Shown: positions 1-59,368 of the stretch, piece after piece
How positions within the stretch are numbered: the first letter of the stretch is position 1
Layout of the letters: every line of letters starts with the position of its first letter
NCBI GenBank assembly: GCA_013287605.1
Contig: JABDDM010000009.1
Location: forward strand, 1-59,368
DNA length: 59,368 nucleotides
Origin: Ignavibacteria bacterium
Lineage (GTDB): Bacteria > Bacteroidota > Ignavibacteria > Palsa-1295
Direction: 5' to 3'
Position numbers and translations under genes: made by a program
Notes under the pieces: generated by a model
Told to the model about the DNA's origin: nothing
The model's database searches: none
What the model saw: only the letters and a program-made list of their open reading frames with translations

Positions 1-7
1 GGAGTTA

Positions 8-337
8 ATGAAATGGCAGCGAGAGCTGAGTGTGACGATCGTCATCTTTACGCAGGAGGTCAGAAAGAACATGCACGCGGGCTGGCTGGGTCGCGGTCCG
101 CTCGGAAAGCTGCAGGTGATGGCGGACTCCGTGGTAGTGCTACCGGATGATATCGAAGCAGAGGAAGAAGAAGAGTGGACAGAGGAAATGGAAGCTGTCG
201 CCGTCGAACCGGAAACCGCGGTTGAGCAACTTTGCGAAGCTGGGGAGGCTGTGTCGTCTGATAGTGCGGAGACTATTAGTTACCAGACCGCGATGCCGGC
301 CGTGGAAAGTGGGGCTACATACCACCTCCTCGATTGA
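8..337 (+). CDS. Hypothetical acidic protein at window edge
   Basis: Open frame of 109 codons that I do not recognise. Its middle is strongly acidic (a DDIEAEEEEEW run) and its tail is rich in Ala, Val and Ser. There is no signal peptide, membrane span or Cys/His motif. Two starts are possible: the ATG at 8 with GGAG only 3 nt before it, or the in-frame ATG at 71, which has AGGAGG about 11 nt upstream and gives 88 residues. The window starts 7 nt before the first ATG, so an upstream gene or a longer frame cannot be excluded. No function is assigned. The only in-window support for it being real is the open frame and the internal Shine-Dalgarno-like AGGAGG. Confidence 0.3.
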   Translation: MKWQRELSVTIVIFTQEVRKNMHAGWLGRGPLGKLQVMADSVVVLPDDIEAEEEEEWTEEMEAVAVEPETAVEQLCEAGEAVSSDSAETISYQTAMPAVESGATYHLLD

Positions 338-418
338 TGAATAAAGTTTTCACATGCTGGAATATTTGACGAAAAGAGGGGCATTCATCAGGGTTTGGTC
401 ACTGTAGTGATTCGGTGA

Positions 419-2206
419 TCAGCGTCTGAAGACTAATCTCACTTGAGGAGTTGGAGCTTTGGTCCAATCAGTGCTTTGGTAAGTATTCTCGGCGTGCGCA
501 TAATAACTCAGGGCGTTATGACGTTTATAAGCAATGGTGTCCGTTGCCAGCTTTGCAACATCTCCTCGTAATCCGTAACAGATTGAATCTTTTGAAAAGC
601 TGATTAAAAACAGATCGTGACAAGCAAGGGCACTGCTCTCATCGTCCTCTGAATAGTTTGAGCCGCCATATGTCTTCGGAAAATCCGTGGTGCTCTGATC
701 CCAATAGCTTTTGCCAATAGTCGACAAGCAAGTTTTCCCATCCGTGGATAGAATCGCAACGACTGAATACGAGTGGTCGCCCGTAGATATGATGTTGTCA
801 TATAGAGTGGACGTGTCCAGGCGAGTGGAATAACTGTAGCCAAGTGAGATGGTGTCGTTGTTGATATGTCCGACAAGACCAGCAGCATCCCGCATTGATA
901 AACTAAGGCCATTACCAGGAACTGGAACATATGTAAACGCCCAAGAATAGACGTTGTGACCAACAAACTCAATGGACATTGATGTCATCGAACCTATCAA
1001 ACTTCTGGAGAAGCCACTTTGGGCTGACACTCCAATGTGCGCGGTATCTGAAGCGACCGGCATATTCAGAACATCATCAATCAAAGTTAAGGAAACAACC
1101 TCCGAGCCTGTCCAATTGAAGATGAAGCTCGCTGTATCTCCAAACGTAGTTCGAACCACTTGTTGCGGATCGCCATCTGATTGCCATTGCCAATGATACG
1201 TATGCTTTGTGTCGAGCACAGGATGCTGAGCGGTAAATAGAATCGTTGATCCAGTGACGCATGAAGTTTGGCGCGGCGTCAGTTTGAGCGCGGATGGGTC
1301 AAGGGGCGATACGATTGCAGTGTCAGTCGCAGTAAAGAGTAAGTCTTTCGAAACCGCGTCCGTGACTCTACCGATAACCCTGTATCTGCCGGGATGCAGA
1401 TATGCATGGACTACACTATCCTGATCAATCGGCGCACTCGAAAAAGGTCCGTCACCAAAATCCCACGTCACGACAAAATGATGCTGAGCTTGAAGCGCCG
1501 AATGCCAGATCTTGAAGTGGACATCTTGAAGTGGAATTGCGATTCTTGGATTAATGGTGATGAACTGGAATGATGCACCTACGGCAACTACGTCCTCAGC
1601 AAACGAGACGACTCCGAGCTGCGCATCCTCGATCTGCACCTGAATCGGAAAAATCCCTTGCACGCGGAAAACAAAATTGATCGTGTCGATCCCAGTTTGT
1701 ACGATTACGGAGTCGCCGATCTTCCATGTGTACTTGTAGTTAGTGCTCGTAGAGAATGAGTCTGAGTGAACTTGAAATGTGTAGGCTGACCCGATCATCG
1801 CATGCAGATGAGAGGGTTTGATGGAAGAAGAAAACGCGTAAACGGTGAACGTACCTGTGTCTCGCGCAATCAACGCATGGGAGTATTTCGTATAGTGGAA
1901 TGCGGAAACGATATAGCCGTACTTGCCTGGACTCGAGAACGTCTTGCTGATCGTGTTTTTGGAATAGATCGTGTCGGTTCGATCGGAGAATTGCCAGATA
2001 AAGGCCTTATTCGTCGAATCGTCGGGGTAAACAGTCGCCGTAAAGAGAATGGGCTTATTGACATAACCGATCGACGGAGAGACGCTGAGCGGCGGAGGCT
2101 GACTCTGAGTTTCAGTTGGGCCGACAGAGTTCTGTTTGCAACCTGAGACTAACAGGAAAGCGATTAGAAGAGGCAATGAGCGGAAAGACAGCGACTTGGA
2201 CCTCAT
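419..2206 (-). CDS. PKD-domain surface lipoprotein
   Basis: Predicted lipoprotein of 595 residues. A hydrophobic signal ends in the lipobox LVSGC with the lipidated Cys at residue 23. The rest is a chain of immunoglobulin-like units; two carry the PKD hallmark (WQFSDRT near residue 70 and WDFGDGPF near residue 245), each followed by an H/F-x-x-P-G-x-Y strand. PKD units are extracellular adhesion or spacer folds, so a structural or binding role on the outer membrane or cell surface is likely. I see no catalytic domain and no T9SS sorting tail. It runs parallel to the OmpA-like gene upstream but is separated from it by a strong terminator, so it is probably transcribed on its own. The specific ligand is unknown. 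Confidence 0.85.
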   Translation of the reverse strand: MRSKSLSFRSLPLLIAFLLVSGCKQNSVGPTETQSQPPPLSVSPSIGYVNKPILFTATVYPDDSTNKAFIWQFSDRTDTIYSKNTISKTFSSPGKYGYIVSAFHYTKYSHALIARDTGTFTVYAFSSSIKPSHLHAMIGSAYTFQVHSDSFSTSTNYKYTWKIGDSVIVQTGIDTINFVFRVQGIFPIQVQIEDAQLGVVSFAEDVVAVGASFQFITINPRIAIPLQDVHFKIWHSALQAQHHFVVTWDFGDGPFSSAPIDQDSVVHAYLHPGRYRVIGRVTDAVSKDLLFTATDTAIVSPLDPSALKLTPRQTSCVTGSTILFTAQHPVLDTKHTYHWQWQSDGDPQQVVRTTFGDTASFIFNWTGSEVVSLTLIDDVLNMPVASDTAHIGVSAQSGFSRSLIGSMTSMSIEFVGHNVYSWAFTYVPVPGNGLSLSMRDAAGLVGHINNDTISLGYSYSTRLDTSTLYDNIISTGDHSYSVVAILSTDGKTCLSTIGKSYWDQSTTDFPKTYGGSNYSEDDESSALACHDLFLISFSKDSICYGLRGDVAKLATDTIAYKRHNALSYYAHAENTYQSTDWTKAPTPQVRLVFRR

Positions 2207-2268
2207 ATTGGTTCGTCAGAGGAGAATGTGCGACAAGAACGCACGAATCGGGCTGGGTTACAGCCCCC

Positions 2269-2306
2269 AATATACAAAAAGAAGCCCCGGCAACATTGCC
2301 GGGGCC
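2269..2306 (-). terminator. Rho-independent terminator of the OmpA-like gene
   Basis: GCCCCGGCA and TGCCGGGGC form a perfect 9-bp GC-rich stem with loop ACAT (2284-2305). Read on the minus strand it is followed by TCTTTTTGTATATT, a U-rich tail. It lies directly after the stop of the gene at 2359-3642, so it should end that transcript. Confidence 0.9.
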
Positions 2307-2358
2307 AGATACATCGTGCCAGATGTAATGCGCTATTGTTTCAGCTAACGCAACTTTG

Positions 2359-3642
2359 TTAGTTGGTGCATGAATGCAGGACCCTGACGGCGATGCGTCG
2401 GTTCTGAACTCGTGCTGCTTCAAGTCGTTCTGGTGAGCCGTTGGTCGGTTCGATAACTGCCGGGCGCGATGTGCCATAACCGACGGTGCTCGGGACCTTG
2501 TCAGGGCTGATACCCTGGCCAATGAGCCACGACTTAATCTTCGCTGCGCGGAGCTCTGATAGCTCTTGATTGCGCTGCGGTGTGCCTTCTTCGCTTGCGA
2601 AGCCCTGGATCTCAACCTTCAATGCGGGGCACTGGTTGACGAGATCTCTGATCTTGTACAGGTTGGCCTGATTGCCTGGAACAGCAGTGTTGAACTGATC
2701 CGTATTGACAATGAAGAGCGTGCCTGGGAAATTGTAAACTGTATTGACTTTCGGATTCATCATGTACACGGTGTCCGCTGCTTCACGGATGTAGATCGTG
2801 TCACTCTTGATGATTGTCGTCTGGTGAACATAGTTGGTCTGGTCGACCTGCGTTGTGACAGCTACAGCCGCCGCCGCATTCGGTGTCTTGTCAAGATCAG
2901 GTGCGAAGATGTAATAGGCGAATCCCATTCCGAACGTCATGAAAGCATCCTGTCTGAAATTATTCGGATCGGAATAATCATCTAACCAATCGGTACCTGT
3001 CAAGTGCAAAAGTACTTTGCCGTTGAATGTAACCTTGTCGGAAATATACAGTTCGTAGCCAACACCAACTTCACCACCAAGCACGTTCTTGGAATAAATT
3101 CCAGCCGCGTTATTCGGAAGTGGCTGAGCACTGTGAGCTGTTTTCGGCTCAAAATTCAAGGCTTCAATTCCTGCAATGAAATAAGGGACGAAGCTCTGTG
3201 AAGGAAAGACATTTGCCGAAAGCATCAATTCCCACCCGCCGACGCGAATGTTGCTCTGGTCGTCAAGCTTGGTGATGCCATCAGGGTAAAGGCCAGCATC
3301 GTAGTGCGCTTGTCCCGGACTCCCAAAGTATCCCGGATTCGCGTTTTTGTTAACGTCCGTAACGCTGTAATGAAGCACACCGCCATTATATGCGGCGTGG
3401 AGCGATAGCCAATCCAGGATATTCCAGCGAATGAACGCATCACCGGAAAATCCAAACTGGTTGTCACTAAAATTACCATAATATTTATTGCCGCCGCCAT
3501 CAAAGCCGAAAGCAATACGTCCAGCTACGCTTTGCGCACGCGAAGTGCTGAAGGCGCCTGCAAGAAGCAACACAAAAAGAGCTGTTGCAAAGGAAAAATG
3601 AACCCAACGCTTGTGCGTCTTCGGAGTATCGATAATCGTCAT
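2359..3642 (-). CDS. OmpA-family outer-membrane protein with N-terminal barrel
   Basis: 427 residues. A signal peptide ends near STSRAQS (about residue 37). Residues about 40-250 alternate aromatic and polar residues in the manner of an outer-membrane beta-barrel (for example GMGFAYYIFAPD). A short linker follows, then a C-terminal OmpA/MotB domain at about residues 300-427 with the peptidoglycan-binding core VEIQGFASEEGTPQRNQELS, the RAAKIKSWLIGQGI helix and the final NRRIAVRVL strand. The expected role is anchoring the outer membrane to peptidoglycan. A TATATTCA box lies 6 nt before the ATG, suggesting a leaderless or near-leaderless message, and a strong terminator follows the gene. It appears monocistronic. 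Confidence 0.93.
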   Translation of the reverse strand: MTIIDTPKTHKRWVHFSFATALFVLLLAGAFSTSRAQSVAGRIAFGFDGGGNKYYGNFSDNQFGFSGDAFIRWNILDWLSLHAAYNGGVLHYSVTDVNKNANPGYFGSPGQAHYDAGLYPDGITKLDDQSNIRVGGWELMLSANVFPSQSFVPYFIAGIEALNFEPKTAHSAQPLPNNAAGIYSKNVLGGEVGVGYELYISDKVTFNGKVLLHLTGTDWLDDYSDPNNFRQDAFMTFGMGFAYYIFAPDLDKTPNAAAAVAVTTQVDQTNYVHQTTIIKSDTIYIREAADTVYMMNPKVNTVYNFPGTLFIVNTDQFNTAVPGNQANLYKIRDLVNQCPALKVEIQGFASEEGTPQRNQELSELRAAKIKSWLIGQGISPDKVPSTVGYGTSRPAVIEPTNGSPERLEAARVQNRRIAVRVLHSCTN

Positions 3643-3648
3643 AATGGT

Positions 3649-3656
3649 TGAATATA
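3649..3656 (-). promoter_or_regulatory. Putative -7 box TATATTCA, 6 nt before ATG
   Basis: On the minus strand TATATTCA stands 6 nt before the ATG of the OmpA-like gene. It fits the Bacteroidota TAnnTTTG consensus except for its last two bases. At this distance transcription would begin at or very near the start codon. No clear -33 TTTG is seen. Confidence 0.45.
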
Positions 3657-3967
3657 GATGCGTCGTGCACAGATGCGCATGCGCGAAAAGCTATCCCCAA
3701 CGTAGGAGATATTTATTAGCTGGAAAATGGCAGAAGGGACTTTAGAGGTGTTAGCTCGGGTCGATTCGACCCAACCAGGGTCTCATGTTTGGATGACTTG
3801 CAAAGGTCGAGCCAACACACACAGTTGATTTAAAATAGCTTCTGACATCTTAGCGATTGCGACATCCTCGCTCTCATCCATCCACACAAAAATAACCAGA
3901 GGTGCGATCCGAAATATTACACATCCTCAGAAAAAGGTTACACAATTCACGTATGACTGACGTGAAG
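3657..3967. other. Intergenic stretch without a recognisable gene
   Basis: About 310 bases between the OmpA-like gene and the cupin gene. The only listed frame here (3902-4084, plus) overlaps the cupin gene antisense and has no coding features. I see a short inverted repeat GGTCGAATCGACC-like (around 3758-3771) and nothing else I can name. Confidence 0.4.
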
Positions 3968-4306
3968 TCAATCATAGCCGCTCTTAATGACCGTGAGGAT
4001 CATTTTGAAGCGCTCATTGGCTCGAATGAGATTGGAGCGATGGGCAGGGATGACAATACCTTGTCCGGATATCAGTTGGTGTGATATCCCGTCAATCAGG
4101 ATTTCTGCTTTGCCATCGATGATTTGAGCGAAAGTATCGAATGGAGACGTCCGTTCGGTTAAGCTTTCGCCAGTATCAAATGACATCACAGAAATGTTGC
4201 CAGTCGACTTTTTGATAATCGTCTTGCTGAGGACTGAATTGGGCACGTATTCGATGATTTCTACAATAATCAGGGCCTTTGCGACCTCTTGCTCTAAGGA
4301 TTCCAT
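3968..4306 (-). CDS. Small single-domain cupin protein
   Basis: 112-residue protein with the conserved beta-barrel pattern of a small cupin. Residues about 40-55 (SFDTGESLTERTSPFDTFAQIIDGKAEILIDG) match cupin motif 1 with a degenerate metal site, and GQGIVIPAHRSNLIRANERFKMIL matches motif 2. The usual second His of motif 1 is not obvious, so the metal site may be incomplete. Proteins of this size act in sugar or stress metabolism or as ligand sensors; the substrate here cannot be read. It is followed on the same strand by a small unknown gene and, further upstream, by an AraC-type regulator, all minus strand, but the gaps are large enough that an operon is uncertain. Confidence 0.8.
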   Translation of the reverse strand: MESLEQEVAKALIIVEIIEYVPNSVLSKTIIKKSTGNISVMSFDTGESLTERTSPFDTFAQIIDGKAEILIDGISHQLISGQGIVIPAHRSNLIRANERFKMILTVIKSGYD

Positions 4307-4403
4307 TGCTGCGGTGCAATAAAAGGAACGACGAAAGAAACTGACATCGATGCTCGGCGAGAGGACAGCGGGGAGGCGAGGTCAATTGCGCTTTACTGCA
4401 TAA

Positions 4404-4622
4404 TTACTTTAAGCCGTGCTCGTTGATGGAAGTCAGAATTGCCTCGACCTGTCCCCTCATCATGTCGAGTTTGGCCTGAAGTTCAATCAATCGCTCATCG
4501 GGCAGGACTTGGGCGTTCGAGTCGTTCTCGACGCTGAATGAATCCTGATCTGTTTTTCCCACAATCCGTTGGAGAATGCCGTTGCGTCTGCTCCTGGATT
4601 TGTCGCCAGTAGTTGAAGCCAT
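4404..4622 (-). CDS. Small charged hypothetical protein
   Basis: 72 residues, not recognised. The N-terminal half is basic (DKSRSRRNG) and the C-terminal half predicts an amphipathic helix (ERLIELQAKLDMMRGQVEAILTSINEHG) that could form a coiled coil. There is no clear Shine-Dalgarno. A competing frame on the same strand (4487-4702) overlaps it, so one of the two is spurious; I favour this one because of the helical periodicity and its position in line with the cupin gene. Function unknown. Confidence 0.4.
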   Translation of the reverse strand: MASTTGDKSRSRRNGILQRIVGKTDQDSFSVENDSNAQVLPDERLIELQAKLDMMRGQVEAILTSINEHGLK

Positions 4623-4729
4623 GGACTTGTGCGTTTGCGTAGTTCACCCAGATCACAAATATCGGTAACCCGCTTTCTTGGATCGTTACGCTTTACACCC
4701 AATTTCTTACATGATTCACGGATTGCAAT

Positions 4730-5290
4730 TCAAAGCTCCTCAAGACCCTTCCGACGCTTATCTTTGAGCATCTTAAAGTGTGACGGTGTCAGCCCAGTTA
4801 CCTTCTTGAACTGATTCGAGAGATGTGCGACACTACTGTAATGAAGCTTGTAGGCAATCTCTGTCAACGTGAGTTCATCATAGACAAGCAATTCCTTGAC
4901 ACGTTCGATCTTGTGAGAGATGATAAAATGTTCGATCGTAGTGCCTTGCACTTCAGAAAATAAGTTGGAGAGATACGTATAATCGTACTTCAGCGTCTCA
5001 CTCAGATATTGCGAAAAATTAATTTTGAGCTGTTCGTCGGAGTAATGGATCAATTCAACAATTACATTTTTGATCTTCTCGATCAGCATGCTCTTGCTAT
5101 CGTTCATTAACTCCAGCCCAGACTTCCTGAGAGCTAAACTCAACCTGGCCCGCTTCTCCTCAGTGATGCCCTCAGGCAGGTCTACCTCGCCCAGGTCGAC
5201 TGACCCGTGGGGGATGCCCAGCCTCTCGAGCTCTGTCTTCACTACAAGCTTGCAGCGGAGGCTCACCATATACTTGATATAAACCTTCAT
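4730..5290 (-). CDS. AraC-type DNA-binding regulator
   Basis: 186 residues from the chosen start (MKVYIKYMVSLRCK), which is preferred over the longer ORF start at 5371 because this N-terminus matches the usual beginning of a Bacteroidota AraC subgroup. Residues about 1-70 form a small alpha/beta domain resembling a heavy-metal-associated (HMA) fold but with only one Cys at the metal-loop position (MVSLRCK). Residues about 90-186 carry the double helix-turn-helix: LTLTEIAYKLHYSSVAHLSNQFKKVTGLTPSHFK. It should bind DNA as a transcription factor; inducer and targets are unknown. The intergenic space upstream (5291-5468) is free and could hold its promoter. Confidence 0.88.
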   Translation of the reverse strand: MKVYIKYMVSLRCKLVVKTELERLGIPHGSVDLGEVDLPEGITEEKRARLSLALRKSGLELMNDSKSMLIEKIKNVIVELIHYSDEQLKINFSQYLSETLKYDYTYLSNLFSEVQGTTIEHFIISHKIERVKELLVYDELTLTEIAYKLHYSSVAHLSNQFKKVTGLTPSHFKMLKDKRRKGLEEL

Positions 5291-5468
5291 TCCACAGTCA
5301 CATTCATAAACTCGATTCAACCTGATGCTGAGGAGGACTTTTAAAACGAATACATTGTAGATGCGTGCCAATCTGGAGGAAAAGTCGAGAATTCTTAATG
5401 GGCTATCAATAAATTCTCAAAATGCCATGAGTGGGCTCTTCAAAACTGCGGGTTTTGAGTTTGACAAG

Positions 5469-6134
5469 CTATCGGATCATCACAAATTTCTGAACGAGTC
5501 GATACGAGGAAGCGCTCATCTCGAGGATGTAGTCTCCCGCGGCAAGCGAAGCCGTCGGAAACAGATACTCATGGGTGCCTGACATCATCACTATTCGTTT
5601 GGTCATCATGATCCTTCCGAGCAGATCGCGAATCGTAAATGAGACTTCGCCTGCTTTCGGAAGTTCAAGCTCAATCCGAAGATTGCCTTCGACAGGCTGA
5701 TGCTCGATTCGAAGCGTAGGACTTCTGCTTGGGGCTTGTGCAACTTCCCGCGCCACGGTGTCATGAGCGGAACCATGCACCATAAGCCTCTCGCCCTGGC
5801 CGTTTTGGTATTGACTAACAACGATCGTATCAACTTCTGTCGATGCCGAATCTGCATAATACTCGATCGTAAAAACATACTGGCGTCCTTGCGCAAGCCC
5901 AATTGGCTGCTGTGGTGGCGAGAGGATGCGAATCCGTTTGGACGGGCCAAGATCTCGGAGCGAGCCTATCCAGACAAAATTGCCCGAATTGTTCGCAACG
6001 GTATCAACAAGGTAACGTGCCTGGCCAGTTTGTAGAGTACCGAAGTCTAGCACTGAAGGGGAGAATACAAACTGAGCTTGAGCATTGCTTACAAAGCAGA
6101 TTAGTACAGCGCTGAGAAGGAATTTGTATCGCAT
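5469..6134 (-). CDS. Small T9SS-exported protein with Ig-like domain
   Basis: 221 residues. A clean signal peptide ends at VSNAQAQ. It is followed by one Ig/ASH-like domain that starts FVFSPSVLDFGTLQTGQ, a fold common in secreted surface proteins of this group. The last 80 residues (GEVSFTIRDLLGRIM ... GDYILEMSASSYRLVQKFVMIR) form a type A T9SS C-terminal sorting domain, so the product should cross the outer membrane through T9SS and be anchored or released there. There is no enzymatic domain. It is probably monocistronic, transcribed towards the AraC gene. Confidence 0.88.
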   Translation of the reverse strand: MRYKFLLSAVLICFVSNAQAQFVFSPSVLDFGTLQTGQARYLVDTVANNSGNFVWIGSLRDLGPSKRIRILSPPQQPIGLAQGRQYVFTIEYYADSASTEVDTIVVSQYQNGQGERLMVHGSAHDTVAREVAQAPSRSPTLRIEHQPVEGNLRIELELPKAGEVSFTIRDLLGRIMMTKRIVMMSGTHEYLFPTASLAAGDYILEMSASSYRLVQKFVMIR

Positions 6135-6323
6135 GCTGGTTCAGGTCGAAGTCTCACTCAATTCGTTGTGTACCAGAAGTGAACATTATCAGGCTATCGA
6201 TGAATTCATCAGAGACCCTACCCCACTTAATTCTGCCAGAATAGAGGGTCGCGAAGATTGGCTCAACAATTGAAGTGAAACTAACTCAGCCGAAACTCCG
6301 TCAAATTGGGGAGAGGTGTTGCG

Positions 6324-6608
6324 ATGCGAACAATGATTAATAGACTCGGTAAGAATTTCGGCAAATCAGGATGGCGTAGCAGAAAAGCACGCGCAATCAT
6401 GATCGCCATGGCGTTAATGGGGCTCTTGGGTATCGGTCAACTGGTAGGGTTGGTTCGAAACAGGATGGAGAATGCGTTCTTCATTCAAACCCATCAATTG
6501 GTACAGCCTCATCAAGCGCCGAAGAAGGTGCCCCAGAAGAAGGTCAAACCATTTGGTGCACCGCAGGAGAGTCCGTGCTACCAATTGAAAGCGTGGGCTT
6601 ATAGTTAG
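6324..6608 (+). CDS. Small single-pass membrane protein
   Basis: 94 residues from the ATG at 6324, which is chosen because GGGGAGAGG sits 7 nt upstream; the ORF-track start is a TTG 18 nt earlier, inside that ribosome-binding site. A basic N-terminus (RLGKNFGKSGWRSRKAR) leads into one transmembrane helix (IMIAMALMGLLGIGQLVGLV). The rest is a polar, Pro/Lys/Gln-rich tail (APKKVPQKKVKPF). The topology suggests an inner-membrane protein with its tail outside the cytoplasm. Family not recognised. This is one of the few clear Shine-Dalgarno sites in the window. Confidence 0.6.
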   Translation: MRTMINRLGKNFGKSGWRSRKARAIMIAMALMGLLGIGQLVGLVRNRMENAFFIQTHQLVQPHQAPKKVPQKKVKPFGAPQESPCYQLKAWAYS

Positions 6609-6641
6609 CCAACTTTTTTGGTTTGACATTCGGGTGGTGAA

Positions 6642-6679
6642 GAAGGGCTTGTAGTGGAGGCGATTTTTGTGTAAATTCG
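6642..6679 (+). promoter_or_regulatory. Promoter TTG-N20-TAAATTCG, 5 nt before ATG
   Basis: TAAATTCG (6672-6679) differs from the Bacteroidota -7 consensus TAnnTTTG at one base and lies 5 nt before the ATG at 6685. A TTG sits 20 nt upstream as a -33 candidate. The spacing predicts a leaderless transcript; no Shine-Dalgarno is present. Confidence 0.6.
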
Positions 6680-6684
6680 CAACT

Positions 6685-7509
6685 ATGAAGCCTTCTTCTA
6701 CTTCCATTACTTCCTTTTCTTTTCTTCTCTTTGCAGTTCTGATCGCACTTTTCTCTGGCGATAATTCGGCTGCAAAAGCACAATCTGTCGTGTTTCGACG
6801 CATCACCTCGAGCATAAGCGACGATTCCCTCACGCTATCACGCAGGGAGGAAATTCGAGTTGAGCGTTTCCTGAAACGGGTTTACCCGACAGTATCCATG
6901 CAACACGTCGCTCGCAATCATGCCACACCAGCATTGCGAAAAGCAAGTTATGATGTGGTTCAATTGCGCGGGGTGCGCTACGCCTTAGTGGCGTATGTGG
7001 CTGAGTGGAACCAGCCTGACGCGCTGGTCCACGACATTGCAATTTATCGGTTCGGTGCGGATGGTCCGATACAGGTATGGCGGAGCCCAGCCTGGATCGC
7101 AAACTATTATGGACTGACATTCGAAACAGCCGCAACTCCTTCGCACATGTTGATCTTGTTCAAGGAAGGTGGGCTCGATCCTTCCGGATTTTCACTTTCA
7201 GGAGTGCTGTCGTTCCGCGAATCGGACCATGGTCTGGTACTTCACGATCTCACCCCCCGGCTTCCGTATCTCTATGCCGTAACTCATTTCCCGAGTCGCG
7301 CACTCTATGGAAAGAAAGTGGTGATGCAGCAAGGGGATCGTCACGAGATTATTCTCTCTGCGAGCGATGAAGAGTTTGTTGGAGGAGAGCTCCCCGCGGG
7401 TCCAACGAGCTATTGGCACTTCAATCCAAGAAGGGGCCGATTCGAAGGAATCAAGCCACGACAAATCGAGCCTGACTCAAGAACTACGATAAGCCTGAGG
7501 CAGCACTAA
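6685..7509 (+). CDS. Secreted protein of unknown family
   Basis: 274 residues from the ATG at 6685 (the track start at 6667 is a TTG inside the promoter). A signal peptide runs to SAAKAQS (about residue 34). The mature part is a mixed alpha/beta sequence with no Cys and no motif I recognise. It contains repeated short beta-like segments (YALVAYVAEWN, HMLILFKEGGL, YWHFNPRRGRFEG), the last resembling the closing strand of a propeller-like or lipocalin-like fold. There is no T9SS tail, so the product is probably periplasmic. It converges on the ldcA-like gene, with stops only a few bases apart. Function unknown. Confidence 0.75.
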   Translation: MKPSSTSITSFSFLLFAVLIALFSGDNSAAKAQSVVFRRITSSISDDSLTLSRREEIRVERFLKRVYPTVSMQHVARNHATPALRKASYDVVQLRGVRYALVAYVAEWNQPDALVHDIAIYRFGADGPIQVWRSPAWIANYYGLTFETAATPSHMLILFKEGGLDPSGFSLSGVLSFRESDHGLVLHDLTPRLPYLYAVTHFPSRALYGKKVVMQQGDRHEIILSASDEEFVGGELPAGPTSYWHFNPRRGRFEGIKPRQIEPDSRTTISLRQH

Positions 7510-7513
7510 GTTG

Positions 7514-8458
7514 TCATTGGAGCACCTGCTCTACGATCGAGATACTCGCTCTTCCTCGAAGGGACGTGATCTCCGCTCGTGCGCCAAAGGGTAGCGTCCA
7601 TTGGCGACGCACATGACCAAAAGGAAGATTGGCAATTACCGGCGTGTTGAGCTTTCCAAAATAATCCTTGATGATCTCATCGATCGTGAGTGATGCGGCA
7701 TCCGGATCTGCTTCGCAGCCGTTGAACTGACCGAGGAGAATCGCTGAAGCCGACTCCAGCATTCCGATCGCTCGAAGTTGCGCGAAATAGCGATCGACGC
7801 GATAAGGCTTTTCATCAATGTCTTCAAACATCAACGCCTTGCCTTGTGCAGGCAGCATGTATGGAGTGCCGCAGATCGAAGAGAATACAGTCAGATTGCC
7901 GCCAATCAACCGCGCACTGATTGGCTCGAATTTCTTCTTTGCAAGTACAATGCCCTCACCTTCATCCATCGGAAACTCGCCGATTGGTATTGTGGATGTG
8001 AGCGCCCGCCAGAAGCAATTTTCGGCAAAGGGATCAAAGCCGTTCCAGATATCGACTCCTGGCATTGGTCCAAAAAACTGACTCGAAAGTCCTGAGCGTT
8101 TGTACAGTGCATGGAAGAGAGCGGTTGCATCTGAATAGCCAACGAGTATCTTTGGATGGGCTCGAACGAGATCGTAATCGATCTCGGGCAGCAACCTGAT
8201 CGAACCGTATCCACCGCGAATGAAGAAGATCGCTCGTATTTTCGGGTCGCGAAAAGCGGAGTGCAGATCATCCAGGCGCTGACGATCCGTACCGGCAAGA
8301 TATCCACGCCGTTCGAAAATGTGCTTACCAAGTGTAACGCGATAGCCCAGGGATTCAAAATACTGGACGGCTTTTGTTACACGCTCTTCCGCGATCGGCG
8401 CGCTGGCCGGCGCAATAAGGGACAACACATCGCCTGGCCGTAGCGCTTTTGCTTTCAT
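7514..8458 (-). CDS. ldcA: LD-carboxypeptidase (peptidase family S66)
   Basis: 314 residues, the usual length for the family, which removes the terminal D-Ala from tetrapeptide stems during murein recycling in the cytoplasm. The catalytic Ser is in VGYSDATAL (about residue 108), the Glu in MFEDIDEKPYRVDR and the His in IANLPFGHVRR, in the expected order. The substrate-loop motif FIRGGYGSIRLLPEID is intact, and no signal peptide is present, in agreement with a cytoplasmic enzyme. It is divergent from the amidohydrolase gene with only 21 bp between start codons, so the two promoters must overlap. Some S66 members cleave microcin C-type peptides instead; the LdcA reading is favoured by overall pattern only. 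Confidence 0.92.
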   Translation of the reverse strand: MKAKALRPGDVLSLIAPASAPIAEERVTKAVQYFESLGYRVTLGKHIFERRGYLAGTDRQRLDDLHSAFRDPKIRAIFFIRGGYGSIRLLPEIDYDLVRAHPKILVGYSDATALFHALYKRSGLSSQFFGPMPGVDIWNGFDPFAENCFWRALTSTIPIGEFPMDEGEGIVLAKKKFEPISARLIGGNLTVFSSICGTPYMLPAQGKALMFEDIDEKPYRVDRYFAQLRAIGMLESASAILLGQFNGCEADPDAASLTIDEIIKDYFGKLNTPVIANLPFGHVRRQWTLPFGARAEITSLRGRASISIVEQVLQ

Positions 8459-8479
8459 CGAAAATCTAAATAAAAACTA

Positions 8480-10114
8480 GTGGCAGGTACGCAGATCTTT
8501 CTGGATGCATATTTTCGAACGCCTCCCAACTGGGAGCTGGATCTCGCTTCCATCGTCACCTCCAATGGCAAAATTACATACGTAGGCGATCGAAGGGGCG
8601 CGCTAGAGCATAATAGTAGTGTGGACGATGTCTTCGATATTAATCGTAGCGCTGTGTTCTATCCGGGATTTGTCGATGCCCACGCCCATATCTACGGTAC
8701 AGGAGAGCGCCACCTACGCCCTCGTCTTGAAGGACTAACTTCCGTGGGAGCCATCCAGAAGCAACTTCACACGCTGATCCAGCGCTCCTCCGATGATCAG
8801 TGGATTATCGCTCGTGGATGGGATCAACAGTTGTGGACTGAATCAAGAATGCCAGAGGCTAGCGATCTGGAAGTGTTTGGCAACACTCACCCGATTGCTC
8901 TCACCAGAATTGATGGTCACGCGCTTTGGTGCAATGCTCGGGCTATTGTACTTGCTGGGATAACTCGGGATACGCCCGATCCACCTGGCGGGAGCATCGG
9001 TCGGAACGAGTTCGGCGATCCTTCCGGAATGTTGCTCGACGAGGCCATGAAATTGGTTGAGCAACTCTTGCCCGGAGAAAGCGAAGAGGAGACCGAGCGT
9101 ATCTTGCGTGCCGGTCTTAATGTCTTCGCAGAACACGGCCACGCCACCGTGCACGATATGGGAGTTTCCGCTGAAGTTTGGGATACGCTTCAAGCGCTCT
9201 ATAAGAAGGAAGGCGATGATCTGCCCCAAGCCTGGGTCTTCCTTGACATGAACAAGCATACCGGGCGCGCACGATTCATCGAACTTGTGCATGCAGGCAG
9301 GATGCCGCACACGTCACATCCCAATTTACATTTTGCCGGAATAAAGATCTATCTCGATGGTGCTCTGGGCTCGCGAGGGGCGCAGTTATTCGAACAGTAT
9401 TCAGACGATCCGGGCAATCATGGGTTGCAGCTTAGCGAAGATCATGAGGTCGTGGAGCTCATGAAGCATGCTGCGACGTTTGGTCTGCAGATCGCCGTAC
9501 ATGCGATCGGGGACGCCGCAAATGCGCGAGCTCTCCACCTCTTCGAGCTGAGCGGTGCAGGACACAAAGGCGCCACACTTCGCATCGAACACGCGCAGAT
9601 CGTACGTCATTCTGATCTGAAGCGATTCGAGCATCTGGGAGTCCATACTGTAGTACAACCTGCGTTCTTTGAAAGCGATCGTGCCTGGGCTCCTGATCGT
9701 CTCGGTACCGATAGAATATCTGATGCATATCGCTGGGCATCGTTCGTTCGGCATAGTGTGAATCTGGTCGGCAGTTCCGATTCTCCGATCGAATTGCCGG
9801 ACGCGCTTCACGGTATGGAACTTCTTGTCCGAAGGTGCGGTGTGCACGACACTGAGCAGCTTTCCGTCACCGATGCGATGAATGCATACATGGTGAATGC
9901 GCACCGTATCACGCGGGAAGAATCGTCAAAAGGATTGATCGCAGAGGGGATGATTGCCGATCTGACATGCGTGCGCGAGCGGTCTGCTGCGGCAGTGGCA
10001 AAAGTTGTCGGAACGATGGTGTCAGGAAGATGGATATATTGCGCGGACGAACTGCGAGCGATGCACGTAGACCCGCAGGCCGATCCTCGGAAAACCGCAG
10101 TAAATTTGTCGTAA
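8480..10114 (+). CDS. YtcJ-like metal-dependent amidohydrolase
   Basis: 544 residues, starting with GTG at 8480. The protein belongs to the amidohydrolase 3 (YtcJ/LAF3) branch of the metal-dependent hydrolase superfamily. The first metal motif is [10 protein letters not shown] (about residue 62), followed by the distal [16 protein letters not shown] and GSSDSPIE motifs that supply the later His and Asp ligands. There is no signal peptide, so it is cytoplasmic. The natural substrate of such enzymes (amides, imides or esters) is usually unknown. The stop codon overlaps the carB start (TAATG), and a promoter-like TAAATTTG for carB lies inside its last codons, so the two genes may be both co-transcribed and separately transcribed. 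Confidence 0.88.
10101..10108 (+). promoter_or_regulatory. Exact -7 box TAAATTTG, 5 nt before carB start
   Basis: TAAATTTG is an exact match to TAnnTTTG. It lies within the last codons of the amidohydrolase gene, 5 nt before the ATG at 10114. A transcript begun here would start at or next to the ATG. No convincing -33 element is seen. Confidence 0.5.
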
Positions 10115-11637
10115 TGCCCAAACGGACAGATCTTAAGAGCATCCTGATCATTGGTTCAGGACCGATCATTATCGGCCAGGCCTGTGAATTCGACTATTCC
10201 GGTACCCAAGCCTGCAAAGTCCTCAAGGAAGAAGGTTACCGTGTTATACTTGTCAACTCCAATCCGGCGACAATCATGACCGACCCGGAGTTCGCCGACG
10301 CAACCTACGTCGAGCCGCTGACTCCGCAATATATAGAAGCCATCATTGCAAAGGAGCGTCCCGATGCTATTCTCCCAACAATGGGAGGTCAAACGGCGCT
10401 CAATATCGCCATGGCGCTCGATCAACTTGGAATCCTCAAAAAGTACAATGTTGAACTGATCGGGGCAAAACCCGACGCCATCAGGCGCGCGGAAGACCGC
10501 GAAGAATTTCTTGCTACAATGAGCTCGATCGGACTTGACATGCCTCGTGGAGGTTTTGTCAACTCGTTTGAAGAGGCCATGGACCTGATCGATATGGTCG
10601 GTTTTCCGGCGATCATTCGCCCAAGTTTTACAATGGGAGGTTCTGGTGGTGGCATTGCGTGGAATCAGGAGGAATTTCGCGAGATTGTCCAGCATGGTCT
10701 CGACGCCTCACCAGTCCATCGTGTGCTCGTTGAAGAATCAGTGATCGGCTGGAAGGAATTCGAGCTCGAGGTGATGCGCGATTTGGCAGACAATGTCGTG
10801 ATCATTTGTTCGATCGAAAATTTTGATCCGATGGGCGTCCACACGGGTGATTCGATCACTTGTGCGCCAGCTCAGACGCTCAGCGACAAGGAATATCAGA
10901 AAATGCGCGACGCGGCGATTCGCGTTATTCGTGCGATCGGAGTTGAGACGGGCGGATCGAATATCCAGTTTGCGCTCAATCCGAAAGATGGCCGTATGTT
11001 GGTGATCGAGATGAATCCGCGTGTTTCTCGTTCGAGTGCGCTCGCAAGCAAAGCCACAGGCTTTCCGATCGCAAAAATCGCAGCAAAGCTTGCAGTCGGC
11101 TACACACTGGATGAGATTCCGAACGATATCACGAAGATGACGCCCTCGTGTTTCGAGCCCGTCATTGATTATTGCGTCGTCAAGATTCCACGCTGGGATT
11201 TCGAAAAATTCAAAGGACTTGAAGCCAATTCGTCGTTGCTCGGTGTGCAGATGAAATCTGTCGGAGAAGCAATGGCATTCGGCCGAACGTTCAAAGAGGC
11301 GCTGCAAAAAGCATTGCGGTCATTGGAGCAAGGTCGATATGGACTTGGCTCCGATGGCAAAGACGAGTTTGAGATCGACGAGATGGATGCCGCAGAACGT
11401 GCGCACACGCTCCAGATCATTCGCGAACGTCTCGCGGTGCGCCGTAGCGATATGATCTTCTCGATACGGTACGCAATGAAACTCGGCATGACCGCCGAGG
11501 CGATCTACGATGTGACGAAGATCGACCCGTGGTTCCTGAATCAGATCGAACAGATCATTCGAAGGGAAGATGAGTTGCGCCGGGCGGCGAACAAGTTGAC
11601 TGTTCGCGAGAAAAGATTTGCGGAAGTAGAGGCGTAA
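10114..11637 (+). CDS. carB: Carbamoyl-phosphate synthase large subunit, N-terminal half
   Basis: 507 residues from the ATG at 10114 ([17 protein letters not shown]); the ORF track extends it upstream into the amidohydrolase gene, which is not plausible. It holds the carboxyphosphate-forming ATP-grasp unit: [60 protein letters not shown]. It then enters the oligomerisation region ([20 protein letters not shown]) and stops there. The E. coli protein is a single chain of over 1000 residues, so this is the first half of a split enzyme that makes carbamoyl phosphate for pyrimidine and arginine synthesis. The second half follows after 26 nt. No carA (glutaminase) lies in the window. Confidence 0.95.
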
Positions 11638-11663
11638 GTGCGTTTGAATTTAATTATCGTTGG

Positions 11664-13460
11664 ATGTTCATAGATAAGGAGCTGCTGTACAAGTCTAAAC
11701 GCGACGGATTTTCCGATCGGCAGATCGCGGAGATTTTTTCGGTGACCGAGCAAGATGTTCGTGATGCCCGAAAAGAGTATGGGCTTGTTCCCGTGTTCAA
11801 AACGGTCGACACATGCGCAGCCGAGTTCTCGGCGGAGACTCCCTATCATTATTCGACGTACGAGGAAGAGAACGAGTCAGTCCGATCGAACAAGAAAAAG
11901 ATCGTGATCCTCGGCGGTGGTCCGAATCGGATCGGACAGGGAATCGAATTTGATTATTGCTGCGTACATGCCGCACTCGCTCTTGAAGAGGCAGGATTTG
12001 AGACGATCATGATCAACTGTAATCCCGAGACTGTCTCGACGGATTACGACACATGTGATAAACTCTATTTCGAACCGCTCACCTTCGAGGATGTCATGAA
12101 CATCCTGGACTTTGAGAAGCCGGATGGCGTGATCGTGACATTCGGCGGACAAACTCCGCTAAAGCTTGCCAAACAATTGGAGGCAGCAGGCGTGCCGATC
12201 CTTGGCACATCCCCCGATATGATCGATGTCGCGGAAGACCGCAAGCGATTCGGAGAATTGATCGATCGTATCGGCATTAAGTGCCCAGCTTATGGGACGG
12301 CAACGAGTGTTGATGAGGCAGTCGCAATCGCCGATCGTATAGGCTATCCGGTTCTTGTGCGACCTTCCTATGTGTTAGGTGGACGTGCGATGGAGATCTG
12401 CTACCGGCCGGAGGTCGTCGCGGAGTATATGCAGAACGCGAAAGGGGTAAGCCATGAGCGTCCAGTGCTTATCGATCGATTCCTGGAAGATGCCTATGAG
12501 TTCGATGTCGATGCGATTCGTGACTCGACGGGACAAGTCATCATCGGCGGAATCATGCAGCACATCGAAGAAGCTGGAATCCATTCCGGTGATTCATCGA
12601 GCGTTATTCCGCCATATTATATCTCGGACGATAATTACAACCAGATCGTTACGTACACGCGTGCGCTCGCCGAAGCTCTCGAAGTTGTCGGCTTGATCAA
12701 CGTGCAGTACGCGCTGAAGGACAATGTCGTCTATGTGCTTGAAGTGAATCCTCGTGCAAGCCGCACCGTGCCATTCGTTTCCAAAGCGACGGGTCAGCAA
12801 CTCGCTAAGCTTGCCGCGCGCGTGATGGCAGGTGCAACACTGAAAGAACTTGGAGCCAAAGATTTTCAAAAGACATCGCCATACGTCGCGATCAAAGAGT
12901 CCGTGTTTCCCTTCGATAAATTTCCGCGCGTCAGAATGTTTCTCGGACCAGAGATGCGTTCGACGGGCGAAGTGATGGGTGTCGGAAAGGATTTCGGAGA
13001 GGCTATCTTGAAATCACATGTGGGTGCAAACATGAAACTGCCAACGACAGGTACGCTCTTCGTATCGCTTCGCGATCAGGACAAGCGCCCTCGTACCGCC
13101 CACGTGATCCGAGCATTTCACGAATTGGGTTTCAAGATCCTTGCAACGGAAGGTACTCATAAATATTTGGCGGATGAGGAGATTCCCTCCGTTCCCGTTC
13201 TCAAAGTAAGCGAGGGCCGGCCGAATATCGTTGATGCGATCAAGAACATGGAAGTCCAGCTTGTGATCAATACACCAAGCGGTGAGGTCTCGCGTATTGC
13301 GGAATACCAGATCGGCTGGGCGGCGCTTGAGCAACGCGTCCCGTTTATTACGACGCTCTCTGCTGCTGCAAGTGTCGTTTCGGCGATCAGTTCGCTGCGC
13401 AAACAAGAGTACAGTGTTCGCAGCCTTCAGGAGCTTCATGCTGAACTGACGCATGCGTAA
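11664..13460 (+). CDS. carB: Carbamoyl-phosphate synthase large subunit, C-terminal half
   Basis: 598 residues. It starts within the oligomerisation domain (KSKRDGFSDRQIAEIF ... YGLVPVFKTVDTCAAEF), exactly where the N-terminal gene leaves off. It continues with the second ATP-grasp unit that phosphorylates carbamate (GGGPNRIGQGIEFDY, FGGQTPLKLA, RPSYVLGGRAM, VLEVNPRASRTVPFVSKATG) and ends with the MGS-like allosteric domain (about residues 460-598, LGFKILATEGTHKYLAD). All expected motifs are intact. The two halves together equal one full-length CarB, so the enzyme should work as a heteromer. The start is the first ATG after the previous stop; a TAATTATCG stretch 8 nt upstream could be a weak promoter box. 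Confidence 0.95.
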   Translation: MFIDKELLYKSKRDGFSDRQIAEIFSVTEQDVRDARKEYGLVPVFKTVDTCAAEFSAETPYHYSTYEEENESVRSNKKKIVILGGGPNRIGQGIEFDYCCVHAALALEEAGFETIMINCNPETVSTDYDTCDKLYFEPLTFEDVMNILDFEKPDGVIVTFGGQTPLKLAKQLEAAGVPILGTSPDMIDVAEDRKRFGELIDRIGIKCPAYGTATSVDEAVAIADRIGYPVLVRPSYVLGGRAMEICYRPEVVAEYMQNAKGVSHERPVLIDRFLEDAYEFDVDAIRDSTGQVIIGGIMQHIEEAGIHSGDSSSVIPPYYISDDNYNQIVTYTRALAEALEVVGLINVQYALKDNVVYVLEVNPRASRTVPFVSKATGQQLAKLAARVMAGATLKELGAKDFQKTSPYVAIKESVFPFDKFPRVRMFLGPEMRSTGEVMGVGKDFGEAILKSHVGANMKLPTTGTLFVSLRDQDKRPRTAHVIRAFHELGFKILATEGTHKYLADEEIPSVPVLKVSEGRPNIVDAIKNMEVQLVINTPSGEVSRIAEYQIGWAALEQRVPFITTLSAAASVVSAISSLRKQEYSVRSLQELHAELTHA

Positions 13461-13484
13461 AAGCATGCAACGCTGATTAATAGC

Positions 13485-15011
13485 GTGGAGGAACCAGTAG
13501 CGCACGACGTTCCGATCGGCCATCGTGCCGTACGTGGTGCTATCTCGCTTACGATTGCCAGTTATCTCTCGATCCTCCTCGGCGCTGCGGCTCGCAAATG
13601 GCTGGCGATCCTCCTGGCACCTGCGATCTTTGGTATCATTCAGGCTGCCCTCTCCTTCGTAGATCTTGTCTTTAGCTTTTCCGCATTCTCTTTTTCAAGC
13701 GCAATCATCAATGTTCGAAAAAACCTTATTAAGGAGCCTCTCGAATATCTGAACGAGAATATTTTCATTCTGACGGTTGCCCTGAATGCGATCCTGGCTG
13801 TTACCGCCATGGGAATCGGGGTCTTCTTTGCACAGGAGCTTGGAGGTTATATCGTCCTGGCGCTCATTGGTATCTACACTGCGCAGCGAGTGATCAGCGC
13901 GTTCGATACCTTCTACACGCAGATGCTCGAGCGCGAACTTGACTACAAGCGCGTTTCAAAAGTATCGCTTGCTACGAATATCACTCTCCACACTGCTTCT
14001 GTTCTCATTGCGCTTGCAGGTTATGGCGTTTGGTCAATCCCTGTCGCAACGCTCCTCTCCTCGATACTCTCATTCTTTTTCGATCGGCACTATGCACGGC
14101 TCGCAGGCGTGCATCACTTGAAGCCAATGGCGTGGAAGTATTACCGTCCGGCCACGGCAAAGTGGCTTATGCGCTTTGGGACGAATGTGTTCTTCAATCG
14201 TTTGTTTGAATCGTGGTTGTTCCGCGTTGATAATATGCTCGTGCTCGCATTTCTTGGAACAGCAATGCTTGGTATCTATTCGCAGGCGTTCGCGATCGCT
14301 CAGATGCCTGCAATGGCTCTTGCTCCGATCGTTGCTCGCGTTTCCATCGCCACGTACGCAAGCATCCAGCATGATCGAGCAAAACTTGAAGAAGCCTTCC
14401 GCATCACAAATTTCTTTCTAATTCGGCTTCTCATACCTCCGGCAATTCTTGTTTTATGTACGAGCGGCGACATTGTTCGGCTCTTTCTCTCAACTTCGTT
14501 TAGCGCTGGAGCTGCACCACTCGCGGCCTTGGCGGGATTTGTGCTAACTGTGCCGCTCTTCGAAAACGCCAAGATGCTTCTCGGTGCAAAGTTGAAGCTC
14601 AAGGAGATCTCACTTGTTAGAGGATGCCAACTTGCAGCACTTATCCTGGCGATTCTGCTCGTTGGGCGAAATAACGTCACTCACGTAGCGTTGATCGTTT
14701 CCGGCGTCAGCGTTGCGGGGCTGCTGTTCATCCTCTATCTTACCAGTAAGGAAGTGTCACTTTCTGCCACGCGCGTGTTTCTCTATCCATTGATTATTGG
14801 TATCGGTGTTGGGCTCGGCTTCTATTTCGTAGTAACGCCATGGTTTCAAACCGTGATTCCTGCAGGCGAGAGTATCGGCTTAGCGATCATTCGCATTGTG
14901 TCGTTTGGATTTTTCATTCCTCTCTGCACAGTTGGACTTGAATATCTCGTCCAGCCTGCACCGATACTGGAGAATCTCGCAGCCGTTCGAAGAAGATTTA
15001 AGAAGCAATGA
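13485..15011 (+). CDS. Wzx/MurJ-like polysaccharide flippase
   Basis: 508 residues with GTG start at 13485. About 12-14 hydrophobic helices span the chain, in the layout of the oligosaccharide flippase branch of the MOP superfamily (PF01943/PF13440-type). A family-like segment is FDTFYTQMLERELDYKR after helix 4, where many Wzx proteins have a QALLER-like motif. Such proteins flip lipid-linked sugars across the inner membrane. There are no glycosyltransferase neighbours here, so the substrate is unknown. The last codon overlaps queA by 4 nt (ATGA), implying translational coupling and co-transcription with queA and ispD. Confidence 0.85.
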   Translation: MEEPVAHDVPIGHRAVRGAISLTIASYLSILLGAAARKWLAILLAPAIFGIIQAALSFVDLVFSFSAFSFSSAIINVRKNLIKEPLEYLNENIFILTVALNAILAVTAMGIGVFFAQELGGYIVLALIGIYTAQRVISAFDTFYTQMLERELDYKRVSKVSLATNITLHTASVLIALAGYGVWSIPVATLLSSILSFFFDRHYARLAGVHHLKPMAWKYYRPATAKWLMRFGTNVFFNRLFESWLFRVDNMLVLAFLGTAMLGIYSQAFAIAQMPAMALAPIVARVSIATYASIQHDRAKLEEAFRITNFFLIRLLIPPAILVLCTSGDIVRLFLSTSFSAGAAPLAALAGFVLTVPLFENAKMLLGAKLKLKEISLVRGCQLAALILAILLVGRNNVTHVALIVSGVSVAGLLFILYLTSKEVSLSATRVFLYPLIIGIGVGLGFYFVVTPWFQTVIPAGESIGLAIIRIVSFGFFIPLCTVGLEYLVQPAPILENLAAVRRRFKKQ

Positions 15012-16045
15012 AGCTCTCTGAATTTGATTATGAACTGCCGCAGGATAGGATAGCGCGGTATCCTGCCGAGCGGCGCGAGCTGTCGAGATTGCTTGTGCTT
15101 GATCGGAGCCAGCGTTCATTGGAAGACCGAACCTTCATGCAACTTCCTGAATATCTCAAAGCAGGCGATTTGCTCGTGCTGAACAAGACTCGAGTGATTC
15201 CTGCGAGACTAATCGGAAAGCGTGAGAAGACCGGAGCAAACATCGAAATATTCTTGCTCCGAGAGCTAGCGCGCGATGTCGGAGGCGTCACCTGGCAGGT
15301 ACTTGCGAAACCAGCAAAAAAAGTTGTTGTTGGTGAGACGTATGAATTTTCCGGACTACGTTGTATTGTTGAGTCATCGACAGAGGAGGGCGTTCGGACC
15401 GTTCGTTTCGCAATGGCACCAGAGGAGTTCGAGCAAGAACTTGCGCGTGTAGGACATGTGCCGCTGCCACCATATATTGATCGCGAAGACGAAGCAATCG
15501 ACCATGAGCGTTACCAGACAGTATTCGCTGAAGTGCCTGGAGCTGTGGCCGCGCCGACTGCAGGACTGCACTTCACGCCAGAGATGCTGAATAGCTTGCG
15601 TGAATCCGGTGTTGAGATCGCGACTGTACTCCTTCATACAGGCCTGGGCACGTTCCGACCTGTTGAAGTTGAGAATATCGAAGAGCATAAGATGCACGAA
15701 GAGTACTATGAGATCACAGAAGAAACTCGGGCTGCGATCGTCCGCGCAAAAGAGAGTAATAGACGCGTGATCGCGGTTGGGACCACTTCTGTTCGGACAC
15801 TTGAGAGTGCAGCCAAGGACGGGAAACTGCGTGCTGGTTCTGGGTGGAGCGACTTATTCATCTACCCGCCGTATGAGTTTAAGATCGTTGATGCACTTAT
15901 TACCAACTTTCACATGCCGCGATCAACTTTGCTAATGATGATCAGTGCACTGGCTGGTCGTGAGTTTGTCCTTGAAGCGTATGAGCATGCGGTGCAAGCC
16001 GGTTACCGATTTTTTTCGTATGGCGATGCCATGATCATTCTATGA
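15008..16045 (+). CDS. queA: tRNA ribosyltransferase-isomerase QueA
   Basis: 345 residues, full length for the family. It transfers and isomerises the ribosyl part of S-adenosylmethionine onto preQ1 in tRNA to make epoxyqueuosine, at the wobble base of GUN-anticodon tRNAs. Family motifs are present in order: SEFDYELPQDRIARYPAERR, DLLVLNKTRVIPARL, PTAGLHFTPEML, HTGLGTFRPV, VGTTSVRTLES and the closing GYRFFSYGDAMII. The ATG overlaps the flippase stop and the stop overlaps the ispD start (both ATGA), so the three form a tight operon. Other queuosine genes are not in this window. Confidence 0.97.
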   Translation: MKLSEFDYELPQDRIARYPAERRELSRLLVLDRSQRSLEDRTFMQLPEYLKAGDLLVLNKTRVIPARLIGKREKTGANIEIFLLRELARDVGGVTWQVLAKPAKKVVVGETYEFSGLRCIVESSTEEGVRTVRFAMAPEEFEQELARVGHVPLPPYIDREDEAIDHERYQTVFAEVPGAVAAPTAGLHFTPEMLNSLRESGVEIATVLLHTGLGTFRPVEVENIEEHKMHEEYYEITEETRAAIVRAKESNRRVIAVGTTSVRTLESAAKDGKLRAGSGWSDLFIYPPYEFKIVDALITNFHMPRSTLLMMISALAGREFVLEAYEHAVQAGYRFFSYGDAMIIL

Positions 16046-16749
16046 GCACAAGAGAAGATACTCCGAGAGTGGGAGTCGTGATCGCGGCGGCAGGTTCGAG
16101 TACACGATACGGCGGAGCCGCGTTCAAGCAATTAGAAGATCTCAATGGATCGCCACTCTATCTTCATTCAGTGAAGGCAGCCTTGAACACTCCAGGTATA
16201 ACGCATGTCGTTATTGTTGTACCGATCGGTCATGCTGCCGCATTTGAGGAAGCGAAAAGGTTGCAAGGGGGGCATTCCAGAATCACAATCGTTCAAGGTG
16301 GCGCATTGCGTCGTGATTCGGTTTATCTGGGTCTTCTCAAACTTCGTGATCTAGGTATGGATTATGCGCTGGTGCATGATGCAGCGAGAGCCTTCGTGAC
16401 CGAAGAGATCATCATTGACGTCATGGAGGCAACCATTGAATTTGGGGCCGCGATCGCCGCGATTCCAGTCGTCGACACGTTGAAGATTGTGAGCGATGGC
16501 GTCATCGACGCCACTATCCCGCGAGAGAGTCTCTGGCGTGCGCAGACCCCGCAGGGAGCAAGTCTTGAAGTTCTACTGGAAGCCTACCATGCTGCAATAA
16601 CGCAGGATTTCAATGCAACGGACGAAGCATCGGTGCTGGAGCACGCTGGAGTGGCTGTTCATGTGGTGCTTGGTGACGAGTCAAATTTCAAGGTCACCTA
16701 CCCGGAAGACCTGGAACGAGCAAGAGGCGGGATGTTTGAAAATGGATGA
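16042..16749 (+). CDS. ispD: 2-C-methyl-D-erythritol 4-phosphate cytidylyltransferase
   Basis: 235 residues. It joins CTP and methylerythritol phosphate in the non-mevalonate isoprenoid pathway. The nucleotide-binding loop VIAAAGSSTRYGGAAFKQL (about residues 13-31) has the conserved Gly, Ser, Arg and Lys pattern. It is followed by GGALRRDSVYLGL, the metal-binding VHDAARAFV and the C-terminal TDEASVLE and VTYPEDLERA motifs. It starts within the queA stop (ATGA). A 133-bp gap follows before plsY, so plsY may have its own promoter. Its presence implies the organism makes isoprenoids by the MEP route. Confidence 0.96.
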   Translation: MSTREDTPRVGVVIAAAGSSTRYGGAAFKQLEDLNGSPLYLHSVKAALNTPGITHVVIVVPIGHAAAFEEAKRLQGGHSRITIVQGGALRRDSVYLGLLKLRDLGMDYALVHDAARAFVTEEIIIDVMEATIEFGAAIAAIPVVDTLKIVSDGVIDATIPRESLWRAQTPQGASLEVLLEAYHAAITQDFNATDEASVLEHAGVAVHVVLGDESNFKVTYPEDLERARGGMFENG

Positions 16750-16882
16750 GCTTTCCAAATTCGCTTTTCTTGCGAACAACCTTGCGGTTCTTGTGGTTAT
16801 CATTAAGCTATCAATCATGCCAGCCGCCAGCCGTCACTAGGCGGTTTGAGAGGGTCGTGCAATTCATGCGACATTTAACGCG

Positions 16883-17545
16883 ATGCTAAGTTTGGTTTTC
16901 GTTATTCTTATATCCTATCTAATCGGTTCGATCCCATTCGGGATCATCGTCAGCAAGCTCTTCGCCGGATTCGACATCCGCACCAAAGGCTCCGGCAACA
17001 TGGGCTCGACAAACGCGTTCCGTGTGCTCGGATGGAAACTAGGTCTGCTTGTGCAAGTGCTTGATGTGTTCAAGGGCGTTGCCGCAGTTCTTGTTGCTAC
17101 GTACATGTTCAATGGTCTTCCATTCCATAATGCCACGCCGTTCGAAGATCTCACGGTCTTTCGTGTGATCGCTGGCGTTGCAGCAGTTATTGGGCACGTC
17201 TACACATGTTTCGCTGGATTCAAAGGCGGCAAAGGGATCAGCACAGCTGCTGGAATGCTCGTAGCTATCGCGCCAGTCGAAGTTGCTGTTGCATTCGGTC
17301 TGTTTGTGGTACTCGTTGTGCTCAGCGGCTATATTTCACTTGGTTCGATCGGTGCGGCCATTGCATTCCCATTTACGATGTTTCTCCGTCAGAATGCATT
17401 CGGCGTCAACATCACGGGCTATCATACGATGATCTTTTTCGCGATCGGGTTATCGCTCTTCCTGATCTATACACACCGCTCCAATATCTCGCGCCTCGCA
17501 AATGGCGCTGAGAACCGCTTCGATAAACTCAGGATCTTCCGCTAA
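16883..17545 (+). CDS. plsY: Acyl-phosphate glycerol-3-phosphate acyltransferase PlsY
   Basis: 220 residues, an integral inner-membrane enzyme that transfers the acyl group of acyl phosphate to glycerol 3-phosphate, the first step of phospholipid synthesis. The three signature cytoplasmic loops are visible: GSIPFGIIVSK then GSGNMGSTNAFRVLG (motif 1), the glycine-rich FKGGKGISTAAGM (motif 2) and, late in the chain, YTHRSNISRL near motif 3. Five hydrophobic segments fit the known topology. It is followed after 24 nt by gpsA, which makes its substrate glycerol 3-phosphate; this pairing is common and supports both assignments. Confidence 0.96.
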   Translation: MLSLVFVILISYLIGSIPFGIIVSKLFAGFDIRTKGSGNMGSTNAFRVLGWKLGLLVQVLDVFKGVAAVLVATYMFNGLPFHNATPFEDLTVFRVIAGVAAVIGHVYTCFAGFKGGKGISTAAGMLVAIAPVEVAVAFGLFVVLVVLSGYISLGSIGAAIAFPFTMFLRQNAFGVNITGYHTMIFFAIGLSLFLIYTHRSNISRLANGAENRFDKLRIFR

Positions 17546-17569
17546 CCTCTTTTCGCCGCTCGTTCGCCT

Positions 17570-18565
17570 ATGCGTATCGCGGTTATTGGTGCTGGCGGCT
17601 GGGGTACTACACTTGCACAAGTTTACGCTGAGCGCGGACACACAGTGACGCTCTGGGCGCGCTCTCAGGTTCGCGCACAGGAGATTAGTGAGCTGCGCGA
17701 GAACCCGACATATCTTCCCGGCATTGCGCTTCATCCCGCGATCGAGATCACGCACTCAAGCGATCTGCTCGATCAAAAAGAACTCTACGTTTTCGCACTA
17801 CCGGCTCAGGCAACACGCGCCGTAGCATCACAGCTTTCCGGCGGACTCTCACATCAGGCCGTGTTCGTCAGTGCCAGCAAAGGCATCGAGCGTGGTTCAC
17901 TTTCAAGAGTTACAGAAGTGCTGTCCTCAGCTCTTAACGTCGGCAAGGATCGCGTACTTTCACTTTCTGGTCCAAGTCACGCAGAAGAAGTTGCCAGGAA
18001 AATTCCGACCGCTGTGGTGATTGCCGGCGAGGATCATGCGCTGACACGGGAAGTCCAGGAGGCCACATCTCTACCGACCTTCAGAGTGTATTCAAGTTCG
18101 GATGTCATCGGCGTCGAATTGGCAGGAGCGCTAAAGAATGTGATAGCTATCTGTGCTGGGATTATCGATGGCGTTGGCTATGGCGATAATACAAAAGCGG
18201 CACTGATCACTCGAGGTCTTGCCGAAATGCGCAGGTTAGGGATTGCACTCGGAGCAGACGAACACACATTCTCCGGATTAGCAGGCTTAGGTGATCTTGT
18301 TGTCACATGCGAAAGCCGCCACTCGCGTAATCGATTTGTCGGTCAGGAGATCGGTAAAGGCAGGCAGCTCTCCGAGATTACCTCCAGCATGAACATGATC
18401 GCCGAAGGCGTTGCGACGACTGAATCAGGTCGAGCGCTCGCCGAACAGCATCTTATCGAGATGCCCATCATCGAAGAGACTTACCGAGTTCTCTTCGAAG
18501 GCAAAGACCCACGAAGCGCAACCATGGACCTCATGACGCGCGACCCCAAGAACGAACGCTGGTAA
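17570..18565 (+). CDS. gpsA: Glycerol-3-phosphate dehydrogenase [NAD(P)+]
   Basis: 331 residues, full length. It reduces dihydroxyacetone phosphate to glycerol 3-phosphate for lipid synthesis. The N-terminal Rossmann loop is VIGAGGWGTTLAQVYAERGH. Further motifs are SASKGIE, LSGPSHAEEV, the catalytic-Lys helix GALKNVIAICAGI and the helical C-terminal domain with GLGDLVVTCESRHSRNRFVG. It lies 24 nt after plsY, so the two genes should be co-expressed. The tmRNA gene follows after 64 nt on the same strand; the pattern TTG-N17-TACGAATG just before it may be the separate ssrA promoter. Confidence 0.97.
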   Translation: MRIAVIGAGGWGTTLAQVYAERGHTVTLWARSQVRAQEISELRENPTYLPGIALHPAIEITHSSDLLDQKELYVFALPAQATRAVASQLSGGLSHQAVFVSASKGIERGSLSRVTEVLSSALNVGKDRVLSLSGPSHAEEVARKIPTAVVIAGEDHALTREVQEATSLPTFRVYSSSDVIGVELAGALKNVIAICAGIIDGVGYGDNTKAALITRGLAEMRRLGIALGADEHTFSGLAGLGDLVVTCESRHSRNRFVGQEIGKGRQLSEITSSMNMIAEGVATTESGRALAEQHLIEMPIIEETYRVLFEGKDPRSATMDLMTRDPKNERW

Positions 18566-18629
18566 TCCCGATTGTACGTGGGGACGTAACTCCTGCTCTG
18601 CTTGTTTTCTGATCGTGCTACGAATGTAC

Positions 18630-19107
18630 GGGGGTGCATTGGTTTCGACGGGGAGTCGTCGAGTGGCACGTTGCGCACCGAGTGAGGTTGACAGCGCTCG
18701 TGAGTTTGGCCAGCAATGGCCGAACTCTGACTCAAACAGTCAGCAAACATAACTGCGAACTCTTATAGTTACGCAATGGCTGCCTAAGCTCCTTTAACTT
18801 AATTGTTGAAGTTGTAGCTGCTTCACACCGGGAGGTGTGAGGGTGCCCATCTCATCAGACCTTTAGACATAGCGGGTCTGAAATCAGTAGTGTGAGCAAT
18901 TATGCTGCCGATGTAATGAGGTGCCGAATCGCTATGTCTCTCATCGCGAAAGGGCTTTTCGTTCGCGGTCCGTAAACAGGAGAGGCAGCAGTTCCAGGCC
19001 GGTGGTCACTTGCTATGACCTGGCTCTGCTTAAACAATCAAGTGACTATGTGCGTAGTAGCGTCCAGTCGAGCTTTTCGGACAGGGGTTCGATTCCCCTC
19101 ACCTCCA
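18630..19107 (+). ncRNA. ssrA: Transfer-messenger RNA (tmRNA)
   Basis: One-piece tmRNA. The 5' end GGGGGTG (18630-18636) pairs over seven positions (one G-U) with CACCTCC (19100-19106), with discriminator A at 19107; CCA is not encoded. The diagnostic TTGGTTTCGACGGG follows the 5' strand, and the T-arm AGGGGTTCGATTCCCCT precedes the 3' strand. Together they form the Ala-accepting tRNA-like domain. The tag frame begins with GCA at 18743. At about 478 nt it is longer than the 363-nt E. coli RNA; the extra length is 3' of the tag and contains several hairpins, consistent with expanded pseudoknot regions. It rescues stalled ribosomes together with SmpB, which is not in this window. Confidence 0.97.
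18743..18787 (+). CDS. tmRNA proteolysis tag peptide ANITANSYSYAMAA
   Basis: Resume codon GCA at 18743, then 13 further codons and TAA at 18785. The tag ends AMAA, the hydrophobic tail recognised by ClpXP-type proteases. The ending YSYAMAA is the one I recall for Chlorobium tmRNA tags, which supports the Chlorobi/Ignavibacteria placement (from memory, not looked up). Confidence 0.9.
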   Translation, partial: ANITANSYSYAMAA

Positions 19108-19189
19108 CTATTTCTCTCACGAGATCCTGGTTCTTCACAGCCATGTGTTAATATGGTGATGGTAAGATCCAGGCAGTTATAACTTGAAC

Positions 19190-19975
19190 ATGCGACTTCC
19201 TGCCTACTTCATCGGTCATGGTAGTCCGATGAATGCGATTGAAGACAATCCGTATACGCGGAGGCTTGCGCTCATTCCAAGGGAGCTTCCTGAAACGCCG
19301 AAGGCGATCTTGATGATATCGGCGCACTGGTTGACTCGCGGCACATTCATCTCTGCTGCGGAGCATCCCGAGACGATTCACGATTTTGGAGGATTCTCCG
19401 ACGAGCTTTTTGCTGTGCAGTATCCTGCGCCCGGTGCAGTTGAATTGGCGAAGAAGGTAATGGCCATCGCACCCGAGGTTCATGCTGATCCCAATTATGG
19501 TCTCGATCATGGTGCATGGGCGGTACTGAGGCATATGTTCCCAAACGCGGATGTACCCGTCACGCAATTGAGCATTGACTATTATCAGCCGCCGAAATAT
19601 CATTTTGAGCTTGGACGAAAGCTCTCAACCTTGCGCGATGAGGGTGTGCTGATCATCGCCAGCGGGAATGTGGTACATAATCTGAGAATGTATTTCACGA
19701 GCCAAGGGAAGCAGTTGCCCTGGGCAGTTGAGTTTGACCGGTTTGTCAAAGAAAAGCTTCTTGCGAAAGATTTTGAAGCGATCCTTGAGTACAAGTCCTT
19801 TGGCGAAGCTGCTGCACTGTCTGTTCCATCCATCGATCACTTTGCTCCGATCTTCTACATCCTGGGCGCGACTCGAGATGATGGCAAGATCGAGATCATT
19901 TATGAAGAAGTTGACGGAGCGGTGAGCATGCTGAGCTTCCAAGCAGGCGAGGCGCTTAATCCCTCAAGCGGGTGA
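19190..19975 (+). CDS. ygiD: Class III extradiol dioxygenase, YgiD/DODA type
   Basis: 261 residues from the ATG at 19190 (MRLPAYFIGHGSP); the track start at 19184 is a TTG two codons earlier. The protein belongs to the LigB-like 4,5-DOPA dioxygenase family. Putative metal-binding His residues are in YFIGHGSPMNAIEDN, MISAHWLTRG and DHGAWAVLRHMFP, and a conserved GNVVHNLR follows later. Proteins of this type open the ring of catechols such as DOPA; E. coli YgiD has this activity and the physiological substrate is often unknown. It stands alone between ssrA and the redox cluster, with 170 bp free downstream. Confidence 0.93.
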   Translation: MRLPAYFIGHGSPMNAIEDNPYTRRLALIPRELPETPKAILMISAHWLTRGTFISAAEHPETIHDFGGFSDELFAVQYPAPGAVELAKKVMAIAPEVHADPNYGLDHGAWAVLRHMFPNADVPVTQLSIDYYQPPKYHFELGRKLSTLRDEGVLIIASGNVVHNLRMYFTSQGKQLPWAVEFDRFVKEKLLAKDFEAILEYKSFGEAAALSVPSIDHFAPIFYILGATRDDGKIEIIYEEVDGAVSMLSFQAGEALNPSSG

Positions 19976-20145
19976 GCATTTGACCTCCTAAGAATTTCCG
20001 CCACTCTAGTGTGAGCTAACTCGCTCAAATCGTGTCCTGTACTAAGGATGAGGGAAATATTTTCAATATTCGTCTCACAGACGGTATCGGGCCCCTCTCT
20101 TGGCATATGATTCGTTACTGCCAATCTCTCTAATTTCTTTCACTC

Positions 20146-20616
20146 ATGACGACTCGAAGAGAGTTTATCACGGGCTGTGGTAAAGTAATCACAGGAGTTG
20201 CCGTCTCGGGACTTCTCCTGCCTGTACTCCAGGGTTGCGTGCCGACGTCGCTTCCGCTTACGCCTTTGCCGCCATCTCCTCCGGTAGGGCCGGATGGTAG
20301 AGTGATTGTCGATATCTCGGATCTCAATTCAGGCAATCCGATCAAAGTGGTGCCCGGCCTCTATGGCAGCGATGGTTTACCAATCCTGATCACAAGAATT
20401 TCTGACACAGATTTCCGGGCGCTTTCGAGTTACTGCCCGCATGCCGGATGTCAGGTGGAGAATTCACTGCAAGGCACCTCGATCCCGTGCCTTTGCCACA
20501 ATTCTCTTTTTGCGCTTGATGGCAATGTCGTGCAAGGTCCGGCAGTAACATCACTCAAAAAGTACGATGCGACGTTCGAGGCATCATCTCACACGCTGCA
20601 TATTAAAGTTGCTTAA
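20146..20616 (+). CDS. Tat-exported Rieske [2Fe-2S] lipoprotein
   Basis: 156 residues. The N-terminus has a twin-arginine motif (TTRREFI, residues 2-8), a hydrophobic stretch and a lipobox VLQGC with Cys31, so the protein should be exported folded and lipidated. A Pro-rich linker (LTPLPPSPPVGP) leads to the Rieske fold. The cluster ligands are Cys97 and His99 in YCPHAGC, and Cys115 and His118 in IPCLCHNS; Cys102 and Cys117 are placed for the stabilising disulfide. It resembles the small Rieske subunits of quinol-oxidising complexes or arsenite-oxidase-like systems, but no cytochrome b or molybdopterin gene is adjacent. Its stop overlaps the cytochrome-porin start (TAATG), so electron exchange with that protein is a reasonable inference. 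Confidence 0.93.
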   Translation: MTTRREFITGCGKVITGVAVSGLLLPVLQGCVPTSLPLTPLPPSPPVGPDGRVIVDISDLNSGNPIKVVPGLYGSDGLPILITRISDTDFRALSSYCPHAGCQVENSLQGTSIPCLCHNSLFALDGNVVQGPAVTSLKKYDATFEASSHTLHIKVA

Positions 20617-21830
20617 TGAGATATTTACGAACGAAGACGACTTCGAAATCAGTGTGCTGGATCGGATCGATTTTCGTGATCGCAGCAGCCTCGTGCGTAT
20701 TGGTTGATACATGCCGTGCAATTCCTCGGTTCTCACTCATGACCGGCACTCGATGCTCTGTGTGTCACTTCAATCCACAGGGAAGCGGTTTGCGAACGGA
20801 GCTCGGCTGGTCCGCTATGAACGAGACGGGTCTTTTCAAATGGCGAAATTCGGCTAATGATACTGTTGCTCCAACGAACGAATTGTTCAACGGTCTCTTC
20901 GTACCAGGGCTCGATGCAAGACTCCAGCTCGTAAGAGTTTCAAAGACCGGCCAGCGATTGCTCATTCCGATGCAGCTCTCGACGTCACTCGCCTTCGTGC
21001 CGAGCAAGCAGTTCGTGGCCTACACTAATATTAATCTGGCAAGTATCGAAGAACGCATTCGCGGTGGTTCGCTCTATCCGGGTGAAGCCGATTTTGACGC
21101 GCAGATCCAGTATCAGCCCGACATATCGCTGCCGTCGATCAGACTTGGTATGATCGAGCCGAGCATCGGGATTCGTCAGGATGATCATACAGTTTTCGTG
21201 CGGCGTGAGGCTGCCCTCAAAGACGTTTATCTTTTTCCGGCCTATTACAATGATGTTGGCGCGGAGATTACGTATGAAGGCTTAAAGTATCTGACGGTCA
21301 ATGCCGGTATTTTCAATGCCCATAATTTATCGCAAGTCGATCCAACCATCGGGACGGTCACCTCGAATTTTGATTTTAAGAAACCAACTGTCTCGGGACG
21401 AGTGATGCTTTGGCCGCAACTGCTGGAGCAGCAAATCAACGGGGAGGCCGGGGCTTCGATCATGGTCAATGGTGCATTCCAGATGATCAATGTGTTCGCT
21501 GGCTTCGGGCTATCAGATAAAGCAACGATCGCTGTGGAAGCTCTGCATGCGACGAATGCCGTTGATCGTATTGTAAGAAATTTTACTGTGATGGGCAGCT
21601 TGCGTCTCGCCGATTGGCTGGCTGCGGATTGGCGATATGATTGGGGGCAAACGGAAATGTTTCCTGGAAAAGCGCTGGCCTATGCCGAAGCGTTCACATT
21701 TGGATTTGAGTTCTTCGTCTTCCCCTACATCGAACTCAGGCCCGAATACCGATTGATGCAGACCAATCCATTTTACGGGCAGACTGTCTCCTCAGGACAA
21801 TACACAGGTCAGATCCATGTATTCTACTAA
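20616..21830 (+). CDS. Outer-membrane monoheme cytochrome fused to beta-barrel (Cyc2-like layout)
   Basis: 404 residues. A signal peptide is followed at once by IPRFSLMTGTRCSVCHFNPQG, which carries one c-type heme site (Cys47, Cys50, His51) immediately after the cleavage region. Residues about 90-404 are beta-barrel-like: alternating aromatic strands, many short turns, and a terminal Tyr (GQIHVFY). A single N-terminal heme plugged to a barrel of about 300-350 residues is the layout of Cyc2-type cytochrome-porins, which move electrons across the outer membrane, for example from Fe(II). The barrel could instead be a separate porin family with a heme. Upstream coupling is by TAATG to the Rieske gene; the next gene overlaps its end by 14 nt. 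Confidence 0.85.
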   Translation: MRYLRTKTTSKSVCWIGSIFVIAAASCVLVDTCRAIPRFSLMTGTRCSVCHFNPQGSGLRTELGWSAMNETGLFKWRNSANDTVAPTNELFNGLFVPGLDARLQLVRVSKTGQRLLIPMQLSTSLAFVPSKQFVAYTNINLASIEERIRGGSLYPGEADFDAQIQYQPDISLPSIRLGMIEPSIGIRQDDHTVFVRREAALKDVYLFPAYYNDVGAEITYEGLKYLTVNAGIFNAHNLSQVDPTIGTVTSNFDFKKPTVSGRVMLWPQLLEQQINGEAGASIMVNGAFQMINVFAGFGLSDKATIAVEALHATNAVDRIVRNFTVMGSLRLADWLAADWRYDWGQTEMFPGKALAYAEAFTFGFEFFVFPYIELRPEYRLMQTNPFYGQTVSSGQYTGQIHVFY

Positions 21831-23073
21831 TTCAAAGACTCGTTTCAGAAGAGCTTTAACCTGGCGAATGCTCATCACGATGGGCTTCGTTCTGTTCGTC
21901 CTACGCGAAGCGGGATGTGACTATAACATCACGACAAATCCAGACAAGAGTCTTGTGGTCGTCAGCGTTTCTCCACAGGCAGTCACACTCACTCCGAGTG
22001 GGGAGATCACTCTTACAGCAGCAGTTACACATTTTCAACATGACAGCACACTCACGTGGTCCCTATCGGATCCAAACATCGGACAACTGTCGTCGAACGG
22101 CGGAACGGCAGTCTACAAAGCGCCCGCATCAGTGCCTGGGACGGCGATGAGCGTTTCGGTGCTAGTGCAGTCTGTTGAAGATCCAACGAAAACAGCTCAA
22201 GCAGTTATCACAATCGTCAATCCCGATACGAGTGGCACTACTGGTGTAAAAGTGCTCTTGAGCCCGCTCGCCATTACACTCAGCCCAGGAAAGTCGCAGC
22301 AATTTCATGCGACGGTTCTCGGCTTAACTACAACTACGGTTACGTGGCAGCTTGTGAGTGGATTTGGGACGATCACTGCTGACGGTACTTATTCCGCTCC
22401 AGGGTCACCAGCTTCACTACCAACCTTTGGCATTATTCGAGCGAGTTCAACGGCCGATCCCACCAGATATGCTGATGCTACGATCACAATCATGAATTCT
22501 GCCGACTCGCTCGTCTGTTTCGAACGCGACATTCTTCCAGTTCTGACAGGAAGTTGCGGAATGAGCGGCTGTCATACGCCAGGAGCTGGTCCGGGAGATC
22601 TTACATCCTATGACGGAATACTAAGTCGCGTGGTGTCAGGCAGCGCTCGGTCAAGTCGGCTATATCTTGCGATCACCAATTTCGACATCGCACGGAGGAT
22701 GCCTCCGCCACCGCGTTCGATACTTTCACCAGTACAGATCATTGCGATTGGTCGCTGGATTGATCAGGGAGCACTGAAGACTTCATGCTCGGCTGGATCG
22801 CAATGCGATACCACCTCGGTTCATTATTCGGACTTTGTTCGCACTACGATGGCTACCTACTGCATAGGGTGTCATACTGGCGCAACGGCAGGCGGAGGAA
22901 TTGACCTCTCAAGTTACGGCGGGTTGGCAAAAGTGACTGCGAATGGAAGACTTATGGGTTCGATCACGTTCAGTCAAGGGTTTTCTGCCATGCCCAAACT
23001 GGGACCTCGGCTCGATGATTGTACCATAGCTAAGATCCAGGCTTGGGTGAATAGAGGATACCCCAATGACTGA
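21817..23073 (+). CDS. Diheme c-type cytochrome lipoprotein with Ig-like repeats
   Basis: 418 residues. A hydrophobic signal ends in a lipobox-like REAGC with Cys34. Two bacterial Ig-like (BIG_2-type) repeats cover about residues 45-228 (VSPQAVTLTPSGEITLTAAV and LSPLAITLSPGKSQQFHATV). The C-terminal part has two heme-binding sites: FERDILPVLTGSCGMSGCH with an unusual C-x4-C-H spacing (Cys247, Cys252, His253), and a standard CIGCH (Cys349, Cys352, His353). This layout resembles the PSCyt1/planctomycete-type cytochrome domain. Its start lies within the end of the cytochrome-porin gene, so the proteins are probably made together. A surface or periplasmic electron-relay role is inferred. Confidence 0.87.
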   Translation: MYSTNSKTRFRRALTWRMLITMGFVLFVLREAGCDYNITTNPDKSLVVVSVSPQAVTLTPSGEITLTAAVTHFQHDSTLTWSLSDPNIGQLSSNGGTAVYKAPASVPGTAMSVSVLVQSVEDPTKTAQAVITIVNPDTSGTTGVKVLLSPLAITLSPGKSQQFHATVLGLTTTTVTWQLVSGFGTITADGTYSAPGSPASLPTFGIIRASSTADPTRYADATITIMNSADSLVCFERDILPVLTGSCGMSGCHTPGAGPGDLTSYDGILSRVVSGSARSSRLYLAITNFDIARRMPPPPRSILSPVQIIAIGRWIDQGALKTSCSAGSQCDTTSVHYSDFVRTTMATYCIGCHTGATAGGGIDLSSYGGLAKVTANGRLMGSITFSQGFSAMPKLGPRLDDCTIAKIQAWVNRGYPND

Positions 23074-23141
23074 TCGTTTATGACAATCGGTTCATTGGCC
23101 TGGAAAATTTATTGTTATAGCCTCGTTTTACGATAGCTCTT

Positions 23142-23777
23142 ATGAAAAAATATTTCCTAATCATCGCTCTCGTGTTGTTGTCTAGCGTCGGCATCAGTCG
23201 AGCCCAGCTTTCTGTAAGCTCAGGCCCGAAAGTGGCTACGATCAATGACAAGATCAATCAAAATCAATTCGTGTGGTTAAGCAAAGCGCCGTTGGAGAAT
23301 ATCCAGGGCACGTCGGAGGGAGTAAAGGGAACTATCACTATTGATCCCAAAGACCTTTCCAAACTCACTGGCACGATCAGCACTGATGTTGCATCCATGA
23401 AGACTGGTAACGGTCCACGTGATAGTCATCTTGTTGGCCCACAGTGGCTGGACGCAAACAAGTATCCGCAGATCACATTCAAAATCGCTTCGGTCACAAA
23501 TGTGAAAGTTGAAGGAAATGCGGCGACAGGATATGCGACCGGGACGTTCACAATGCACGGCGTGAGCAAATCTCTCCTTATTCCATTCAGCCTGCGCTAT
23601 GTACCTGAAAGCGAGAAGACGCGGCTGCGCGCACCAGGCGATCTTGTAATGTTCGCGGCCGACTTTGACATCGCGCTTAAGGACTTCAACGTCGCTGGTA
23701 CCGACGGCGTAGTAGGAAGCAAAGTGGGGGAGACGATCCATATCAAAGCACAACTGTTTGCTAATACTGCTTCATGA
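23142..23777 (+). CDS. YceI-family periplasmic lipid-binding protein
   Basis: 211 residues with signal peptide to SRAQLS (about residue 22). The mature part is a YceI lipocalin-like barrel: FVWLSKAPLENIQGTSEGVKGTITID, then TGNGPRDSHLVGPQWLDANKYPQITFK and the late GTFTMHGVSKSLLIPFSLR. YceI proteins bind polyisoprenoid chains in the periplasm; some link to cytochrome b561 or quinone chemistry, which fits this redox neighbourhood, but that link is inference. The gene starts 68 bp after the diheme lipoprotein, so it may have its own promoter. It is followed after 4 nt by a small membrane protein gene. Confidence 0.93.
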   Translation: MKKYFLIIALVLLSSVGISRAQLSVSSGPKVATINDKINQNQFVWLSKAPLENIQGTSEGVKGTITIDPKDLSKLTGTISTDVASMKTGNGPRDSHLVGPQWLDANKYPQITFKIASVTNVKVEGNAATGYATGTFTMHGVSKSLLIPFSLRYVPESEKTRLRAPGDLVMFAADFDIALKDFNVAGTDGVVGSKVGETIHIKAQLFANTAS

Positions 23778-23781
23778 GCTA

Positions 23782-24054
23782 ATGAGAAATAGGGGAGTCG
23801 CATTGATCTTATTCGGAACGGCAGCGGGACTCTTAGTGTGGTGGCTTGTGGCCGGCGCGCATGTTTTTACGATGACGTCACGACTCGTCCAGGTCAAGGA
23901 CGAGCTCTTTGGAACAACCGTAGATCATTGGGAAAAAGCATTTATTCCGGGACTGGAAGTTGTCGGACCCACGATGCTCATCCTCATCAGTGTAGGTGTA
24001 TGGCTTCTATACAGAGATCGAAAAAGAAAGACCGTTTCAACTATTCAAGCTTGA
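23782..24054 (+). CDS. Small two-helix membrane protein
   Basis: 90 residues from the ATG at 23782 (MRNRGVALILFG), chosen because it starts 4 nt after the YceI stop; the track start lies inside the YceI gene. Two transmembrane helices are predicted: VALILFGTAAGLLVWWLVAG and GPTMLILISVGVWLLY. A polar stretch (VQVKDELFGTTVDHWEKAFIPG) between them would lie outside the cytoplasm, and a basic tail (RDRKRK) inside. No family is recognised. It is the last gene before a strong terminator, so it belongs to the YceI transcript. Confidence 0.72.
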   Translation: MRNRGVALILFGTAAGLLVWWLVAGAHVFTMTSRLVQVKDELFGTTVDHWEKAFIPGLEVVGPTMLILISVGVWLLYRDRKRKTVSTIQA

Positions 24055-24056
24055 GC

Positions 24057-24098
24057 AAAACAGAAGGGGATGCCTGATGGCATCCCCTTCTGTTTTTG
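24057..24098. terminator. Strong bidirectional terminator
   Basis: AAAACAGAAGGGGATGCC and GGCATCCCCTTCTGTTTT form a perfect 18-bp stem with loop TGAT. A-rich and T-rich ends on both sides allow it to work in both directions. It separates the redox/YceI cluster (plus strand) from the convergent DUF885 gene (minus strand). Confidence 0.95.
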
Positions 24099-24115
24099 AG
24101 CACTTCTACAATCCA

Positions 24116-25759
24116 TCATAACTGCATGGCCTTTGCAATTAGCGGCCAAGGAGCGCAGCCGAAGCTTAGGAGGTCGTCATGGAAATTCAAGAGATCGAAA
24201 TCCCCGCGTTTGCGAGCACGCTCTCTGATATCGCGCACCTGAAACTTTCCAAGCGTATACAATAAATATCCAGGATCGAAGACACCACGCTCAGCCTCTT
24301 TGCGCGCTGCCACCGGCCGCATCATCGCCTTTTCTTCGAACAGCTTTTGTGATTCAGAAAGCGTCATGGTGCCGCGATGCAGCTCGATCGACGAAACATA
24401 CCGGCAAAGCCTGACAAGCGCTTCGTGCAGGAAGGCCATTTCGATGCGTGCATCTCCGGCGCCCCAGCCTTCTTCCAGCATCATCTCTTCCGTATAGTGC
24501 GCCCAGCCTTCGATGAAGGCATAGGACCAAAATACCTTACCCACTTTCGAGCGCGCTCGCTGCAGATGCAAAAAGTGGACGTAATGGCCGGGATAGGCTT
24601 CGTGGATCGAAATGATCTCCATGACGGCCCGATTGAAACCCTTAAGAAAGTCTTTCTTCTTCGCTTCGTCCCACGCTGCTTCAGGTGGCGTAACGTAATA
24701 GAATGCTTCCGTTGCCACTTGTTCAAAGGCGCCGGGACTATCCATCGCTGCGAACGCCCAGCGCATATGCTCAGGTGTTGGCTCAACTTTGCAACGAACT
24801 TGAGAGGGGACCGAGATGATCGACTTGTCGATCAGGAACTGTCGGATGCGTTCGAGCATGGAATCTGTCTCCCGAAAGAGATTGCGTTCGGAGAAGTGCT
24901 CGCTCTCGACATACATGCGGAAGCACGCTTCGGCGCCGAGACTTCCATCGATAGAGTGGGCAGCCATGACAAACCGATCCGTGAGTTTCGAGATCTCTTC
25001 TCTGCCTCGCGCAAGGAGCGTGTCCAGGGAATCAGTGACAAGCTCGGACTTTTCCAAAAACGCCTGCATCCTGTCAGCGCCCAGTCGGAAATAATCATAT
25101 CGCGAGTCGGGGAGAACAACTGTTTTCAGAGCGTTGATAAAGCTCATGAGCGCCATCTTCGCCTCGTCAAGCGCCTCGAGAGCCCGAGTGTAGATCGGTT
25201 TTCCAACCAGAGGCTTGAGTGATTCGGTTGGAAGCGTATCAAAGGCCGAAAGTCGTCCTTCAAAGACTGTGATGGAAGTCTCCAGAATTGTTCTGTCAAG
25301 AGAATTGCTCAGGTTTTGACGCGCGACTGCGAGTGCTCGCGGAATTGCACGAAGTCGCTTGATTGCCGCAGTCGTGCGATCTTCGAGCGGTGCATAATCA
25401 CGATGAAAGAGATGGCGGAGTTCGAGCGTCACATCATAGTACATGGGATTCCAGTCAAACTCCCTCAGTTCACGCATGCGAAAGAGTTCTTCATTGAGCT
25501 TCCAGCGCAGCGCCTTGCGCTCGAAATCCTCAATGTTATCAACACTCTCTTTTCCAAAGGTGCGCTCGAGGGTGTCGAGTGCTTCGCTTAACTCATCGAC
25601 ATAAATCTTTCGAGCTGTTGCACTGAAGTCTTCCATGAGTCCATCGTACTGATGGAGCCCGAGGTTCGATCCGAATGAAGGATAAAATTCGAGATACAGC
25701 TCGAGGACTGCATCCCGAAATTCGGTGAACGTTTGAAAGCGCTTATTGCGGAAAGTCAT
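24116..25759 (-). CDS. DUF885-family zinc metallopeptidase-like protein
   Basis: 547 residues, typical for DUF885 (PF05960), which is related to the M32-type gluzincin peptidases. The zinc motif is present as ISIHEAYPGHYVHFLHLQ (HExxxGH-type spacing) with the third ligand region AFIEGWAHYTEEMM about 35 residues later. There is no signal peptide, so the protein is probably cytoplasmic, unlike many family members that are exported. The family is likely to cleave peptides, but the substrate is unknown. It is convergent with the YceI cluster and lies 21 bp after the nucleotidyltransferase gene on the same strand, suggesting a two-gene operon. Confidence 0.92.
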   Translation of the reverse strand: MTFRNKRFQTFTEFRDAVLELYLEFYPSFGSNLGLHQYDGLMEDFSATARKIYVDELSEALDTLERTFGKESVDNIEDFERKALRWKLNEELFRMRELREFDWNPMYYDVTLELRHLFHRDYAPLEDRTTAAIKRLRAIPRALAVARQNLSNSLDRTILETSITVFEGRLSAFDTLPTESLKPLVGKPIYTRALEALDEAKMALMSFINALKTVVLPDSRYDYFRLGADRMQAFLEKSELVTDSLDTLLARGREEISKLTDRFVMAAHSIDGSLGAEACFRMYVESEHFSERNLFRETDSMLERIRQFLIDKSIISVPSQVRCKVEPTPEHMRWAFAAMDSPGAFEQVATEAFYYVTPPEAAWDEAKKKDFLKGFNRAVMEIISIHEAYPGHYVHFLHLQRARSKVGKVFWSYAFIEGWAHYTEEMMLEEGWGAGDARIEMAFLHEALVRLCRYVSSIELHRGTMTLSESQKLFEEKAMMRPVAARKEAERGVFDPGYLLYTLGKFQVRDIRERARKRGDFDLLNFHDDLLSFGCAPWPLIAKAMQL

Positions 25760-25780
25760 TGAGTGACAATGGTGAAATAA

Positions 25781-26764
25781 TTAGCGAAAGTCGATCTCGG
25801 AGCTATCGCCTGCATTAACGCGACGAAATCCACTCTTGATCATAGCATTGTTGCCAGCGATGGATCCTTCAAGTAACGCGGTCTCGATCACGCAGCCATC
25901 TCCAATGATGGAATCGCGAATAATGGAATCGCGTACAAACGCGCCCTCGCCGATCGTCGCATAGGGCCCGATGATCGAATTCTCGATTTCGGCGCTTGCC
26001 GCAATTGAGACCGGGGGGATGGTAATGACACCGGCGATCCTCCGGTCGTTCGAGCGCTTCATGAGAAGATGGCGGTTGGTACTAAGCATGGTTTCGGGTT
26101 TACCGCAATCATACCACGCATCGACCGCAAACGTTGAAAAGCGTTCGCCCAGGTCGATCATTCGCTGCAAGGCGTCTGTCAGTTGATATTCGTTCTTCGT
26201 CCGAATGTTCTTCTCGACTAATTCATTGAGCGACTCAATAAGAAGTTTGGGATTACGAATGAAATAGACACCGACGACGGCGAGATTTGTTTTCGGATGC
26301 TCAGGCTTCTCTACCAACCGAGAAATATATTCCCCTTCCATCTCGACCACGCCGAACCGGCGAGGATCCTCGACTGTCTTGACACCGAGGGCGCTCGTCG
26401 GTGTTCGGAAGACACTTGTGAGATCCACGTCGAAAATGGTGTCTCCTAAGATGATGAACAGAGGCTCACCATCGACGGGGATCGAGTCGCGCGCCACCCA
26501 GATCGAATGCCCGAGTCCGAGCAGTTCCTCTTGCGTAACAAAATTGGCTTTCAGGTGAGCGAACTGCGTGCGGACATATTGCTCGACGAGATCGCCCATG
26601 TAGCCGACAACGATAGTCGCGCTTGTAATGCCATCTTCGATGAGTTTATCGAGGATGTGACCAAGAATGGGCTTGCCTGCAACGTTTAATAATACTTTGG
26701 GCAGCGTGTACGTATGAGGCCGAAGCCGAGTGCCGACGCCGGCAACTGGAATGATAGCGTGCAT
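25781..26764 (-). CDS. Sugar-1-phosphate nucleotidyltransferase with left-handed beta-helix tail
   Basis: 327 residues from the ATG at 26764 (MHAIIPVAGVGTRLRP); the 20-residue longer track start would remove the normal N-terminus. The catalytic loop PVAGVGTRLRPHTYTLPKVLL and the metal Asp in FIILGDTIFDVDL show an NTP-transferase (glucose- or mannose-1-phosphate type). The C-terminus (about residues 240-327) has hexapeptide-like repeats (ENSIIGPYATIGEGAFVRDSIIRDSIIGDG) of a beta-helix, as in long RmlA-type or GDP-mannose pyrophosphorylases. It supplies activated sugar for cell-surface glycans; the exact sugar is not decided. An almost perfect Bacteroidota promoter lies 28-58 nt upstream. Confidence 0.92.
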   Translation of the reverse strand: MHAIIPVAGVGTRLRPHTYTLPKVLLNVAGKPILGHILDKLIEDGITSATIVVGYMGDLVEQYVRTQFAHLKANFVTQEELLGLGHSIWVARDSIPVDGEPLFIILGDTIFDVDLTSVFRTPTSALGVKTVEDPRRFGVVEMEGEYISRLVEKPEHPKTNLAVVGVYFIRNPKLLIESLNELVEKNIRTKNEYQLTDALQRMIDLGERFSTFAVDAWYDCGKPETMLSTNRHLLMKRSNDRRIAGVITIPPVSIAASAEIENSIIGPYATIGEGAFVRDSIIRDSIIGDGCVIETALLEGSIAGNNAMIKSGFRRVNAGDSSEIDFR

Positions 26765-26791
26765 GAAATGTGGGAAAGTGTTCTCCTTAGA

Positions 26792-26822
26792 CAAAAATAC
26801 GGAGCACAGAGGCAGGAGCAAA
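26792..26822 (-). promoter_or_regulatory. Bacteroidota-type promoter TTTG-N19-TATTTTTG
   Basis: On the minus strand TTTG (26822-26819), 19 nt, then TATTTTTG (26799-26792), an exact match to the -33/-7 consensus of Bacteroidota sigma-ABfr promoters. The -7 box is 27 nt before the nucleotidyltransferase ATG, so this message has a short leader with AAGGAG about 18 nt from the start. This is the clearest promoter in the window. Confidence 0.75.
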
Positions 26823-26912
26823 GAATCCGACCTTTGTCTTCAAGCGGGTACGAGGGGTGAGACAAACTTTACGTTCGTGTGTTCTCAAATGAGTACTTAT
26901 CCGATTCATCAG

Positions 26913-27887
26913 ATGCGCAATGTCTCCATCATCATCCTGCTCGTTGCAGGCACTCTTGCTCTCTTCAGCGGTTGCAGCCAGACCAACACCGATTATACGC
27001 AACAGGATTTCGGCAATCTCGTCTGGAAGCCAGACGGTTCAGGAATGTATGGGTTGTTCGAAAAGCAGTTGATCACCGTTGCGACCGACGCCTACATCAT
27101 CGGAGTCTTCGATCAGACGGGCGCATTGACCGGTACGGTCACGACCTCCGATAAGGCGATTAATCCAGATTTTTTTCTTGATCCCTCGGCGACACATGCT
27201 GTGGTACAGTTAGGCGCAAATCTGTATCGTGTGGACCTGCCTTCGGGGAATCAAACGCTGATCACTACCAAAGTGAGGTTGTTCGTCGCCTCGCCGGATC
27301 TTCATTATGCCATCGTGACACCTTCACCTGATGGGTTGCCGGTACGGACGATCAGCGTGCTCGATCTCTGGTCTGCTACTCCACGTGAGGTGAAAAAATG
27401 GGATGTTGCAGGAGTCAGCGATAACTCCGGTATTTGGATGAAGAACGGCACGTTTGGCCTGACGGTCAACAACGGGGCTTTGCAGGTAAATGTCTTTGAT
27501 ACGCTTGGGCGATTGGTAGACTCGGTGCTTAACGCCGAACAAGTCTTCCACAATGGCAATTATTTGGCAGCAACAGACGATTTCTATTTCCGAACCGGCG
27601 CCTCTGGTATCGATCGTTTCAATTTCACGACCCGCGCCCGCGATCATGTGTTCACAGGCGAAGCTGCAGATAATTTTGATGTTTCGGCCGACGGCAGGAT
27701 TCTCGCGGTGAAGACCCCATCAGGCATTAGCGTTTTGAATACAAAAACGCTCGCAAAAAGTTTTGTGACCAATGATGCGATCTACTGGGGGGTCTTTCTG
27801 GCACCAGCCGGTGATAAACTTGCATATATCCACCAGCAATCGAGCACGATCCGGGATGTTCACGTGCTCAACTTTACATCACCCTAA
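26913..27887 (+). CDS. Propeller-like lipoprotein of unknown function
   Basis: 324 residues from the ATG at 26913, chosen because it gives a textbook lipoprotein signal (MRNVSIIILLVAGTLALFSGC, Cys21); an in-frame ATG at 26889 would add 8 residues. The mature chain is made of repeated four-strand-like blocks (LYRVDLPSGNQTLITTK, ISVLDLWSATPREVKKW, FDVSADGRILAVKTPSG), the pattern of a beta-propeller (YVTN/WD40-like). No metal or catalytic residues are recognised. It stands divergent from the nucleotidyltransferase and 14 nt before a T9SS protein gene, with which it may be co-transcribed. Confidence 0.85.
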   Translation: MRNVSIIILLVAGTLALFSGCSQTNTDYTQQDFGNLVWKPDGSGMYGLFEKQLITVATDAYIIGVFDQTGALTGTVTTSDKAINPDFFLDPSATHAVVQLGANLYRVDLPSGNQTLITTKVRLFVASPDLHYAIVTPSPDGLPVRTISVLDLWSATPREVKKWDVAGVSDNSGIWMKNGTFGLTVNNGALQVNVFDTLGRLVDSVLNAEQVFHNGNYLAATDDFYFRTGASGIDRFNFTTRARDHVFTGEAADNFDVSADGRILAVKTPSGISVLNTKTLAKSFVTNDAIYWGVFLAPAGDKLAYIHQQSSTIRDVHVLNFTSP

Positions 27888-27901
27888 TCGCTTTTCAACA
27901 G

Positions 27902-29116
27902 ATGCGACGATCGCTTTTTCTGGTTCTTCCGCTCATCACTCTGCTTGCTGCTCAATCAGCATCATCCCAGAATTTTTGGCAGAAGGCGAATGAGAGCGCG
28001 CATTTTACAAGCTTCTGGAACGGCAGATCGGAAGAAATATATGGCTTGAATAGCCGTCTGTATCAATCATTCGACCAGGGCAGTAACTGGATCCTCTTTG
28101 ACAGTTTATCGGGCGAGCACAGCTTCGCGATCGATTCGAATGGCGTGATGTACGTCGGCACCGCTACAAAGCTTATGCGCTCTCTGGATACGGGTGTATC
28201 ATGGACCGACCTCTCTTTCCGAGGCTGCACTTCACTGGAAATCCACGATGGTTCACTTTATGCGGCTGCCGATTCCGGACTTTATCGAACGAGCGACCAA
28301 GGGTTAAACTGGACGCATCTTTACACTAGCTCCGTTCCGATCACTCTTATTGCTTTCTCAAGCAACGGAGATATTTTCCTTCGCCAGGGTGGTTCGCTCA
28401 TGCGCGCGCACAATGGCTCACCAACCTTCTCGGAAGTATACCGCACCAATTATACGATTACAGGGATCGCCTTTATTCCGCCAAGGGACATTTATCTTTC
28501 AATTGCAAAGGATGTAGGCGGAAACCTCGATCATTCAACGAACGGAGGCGATTCCTTTGATGCAGCGGGCCTCGGATTCGGATCAACCCCGATGAATGGC
28601 ATCGTTGTTGGCGATTCGAATCGACTGTATGTATTGGGCGCGGTTCAGGATCAGCAGGACCAAACGAAGTTTACTGATGGATACGCGTTTGTTTGGAAAG
28701 ACGCGATAACTCCGATCTCAGATATTTCAAGCGGGCTCCCACATACCGACGCCCGCGTTCTTGCGCTTGCACCTCACGGCAGATTAATTGCTTCAACCGA
28801 TAGTGGCATCTACAGAAGCCAGAGATCGGTTGTCGAAGTACCTCAACTCTTAACGGCAGGAGCGGTGCTCTCTGTATATCCCAATCCATTCAGATCTTCC
28901 ACAATGCTTCGCCTCGCATTGGATCGCCCGACACATACTCAGATCATCATCTATGATATGCTGGGTAGAGTAGTGGCGCGTCCTTTTGACGGACTCTTAA
29001 CGTCGGGTGAGCATGAGATACCTGTAGGGGGATTTCAAACTTCCTCGGGCCATTATTTCTGCAGAGTCCGCACGACATCAAGTGAGGCAACCTTGATGAT
29101 AAATCGGCTACAGTAG
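27902..29116 (+). CDS. T9SS-exported Asp-box propeller protein
   Basis: 404 residues with a signal peptide to SASSQN. At least four Asp-box-like turns (SFDQGSNWI, SLDTGVSWT, TSDQGLNWT, STNGGDSF) indicate a sialidase/YCF48-like beta-propeller. The C-terminal 80 residues (LSVYPNPFRSSTMLRLAL ... YDMLGRVVARPF ... GHYFCRVRT) are a type A T9SS sorting domain, so the protein should be secreted and fixed on the cell surface. No catalytic pocket can be assigned from sequence. It begins 14 nt after the preceding lipoprotein gene. Confidence 0.92.
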   Translation: MRRSLFLVLPLITLLAAQSASSQNFWQKANESAHFTSFWNGRSEEIYGLNSRLYQSFDQGSNWILFDSLSGEHSFAIDSNGVMYVGTATKLMRSLDTGVSWTDLSFRGCTSLEIHDGSLYAAADSGLYRTSDQGLNWTHLYTSSVPITLIAFSSNGDIFLRQGGSLMRAHNGSPTFSEVYRTNYTITGIAFIPPRDIYLSIAKDVGGNLDHSTNGGDSFDAAGLGFGSTPMNGIVVGDSNRLYVLGAVQDQQDQTKFTDGYAFVWKDAITPISDISSGLPHTDARVLALAPHGRLIASTDSGIYRSQRSVVEVPQLLTAGAVLSVYPNPFRSSTMLRLALDRPTHTQIIIYDMLGRVVARPFDGLLTSGEHEIPVGGFQTSSGHYFCRVRTTSSEATLMINRLQ

Positions 29117-29166
29117 GGGAGTTGGGCACGAGGATGCATTTTGAAGCTCGCCCTCCCAAACATTCT

Positions 29167-30558
29167 TCAAGTTGAATCCTTTTTCTTAAGCCTGCGAATA
29201 GTCCCGAGACTTGCGTCTGGTGGCATTCCCGGCGCAGATCCCTTCGGCGTATCTATGCGCTGTGACAAATAGACTCCGGAATGACCGCTGAAGAGATATG
29301 CCAGGAAGATTGCTGCTGCGAAGTAAACAAGATATTCAGAGCCGAAGAGTTCGACAGAGAGAAGCGTCCCTGCGAGTGGCGTGTTCGTCGCTCCTGCAAA
29401 CACGGCCACAAGTCCAAGTCCCGCGAACAGTTCAACGGGTGCGTGCAGCAGACCTGCGAGCACATTGCCGAGCGTCGCGCCAATAAAGAACATCGGTGTT
29501 ACTTCGCCGCCTTTGAAACCACTGCCGAGCGTGATAACCGTAAACAGAAGTTTCCAGAGCCAACTGAGTGGTGCAGCACCACCTTGGGCAAAGGCAGATT
29601 CGATCGTGATGGCCTGAGGATTAGATGAACTAATGCCGAGACCAAGATAATCGCGAGTGCCTAATGCGTATGTAAGTCCAATAATAATGAGGCCGCCAAC
29701 GACCGGTCGCAGCCAGAACTGTTTGATTGATTCCTTGAATAGCCGGTGCATTCCATGCGTGAGTTCCGAAAAGAGGATGCTCACGAGTCCGAAGATTACA
29801 GCCGCGATCGATACTTTCCCAAGCAAACTCCACTCGAATGTGAAATTTCCGAACGCAGTGTTCGAAAGATCTTTCAGGGCGCCCGAAGCCGTGATGATAT
29901 GCCGCATCTGATGCGTGCCCCAAAGTCGGCAAGTGAGATCGCCAACGACGCTCGCGATGAGACATGGCAGTAAGCCATCATATTTTAGTGTCCCAATTGA
30001 AAGCACTTCAATAGCAAACACGGCACCTGCTAATGGAGTACCGAAGACTGCACCGAACCCTGCCGCGATTCCGGCCATGAGCATCAGGCGCATATCCTCA
30101 GGGCGCAATCGAAAGAGATGACCGAACAGGCTGGCAATGCTCCCGCCCATCTGAACTGCCGGGCCCTCGCGCCCGACCGAGCCACCGAAGAGCTGCGAAA
30201 TGAGTGTGCCGATGAAGATTAGCGGTGCCATTCTCCGCGGCACTCCGGCGCCGGGTTTGTGGATCTCATCCACAATCAAATCACTGCCTTGCTCGACCGA
30301 CGCTCCAAAATAGCGATAGAGGAGGGCAACCACAATCCCGCCGATCGGAAGGAAGAAGAGAAGAGAAGGGTGTTGTTCGCGTGTTTCTGTTGCAAGTGCC
30401 AGAAGCCAGAGAAAAAGTGCGATTGCCGAGCCGATGACCACTCCGACGGGAATGACAAGCGCGAGCCATTTCAGCACAAATCGCCAAAGCGAGATCTGCT
30501 CCCTGAATGAACCTGGAAGCGTGATTGATCGAACCTTACGGATGAAGGGTATTTTCAT
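29167..30558 (-). CDS. CLC-family anion channel/transporter
   Basis: 463 residues with about ten membrane helices in the CLC layout. The anion-path motifs are KPGAGVP (103-107, where classical chloride CLCs have GSGIP), GREGPAVQ (129-136, with the gating Glu131 present) and LGSGFKGGEVTPMFFIGATLGN late in the chain. The GSGIP Ser is replaced by Ala and the third motif is GGEVTP, not GIFAP, so this belongs to a bacterial subgroup of uncertain ion preference (chloride, nitrate or fluoride). There are no CBS domains. A TATTTTTG box lies 5 nt before the ATG, suggesting leaderless expression. No fluoride riboswitch is visible upstream. It is divergent from the arsenic locus. Confidence 0.9.
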   Translation of the reverse strand: MKIPFIRKVRSITLPGSFREQISLWRFVLKWLALVIPVGVVIGSAIALFLWLLALATETREQHPSLLFFLPIGGIVVALLYRYFGASVEQGSDLIVDEIHKPGAGVPRRMAPLIFIGTLISQLFGGSVGREGPAVQMGGSIASLFGHLFRLRPEDMRLMLMAGIAAGFGAVFGTPLAGAVFAIEVLSIGTLKYDGLLPCLIASVVGDLTCRLWGTHQMRHIITASGALKDLSNTAFGNFTFEWSLLGKVSIAAVIFGLVSILFSELTHGMHRLFKESIKQFWLRPVVGGLIIIGLTYALGTRDYLGLGISSSNPQAITIESAFAQGGAAPLSWLWKLLFTVITLGSGFKGGEVTPMFFIGATLGNVLAGLLHAPVELFAGLGLVAVFAGATNTPLAGTLLSVELFGSEYLVYFAAAIFLAYLFSGHSGVYLSQRIDTPKGSAPGMPPDASLGTIRRLKKKDST

Positions 30559-30563
30559 TCCGA

Positions 30564-30595
30564 CAAAAATAGGTGCATAACCGAGAGCAGCGCAA
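30564..30595 (-). promoter_or_regulatory. Promoter TTG-N21-TATTTTTG, 5 nt before CLC start
   Basis: TATTTTTG (30571-30564, minus) is an exact TAnnTTTG match, 5 nt before the CLC ATG. A TTG lies 21 nt upstream of it. Transcription would begin at about the start codon. Confidence 0.6.
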
Positions 30596-30630
30596 TTGCT
30601 TTTTCATGTTTTCTGTTTTCGACGCGTATG

Positions 30631-30659
30631 TTTGTCTGAGACTTTTCATCACATATTCG
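30631..30659 (+). promoter_or_regulatory. Putative promoter TTTG-N17-CATATTCG before SRPBCC gene
   Basis: TTTG (30631-30634), 17 nt, then CATATTCG (30652-30659), a two-mismatch version of TAnnTTTG, ending 7 nt before the ATG at 30667. It would start the SRPBCC-arsR transcript with almost no leader. Confidence 0.45.
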
Positions 30660-30666
30660 CACGCCA

Positions 30667-31086
30667 ATGGAAATAAAGCACATACAACAGATCAATGCGG
30701 ACGCAATGAACGTCTATGATGCAATTGCGACCCAGCGCGGAGTCGAAGGTTGGTGGTCAAAGAATTGTACAATCGCCACCCAGCCAGGCGAGGTTTCGGA
30801 TATCAACTTCGAGCACAATGGCCAGAAATTCGTGATGAATTTTCGCGTTGATGCGCTCGATCCGAGTAAGCGCGTAGTCTGGAATTGCATCGGGAATTCA
30901 AATCCAGCGTGGATCGGCACGACTGTAACCTACGAGATCCAAAGCCGCGGTGCCGATTCCACACTCACATTCAAACACTCCGGTTTCAACGAACAGTATA
31001 ACAACCAGATGGAGGGAGACCGCTGGGGACAGTTCATGAAATCATTGAAAGCATATTGCGAAACCGGAACAGGACAACCGGAGTGA
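30667..31086 (+). CDS. SRPBCC (AHSA1/START-like) protein
   Basis: 139 residues, full length for the activator-of-Hsp90-like START fold. It begins IKHIQQINADAMNVYDAIATQRGVEGWW, the common first strand and Trp-Trp corner of this family. KRVVWNCIGNSNPAWIGTTVTYEI and STLTFKHSGF are the central strands, and the C-terminal helix is WGQFMKSLKAYCETG. Such proteins bind hydrophobic ligands in a deep pocket; many lie next to an ArsR-family regulator, as here, where arsR follows after 24 nt. A link to the arsenic response is inferred from position only. Ligand unknown. Confidence 0.9.
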   Translation: MEIKHIQQINADAMNVYDAIATQRGVEGWWSKNCTIATQPGEVSDINFEHNGQKFVMNFRVDALDPSKRVVWNCIGNSNPAWIGTTVTYEIQSRGADSTLTFKHSGFNEQYNNQMEGDRWGQFMKSLKAYCETGTGQPE

Positions 31087-31110
31087 TGAAGCGCATAGCA
31101 GTATTGTAGG

Positions 31111-31518
31111 GTGCCAGCAAAAACAAAGAAGCAAACCGTCCCACTAGAAGGCGCTGCGAAATTGCTGGCAGCATTCGCTGATCCAACGCGACTCCGATTG
31201 CTCTCACTGATTCAGCAGAATGGAGAGATCTGTGTCTGCGATCTGATGGAGATTACCGACCTTCCTCAAACGAAAATCAGCAAGCACCTTGCAGTTCTGC
31301 GAAACGCAGATCTTGTCGGACACCGCCGCGAAGGCACATGGATGCATTACTCGATGATGCCACCGGCAACTGAATTGCATGCCTCGCTGCTGCGATCCCT
31401 CGCAGCGGCTCCTGAGAGTGTGCCTGAGCTTGCACAAGACCTTCGCAGATTGAAACTCACCGATTGTTGTTCGCCGACGAGCAAGCCTATTCAGATACGG
31501 CTATCAAAACGATATTAA
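31111..31518 (+). CDS. arsR: ArsR-family arsenite-responsive repressor
   Basis: 135 residues, GTG start at 31111. A winged helix-turn-helix covers about residues 12-100 (FADPTRLRLLSLIQ, then recognition region TDLPQTKISKHLAVLRNADLV). The metalloid site EICVCDL (Cys41, Cys43) in the DNA-binding helix is that of classic As(III) sensors, so arsenite binding should release DNA. A further Cys pair sits near the C-terminus (TDCCSP). It would regulate the surrounding ars genes; a candidate operator lies at 32031-32086. It is convergent with arsC, 6 nt between stops. Confidence 0.95.
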   Translation: MPAKTKKQTVPLEGAAKLLAAFADPTRLRLLSLIQQNGEICVCDLMEITDLPQTKISKHLAVLRNADLVGHRREGTWMHYSMMPPATELHASLLRSLAAAPESVPELAQDLRRLKLTDCCSPTSKPIQIRLSKRY

Positions 31519-31524
31519 GTCGGC

Positions 31525-31965
31525 TTACGAGTGTGTCAAGACGATGCAATTCTCAGCACAGAATTCCATCACCCTCTCTGCAATCTCGTCTCGCACCACG
31601 CGGGTTTGTGCAAGCCGTTCTTCGTGTGACCCCTGAAAGGTTGAAGGGTCAGAGAAGCTCCATTGGAGACGTTTGACGGGACCGGGAAAAATCGGGCAAC
31701 GCTGCGCGCTTGCTTCGTCACACACAGTAATAACGTGGGAGAACAACGTGCCCGTCTTGAACAGATCAAAGACATCACGAGTCTGTTTGTCGCTAATGTC
31801 AATCCCGATTTCTTCAAGAACTTCAACCGCTAATGGGTTTAGCGGACCAGGTGTCAACCCGGCGCTTTGAACGTGAACAGCGTCCCCGCATTCCCGTCGC
31901 ATAAGGGCTTCGGCAATTTGGCTGCGGGCACTGTTGTGGATGCAGACGAACAGGACTTTATTCAT
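31525..31965 (-). CDS. arsC: Arsenate reductase, thioredoxin-coupled LMW-phosphatase type (copy 1)
   Basis: 146 residues from the ATG at 31965 (MNKVLFVCIHNSARSQ); the 37 extra residues of the track start run through the operator region and are not plausible. The P-loop CIHNSARS is the CX5R(S) site whose Cys attacks arsenate. The later VCDEASAQRCP and PGPVKRLQWSFSDPSTFQG supply the resolving Cys and the general-acid Asp-Pro. It reduces As(V) to As(III) in the cytoplasm with thioredoxin. It is divergent from arsI across 143 bp that holds a nested inverted repeat. A second copy is at 32567-33028. Confidence 0.95.
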   Translation of the reverse strand: MNKVLFVCIHNSARSQIAEALMRRECGDAVHVQSAGLTPGPLNPLAVEVLEEIGIDISDKQTRDVFDLFKTGTLFSHVITVCDEASAQRCPIFPGPVKRLQWSFSDPSTFQGSHEERLAQTRVVRDEIAERVMEFCAENCIVLTHS

Positions 31966-32030
31966 AATTCCGATTTGTGAAAGAAGTCGAATCAACTCCG
32001 AAAAAGACGACGAAAAGTGAAACGTTGGTA

Positions 32031-32086
32031 CGTTATATGCGGTTCTCAGCATATAAGAATATGCGAAGATCCACATATAATACGTG
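32031..32086. promoter_or_regulatory. Candidate ArsR operator, nested inverted repeat
   Basis: TATATGC (32035-32041) and GCATATA (32050-32056) form a perfect 7-bp inverted repeat with an 8-nt spacer. An outer pair ACGTTATATG (32031-32040) and CATATAATACGT (32075-32086) repeats the same half-site with a 2-nt insertion, and a further ATATGCG lies between. It sits between divergent arsC and arsI, where an ArsR dimer could repress both. The AT-rich 6-7 bp half-sites fit ArsR/SmtB-type operators; binding itself is inferred. Confidence 0.55.
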
Positions 32087-32108
32087 CGACGAGTAATGGG
32101 GGATCATC

Positions 32109-32567
32109 ATGACCAGCTTTAAGGCATTCCGCCCGCACATCTCGATCGATGTTCGCGACATCCAAGCATCCGTTGAGTTTTATACGTCTCTATTCGGACA
32201 AGCGCCGACCAAGCAGCGCCCGGGCTATGCGAAGTTCGCGCTTGAACAACCTGCACTGAACTTCAGCTTGAACGAGCGCGAGCATGGGGCGAGCGGTTCG
32301 TTAAGTCACCTTGGATTTGAGGTACTTTCGACCAATGAGGTCATTGCCGCGAAGGAAAGATTGGAGGCAAGCGGAGTAACAGTTCGTGAAGAGATGGAAA
32401 CAACCTGTTGTTATGCGAAACAGGACAAGATCTGGGTGAGTGACCCTGATCATAACGCCTGGGAAATATTTGTGGTAACGGAAGCAGATACAGCAGTATC
32501 CTCCGATGAGGATGGCAGTGCGTGTTGTGTGCCTTCGCTCGTGCAGATCGGTGAGGCTTGCTGTTGA
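32109..32567 (+). CDS. arsI: ArsI/CadI-like extradiol dioxygenase-fold protein
   Basis: 152 residues of the glyoxalase/VOC fold. Likely Fe(II) ligands are His10 (RPHISIDV), His67 (LSHLGFEV) and Glu119 (HNAWEIFVV). The vicinal Cys100-Cys101 in ETTCCYAKQDKIWVSDPD are the trivalent organo-arsenical binding pair of ArsI, the C-As lyase that removes methyl groups from As(III) compounds; the cadmium-induced CadI family is almost identical in pattern. Two more Cys pairs (ACC 139-140, ACC 151-152) form a metal-binding tail. GGGGGATC lies 5-9 nt before the ATG. The stop overlaps the second arsC start (TGATG). Confidence 0.9.
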   Translation: MTSFKAFRPHISIDVRDIQASVEFYTSLFGQAPTKQRPGYAKFALEQPALNFSLNEREHGASGSLSHLGFEVLSTNEVIAAKERLEASGVTVREEMETTCCYAKQDKIWVSDPDHNAWEIFVVTEADTAVSSDEDGSACCVPSLVQIGEACC

Positions 32568-33028
32568 TGGTAGTGAACGAACAATTGAGACAAAAGCGTA
32601 TCCTCTTCGTCTGCATTCATAACAGTGCACGAAGTCAGATGGCCGAGGCATTCTTGAAGCGCGAATGTATGACGGATTGCATCATCGAAAGCGCAGGCTT
32701 GGAGGCTGGTGTGATGAATCCAATTGTGATTGAAGCGATGAAAGAGAAGGGAATCGACCTTTCGCAAAAATCATCGCAGAGCGTCGATCAAGTCATTGCC
32801 TCCGGAAAGCAATTCACTCATGTGATCACCGTCTGCGATGATGCCGCTGCTGAGCAGTGCCCGTTCATACCTGGAATGCTATCACGCGAGCATTGGAGCT
32901 TGCTAGATCCTTCGGGTTTTGTCGGGACCAAGGATGAGCGGCTAGAACGCACGCGAGAAGTGCGTGATGACATCGAAAAGCGAGTAATGAAATGGTGTGA
33001 AGTGAATTGCGTCACTGCTACGACTTGA
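32567..33028 (+). CDS. arsC: Arsenate reductase, LMW-phosphatase type (copy 2)
   Basis: 153 residues from the ATG at 32567, which overlaps the arsI stop (TGATG); the track begins 9 nt earlier at a TTG. It has the P-loop CIHNSARSQ, VCDDAAAEQCPFIPG and a DPSGF general-acid loop, all as in copy 1, but the two differ widely elsewhere, so this is not a recent duplication. It is translationally coupled to arsI on the plus strand, while copy 1 runs on the opposite strand with arsR. The two copies may respond to different signals or use different thiol partners. Confidence 0.94.
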   Translation: MVVNEQLRQKRILFVCIHNSARSQMAEAFLKRECMTDCIIESAGLEAGVMNPIVIEAMKEKGIDLSQKSSQSVDQVIASGKQFTHVITVCDDAAAEQCPFIPGMLSREHWSLLDPSGFVGTKDERLERTREVRDDIEKRVMKWCEVNCVTATT

Positions 33029-33075
33029 TCGAAGTCGTATCTTCGTGCTCGGAAATGCCATTTGCCCCATCTACT

Positions 33076-34266
33076 ATGAAACGCTCGGTCCTAGTCATAC
33101 TCTGTCTGTTCATTAGCTCGTCGGCATTCGGACAATTAACCGATAGCCCCTCCTGGCTAACGAAGACGCTTGAGAAGCTTCAGGAAATTCGCTCAGGAGA
33201 GATCAAGTACGTTATTGTTGAGAAGAGCCTCGCGTTTTCTCGTGAAAAGGGTGATACGTGCACTCTTGAGTTTTGCGGAACGAGGGATTCGTCTGGGATC
33301 GGACTCATTATCCAAAACAATCACATCACAATTACCTATGAAGACACTTCGATGGTGTGGGTAGATTGGAAGGAGAAAACGATCTTTCGTCAAACGGTGC
33401 CGCAATCGAAAATCCTTGACAGACTTGATTATTGGTTGTTTTGGTCTTATCTGAATAATGGGCATGCTCTTCGGAAGTATATGGACATGCCAGGAGCTCG
33501 CGTCAGTACGTCGGACACGCTGGTTCACGGAAAGGAGACACATTACGTGCTAGTGATACCTCCTGTTGAGGATCCTACTGACACCATGCATAGCGAACTC
33601 AAGATTCGGTATGCAATAAGCAATTCTAACTTCTTGATGGGTTATGATGTGTCTGGTCTTGACTTTCATACACCTAATTCAAATGGGAAGCATCTACTAT
33701 CTTCAGCTTTCAATTTCATCTCGCTTCCAAAGATTCGCAGTGACATCGCAAGTGTGAGATCGAAGATGGCTGCGAGCGGGTTGAAGGAGGTCAAATATGC
33801 CACGAAAAACATTTTGGAGGATTCGATAATCGCGACGGGAAAAATCGCTCCTGATTTTGGAGGCAGAATCTTGCAAGGTGATTCGATCCAATTGTCCTCG
33901 ATTCGTTCAAAATTCGTTCTGCTCGACTTTTGGTACGCCGCCTGCGGACCGTGCAGGTATTCGCTGCCATTTCTTCGTTCGCTGCAATCGAAGTTTGGCA
34001 GCGCCGGATTAACGATCGTCGGTGTCGATCCCATGGATGAGGAGCCCGCAATGGTCAGACGTGCGCGCGAATTTGAGCAACTTCATGGGCCGGAATTTAT
34101 GGTCAGCCAGGACGTGGCCTATAAGCAATTCGGTGTTCAATCATATCCTACCTTCATCCTCCTCGACCAGAATCGCAAAGTCCTCTTTACAAAGCTCGGA
34201 TATCAAAAAAAAGACGAAGCTGAATTTGAGGCTAAGATAGCTTCATTCCTGAATGCATCTAACTGA
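33076..34266 (+). CDS. Secreted TlpA/ResA-like thioredoxin protein
   Basis: 396 residues from the ATG at 33076 (MKRSVLVILCLFISSSAFGQ), which gives a clean signal peptide; the longer track start does not. Residues about 20-260 are an uncharacterised domain seen before TlpA domains in many Bacteroidota secreted proteins. Residues about 265-396 form a thioredoxin fold with active site YAACGPCRYSLP and the cis-Pro strand QSYPTFILLDQ. It should act as a periplasmic or surface thiol-disulfide reductase. It lies 47 bp after arsC and 12 bp before the aquaporin gene, so a role in the arsenic operon is possible, but unproven. Confidence 0.88.
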   Translation: MKRSVLVILCLFISSSAFGQLTDSPSWLTKTLEKLQEIRSGEIKYVIVEKSLAFSREKGDTCTLEFCGTRDSSGIGLIIQNNHITITYEDTSMVWVDWKEKTIFRQTVPQSKILDRLDYWLFWSYLNNGHALRKYMDMPGARVSTSDTLVHGKETHYVLVIPPVEDPTDTMHSELKIRYAISNSNFLMGYDVSGLDFHTPNSNGKHLLSSAFNFISLPKIRSDIASVRSKMAASGLKEVKYATKNILEDSIIATGKIAPDFGGRILQGDSIQLSSIRSKFVLLDFWYAACGPCRYSLPFLRSLQSKFGSAGLTIVGVDPMDEEPAMVRRAREFEQLHGPEFMVSQDVAYKQFGVQSYPTFILLDQNRKVLFTKLGYQKKDEAEFEAKIASFLNASN

Positions 34267-34278
34267 ATCACCGAACGA

Positions 34279-34938
34279 GTGAAAAATCAACTCCTTAAAC
34301 GTTCTGTAGCCGAAGCAATAGGAACATTCGCAATCGTCTTCTTTGGTTGTGGTGCGCTGATGGTTGGTGAGCGTTTTGCAGGAAGTATGAGCGGCGTTGC
34401 GGTACCGGTGATTTTTGGGCTTACCGTTGCAGCGATGATCTATACCTTTGGTCACGTTTCCGGAGCGCACTTCAATCCCGCGGTAACGCTTGCATTTGCG
34501 ATCGCGCGGCATTTCCCCGGTAAAGAAGTTGCTGCATATTGGTTCGGACAATTCACCGGTGCTATCGTTGCAAGCACGCTGCTTTACTTTATTCTGCCAC
34601 CAGGTACGCATTTTGGGGAGACTATCACGCATGTCCCGCTAGTCTCAGCATTTGTTTGGGAGGTGATGGTCACGTTCTTCCTCATGCTGGTTGTAATGGC
34701 CGTCGCGACTGATACTCGTGCCGTCGGCACGATGGCCGGCGCGGCAATCGGCATTACAGTAATGATCGGAGCATTCGTGGGCGGACCGCTCACCGGAGCA
34801 TCTATGAACCCCGCACGATCGCTAGGTCCTGCGATCTTTGCACACACGCTCGGCACAATGGGGCTTTACTTCATCGGACCCATCATTGGAGCAGCGCTCG
34901 CTGCGATGCTGTATGCATGGATGAAGTCTGAAGCGTGA
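34279..34938 (+). CDS. MIP-family aquaporin/aquaglyceroporin
   Basis: 219 residues, GTG start at 34279, six membrane helices and two half-helices. The two pore motifs are GAHFNPAVTLA and GASMNPARSLGP, both with intact NPA. Position next to arsR, arsI and two arsC genes, with no ArsB or Acr3 pump in the cluster, suggests it may be the exit channel for As(III), as described for AqpS in Sinorhizobium meliloti, where the aquaporin replaces the pump. The small pore-lining residues of the second loop would decide between water and glycerol/arsenite selectivity; I cannot settle this from the sequence alone. It follows the TlpA-like gene by 12 nt. Confidence 0.93.
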   Translation: MKNQLLKRSVAEAIGTFAIVFFGCGALMVGERFAGSMSGVAVPVIFGLTVAAMIYTFGHVSGAHFNPAVTLAFAIARHFPGKEVAAYWFGQFTGAIVASTLLYFILPPGTHFGETITHVPLVSAFVWEVMVTFFLMLVVMAVATDTRAVGTMAGAAIGITVMIGAFVGGPLTGASMNPARSLGPAIFAHTLGTMGLYFIGPIIGAALAAMLYAWMKSEA

Positions 34939-34953
34939 GAGGTGATATTCCTC

Positions 34954-35634
34954 TTAGAAATAGAATCTCGCAAATAACACCGTGTTCGTGCTCGTCGCGT
35001 TTTGCGTGAAGTCTTCCGTTGGTGTCGGATCAGATTTTATCACAGGCACGCCAAATCCATAATGGGTTAGCTGCAATTCAGCCCCAAGGCTGAAGTGGTG
35101 CGAAAAGAAATATTCCGCGCCCAATCCTGCACCTGCGTAATAGACTGCCCAGTTGCGATCGAAATCAGGGATGGAAGACTGACGTGAATGGGTCGTCTGG
35201 CGTTCGGATGAAAGAATTCCGGTGCGTCCGCCTATGTACATCATAAAAACGCTGTCAGGTTTCCAGGTATAGAAGACTCCGATACCAGTGCGTACAATTT
35301 GCCGGGCGGTGTGTTCAATCACACTTCCCGAAGAATCCTGCACAGTCTGGTCGGTGGAAAAGAAATAGAGCCCGATCTCCGGCTCTACTTTTATGTAAGG
35401 TCCGACCTGGATCGGGAAATAGAAATTCTCGAACCCAGCGGCCATGAACTTCGATTCGACATCGCCCGCAATCGCGAGCGGGCTCACGCCTACACCAATT
35501 CCAAATCGAACAGTTTCCTGCGCCCTTACTACTGAGGCTTGAAGGAACGTGACACTCAGAAAAAACAACACCGATGCAAGAATGAACAATGTGTTCCTTC
35601 TATTGAACGATAACTCAACTTGGTTGTCAGACAT
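34954..35634 (-). CDS. Outer-membrane beta-barrel protein
   Basis: 226 residues with signal peptide to ASVVRAQE (about residue 40). The mature part has eight to ten amphipathic strands with aromatic girdles (FENFYFPIQVGPYIKVEPEIGLYFF, WAVYYAGAGLGAEYFF) and ends in the Phe-terminated strand VLFARFYF, typical for BamA-dependent insertion. No plug or enzymatic motif is visible. It is the last gene of the minus-strand run that includes the CzcCBA-type pump, 13 bp after the DUF2279-like gene, so it may serve the same operon. Confidence 0.85.
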   Translation of the reverse strand: MSDNQVELSFNRRNTLFILASVLFFLSVTFLQASVVRAQETVRFGIGVGVSPLAIAGDVESKFMAAGFENFYFPIQVGPYIKVEPEIGLYFFSTDQTVQDSSGSVIEHTARQIVRTGIGVFYTWKPDSVFMMYIGGRTGILSSERQTTHSRQSSIPDFDRNWAVYYAGAGLGAEYFFSHHFSLGAELQLTHYGFGVPVIKSDPTPTEDFTQNATSTNTVLFARFYF

Positions 35635-35647
35635 AAGTACTCAGAGA

Positions 35648-36793
35648 TCAGAAGTTTACGTTACCTAATGATAAACGAAACGGGTAGAGCAAATAAAAGC
35701 GTGGTGAGCGATTCGACCAGATTTCCCATGTGGGAGAAGGCAGCTTCAAGAAGTTCAGCGTGTGCTTAAACCAATTCCAGGTGGGACCTCCATCGGGCAG
35801 TATCTCCTCAAGGTCGTAATCCAGGGCGATTGTGTAAATTCTGCTTCGATCTGGATAGCCTAAGTTGCGAGCCGAATACCCGAACGAGAGATCCAGCCAC
35901 TTTGGCCAGAATGAGCTATAGTTATCCGAAAGCAGATGTGGCACATTCGCCGTGATCCAGAAATTCCAGGAGCTGTAATCGTCGATCGGAGTCTTCGATG
36001 CCACCTTAAAGTGCTCACCAAACGAAGGGGCAGGATAGTAGTTGAACTTCGGAGTGAAGTTTTGTAGAAAGGGAGAATACGCGCTCCCCAAATAATAGAT
36101 CACACCCAGTATATTGCTATACATCTCGTAAGGTGAGAGTCCATAATTCAATCCATAGCCATCGAGCACTTCAACATAGAACTGATAGCCCAAACCCATA
36201 AGCGCTCCATAGATCGTCGACAATTGCTTGCTCAGACCAGAGGCAAGCAACGACTCGGCAGATAAGTAACTGAGAAAGTATCCTGCGAGCATGTGTCCGC
36301 CATAATTGGCGCCAAAAGATTCATCCCAATTGTCAATCAATCGGAAGGATGTCGTCGAAGACCAGATGGTGTTTTTTTGATAGATGTGGAGCAGCGTCAA
36401 GCCTCCAATGTACACCGACTGAACTGCCGCAAAGGTTATTGGCTTCAGCTTTGTGATTCGGCGCGGCTGCGATCCATCGAGTACGTATCTCGGTCTGCCC
36501 GCAAACGTGAACTCATCTGGTCTTAGAAACTCAGAGGTATCCTCTGTCGCAGGCTGGCTCTGTTTGTCAAAAGCAGCTTCAAGGATGTAATTGCTATCCC
36601 GCTCCTTCACGAATGGCGTAATGAACTCGCCGGTCGTCCGCAAATGATTTTGCTGGGATCGACTTGCCGTAACACTCCCCATCAGGAAAGAAGCGAGGAG
36701 TGCTGTAGCGAATATCCCGCGAAGAACGATTGACCTCGAACGTAAATGATGATGTCCTTCACGCCGCATTTTTATTTGTAATGGCATACTCAT
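35648..36793 (-). CDS. DUF2279-like envelope protein in RND operon
   Basis: 381 residues with a signal or anchor near residue 30 (LRGIFATALLASFLMGS). Residues about 130-260 resemble DUF2279/YfiM-type envelope proteins: NYGGHMLAGYFLSYLSAESLL and YQFYVEVLDGYGLNYGLSPYEMYSN with conserved Gly, His and Tyr. The remaining C-terminal half has strand-rich, aromatic stretches (LDLSFGYSARNLGYPD, PRFYLLYPFRLSLG) that suggest a barrel or outer-membrane contact. Its start overlaps the stop of the CzcA-like gene by 4 nt, so it is translated from the efflux operon. Function unknown; a role in assembling or supporting the pump is inferred from position. Confidence 0.72.
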   Translation of the reverse strand: MSMPLQIKMRREGHHHLRSRSIVLRGIFATALLASFLMGSVTASRSQQNHLRTTGEFITPFVKERDSNYILEAAFDKQSQPATEDTSEFLRPDEFTFAGRPRYVLDGSQPRRITKLKPITFAAVQSVYIGGLTLLHIYQKNTIWSSTTSFRLIDNWDESFGANYGGHMLAGYFLSYLSAESLLASGLSKQLSTIYGALMGLGYQFYVEVLDGYGLNYGLSPYEMYSNILGVIYYLGSAYSPFLQNFTPKFNYYPAPSFGEHFKVASKTPIDDYSSWNFWITANVPHLLSDNYSSFWPKWLDLSFGYSARNLGYPDRSRIYTIALDYDLEEILPDGGPTWNWFKHTLNFLKLPSPTWEIWSNRSPRFYLLYPFRLSLGNVNF

Positions 36794-39700
36794 ACTGTGG
36801 TTGAACTCACAGATTCCTTCTGCAAATTCTTTGTTGACGGATGTGGATCGATCTTGAGCAGCTTGTACATAACTGGCAGAAGAATAAGATTGACGAGAGC
36901 GGTTAGAAATAACCCGCTAACAATGACAATGGCGAGTGGTTTCTGCGTCTCGCTACCAATACCGGTTGAGAGCGCTGCGGGCATGAGTCCGATCATCGCC
37001 AGTACAGCCACCATAATGATCGGTCGTACTCGCTTGCTCCCTGCATACTTTAGCAGTTCGGTCGTATCCGTAAACTGACTCCGATACCGCTTCACATAGG
37101 TGAGCAAGACGACACCATCCTGAATGCTCACTCCGAACAACGCGATAAACCCGATACCGGCGCTGACAGAGAAATGCTGACCGGAAATGAGCAAGCCAAG
37201 GATGCCACCGATCGTTACAAATGGTACGTTAGCCAGGCTTAGCAGTGCGTATGACCATGAATCAAACGTGGCAAAGAGCAGAATCAAGATCACCAGCAAA
37301 CTGAGCGGTACAACGATCGCCAGGCGCTTCATTGCTCGCTGCTGGCTTTCAAACTCGCCTCCCCAGATGGTAAATGTACCTGAGGGAAGCTTCACCTCTT
37401 TGTCGACCTTTGCCTGAGCCTCAGCTACAGCACCTCCCATGTCACGACCTCGTACGCTGAACTTGATTGCGATATATCGAGCGTTCGCTTCACGATAGAT
37501 AAAGGCTGCGCCAGGCTCTACTCCGATCGCTGCAACGGCGGATAGAGGGATCTTCGCTCCGGAGGAAGTAGACACAAGCAAAGACTTCAGTTTCTCAGAC
37601 GAATTCCTGAATTCCGGTGAAAGCCGTACGACGACATCAAAATGCTTCTCGCCTTCATAGAAGCGCGTTGCAGTTCTGCCACCGATACTTGCTTCGATCA
37701 ATTCCTGGATATCGCTTACGTTCACACCATACTGCGCCGCCTTGAGCCGGTCCACCTTGACCTGCAGAATTGGTTGTCCAAGTTCTGTGAACACTCCAAC
37801 GTCGGTGATCCCTTCGGTACGGTTAAGAATGTCCCGGATCTGTGAAGCCTTGCTTTCAAGTACATTGAGATCCTCACCAAAGACTTTGACCGCCAGTTCT
37901 CCTTTCACTCCTGTTACTGCCTCCTCCACATTGTCGGAGATTGGTTGTGAAAAGTTGAAGTCGATCCCAGGAATCTCGTTGAATTTTACATTCATGTCGG
38001 CAATCAGTGATTCCTTGGTCTTGTGGCCCTTCCATTCTGACTCCGGCTTAAGATCAACGAAGAATTCTGAGTTAAAGAAACCGGTGGCATCCGTTCCGTC
38101 ATCTGGACGTCCGAGCTGCGAGACGACATTTTGCACTTCATCAAACTTCAATAGTTCAGATCGAAGCTGTGACGTTACCGAATCGGCCACTGAAGGACTA
38201 ATGCTCATTGGCATTGTAGCTCTGACCCACAAGGCTCCTTCATTTAGATGTGGCAAAAATTCGGTTCCGAGAAACCGAGCTAGAAAAAGACTCACCACGA
38301 GCAACGCTACTGCAACGCCCATAATCGGCTTTGCATGACGAAGCGAGTAGTCAAGTGCAGTCTTGTAAATCTTGTTGAGGTACTCGAGCACTGGACTTTT
38401 CTCGTGAAGTTCGCCCTTCAGCAAATCGTGAGAAAGAACCGGGACGAGCGTAAGACTGAGCAGCATTGCTCCAAGCAACGCAAACCCAAGCGTGTAGGCG
38501 AGCGGCGAGAACATCCTACCTTCGATCTGCTGAAATGAAAAAATCGGGAGCATTGCAGCGATGATGATAATGATCGAAAAGAAGATCGGTTTGCTCATTT
38601 CACCTGCAGTGTCGCGGATCAATTCTTCTCGCTCCTCTCCTTGCGCAAGGTGCTTCAGTGCAAGTGTTGCGAAGAGCGCTTCAACCATGATCACAGCACC
38701 GTCGATGATCACGCCGAAATCAATTGCTCCGAGCGACAGCAAATTCGCCGACATGCCTTTCAGGTGCATCAGGATAAATGCGAAAAGCAGTGACAACGGT
38801 ACGATGAGGGCTGCGATAAATGCACTCCGCAGATTCCCCAGGAACACGAAGAGAACGACAATAACGAGGATCATCCCCAGCAGGAGATTATGCAAAACCG
38901 TATGAGTTGTGACCTCGACAAGTTGTGCGCGATCATAGTATGGTACGATCTTTACATCCTTGGGCAGGATCGTAGCATTAAGAGCCAACGCTTTTTCCTC
39001 GACACGCTTGATCACTGCGGAGGCATTCTCACCTCGTCGCATAAGAACGATACCCTCCACCACATCGGGGTTGGTTCGAAGCCCAACCTTGCCTAAGCGA
39101 ACGGCATGACCGATCTGCACTTCGCCGAGCTGTGCGATCTTTAGCGGAGTACCGTTATAATTCGCAACCACGACATTTTCAACGTCGGTGAGGCTGCCAA
39201 GAAGTCCAACACCTCTGAAGACATAACCTTGAGACCCTTGTTCAATCAGACTCCCACCTGCGTTGGCATTGTTTTGAGCAAGCGCATCAGAAACCTGATG
39301 CAGCGGTATCCCATAATACGCAAGCTTGTGAGGATCAATGTCCACCTCGTATTGCTTGGTAGGTCCACCGAAGCTTACTACATCAGCGACACCCTCGACC
39401 GCCTTGAATTGTCGTTCGAGCACCCAATCTTCAATGGATTTCAACTCCATGACAGATCGTGTCGGGCTCGTCAGCGTATATCGAAAGAGCTCTCCAGTTG
39501 GCCCGCTTTGCGGGGATAATTGCGAATTGACTTGATCTGGAAGCTGCACATTCTGGAGCTTCTGTGTTACGTTGGTTCGAGCAAAGAATTCGTCTGCGTT
39601 ATCATCGAAGGTCAGTGTTACCACCGAGAGTCCGAAGAGAGAAATCGACCGAAGATTCAATAAATGGGGAATGCCATTCATTTCCGTCTCGATCGGAATG

Positions 39701-39897
39701 GTAATGAATTTTTCAAGTTCCTCCGCGCCTCTGCCAGGCCACTGCGTTATTACCTGGACGCGTACATTTGTCAAGTCTGGATAGGCTTCGATCGGGAGCT
39801 GCGTGAACGCGTAGATACCGGCCACAATAATGAGCACGGTCATAAAGTACACGACCAATCGCTCACGAAGTGCAAGATCAACTATTTTTTTCAGCAT
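36790..39897 (-). CDS. czcA: Heavy-metal RND efflux permease, CzcA type
   Basis: 1035 residues, full length for the HME-RND family: 12 membrane helices and two large periplasmic loops. The proton-relay helix reads SLGAIDFGVIIDGAVIMVEALF; the DFG...DGAV...VE pattern matches the divalent-cation group (Zn, Co, Cd, Ni) more closely than the CusA Cu/Ag group. Start motif RLVVYFMTVLIIVAGIYAFTQLPIEAYPDLTNVRVQV is typical. It pumps metal from periplasm or cytoplasm to the outside with the CzcB and CzcC partners, which lie upstream. The DUF2279-like gene overlaps its stop. Confidence 0.95.
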   Translation of the reverse strand: MLKKIVDLALRERLVVYFMTVLIIVAGIYAFTQLPIEAYPDLTNVRVQVITQWPGRGAEELEKFITIPIETEMNGIPHLLNLRSISLFGLSVVTLTFDDNADEFFARTNVTQKLQNVQLPDQVNSQLSPQSGPTGELFRYTLTSPTRSVMELKSIEDWVLERQFKAVEGVADVVSFGGPTKQYEVDIDPHKLAYYGIPLHQVSDALAQNNANAGGSLIEQGSQGYVFRGVGLLGSLTDVENVVVANYNGTPLKIAQLGEVQIGHAVRLGKVGLRTNPDVVEGIVLMRRGENASAVIKRVEEKALALNATILPKDVKIVPYYDRAQLVEVTTHTVLHNLLLGMILVIVVLFVFLGNLRSAFIAALIVPLSLLFAFILMHLKGMSANLLSLGAIDFGVIIDGAVIMVEALFATLALKHLAQGEEREELIRDTAGEMSKPIFFSIIIIIAAMLPIFSFQQIEGRMFSPLAYTLGFALLGAMLLSLTLVPVLSHDLLKGELHEKSPVLEYLNKIYKTALDYSLRHAKPIMGVAVALLVVSLFLARFLGTEFLPHLNEGALWVRATMPMSISPSVADSVTSQLRSELLKFDEVQNVVSQLGRPDDGTDATGFFNSEFFVDLKPESEWKGHKTKESLIADMNVKFNEIPGIDFNFSQPISDNVEEAVTGVKGELAVKVFGEDLNVLESKASQIRDILNRTEGITDVGVFTELGQPILQVKVDRLKAAQYGVNVSDIQELIEASIGGRTATRFYEGEKHFDVVVRLSPEFRNSSEKLKSLLVSTSSGAKIPLSAVAAIGVEPGAAFIYREANARYIAIKFSVRGRDMGGAVAEAQAKVDKEVKLPSGTFTIWGGEFESQQRAMKRLAIVVPLSLLVILILLFATFDSWSYALLSLANVPFVTIGGILGLLISGQHFSVSAGIGFIALFGVSIQDGVVLLTYVKRYRSQFTDTTELLKYAGSKRVRPIIMVAVLAMIGLMPAALSTGIGSETQKPLAIVIVSGLFLTALVNLILLPVMYKLLKIDPHPSTKNLQKESVSSTTV

Positions 39898-39987
39898 ATG
39901 TCAATTCCGTTTAGTTGAGAGTCCACCGCGATTGGAATGATCAAACGACCACTCGATGCAGCGATAGAGTCATCACGAATATTATTT

Positions 39988-41103
39988 TTACTGTTGGGCC
40001 GTGTGCATTTCGTCATTGAGAAATAGCGCCTTATCCGCAACCAGGGAGTCACCTGGGGCCAGGCCTGCCACGACTTCGATACGTGTGGGTTCGATGATCC
40101 CCTCTTCGATCGCCCGCTTCTCGTAGCTGCGATCGCCGTGTTTAAGAAAGACGTAGACCTTACCATCCCCATCATAAAACGCGGCGGTGGAAGGAATGTA
40201 GAGTCCTTCACCGCTTGGATGAGAGACGTTTGCGGAGACGAACATGGCCGGCTTCAATACACCGCCACTGTTTGGCACGACACAACGGACTTTCGTCGTG
40301 AAGCTATTAGGATCGACTACTGGACTGATATACTGAATAAACGTCCTGAATGGGTGGTCCTCAAATCCACTGGCAAGAACGATCGCTGAATCTCCTTGTG
40401 CAATAGAGTGAAGCTGATCCGGATAAACGTCAAGCGAGATCCAGAGGCTGTTTGTACGTCCAATGGTGAATGCCGCCTGTGAGCCATCGTTTCGAACCTG
40501 AGAGCCTGGCTGCGCAAACCGCTCCATGACGACGCCGTCGATAGGGGCTCGTATCTCGTACGTTGCGGATGTGGTATTCTCATCCGCACCAAAAATCTTA
40601 AGCGTCTTGAGGCTGCGATCATAATCTGCTCTGGCTTGTGCTTCGTCACTCTCGGCCTGCTGAAGATCCCGTTGCGATGCCACTTTGGCGGCGACCAATT
40701 CTTTTACTCGCGTAAGTGCTCGTTCAGCATTCTTCAATTGAGCACTCGATTTACGGAAATCGGAGATTGCATTTGCGATATCGCTGCTCTGCACCTCAGC
40801 AAGGATCTGCCCCTTGACGACGGGATCGCCTTGCGTAACATTGATTCGACTCACAAGTCCCGAGGCTAGCGAAAAAACGTGCGTGACCTCATTGGGATTG
40901 AAGTCCACTTTCCCAGTCAAGACAACATGGTGCAGACTAGGCTGTATTTCAGCTGTGGTAAGCGGTAACTTTGCATTCATCACTGCGCCAACTGTGATGA
41001 TATTCTTAGCTACCTTTGATTCTTCAGCACCGACGGGTTCGCGATTGCTTGAACAGCCAACAGCCGTTACTGCAATCAATACGTAGAGAATGAAATACTT
41101 CAT
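39988..41103 (-). CDS. czcB: RND periplasmic adaptor lipoprotein, CzcB/CusB type
   Basis: 371 residues from the ATG at 41103, chosen because AGGAG is 9 nt upstream and it leads straight into a lipoprotein signal (MKYFILYVLIAVTAVGC, Cys17); the track start three codons earlier overlaps the ribosome-binding site. The membrane-fusion layout is clear: a lipoyl-like half GLVSRINVTQGDPVVKGQILAEV, an alpha-hairpin (SSAQLKNAERALTRVKELVAA), the second lipoyl half YEIRAPIDGVVMER, then beta-barrel and membrane-proximal domains. It links the permease to the outer-membrane channel. 90 bp separate it from czcA and 12 bp from czcC. Confidence 0.94.
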   Translation of the reverse strand: MKYFILYVLIAVTAVGCSSNREPVGAEESKVAKNIITVGAVMNAKLPLTTAEIQPSLHHVVLTGKVDFNPNEVTHVFSLASGLVSRINVTQGDPVVKGQILAEVQSSDIANAISDFRKSSAQLKNAERALTRVKELVAAKVASQRDLQQAESDEAQARADYDRSLKTLKIFGADENTTSATYEIRAPIDGVVMERFAQPGSQVRNDGSQAAFTIGRTNSLWISLDVYPDQLHSIAQGDSAIVLASGFEDHPFRTFIQYISPVVDPNSFTTKVRCVVPNSGGVLKPAMFVSANVSHPSGEGLYIPSTAAFYDGDGKVYVFLKHGDRSYEKRAIEEGIIEPTRIEVVAGLAPGDSLVADKALFLNDEMHTAQQ

Positions 41104-41115
41104 GATCAACATCTC

Positions 41116-42402
41116 CTAAAAAAGTTGTACGCCAACCGCACGCTCAAGCAGCGTCTGATTCTTTGCGAGTTTATAGAGTGCGCTATAGTAATTCTGGATC
41201 GCATCATTGTAGATGCGCTGGGACTCGAGCAGGTCCAGCAAACTGATGTGTCCCTTTGTGTAATTGTTCATCGCCACGGTCCGAATATCACCCGCCAAAT
41301 CCACCATCTTGTTGGGATATCCACCGAGCACCGAGAGTGAGCTCTCATACTTGGCGTAAGCAGTTGCAACATCATTGTGAATGCTGAGCTCGACCGATTG
41401 AAGGTCATACTGGCTGGCGCGATAATTTGCGTCGGTCCGCATGATGTCATCCTGATTCCGGCTGAAGAGGGGAATGGCAATTCCTATCCCTCCACCGAAA
41501 TAATTCTTGAAATCGGGACCCTGACGATCCAGCTCCACACCGACATCGAGGTCTGGCCAGGCATTTGCCTTTGCCAGATGAGTTTGATGTTCTGCGGAGA
41601 GTACCCGATGCTCCTGTGCCCAAAGGTCTGCACGGGACCTTAGTGCTATCGCATGAAGGGTGTCTGATACATATACTGGACTCGTTGGTTGGAATTGATA
41701 ATCGATGCGTACCGGCCTGTTTGCGTCAAGGTGTACTGTCTGTCGCAGTCTTGCCAGTGCGTCGATTAAACTCTGTTGCGCATCGCTCAAGGCCTGCCGG
41801 AAGGTTAATTCCGTGAGCAGGAGCTTTGTCACATCCTGTTCGCCAATGTCACCAGCCTTTAGACGAATCTGCGATGCATCAACAAGTCGCGCAAAAAGAT
41901 CGTAGCTCTCTTGGGCAAGCTCAATTTGTTTTTGCGCATAGGCAGCATCGATATAACTATCCTTCACATCGGCGCGGGTTTGAAAGATCTGATTGACAAA
42001 ATCAGCGCGGACGGCAGCAACCGATTCTTCAGCCGTCTCAATACGATACCCACGCTTTCCACCTAATTGGATCACCTGATCCAGCCTGAGGGAATTCGAT
42101 GACGTCGAAAAATCAATGGGTCGACCTAAGAGATTGACATAGCTGGTATTTACCGAGAGTTGCGGATTCGGTACTAGCCGTGCCCCTACGGTATCAGCCT
42201 CAGCAGCGTGAAGCCGGTAACTTGCCCCAAGCAATGCAGAATTGCGCTCCACTGCCAGTTCCTGAGCAGTTGCAAGTGAAAGGTGAATTGTATCCGACTG
42301 CAGCAAAGGGTTCGGCACCCCATTCCTACTCGAGTCAGCGGGGAGCTGCGCCCACGCCGTGCCGGCAAGTCCGAGCAATAGGATTTGCACGATGAATTTC
42401 AT
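41116..42402 (-). CDS. czcC: Outer-membrane efflux channel, TolC/CzcC type
   Basis: 428 residues with signal peptide to GTAWAQL (about residue 19). Two OEP (PF02321) repeats follow: the first about residues 45-225 with LSLATAQELAVERNSALLGASYRL and PQLSVNTSYVNL, the second about residues 250-420 with RADLWAQEHRVLSAEHQTHLAKANAWPDLDVGVE and the final helix LLDLLESQRIYNDAIQNYYSALYKLA. The protein forms the outer-membrane duct of the tripartite pump. It is the first of the three pump genes in the transcript; a small exported protein gene lies 270 bp upstream on the same strand. Confidence 0.94.
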   Translation of the reverse strand: MKFIVQILLLGLAGTAWAQLPADSSRNGVPNPLLQSDTIHLSLATAQELAVERNSALLGASYRLHAAEADTVGARLVPNPQLSVNTSYVNLLGRPIDFSTSSNSLRLDQVIQLGGKRGYRIETAEESVAAVRADFVNQIFQTRADVKDSYIDAAYAQKQIELAQESYDLFARLVDASQIRLKAGDIGEQDVTKLLLTELTFRQALSDAQQSLIDALARLRQTVHLDANRPVRIDYQFQPTSPVYVSDTLHAIALRSRADLWAQEHRVLSAEHQTHLAKANAWPDLDVGVELDRQGPDFKNYFGGGIGIAIPLFSRNQDDIMRTDANYRASQYDLQSVELSIHNDVATAYAKYESSLSVLGGYPNKMVDLAGDIRTVAMNNYTKGHISLLDLLESQRIYNDAIQNYYSALYKLAKNQTLLERAVGVQLF

Positions 42403-42671
42403 GTTTTAAAGAGAGAGTCATAAATTGTTCAAACAAAACAGTCATTCTTCATTGATGTGAAGAAGGAACTGTGCGCTTCTTGGTGGCGTATCCGGGGGAA
42501 AGGATCAATCCAGAATCGATCGAGCGATCACTCACCGAATGTGAAGATCATGTCGTCTGTCTTCGGGGAGCTATTGTATACGCTCACGCTTAATGCACCA
42601 ATGCTGATGGTCGTCAACAAAGGATGGGCTCCCTGAAGGGTTTATAGATCGAATCCGGAACGAGGAGAATT

Positions 42672-43070
42672 CTATATGAGAAGTCGCTGGAAAGAGATCG
42701 TGCGATCGAATGAGAGAATTGCGGAGGATGAATTGTGATCTTTTTGAACAAAAAACTCTAATACACTCGAGAGAAGATTTGATGAGACAGTGCCATCAAG
42801 GACGGTCGGACTGTCAATATCCTCAAGAATGATCGTCCCACGAAACTTATGGTTCAGCGCCCGCTGAGCTAACGTAGAATTCCTGGGGCCATGGGTAGCG
42901 ATTGTGGGGGCAGGGCAGACCGGTGTCGAATCGAACTGCGAATCGAAGATATCAGGATTATCCTGAAATTGCAGGTCACCGATCGCCATCGCGTAGAGCA
43001 CGTCGACATTAATGGCGTCAGCAATGAAAATCAGGAGAACAAACGAAACAATCAGGCGCGCGCCAAACAT
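42672..43070 (-). CDS. Small exported protein upstream of the metal-efflux operon
   Basis: 132 residues from the ATG at 43070 (MFGARLIVSFVLLIF), chosen because it starts a plausible signal peptide ending near DAINVDVLYA; the track start adds 21 residues with no signal character. The mature part is polar, with one Cys-Pro site (STPVCPAPTIA) and no other motif. Many metal-RND operons in Bacteroidota are preceded by a small exported protein, often rich in His or Cys and thought to sense or bind metal; this one lacks such richness. Function unknown and reality only moderately supported. Confidence 0.5.
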   Translation of the reverse strand: MFGARLIVSFVLLIFIADAINVDVLYAMAIGDLQFQDNPDIFDSQFDSTPVCPAPTIATHGPRNSTLAQRALNHKFRGTIILEDIDSPTVLDGTVSSNLLSSVLEFFVQKDHNSSSAILSFDRTISFQRLLI

Positions 43071-43293
43071 CGAAACCGAGTTCCTGCCGGTTTTTGACGT
43101 TGTACAATGAAGTTGCCGAAGCACGCGTAACATCCGAGAGTATGTTTAAGAGCTATCTTTTTGGTATTGATGAATACGAATTCGCGTTCGCTTTGAAACG
43201 TTCCTTGTCTGCCCTTTTGAGCTTACTATGCCCATTTGCGGGCTATACAGCCTGTAGCATTTTGGGGACCCTAGGTATGCTTACCTTTGCTCT

Positions 43294-43524
43294 ATGAGAA
43301 TTGCTTGTTGGTCGCTAGTAATGTTTCAGGGACTTCTTCTTTGCTCGTGCATCGGAGGCAGAGTCCCGATTCGAGACTTCCGCGCAAACTACACAGACTA
43401 CAACACGCTGCTTCACTCGGATACCGCGCACACGCCATTCCTCAAAGCCCATATGAAGAATGGGAGCGTTATCGTGTTCGAGCAATGGACGGTCGATACA
43501 ACGAAGCGAGCGATTTTGGACTGA
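43294..43524 (+). pseudogene. Truncated lipoprotein gene
   Basis: 76 residues with lipobox-like LLLCSC (Cys18). The sequence then reads DYNTLLHSDTAHTPFLKAHMKNGSVIVFEQWTVDTTKR, which looks like the start of a larger Bacteroidota protein family with a KAHMxNGxVYVL-type segment (from memory). It stops abruptly at ILD-TGA; the +1 frame stays open a further 17 codons (GLRGEYGSRYQIL), which suits a frameshift and truncation. The downstream DNA belongs to the convergent BNR gene. I read this as a decayed fragment, but a genuine short lipoprotein is not excluded. Confidence 0.45.
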
Positions 43525-43575
43525 GGGGGGAATACGGAAGCAGATACCAAATCCTTTAGGGAGCGAGCAACATGA

Positions 43576-45402
43576 TCAGCGGACGACACTGATTGCCCTA
43601 CGCGAAAATCCTGAAGAAGTGCGAAGCTCGCAATAATAGACACCACTCGGAAGTTTGCTTGCATCAAATTCTTCTTGATGCTCGCCGGCATTCATGACCT
43701 TCTCTGCGATTGTTGCAACTCTCCGGCCGCCGACATCTGTCAGCGACATCGATATGTAGGCCCGCTCCGAGAGTGTGTAACGGATATTCGTCGAAGCCGT
43801 GAGTGGATTTGGATAAATATCTTCAAGTGTCGCATTCGATGTCGGCGAACTCATTCGCACCGCGCCAACCGGCACTCCATTGATCGGCACCCATGCAGCG
43901 TACACGTTCACATCTCCGCCGCCCATGCGTCCATCGCACCACACCGGGATCGTGTAATTGTCCGTCATGATCGTCGAAGCATAGTCGCCGACTCCAAAAC
44001 TCTGCGCGCCGGCAAATGTTCTGTGGTCTGACGGCATGCCAGAAACGAGTTGATTCTGGGCAAAGCTCACTCCGCCATCGAATGAAGTCGCAGCGTACGT
44101 ATTCGTGATGAACGAACTGGAATCTGTGCGCCGATCGTACCAACTGATACTGATGATGCCACGTCCGTTCACCGCGATGCTCGGATTGAAGTGATCGCCC
44201 ATCGGTGCCTTGACATCATCGTTCACGACCTGCGGCTCTGACCACGTATCACCATTATTCGTAGACCGCGAGAAATAAATATTGAGGATTTTGCTCGATG
44301 CGCTCGTCGTCCCGTTCGCACACCATGTCAGATAAAGATAGCCGCGACGATTCGACTGCGAAGTGTCGATTGTGAAGTTCGGACACGGATACTGTCGGTT
44401 CTGCTCAATGCCCGGCACATAACGCTTGTCGTCTTTCGAGAATCTTGGGAAGTGAACGTCAACCGCTTTCACCTCCGGAGAAAATGTTGCGCCGCCATCG
44501 GTTGAGTGCGAGTGCCAGATGGCGTATTGATTGCCATCGACTGAGCCGAAGAATGTGCAATGAACTCCACCGTTCGGGTCGACGGCAACGTTAGGAAAAT
44601 GAAGCATCCGGAATGTACCCTGCGAGACACGCGTGCCCGCAGCGTTGAAGCTTATTCCGTCCGGTATCATGCGGCGTACCTCGATGTAATTCGATTGACC
44701 AATCGAAACAAGAGCCGCATAGATCGAGCTGCGATATGTCGATTGAGTCCGATCGGACGCAAGCCATTCCTTGTCGAAGGCTTGGGAAGTTCGCTGGCCG
44801 ATCGTCGAGCTTGCGATGTAACTATTCGGCAAGCGAGTGAACGTCGCACCGCCATCATTTGAACTTGCCCAGTAAATCTTGTTGTACGTCACCAACGAAT
44901 TCCCGTTGAGTTCGTAGTTGTCGATCCACGCTACGTACAACTTTCCGTCGGCGCCCCATGTAAACATTGGATCACCGCCACCGGTGATGCGGAAAGGCGT
45001 CTCGTCAGGTATAGTAACGAAGCTCGAGGTCAGCCATGTGTGGCCAAAATCTTTTGAATAGTAGATCGGACAAAAAACACCGGTGTCTAAGGAAAGCTTA
45101 ATGGGCGAGATCACAAGGTTCATGCTGTCGATCGGATTCGAAGTCGCATAGACCTCTGCCTCCGGCTTGTAATCTTCGTAGACGTTTATCTCTCGGAACC
45201 CACCTTCAACAGCATTCTCATCATGCTTCCTTATCGCACGCGGCTCGCGATGCATCTGCGCCGAATGCATCGCCGATGACTTTTCTAGCATATAATTCGA
45301 GAGCGTACTGTCGTTCATCCAGACCGTTTGTGCTGAAGCACTAGTCTGGTCCACAATGGGAGTAAAAAACAGCACGAACGAGAGAACCAGTAGTTTTTTC
45401 AT
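43576..45402 (-). CDS. T9SS-exported sialidase-like (BNR) protein
   Basis: 608 residues with signal peptide to TSASAQT (about residue 25). Residues about 100-500 form a sialidase-like propeller with Asp-boxes SSNDGGATF, STDGGATFSP, STNNGDTWSE and SFDGGVSFA. The active-site Arg triad and Tyr/Glu pair of true sialidases are not evident to me, so it may be a binding propeller and not an enzyme. The last 85 residues (DIYPNPLTASTNIRYTLSE ... DVGGRRVATIAEK ... SGVYYCELRTSSGFSRRAISVV) are a type A T9SS sorting domain. It should be displayed on the cell surface. Monocistronic. Confidence 0.92.
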   Translation of the reverse strand: MKKLLVLSFVLFFTPIVDQTSASAQTVWMNDSTLSNYMLEKSSAMHSAQMHREPRAIRKHDENAVEGGFREINVYEDYKPEAEVYATSNPIDSMNLVISPIKLSLDTGVFCPIYYSKDFGHTWLTSSFVTIPDETPFRITGGGDPMFTWGADGKLYVAWIDNYELNGNSLVTYNKIYWASSNDGGATFTRLPNSYIASSTIGQRTSQAFDKEWLASDRTQSTYRSSIYAALVSIGQSNYIEVRRMIPDGISFNAAGTRVSQGTFRMLHFPNVAVDPNGGVHCTFFGSVDGNQYAIWHSHSTDGGATFSPEVKAVDVHFPRFSKDDKRYVPGIEQNRQYPCPNFTIDTSQSNRRGYLYLTWCANGTTSASSKILNIYFSRSTNNGDTWSEPQVVNDDVKAPMGDHFNPSIAVNGRGIISISWYDRRTDSSSFITNTYAATSFDGGVSFAQNQLVSGMPSDHRTFAGAQSFGVGDYASTIMTDNYTIPVWCDGRMGGGDVNVYAAWVPINGVPVGAVRMSSPTSNATLEDIYPNPLTASTNIRYTLSERAYISMSLTDVGGRRVATIAEKVMNAGEHQEEFDASKLPSGVYYCELRTSSGFSRRAISVVR

Positions 45403-45689
45403 GCAAGAACGTGGCAGACAGAAGTGTATCGTGTGAGAAACCCGGGTGTGCCAGAATAGTTACAATCAGAGTGGAGCACGAGGTTTCCTGGCAAGGTCGG
45501 ACGTAGAACACGCAGAAAACTTTGCATTGCACTTTTTAAAAATTGATCCAAAATGTAAAATCCATTTTTAGTGGATTTCGTACTTATTCTCAGAGTGAAT
45601 GTTGTGTAAGATATCGAAGCGGTTGAAGCTCCTTCGAGGAGTAGAGTGTTGTCTCCAGGGGATTTGATCGCTCATCACGCCCTTGGACT

Positions 45690-46103
45690 ATGCCAAAACG
45701 AAATAGTGCTGTCACAGAGGCGCCAACCCGCCCCGATGGCATCAAAAGCGGCTCATGTTTCATATTATATGTTCATCCCAAGGACTGTTTACAGGTGACT
45801 GTCGAACCGTCGGTCGCTGCGTTCGATTTGCGAGTGAACATTACAGAAGTAGAAACACGAAAAACCTCCGTGATCAACATCAGAGCTAGTGAACCATGGT
45901 GGTCAAGCGGAGTTAACACCTCAGCATTGACGAAGGCGTATGTGGTTACCGCTGAATATCATGAAGGGAAAGGAGCATGGCGAGCGTGCTCTCCAACCGA
46001 TCTCCCACCCGGCCCGCCAAACCCTTGTCGAGTTGGCTTTGATGATATCTCCGTCGGTGATTTTGGAAATCCGAAGGTGATTTTCCAGTGGTTTAATCGT
46101 TGA
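45690..46103 (+). CDS. Hypothetical protein, 137 residues
   Basis: Not recognised. There is no signal peptide, membrane span or lipobox. The chain has a central strand-rich portion (AAFDLRVNITEVETRKTSVINIRA) and ends with a Pro/Gly-rich stretch (TDLPPGPPNPCRVGFDDISVGDFGNPKVIFQWF). Three Cys residues are scattered. There is no clear Shine-Dalgarno and no TAnnTTTG box before the ATG at 45690. The 287 bp upstream (from 45403) contain a short AT-rich hairpin, ATCCATTTTTAGTGGAT, and no other feature. It converges with the HdeD-like gene. Confidence 0.5.
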   Translation: MPKRNSAVTEAPTRPDGIKSGSCFILYVHPKDCLQVTVEPSVAAFDLRVNITEVETRKTSVINIRASEPWWSSGVNTSALTKAYVVTAEYHEGKGAWRACSPTDLPPGPPNPCRVGFDDISVGDFGNPKVIFQWFNR

Positions 46104-46171
46104 GAGATTCCTCAAAGGTGGCACAGACAGGGATAGCTGTGCCACCGAGTCACACAATAATCCGCCATGGA

Positions 46172-46750
46172 TCAGATCAATATCTCTTTCACGATTGGTT
46201 TCACCCTTTTTAGTTGCAGGGCAAAATAGACGTTGAAAGCACCTGTGATAAGAAATGCGGTGGCGGTGTAAACAATGATGCCCAGAACTCCCGCGGCTGG
46301 AAAAATGAGTACGAGAAAACCGAAGACGACTCCCGCACTGCCACCGAGCAGCAACCACCACCATTCTTTGATGCCCTCTTCCTTGAGTTCGAATGCGGAG
46401 CCAATGAGAAATGTCGCTCGGAAGATGAGCCAGAAGCCCATGACAAACGGAAGCGTAGCCATCGTGACAAGCGGATTGATCACCAAATAGACGCCGATCG
46501 CGACGTCAAGAATACCCGCTACAAGAATCCACCCCCACCCACGCATCGACTTCCTATTCGTTAACGAGAACATGATTTGAGAAAACCCGATGCTGAGGAT
46601 AACGACTGTAAACAAAACGCTAAGTCCAATGTACCCTTCGACAGGTCGAAGCAGAATGATGATACCTGTGGCGAGCATGATCAAACCAGTGATGACAAAC
46701 CACCACCAATGCTTCACTACGGAAGTGACAGACTCTAAAATTGTTTTCAT
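46172..46750 (-). CDS. HdeD-like (DUF308) membrane protein
   Basis: 192 residues, six hydrophobic helices arranged as three repeated pairs, the DUF308/HdeD pattern. Typical segments are WWWFVITGLIMLATGIIILLRP, GWILVAGILDVAIGVYLVINP and EWWWLLLGGSAGVVFGFLVLIFP, each with the W-x3-G and Gly-rich turns of the family. HdeD is tied to acid resistance in E. coli; the molecular activity of the family is unknown. It lies alone with 224 bp before the divergent CHAD gene. Confidence 0.92.
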   Translation of the reverse strand: MKTILESVTSVVKHWWWFVITGLIMLATGIIILLRPVEGYIGLSVLFTVVILSIGFSQIMFSLTNRKSMRGWGWILVAGILDVAIGVYLVINPLVTMATLPFVMGFWLIFRATFLIGSAFELKEEGIKEWWWLLLGGSAGVVFGFLVLIFPAAGVLGIIVYTATAFLITGAFNVYFALQLKRVKPIVKEILI

Positions 46751-46974
46751 GGACGTTCTTGAAAAGGTGAGTGGAGATCGGATGCAAGAATAGGCAAATT
46801 TAGAGCAAAAAGCAAGCCCGAGTGACGAGAAGAATCAAGAAAACGCGATGGTAAGCGATCATGCAAGCTCAGCCGCGAGGAGCAGCATGAGTTGGGTAAG
46901 ATTTAATGTTGCAACATGCACACTTTGCATCATGGAATAGTTTCGTTTGAGCTAGGCTAGCTTGCCATCTCACC

Positions 46975-47787
46975 GTGAAATTCGCCAAGGATCCAACTGA
47001 AGCACTCCGCGCTGCGCGCCATGAACTCGAAGCTTCGCTCGAGGAAAATCTGCTAGGACTGCGATCTTCTACGGGTGAGTCATTCGACGATTTTGTTCAT
47101 GAGACTCGTAGATGCCTACAACGATTTCGTGCCATTCTCCGATGCTATCGCCCCGAGATCAAGCGTAAGGAATTCAGTCGGCTCGACGATATCATTGCAA
47201 ATGCTGCTCGAACACTCTCGCCGATTCGCGACCTTGCAGTAATGATTGGTGGACTCGAACTCTTCAAAGCATTTTTTAGAGAGGACTTCGAAACAGGAGA
47301 TCTAAGAAATATCCTTGACCGGCTACGCCAACAACTGCTCGCCGAGCGGCAGTTGGAAGTCGACCGCTTTGCTGAGCAGCATGGCGTTACGAGATTGTTA
47401 CGAACGCTCCGAAGCGTGTTCAAGCGTGTTGATGAAGTAACCGAACCGATCACGCTCAGCGAGAAGTCACTCCAGCAAGTGATCCGGAAAGCTCGATATG
47501 CGATCAGGTGCGCAGAAACGTTGGTACAAAAAGAACCAACACCTGTCACACTGCACGAACTGCGAAAAAAAGTAAAACGACTCAGATATATCCTTGACTA
47601 TTTGCCGCTGAAAGGGACTAGCTACGAGCGCAATAAGCTCAAACAACGAAGCGAGATCCTCGGACAGTGGAGAGATGTCTATCTCCTCGGCACTGCAATT
47701 GAGCGTTTTGCAAACGAAGGTGAACCTGATTTTCAGATTTTGCAAAGCTATGTGATGAGGTTGCTGTCACAATTGCAAAGCGTTTAA
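46975..47787 (+). CDS. CHAD-domain protein (polyphosphate-binding type)
   Basis: 270 residues, GTG start at 46975. A single CHAD domain covers nearly the whole chain, with the paired helices and basic, conserved signatures VHETRRCLQRFRAILRCYRPEI (first half) and LHELRKKVKRLRYILDYLPL (second half). CHAD proteins bind inorganic polyphosphate through these Lys/Arg/His helices, and some locate to polyphosphate granules. There is no adjacent ppk or CYTH domain in the window. It is probably cytoplasmic and monocistronic; a hairpin repeat follows its stop. Confidence 0.92.
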   Translation: MKFAKDPTEALRAARHELEASLEENLLGLRSSTGESFDDFVHETRRCLQRFRAILRCYRPEIKRKEFSRLDDIIANAARTLSPIRDLAVMIGGLELFKAFFREDFETGDLRNILDRLRQQLLAERQLEVDRFAEQHGVTRLLRTLRSVFKRVDEVTEPITLSEKSLQQVIRKARYAIRCAETLVQKEPTPVTLHELRKKVKRLRYILDYLPLKGTSYERNKLKQRSEILGQWRDVYLLGTAIERFANEGEPDFQILQSYVMRLLSQLQSV

Positions 47788-47795
47788 TAAGAAAA

Positions 47796-47848
47796 TCCTT
47801 GGTCCCTCCCCGTTAAAATGGCGAGATTAGGAGGGGGTAGTTGGGGCA
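47796..47848. repeat. Hairpin repeat CCCTCC...GGAGGG after the CHAD gene
   Basis: CCCTCC (47804-47809) and GGAGGG (47830-47835) can pair over about 20 nt of intervening sequence. The block GTCCCTCCCC...GGAGGGGGTAG resembles the arm of the element at 52730-52980 (CCCTCTCC...GGAGAGAGGG), so both may belong to one dispersed intergenic family. It could also act as a weak terminator. Confidence 0.35.
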
Positions 47849-47978
47849 AGCGCGAAGCGCGGCCTCTGTCATAAAATTGTCATATCGCTTCTTTGCTATT
47901 GCATTCGCGACACACGACTGCTATACTTGCGTAGGTCAAGGTGTGGGTATTGTGTTTTGCAGAGAAGTGAAGAGTCTT

Positions 47979-48278
47979 ATGAAAACAAGCATGTTGATTA
48001 TGGTGATTGCGGTGGGGGGGATGCTGCAGTCGTGTGCTGCGACACGGTATCGAGTTGCGGTTGGAGATATCGTCACATACATCCAACTGAATCCGTCGCC
48101 GGAGTCTGACGAATTCATTGCGGAGAAGAGAGTGACTGTGAATACTCGTCCCGACACTGCATCCACGCCCTGGTGTGAAGTCCTAAAGGGACAGACGATC
48201 AGTCACCAACTGCGCATCGATTCCTTGAAGATGAAACAACTCTCCAATGCTGCGCTCGTGCTTGGAAAGGAGCGGTAG
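47979..48278 (+). CDS. Small lipoprotein of unknown function
   Basis: 99 residues from the ATG at 47979 (MKTSMLIMVIAVGGMLQSC), which gives a lipoprotein signal with Cys19; the track start at 47841 adds 46 residues with no signal character. The mature part is polar and strand-like (YRVAVGDIVTYIQLNPSPES, EKRVTVNTRPDTAS) with one further Cys. It is convergent with a PKD lipoprotein gene. Not recognised; moderately supported by the clean lipobox. Confidence 0.55.
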   Translation: MKTSMLIMVIAVGGMLQSCAATRYRVAVGDIVTYIQLNPSPESDEFIAEKRVTVNTRPDTASTPWCEVLKGQTISHQLRIDSLKMKQLSNAALVLGKER

Positions 48279-48299
48279 TTATCAAGGCAGATTGGAAAC

Positions 48300-48689
48300 T
48301 CACTTCTTGATGATCCAGAGCCGTTTGGTAGTGTAATATGGCGCGTAACCGTCCGATAAGATCGTGAGGTCCACAAACTGTTCACCAAGAGTTGTAAACG
48401 TATGTGTAACGACCAGAGAAGTATCGGTTCCAGAGTCATTCTCGGAAAACATCCAATGATACCTGGGATTGTTCAGAGGGCCGCCGCCATGCGTCGTCGC
48501 GGTGAAGATTGACGTATCCCCATTCGCGATCACCGAATCGCTCATGATCAGCACTGTTCCTCCCCAGTGTTTAGGTGGCACGTCAGGGATAACTCCAGAT
48601 TCGCACGAGGCAATAAAGAGAAGTGCAACCGAACCAACCAAAATATGCAGTCCACTCTTCATTACCTTGTTCATTTGTTTCTGAGTCAT
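48300..48689 (-). CDS. Small lipoprotein with a PKD-like domain
   Basis: 129 residues; the lipobox is LLFIASC (Cys29). In-frame ATGs at residues 6 and 10 are alternative starts; the last gives the most usual signal length. The mature part has one PKD-like unit: NGDTSIFTATTHGGG, YHWMFSENDSGTD and VVTHTFTTLGEQFVDLTI, where the H-T-F-x-x-x-G strand is the hallmark. It is probably anchored in the outer membrane. It has no T9SS tail and is much smaller than the PKD lipoprotein near the window start. Confidence 0.78.
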   Translation of the reverse strand: MTQKQMNKVMKSGLHILVGSVALLFIASCESGVIPDVPPKHWGGTVLIMSDSVIANGDTSIFTATTHGGGPLNNPRYHWMFSENDSGTDTSLVVTHTFTTLGEQFVDLTILSDGYAPYYTTKRLWIIKK

Positions 48690-48814
48690 CGTATGTTTAC
48701 GTGTGAGGTGTCTGAATGGATATATTGTTCCTTCTTCAAGAACTGCTCATCTGGCACGTATATAGAGCTTATCCTCTAAGTGCCCACAGAAACATACGGG
48801 CATCGCCCACTCAC
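48690..48814. other. Intergenic remainder next to antitoxin-like fragment
   Basis: Part of a 311-base stretch (48690-49000) without an intact gene. The stretch contains the antitoxin-like remnant described separately at 48815-48895, and no other feature I can name. Confidence 0.4.
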
Positions 48815-48895
48815 TTAATCCTCAAATTCTTCTGCAGGAAAAATGATGAACCGCTTGCCGTCCTTGGTGAGTTGTTCGGGATGCAGTATTACCAT
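48815..48895 (-). pseudogene. Fragment resembling a RelB/Phd-type antitoxin N-terminus
   Basis: A 26-residue minus-strand frame reads HPEQLTKDGKRFIIFPAEEF and then stops after EFED. The phrase Lys-Asp-Gly-Lys-x-Phe-hydrophobic-x-x-Pro-x-x-Glu-Phe is typical of the first strand and helix of RelB/Phd-family antitoxins, which normally continue for another 40-60 residues. Another frame stays open downstream (GLSEWAMPVCFCGHLEDKLYIRAR), which suits a frameshift. No toxin gene is seen. I read it as a dead toxin-antitoxin remnant; similarity is judged by eye. Confidence 0.4.
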
Positions 48896-49000
48896 ACAAA
48901 TTGAGAATATGCGTTACCTCTTGTTCTAATGCGATAAACTAGTGCTCGGTTCTTCCCAGACCTTTGCAACTTTTATTCTTCGCAATGTTTTCGAAGCAAT

Positions 49001-50236
49001 ATGAGAGTCGTCGTCCTTTGCATCGTCCTTCTATTACCACTGCCGTTCGCTCGGGCGCAAGGCTTCAGGTTTGTTCGTATCGAGAGCGGGACGACGCACC
49101 CGCTGTACAGGCTCTCTTTTGCAACACCAGAACTTGGTTTTGCGCTCGGAGAGGCTTGGGACTCTTCCTTGCTCAAAACTACAGATGGTGGCAACCATTG
49201 GGCTCCTTTTCTTTCTTCGCCATCTAAATACGTCGGAGCGATTAATATACTCCCATCCGGAAAAGGATGGCTTCTCGCTTATGGCGACTCAATCTATAAG
49301 ACGAGTGATTTTGGCGAGACATGGAAATTTCTTTATGCATTTGCCCTTCAACAAACTGACGATGGTGTCTTTGATCTAGACTTTGCTGATTCTCTCTTTG
49401 GATTGGCGACAGCAAGTTTTGCGTATTGGCGTACCTCGGATGGAGGACTCACCTGGATTTGGGAAACGAACTCGCGTCAATACATGCAACAAATCGATCA
49501 TTCTACAGCCAAGCATTGGATCGTCCAATCGAGTTATACCCAGATCAACGATGGGCGAGATCAGTGGATGAGTCACTGCATGGTTTCCCATGACACAGGA
49601 AAAACATGGATTAACCCGAATGACGGCGGGCATGAATTCGATGGTGTTCAGGCACTCGATTCCGACTTTTTTTTCGCGGTAGGCACATCGCACCAACTTG
49701 CCCGTTCGACTGACGGGGGGGCTACATGGCATAATCAGCTCTATGGTGGCGACTATCTTGCGGCGGTTCGAATGCACGATCGCAGAAACGGGCTAGTCGT
49801 CGGCACAGAACCAGGTGGTGGCGTCATTCGACAGACTTGGGATAGCGGCGCAACCTGGGTTCGAGATACTCTCTTGCCGACCGTATTGTTCGATGTTAAA
49901 TACCTAGACAGCGATAGGTGTATCGTCGTTGGGGAAAAAGGGACAATTCTTCTGGGCTCGTTAACCGCGGTGGGCGTAAGCAAGAGTAGATCAGCCCCTA
50001 CCGTCTACACATATCCCAATCCTACTTTTGGTGATATTACGATTGAGTTTAGTGGATTGAAAGGACAGAATCTTGAGATTGAGTTGGTGGATGTCCTTGG
50101 AAAAAGATTGATATCGAAGTTTAACAGTCCTTCCAAGATACATCTTCCAACCTTTGGTCTCTCAAAAGGGCTGGTTCTCTATCGTGTTAGCGGGGCAGGC
50201 TTGCCGAACAGAACCGGCAAAGTCATATTACAATAG
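49001..50236 (+). CDS. T9SS-exported YCF48-like propeller protein
   Basis: 411 residues with signal peptide to PFARAQG (about residue 20). Repeated Asp-box turns TTDGGNHW, TSDFGETWK, TSDGGLTWI, HDTGKTWI, STDGGATWH and WDSGATWV mark a YCF48/BNR propeller. The C-terminal domain (TYPNPTFGDITIEFSG ... IELVDVLGKRLISKF ... GLVLYRVSG) is a type A T9SS sorting signal. It should be surface-exposed. It is similar in architecture to the gene at 27902-29116 but clearly diverged, so they are older paralogues and not a recent duplication. Confidence 0.92.
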   Translation: MRVVVLCIVLLLPLPFARAQGFRFVRIESGTTHPLYRLSFATPELGFALGEAWDSSLLKTTDGGNHWAPFLSSPSKYVGAINILPSGKGWLLAYGDSIYKTSDFGETWKFLYAFALQQTDDGVFDLDFADSLFGLATASFAYWRTSDGGLTWIWETNSRQYMQQIDHSTAKHWIVQSSYTQINDGRDQWMSHCMVSHDTGKTWINPNDGGHEFDGVQALDSDFFFAVGTSHQLARSTDGGATWHNQLYGGDYLAAVRMHDRRNGLVVGTEPGGGVIRQTWDSGATWVRDTLLPTVLFDVKYLDSDRCIVVGEKGTILLGSLTAVGVSKSRSAPTVYTYPNPTFGDITIEFSGLKGQNLEIELVDVLGKRLISKFNSPSKIHLPTFGLSKGLVLYRVSGAGLPNRTGKVILQ

Positions 50237-50317
50237 CGAATCGCCAACACACGTTATATTCAAGATAGAAGAACTGTTATGTGACATTTTGCACATTCTT
50301 CCGTGCGATGTGATCTC

Positions 50318-51247
50318 TCACTCCTCCCCAAAATAATCCGTATTAATCTTCTTGACCACGTAGCTTTGGGCTTCGGAGACGCCGACGTTGTGCTCGATCA
50401 TGAGATCGGCGAGGCGTTCGCCGTCGATCAGGACGATCTTCTTTTCGATTTTGTCAACATATGATTTAGCATCAGCGGAGAAGCGGGATGTCGTAAGCAG
50501 AACGCCCTTTCGTGCGCGCGCTCCTTCGAGGCTGCCGGCGAAGGCTTGAACGACCGGACGACCGACTGCGGCTTCCCAGCGTTTTGCCTGGACGTAGATA
50601 GTGTCGAGCCCGAGACGATCCTCTTTGATAAGTCCATCAATGCCTTCATCGCCGCTTTGCTTCGTGAGACTGGCCGCTTCAGCGCGCGAACCGCCATAAC
50701 CCATCGCGACAAGCAGATCTATAACAACCTGTTCGAAGAAGAGTGGAGACGAGGAGCGAACCTGTTCGAGGAGATCCTTCGCAAGAAGGTTACGGAGTGT
50801 CTGATGTGTGGCTTCGAGTATTTCTTCGGGGGTCTGTGCTGATGACTGATCTTGAACTTGCTGCTCTTGTGCTGCGTCCGTCGACGTTTCATTGCCTGTG
50901 TTTCGCTTTGTTCTCCACTCTTGAAATTCTGGGAAGCGCATAAGAGAATGCAGGTTCAACGCAGCTGGATTTTCAGCGAGGACGGATATGCCGCGCTCCG
51001 TAATCTTATACGTGCCGCGTGAAACAGGCTCGATCAATCGCGCTTGTTTCAGATGCGCTGATGTCCACGCGATCCTGTTTCGAAACCGCGCCTGCTTGCC
51101 GCTTGGAAGTAGCTCTTTGCGTTCATCGTCGGTGAGATGAAAGTACTGTGCAAGCTGCTCCTCCATTTCATTCGTCGCATGGGGCTTGCCATCAGCGAGT
51201 AATTTCAAATAGGGGAGGAAGATCGACTGAAAATCTGGAATTGCCAT
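50318..51247 (-). CDS. mrr: Mrr-family restriction endonuclease
   Basis: 309 residues. An N-terminal winged-helix domain (about residues 1-110, FLPYLKLLADGKPHATNEMEEQLAQYF ... KQARLIEPVSRGTYKITERG) is followed by an acidic linker. The C-terminal catalytic domain (about residues 165-290) has the PD-(D/E)xK core QSGDEGIDGLIKEDRLGLDTIYVQAKRW: Asp and the QAK triad. Mrr cleaves methylated foreign DNA (type IV restriction). No methylase or other restriction subunit is adjacent. It is complete and probably functional. The divergent upstream gene is more than 70 bp away. Confidence 0.95.
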   Translation of the reverse strand: MAIPDFQSIFLPYLKLLADGKPHATNEMEEQLAQYFHLTDDERKELLPSGKQARFRNRIAWTSAHLKQARLIEPVSRGTYKITERGISVLAENPAALNLHSLMRFPEFQEWRTKRNTGNETSTDAAQEQQVQDQSSAQTPEEILEATHQTLRNLLAKDLLEQVRSSSPLFFEQVVIDLLVAMGYGGSRAEAASLTKQSGDEGIDGLIKEDRLGLDTIYVQAKRWEAAVGRPVVQAFAGSLEGARARKGVLLTTSRFSADAKSYVDKIEKKIVLIDGERLADLMIEHNVGVSEAQSYVVKKINTDYFGEE

Positions 51248-51322
51248 TCTTGTATTTATGCTACACGGTTGAGGAAGGCAGACATCACAGGAGTCTCTTT
51301 TATCGTTAAACTTGTTTATCCC

Positions 51323-52252
51323 TCAGTGTCCATACGCAAACTGAACCATTTTGAGAGCGTCTTTCAGTGGCGGGACGTTCCATTTGGCGCGCTCTGCATC
51401 GGTGATGCTGGGGTCCACTGGATAGAGTTCGTACTTGCCTGTCTTCTCATTTGGATGCGATTGCGTTCCGTAGAGCTGAGGCTTTCCCTTTTTTACGAGA
51501 TAGCGATCAAGCGTGGCGGCGGCAAGCCAGCGGGCGGTTGAATCTCCAAGTTCTATTGCTCTCATTGCAAGTTCGTGGGCATTCCAATAATCTGTCGTGT
51601 CGTCGCCATGCTGAAGGAGGAGTCCGGCGGCTTGAAGATCCTGCCTGGCACCGGCTTTCATCAGTTGCGGTAGTATCGCATAAACCATCGGCTTGCGTTT
51701 CTGATCGTTTTGCATCATTTGCATAGCGATGCCATCATCGATCGATTCTTTCATTCCGTGTTCAATCAGTAGCGAGCGCTCACCCTGATCTTCAAGATAA
51801 ATCTGGTAGAGCTTTGCATTTGTGTATCCGGCTGGGAGAGTTTTCGCTTTTTGCAGGGCGTCCGCGTGAATGGCTGCAAATGCGCTATCGACATTCACCT
51901 TCGATGTTTGCGTATTAAGCCCAAGCATGGACCTCGCCATTCCGGTTTCCTTTGGGTCATACCCTTTCACGATCGCGGTATCATAGTATCGTTTGCCTTC
52001 CTCTTTGTTTCCCGAAAGCGCAAGCACAATTGCGGTCATGTAGTACATCCCACTGTCTCGAACTCCAAGATCAATCAACGCCTTCGCTAGAGTGGCAGCC
52101 TTTTGATAATCACCCGAGTTTGCGGCAGCATTCGTCTCATTCTTCAGTAAAATCAGCTTGGCGCTATCAATTTTCGTCTGCTGCGCGAAACATGGTGCGA
52201 ATGAGAGCGTGATGCCGAATACAATCAGGCAGGTTACGATAAAATATTTCAT
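51323..52252 (-). CDS. Secreted DUF6624-type protein with TPR-like helices
   Basis: 309 residues with signal peptide to APCFAQQ (about residue 24). Residues about 30-110 form paired helices like a TPR (NAAANSGDYQKAATLAKALIDLGV, TAIVLALSGNKEEGKRYYDTAI). The C-terminal part holds the DUF6624-like stretch KPQLYGTQSHPNEKTGKYELYPVDPSITDAERAKW, with the conserved Q-x-Y-G-T-Q. Enzymatic function is unknown. It is the last protein gene before the rRNA region on this strand; 266 bp follow upstream with no gene seen. Confidence 0.82.
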   Translation of the reverse strand: MKYFIVTCLIVFGITLSFAPCFAQQTKIDSAKLILLKNETNAAANSGDYQKAATLAKALIDLGVRDSGMYYMTAIVLALSGNKEEGKRYYDTAIVKGYDPKETGMARSMLGLNTQTSKVNVDSAFAAIHADALQKAKTLPAGYTNAKLYQIYLEDQGERSLLIEHGMKESIDDGIAMQMMQNDQKRKPMVYAILPQLMKAGARQDLQAAGLLLQHGDDTTDYWNAHELAMRAIELGDSTARWLAAATLDRYLVKKGKPQLYGTQSHPNEKTGKYELYPVDPSITDAERAKWNVPPLKDALKMVQFAYGH

Positions 52253-52518
52253 CGGATGTCCTCAAGAATTCAGACTTTGCAATCCGGGGTTACTCAGGGA
52301 TTGAATGACGTAGTTAGTTTCTCATCAAATTTACGATGTAGTAAGTAAGTCGCTTTAATCTTAGCCTTGAAATTTGGTTGACCCTCTCAAAGCCGGGAAC
52401 TTCCAGCAACATAAATACGTTTTATCTATGTCTCAACAATCTCGCCCTGAGAATTGCGGCTTTTGAGGGGGCTGTCCTGCCCTTATAGTCCTTTGCATTT
52501 CCCAAACAACCTACCACA

Positions 52519-52713
52519 ATGACGGAATACGACCGCTGGAAACTTGCGTCTCCTGATGATTACCTTGATGATGTGCCCGAGCTGAATGATGACGGGAGGT
52601 GCCCGATCTGCGACGAGATCGAGGACGAATGCTGGTGCTTGATCTATTGCGATTGCTGCTATTATCGACAATGGGAATGCTGCTGCGATGAGGTATATGA
52701 AGCATCTAGATGA
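52519..52713 (+). CDS. Cysteine-rich acidic mini-protein
   Basis: 64 residues with ten Cys, all between positions 28 and 55: RCPICDEIEDECWCLIYCDCCYY, then WECCCDEV. The CPxC and CWC pairs could hold Zn or Fe-S, and the acidic background (15 or more Asp/Glu) is unusual for a zinc finger. There is no signal peptide. The 5' leader has no Shine-Dalgarno. The 3' end lies in a 22-bp tandem duplication that changes the last codon and supplies the TGA. Family not recognised; the composition makes chance unlikely, but expression is not shown. Confidence 0.5.
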   Translation: MTEYDRWKLASPDDYLDDVPELNDDGRCPICDEIEDECWCLIYCDCCYYRQWECCCDEVYEASR

Positions 52714-52730
52714 GGTATATGAAGCATCTA
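52687..52730 (+). repeat. Perfect 22-bp tandem duplication at the mini-protein stop
   Basis: GATGAGGTATATGAAGCATC-TA occurs twice, at 52687-52708 and 52709-52730, with no mismatch. As 22 is not a multiple of 3, the second copy is out of frame; the junction creates AGA-TGA, ending the mini-protein with Arg. Without the duplication the frame would read ATT-TGA, giving the same length. The perfect identity suggests a recent event. Confidence 0.9.
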
Positions 52731-52980
52731 TTTGAACCTTGATTTATTAGATAGGCGCAATATGTTGCCACCGAAAGCACGCTTTAAGCCCCACCGCCCT
52801 CACCCTAAATCCCTCTCCCACTTCGTGGAGAGAGGGACTTTAAGGATTTTCTTTTTGAAAGCTGGTGAAGGTTCAGACTCAACAACTGCCGAAATTGATT
52901 CAAAAAGAGCAATCTTCATGAAAAAAGTTTTCACACCACCGATCTGACAAATCTCTTAATCTCATAAATCAAGGTTCAGA
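52730..52980. mobile_element. MITE-like element with terminal inverted repeats
   Basis: TGAACCTTGATTTAT (52733-52747) is the exact reverse complement of ATAAATCAAGGTTCA (52964-52978), so 15-bp perfect inverted repeats bound a region of about 250 bp. The 5-bp CATCT occurs just outside both ends (52725-52729 and 52981-52985), as a target-site duplication would. Inside is a strong hairpin CCCTCTCCCAC/GTGGAGAGAGGG (52811-52836) and an ORF of 71 codons that begins at TTG and looks non-coding. There is no transposase, so it would be non-autonomous. Confidence 0.5.
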
Positions 52981-54000
52981 CATCTGCAACATTTGGGGAG
53001 CAGATCCGTAGAAACTTAGACTAAGGAAGAGAGCACGCGCGGCGTGCTCCTGCGGGTCCTACTACGATTTCTAAACTAATTTCAAGATTACCGGAACGTT
53101 GCGAGGGGGGTGCGGGGTTATACGGCCCTCAACGAGGTAAATCGTGAATCCCCAAGGCTGCGAAAGCAGCGCCAGAGTTGATCTGGCAGGGCTCTCACCT
53201 GCGGCCAACGCGTTTAGTTTGTGCCGACTGATCCCCAACTTCAGGGGCTCTCAGAAAAGAGACGGGATATAACACTCCCACTCACATATTCTCCACAAAA
53301 AATGGGGCTGAATGTGAAAAAGAAGGCGAAAATAGTTGGAACTACGCGTAATGCGAAACCGGTTATAAGCCTCGCGTCTCTAAAAACCTAACAAGGCAAG
53401 AATAGTAGGAATAGCAAGGTTGCTAGTCGCATAAAAACGGCGAATCCGGTTCGAATCCGGCGTATTTCACTCTCTCCGAGCAATCGGAGGAAAGTTCAAT
53501 GACAACTGAGTGGCGACATTTAAGACGGCGAGCGGTAAGCGGATCGGCAACGATCTAGAGTCAGCAATGACTTAGAGCCCATGCAGTTAGTCAAGAATGC
53601 GCAAGAAGATCAAATATGCGAAAATGGGTAAACCGATCGAGTGATTGATTTTGAAGTAGTCTTTCGAGATTGCTTTTGGAATCAAGCCGACGATCCTTCG
53701 GGAGCGTCGATCGAAAGGTATACACACAAGTATCGAGCTGAGGATTAGCGTTGTGAAACGTTAATCCCGTACAATAACAGTTGGATGTAGATGCAGATGG
53801 TTTTGAATGAGCAATCATTCGAAAGTGTCTGACATGCTACACAGAAGATAAGACGTTGTGAAATATCTTATCATCATCAAACACTGTAGTGATGCACCTC
53901 GAAGCTTCATCAGCACGCTCGCAAGAGTGAGTTTTTGAATGCTTCATAGTACGCACGTTGTGAAACGTGCGGTCTACTAACTGTATCATGGATTTAATTT
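52981..54000 (+). other. Structured leader upstream of 23S rRNA; no 16S or tRNA gene found
   Basis: About 1 kb with no protein gene and none of the conserved 16S rRNA words, although this is where 16S and tRNA genes would usually be. It begins with a strong hairpin GAGCACGC-GCG-GCGTGCTC (about 53033-53051). It then carries many short perfect hairpins: CTGC-GAAA-GCAG, GCCAGA-GTTGA-TCTGGC, CTCCGA-GCAA-TCGGAG, GATCG-GCAA-CGATC, AGTCA-GCAA-TGACT, AATGA-GCAA-TCATT, a TTCG-capped hairpin around 53690-53710, and three with CGTT-GTGA-AA(C/T) (near 53750, 53855 and 53960). It ends with one arm of the 23S processing stalk. It could be pre-23S leader, a separate structured RNA, or both. Confidence 0.6.
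53979..53994 (+). other. 5' arm of 23S processing stalk
   Basis: AACTGTATCATGGATT can pair with AATCCATGATAGAGTT at 57026-57041 (15 of 16 positions), bringing the two ends of pre-23S together as a probable RNase III substrate. Confidence 0.75.
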
Positions 54001-56980
<2,980 letters not shown>

Positions 56981-57310
56981 TAATTTTTCCTACGCTTCCT
57001 TCGGGAGGTATAGTAAAAATTGCCGAATCCATGATAGAGTTATGTAACTTGACTATGGTGAGCAGCGATGCTCGCCGGGTACATCACTTCAGTGTTTGGC
57101 GATTGAAGTGTATGCAGCATCAGCAATGATGCAATAACATGAGCAATCATGTTCGATCATACATCCACAATGTTATTGAGTCTGATCTTCTTCACGTCCA
57201 CTTCGGTGGATCGCCACTCTTCTTGTCAATGATTTTGTTCATTTCCAACGCGCTTTGCGCTTAGGTAACCTGGAAGTTCTACACGAAGAATTTCCGAACA
57301 CAAAGTTTAC
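56981..57310 (+). other. 23S-5S spacer with GCAA-capped hairpins
   Basis: About 330 nt with no tRNA gene. Contains the 3' arm of the 23S stalk (57026-57041), GGTGAGCAGCGATGCTCGCC-type and ACTTCA...TGAAGT hairpins, then two more perfect GCAA-capped hairpins (GCATCA-GCAA-TGATGC near 57118 and AACATGA-GCAA-TCATGTT near 57136) and one TCCA-CTTCGG-TGGA hairpin. The style is the same as in the 23S leader, indicating a single long precursor. Confidence 0.7.
57026..57041 (+). other. 3' arm of 23S processing stalk
   Basis: AATCCATGATAGAGTT pairs with AACTGTATCATGGATT (53979-53994) over 15 of 16 positions. The pairing closes the 23S loop in the precursor. Confidence 0.75.
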
Positions 57311-57428
<118 letters not shown>

Positions 57429-57442
57429 TTTTTTTAAGATCA

Positions 57443-57474
57443 GACCCGTTTGCTTTGCAAGCGGGTCTTTTTTA
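57443..57474 (+). terminator. Terminator of the 23S-5S transcript
   Basis: GACCCGTTTGC and GCAAGCGGGTC form an 11-bp stem (one G-U) with loop TTT, followed by a run of six T. It lies 15 nt after the 5S end. Confidence 0.93.
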
Positions 57475-57589
57475 TCTTCTCCCTGAGAATATCGGAGATA
57501 CGTGAGTATGATTCTCGGGAAAGTAAGTCAAGGAATTTTGTAAAACCTCCACTGTTATTCTGCGCGTATTCCACTATCCTACTCCGACC

Positions 57590-59368
57590 ATGCGCCTGCG
57601 TTACCCGTTTCTGTTGACCTGCTTACTCTTGTGCAATGTATCCTCCTCTTCTGCGATAACCCGGACTGGAAGATTCGACTCGACGATCACCTTTCTGAGC
57701 ACTACGAGGATACTCTCCTGTTATGTACCCAGTAATTACAACGCCGCGAATAAGTATCGCCTGATGATCTGCCTCCACGGATTAGGCGATAATAGCGCAA
57801 ATTACATGAATGCTCTGAGTTCGGTTTGGCCTACCAATATGCCGAATACGATCTTCATCGCGCCAGAAGCTGCGACAACGACCAGCGATTTTTACGCACC
57901 CGTTGGTGGTGAAGCGATCATTCAAAAGTGCATCAACTTCGCGATGACGAATTATCACATTGATTCATCCGACGTGATCCTGCAGGGATTCTCGCTGGGT
58001 GGGCGGGCTGCGTTGCGTTACGGACTGAGTAACTACGCGAAGTTCAAAGGGCTGCTGCTCAACACACCAGCAATCCAGGGAGTAAAAGATGCTCTGAACC
58101 AGCATCCAACCTATCAATATTCCTACGCTAATTCACGGCATATCCCTATCTACATTACGCATGGCATGACCGATGCCGCCTATGAGCCACCGATCGACTC
58201 AGCACTGAAGCTAATGATCCTGAACGATGGCCGCGTACGATACAATGATGTTCCCAATATGGGCCATAACATTCCTTCGTTCAAGCTTATGGCCGACGCA
58301 TTGCCGTTTTTCGATATTCCTGCACATCCCGGCAAGGATCTGGAAGTGTTCGAACTCAGTGGGCCTGCGCGAACATGCGTTGCATCCGTTTCCCCCAGTA
58401 TCCTTATCCGCAATTCCGGCAGCGATACGATCACTTCCGCGAAATTTACGATCACGCTGAATGGCCAGGCGCAGCCGTTTGTGTGGGATAACTCGCTGCT
58501 GCCGTTCCAGCATGCCACCGTCGCCTTGCCAACAGTGCTCGCAGTGAGTGGTCAAAACATTTTGGATATCAAGGTCGCGACAATCAACAATGTTGCGGAT
58601 ACTCTCAAAAGTGGTAATGAGAAGATTGATACATTCGAGTATGCTTCGAGCGGGATCTCGCTTCCGGTGAGCGAGGGTTTCGAAGGAAGCGGCTTTCCTC
58701 CGCCGGGCTGGATGCTTGAATTGGCAGGAGATTCTTACTCACCATGGTTTGTCGACAATACCGTTGCGCATTCTGGTTCATCCTCGGTCGGTGCATTCAA
58801 TACCATTCTGGCATTTGACAACCAGGGAAGGTCGGAGGGTTTGCTATCGCCAGTCCTAAACCTCACGACGATCGCGAATCCACAAATGTCTTTCGATTTG
58901 GCCTACAACTATCATCGCTATACACCACCGTACTTCACACAGAATGTAGACTTTGTCGATACGCTCGATATTCTTATCTCGACCGATTGCGGCGTGACCT
59001 ATACGAGTCTCTTCCGAAAAGCCGGAGCTGACCTTGCGACTTTTGCAGATCCTATCCTCAATCCACTGAGCCTTCAGGCCGACTTTATTGTGCCGAATGA
59101 TACTAATTGGCGGCGGTACACGCTCGGTCTTAGTCAATATGCGTCTGCGCAAGAAGCGACGCTCAAGTTTAATTACATCTCCGGACTTGGTGGATCGATC
59201 TATCTTGATAACATAAACTTTGCCGGCGCAAGCGGCGTGGAGCCCTCCTCTCCAGTTTCATACCGCATGTACCCAAATCCAGCGCAAACTACCGTTTTGG
59301 ATATCGCCGGCCGTCAAGTTCTATCCACGCAAGGTATGACGAATGGATCTGGCGAGTGGGTGCTTGAT
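57590..59368 (+). CDS. T9SS-exported esterase (alpha/beta hydrolase), 3' partial
   Basis: Open from the ATG at 57590 to the window end (593 codons, no stop), which is why the ORF track does not list it. Residues 1-22 are a signal peptide. Residues about 30-240 form an alpha/beta hydrolase like feruloyl esterases or PHB depolymerases: oxyanion region CLHGLGDNSANY, nucleophile elbow LQGFSLGGRA (Ser135), acid THGMTDAAY (Asp195) and base NMGHNIPS (His226). An Ig-like and then a jelly-roll/MAM-like module follow (VSEGFEGSGFPPPGW ... IYLDNINFAG). The final visible piece YRMYPNPAQTTVLDIAGRQVLST begins a type A T9SS sorting domain. Its neighbour is the rRNA unit, which ends in a terminator before it. 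Confidence 0.9.
   Translation, partial: MRLRYPFLLTCLLLCNVSSSSAITRTGRFDSTITFLSTTRILSCYVPSNYNAANKYRLMICLHGLGDNSANYMNALSSVWPTNMPNTIFIAPEAATTTSDFYAPVGGEAIIQKCINFAMTNYHIDSSDVILQGFSLGGRAALRYGLSNYAKFKGLLLNTPAIQGVKDALNQHPTYQYSYANSRHIPIYITHGMTDAAYEPPIDSALKLMILNDGRVRYNDVPNMGHNIPSFKLMADALPFFDIPAHPGKDLEVFELSGPARTCVASVSPSILIRNSGSDTITSAKFTITLNGQAQPFVWDNSLLPFQHATVALPTVLAVSGQNILDIKVATINNVADTLKSGNEKIDTFEYASSGISLPVSEGFEGSGFPPPGWMLELAGDSYSPWFVDNTVAHSGSSSVGAFNTILAFDNQGRSEGLLSPVLNLTTIANPQMSFDLAYNYHRYTPPYFTQNVDFVDTLDILISTDCGVTYTSLFRKAGADLATFADPILNPLSLQADFIVPNDTNWRRYTLGLSQYASAQEATLKFNYISGLGGSIYLDNINFAGASGVEPSSPVSYRMYPNPAQTTVLDIAGRQVLSTQGMTNGSGEWVLD

Follow-up and report, generated by a model that had tools for sequence, protein, structure and literature searches.

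Five genes on the forward strand of the DNA analysed here, a 59,368-nucleotide contig from an Ignavibacteria bacterium (hereafter the window; contig C9 of a 2.2-Mb assembly that is 68% complete), probably encode a conduit that carries electrons across the outer membrane and whose monohaem porin is of another type than Cyc2. We put the probability of this reading at about 0.6. A c-type haem bound near the N-terminus of the porin by Cys47, Cys50 and His51 would lie at or inside the periplasmic opening of a barrel with 16 strands, and its sixth ligand would perhaps be His191, on a loop that in classic porins folds into the lumen, or Met119. On the periplasmic side, a Rieske lipoprotein would exchange electrons with the porin haem. 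On the outer side, a haem lipoprotein would carry the path on to the cell surface. A YceI lipocalin and an LFGT membrane protein would probably couple this path to quinone or a similar lipid-soluble carrier. If the flow ran inwards, electron uptake to oxygen would be feasible because two haem-copper oxidases are encoded in the genome, with Fe(II) as one candidate substrate among several.

To our knowledge, nearly all that is known of fused cytochrome-porins comes from Cyc2, whose presence in a genome is taken as a marker of iron oxidation. Since a separate family, spread through the class, shares this architecture but has its own signature and its own partners, the combination of a haem and a porin does not by itself mean Cyc2. 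The unit also provides a defined gene set for studying electron exchange with the surroundings in the widespread, little-cultured Kapabacteria- and Ignavibacteria-like bacteria, and the invariant Met119 and His191 allow a direct test by point mutation. No description of a set of Rieske, YceI and monohaem-porin genes was found in the literature searched, mostly papers accessible without subscription.

Gene layout and partner proteins

The unit begins with the gene for a Rieske [2Fe-2S] lipoprotein (20146..20616), followed by those for the 404-residue monohaem outer-membrane porin (20616..21830) and for a lipoprotein with two Ig-like repeats and C-terminal cytochrome domains (21817..23073). The first two genes are joined by TAATG and the second and third overlap by 14 nt, which confirms the coordinates and joints of the three-gene cluster originally described. 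The unit is larger than that description, since a gene for a YceI-family lipocalin (23142..23777) and one for a small LFGT protein with two predicted membrane helices (23782..24054) come after the lipoprotein gene on the same strand and are also members of the conserved module. A scan for promoters and terminators at the window locus returned signals at chance level. A LigB-type extradiol dioxygenase gene (PF02900; 19184-19975) lies on the same strand 170 nt upstream of the module and, as far as was seen, is outside the conserved unit.

The first protein matches PF00355 (E 7e-12) and carries a Tat motif (TTRREF) and a lipobox (LQGC, with Cys31 as the lipobox cysteine), in keeping with its original description as a Tat-type Rieske lipoprotein. 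Box I reads CPHAGC (20434..20451) and box II reads CLCHNSLF (20488..20511), the latter with the Ser kept and the Tyr replaced by Phe. They have, respectively, the CXHXXC and CXCH form of Rieske proteins of the bc, b6f and arsenite-oxidase type. The two disulfide cysteines of high-potential Rieske proteins, common to those of bc1, b6f and arsenite oxidase, are kept in the window protein. No cytochrome b is encoded within the window, and the cytochrome b genes (PF00033) of this genome are found on contigs C29 and C51 only. A role as a subunit of a cytochrome bc complex was ruled out on the ground that no cytochrome b is encoded nearby.

The third protein gave matches to PSCyt1 and Cytochrome_CBB3. 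It contains a CX4CH haem-site candidate, CGMSGCH (22555..22575), found in all 16 homologues, and a CxxCH haem site, CIGCH (22861..22875), kept in 10 of these and missing in the other six. The original prediction had made this a surface diheme lipoprotein with Ig repeats. The two haem sites held up; the Ig-like repeats gave weak Pfam matches (E 0.008-0.09), and the protein is placed at the surface only provisionally because its lipobox, REAGC, is loose.

The fourth protein matches PF04264, the isoprenoid- and quinone-binding YceI family, well above the gathering score (E 2e-26; 93.4 bits against 23.7). Because other YceI proteins carried ubiquinone-8 or other isoprenoids when purified (PMC9113575), the YceI gene suggests a link between the module and a lipid carrier. 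The fifth protein, which carries the motif [DE][PE]LFGT, likely starts at the ATG at 23782, and the listed open reading frame starts at the TTG at 23758. No Pfam family reached its cut-off with this protein, DUF2627 (PF11118) remaining below its gathering score (21.1 bits against 22.4).

The porin: haem motif and predicted fold

A signal peptide in the porin is followed by a single CxxCH motif, CSVCH, at residues 47-51 (20754..20768). Comparison of the porin sequence with Pfam, NCBIfam and the PDB gave no match. In 87 of 87 porin homologues, Cys47, Cys50, His51, Met119 (20970..20972) and His191 were invariant. His191 is part of an RQDDHT motif (residues 187-192; 21174..21191) within the long loop that joins strands 5 and 6. 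In classic porins, the loop between these strands folds into the lumen. Because of their invariance, His191 and Met119 are candidates for the sixth (distal) haem ligand, and Met119 may instead be a residue of the lumen.

An AlphaFold2 model built without haem from 87 sequences reached a mean pLDDT of 87.1 and a pTM of 0.84, and superseded a first model from 18 sequences (pLDDT 69). In the model, residues 95 to 403 contain 16 strands. The N-terminal haem segment is ordered, with a pLDDT of about 91 over residues 41-70. The best PDB matches in Foldseek were 16-strand porins, namely OmpT and OmpU from Vibrio, PorB, Omp32, OprP and OprO. Long loops connect strands 3-4, 5-6 and 7-8, with short turns on the opposite side, a pattern that appears to fit a porin whose N-terminus is periplasmic. 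The haem may be positioned in the barrel lumen. The original prediction of a single CxxCH after the signal peptide, followed by a barrel, would have been contradicted by a structure with no transmembrane barrel or by homologues that all lack the motif; a 16-strand barrel is predicted and CxxCH is kept in 90 of 90 porin loci examined.

Distribution of the family and its neighbours

A porin of about 60% identity was found in all seven genomes of a neighbouring genus, with the Rieske and lipoprotein genes adjoining in the order Rieske-porin-lipoprotein or Rieske-lipoprotein-porin. When relatives were searched for the same grouping, as originally proposed, the three genes were together in 10 of the 10 same-family loci examined at length (window included), which is far more than chance. 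The window's 2.2-Mb genome encodes six Rieske genes, so that one would lie within 5 kb by chance in a few percent of cases. Searches with porin-family profiles covered the window's own phylum, and the contig scan beyond covered close relatives only. A profile of 18 sequences detected the family in 209 of 294 genomes of the class, and a profile of 87 sequences in 78 of 98, a few of these matches being weak and partial. Outside the class, 8 of 298 genomes of the phylum matched the profile of 87, all weakly and partially. As judged from these profiles, the window porin belongs to a separate family that is common in the class and, within the phylum searched, nearly confined to it at full length.

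A maximum-likelihood tree of the 90 loci separates a clade of 67, which includes the window, from a clade of 23 (split support 100/100). Rieske genes within 5 kb and on the same strand as the porin were counted at 55 of the 67 loci, a lower bound in that some Rieske-free loci end at contig edges. LFGT genes were present at 39, lipoprotein-type cytochrome matches at 34 and YceI genes at 27 of the 67. All 55 Rieske-adjacent porins belong to the larger clade, and none of the 23 loci of the sister clade has a Rieske, YceI or LFGT gene beside the porin. The pairing of a Rieske protein with a monohaem porin, part of a combination originally thought unfamiliar, is common in the class. The barrels of the sister clade share full-length homology with the window porin (hhalign 100%), as well as the CxxCH and an RxDDHT motif, but differ from it in that CxxCH is usually followed by NPTGGG and in their lack of these neighbours. 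Two such NPTGGG-type monohaem paralogues are encoded in the window's own genome (C4:635-1924 and C7:55540-56865), neither with a Rieske partner.

In one family of the class (loci L080, L132-L135 and L137-L139), a lipoprotein with 5-6 haems adjoins the monohaem porin and replaces the haem lipoprotein. The one tested, from L080, carries an MtrC/MtrF domain, which occurs in established extracellular electron transfer proteins. Small monohaem proteins also adjoin the porin in this family, and L138 and L139 have 13-haem and 6-haem cytochromes as well. The 5-6 haem lipoprotein is a likeness to systems of the MtrCAB type, and the window module resembles MtrCAB, MtoAB and PioAB in combining a barrel with redox partners on either side. 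However, in those systems a decahaem protein lies inside a 26-strand barrel, whereas in the window porin the haem motif is fused to a predicted 16-strand barrel and the candidate periplasmic partner is a Rieske protein. We tentatively suggest, at less than even odds, that the module represents a second type of haem-plugged conduit, not Cyc2 and widespread in this one class, in which the Rieske protein and a quinone-carrying YceI would join the inner-membrane quinone pool to an outer-membrane haem without cytochrome b.

Relation to Cyc2 and competing explanations

The published criteria for Cyc2 (Keffer et al., PMC8406198) are a CXXCH motif, an upstream AXPXFAR[Q/K][T/Y], a downstream PXL, a minimum length and a 16-strand porin. 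The window porin has a single CXXCH after its signal peptide, exceeds the minimum of 365 residues and is modelled as a 16-strand outer-membrane porin, with OprP, OprO and PorB among its PDB matches. The upstream signature is absent, with AIPRFSLMT in the window and sequences of the AIPRFSLLT or ALPQFSLLT types in its clade, although AXPXF is kept and Thr occupies its position in the Cyc2 motif. The PXL four residues after CXXCH is likewise absent from the window porin (CSVCHFNPQGSGL) and its clade. When the Cyc2 motif was searched as DNA in 396 genomes of the phylum, it was found in many genomes of the window's class and in a family with ATPVFARQTGMSCTACH proteins, which is evidently Chlorobiaceae because of these proteins.

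Profile comparisons were made between the window clade and the Cyc2-motif proteins. At full length, the clade matched Cyc2-motif proteins with an E of 2e-12, and the comparison with the FARKY-type set gave 97.7%. The barrels alone gave 94.9% (E 4e-8) against the FARKY-type set and no match against the Chlorobi-type Cyc2 set. One haem-free Porin_O_P protein, used as a control, scored nearly equally against the same barrel profile (92%, E 6e-7), which is why similarity of the barrels was not accepted as proving homology to Cyc2. The N-terminal segment reached 93% against known Cyc2 over 19 columns. Shared ancestry of the window porin and Cyc2 is therefore a possibility.

As a true Cyc2, the porin would take electrons from dissolved Fe(II) on the cell surface, and these would reach a terminal oxidase by way of the Rieske protein. 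The shared layout of signal peptide, N-terminal CxxCH, AXPXF start and predicted 16-strand porin of about 400 residues, the full-length profile match and the two haem-copper oxidases are consistent with this. However, both published motifs are missing, the barrel is not clearly closer to Cyc2 than a haem-free porin is, and the Cyc2-motif sets have no invariant residues that correspond to Met119 and the His191 of RxDDHT. The frequent Rieske, LFGT and YceI neighbours also set the window porin apart, and a separate protein with all the Cyc2 motifs is encoded on contig C29 of the same genome. Assignment of the porin to Cyc2 was rejected on the missing motifs and the control, and we consider an iron-oxidising Cyc2 quite unlikely here. 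The original prediction of an outer-membrane conduit with its own redox partners thus stands as to the barrel with a haem motif and the partners, which occur together in Kapabacteria-like genomes, but its Cyc2 call and iron as the possible substrate are not supported.

The family is so abundant in the class that it may have some general function in the envelope, which counts against the conduit, as do the lipoproteins that lack the second haem and the many porins without YceI nearby. One such function would be defence against lipid peroxidation, in which YceI would carry a reduced isoprenoid quinone as an antioxidant, and the Rieske protein and porin haem would recycle it or pass on the electrons of radicals. 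A precedent is the YceI protein BcnA with the cytochrome b561 LcoA, for which an antioxidant role via reduced isoprenoid quinone was proposed (PMC9113575); like that pair, the window module links a YceI lipocalin to electron-transfer genes. Its wide presence in the class and the membership of YceI and a small membrane protein agree with such a role. However, the partners of the window YceI are the Rieske protein, the porin and the two-helix LFGT protein, and none of the genes seen in the module resembles b561. In addition, YceI is near only 27 of the 67 porins and missing by many Rieske-linked ones, and the haem lipoproteins and multihaem partners speak for an outward connection. We regard this explanation as unlikely. 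Least probable of all is a solute porin of the usual kind, in which the haem is structural or a redox gate and plugs or regulates the channel. The generic porin fold and the sister clade without Rieske partners would suit it, but Rieske and other haem proteins often co-occur with the porin in the window's clade, and CxxCH is fully conserved along with two candidate axial ligands. The conduit distinct from Cyc2 is therefore the reading that we prefer.

Rieske genes also lie near Cyc2-motif proteins in Chlorobiaceae-like genomes, so a Rieske and Cyc2-like pairing as such is not unique, and in the window's own family they occur near Cyc2-motif proteins as bc complexes. The C29 locus (L181:4549-11598) encodes two YceI proteins, a haem-free barrel, the Cyc2-motif protein (ALPNFARKY...CSSCH...PRL, 468 aa), a Rieske protein and a fusion of cytochrome b with a c-type domain. 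This arrangement is repeated at L182 (genome G007, contig C19), where two Cyc2-motif proteins flank a Rieske protein and a cytochrome b/c fusion, together with several small cytochromes. At L186 and L191 (genomes G380 and G359, of the same phylum but outside the class), a FARKY-type Cyc2-motif protein is followed by a Rieske protein and an 8-haem protein.
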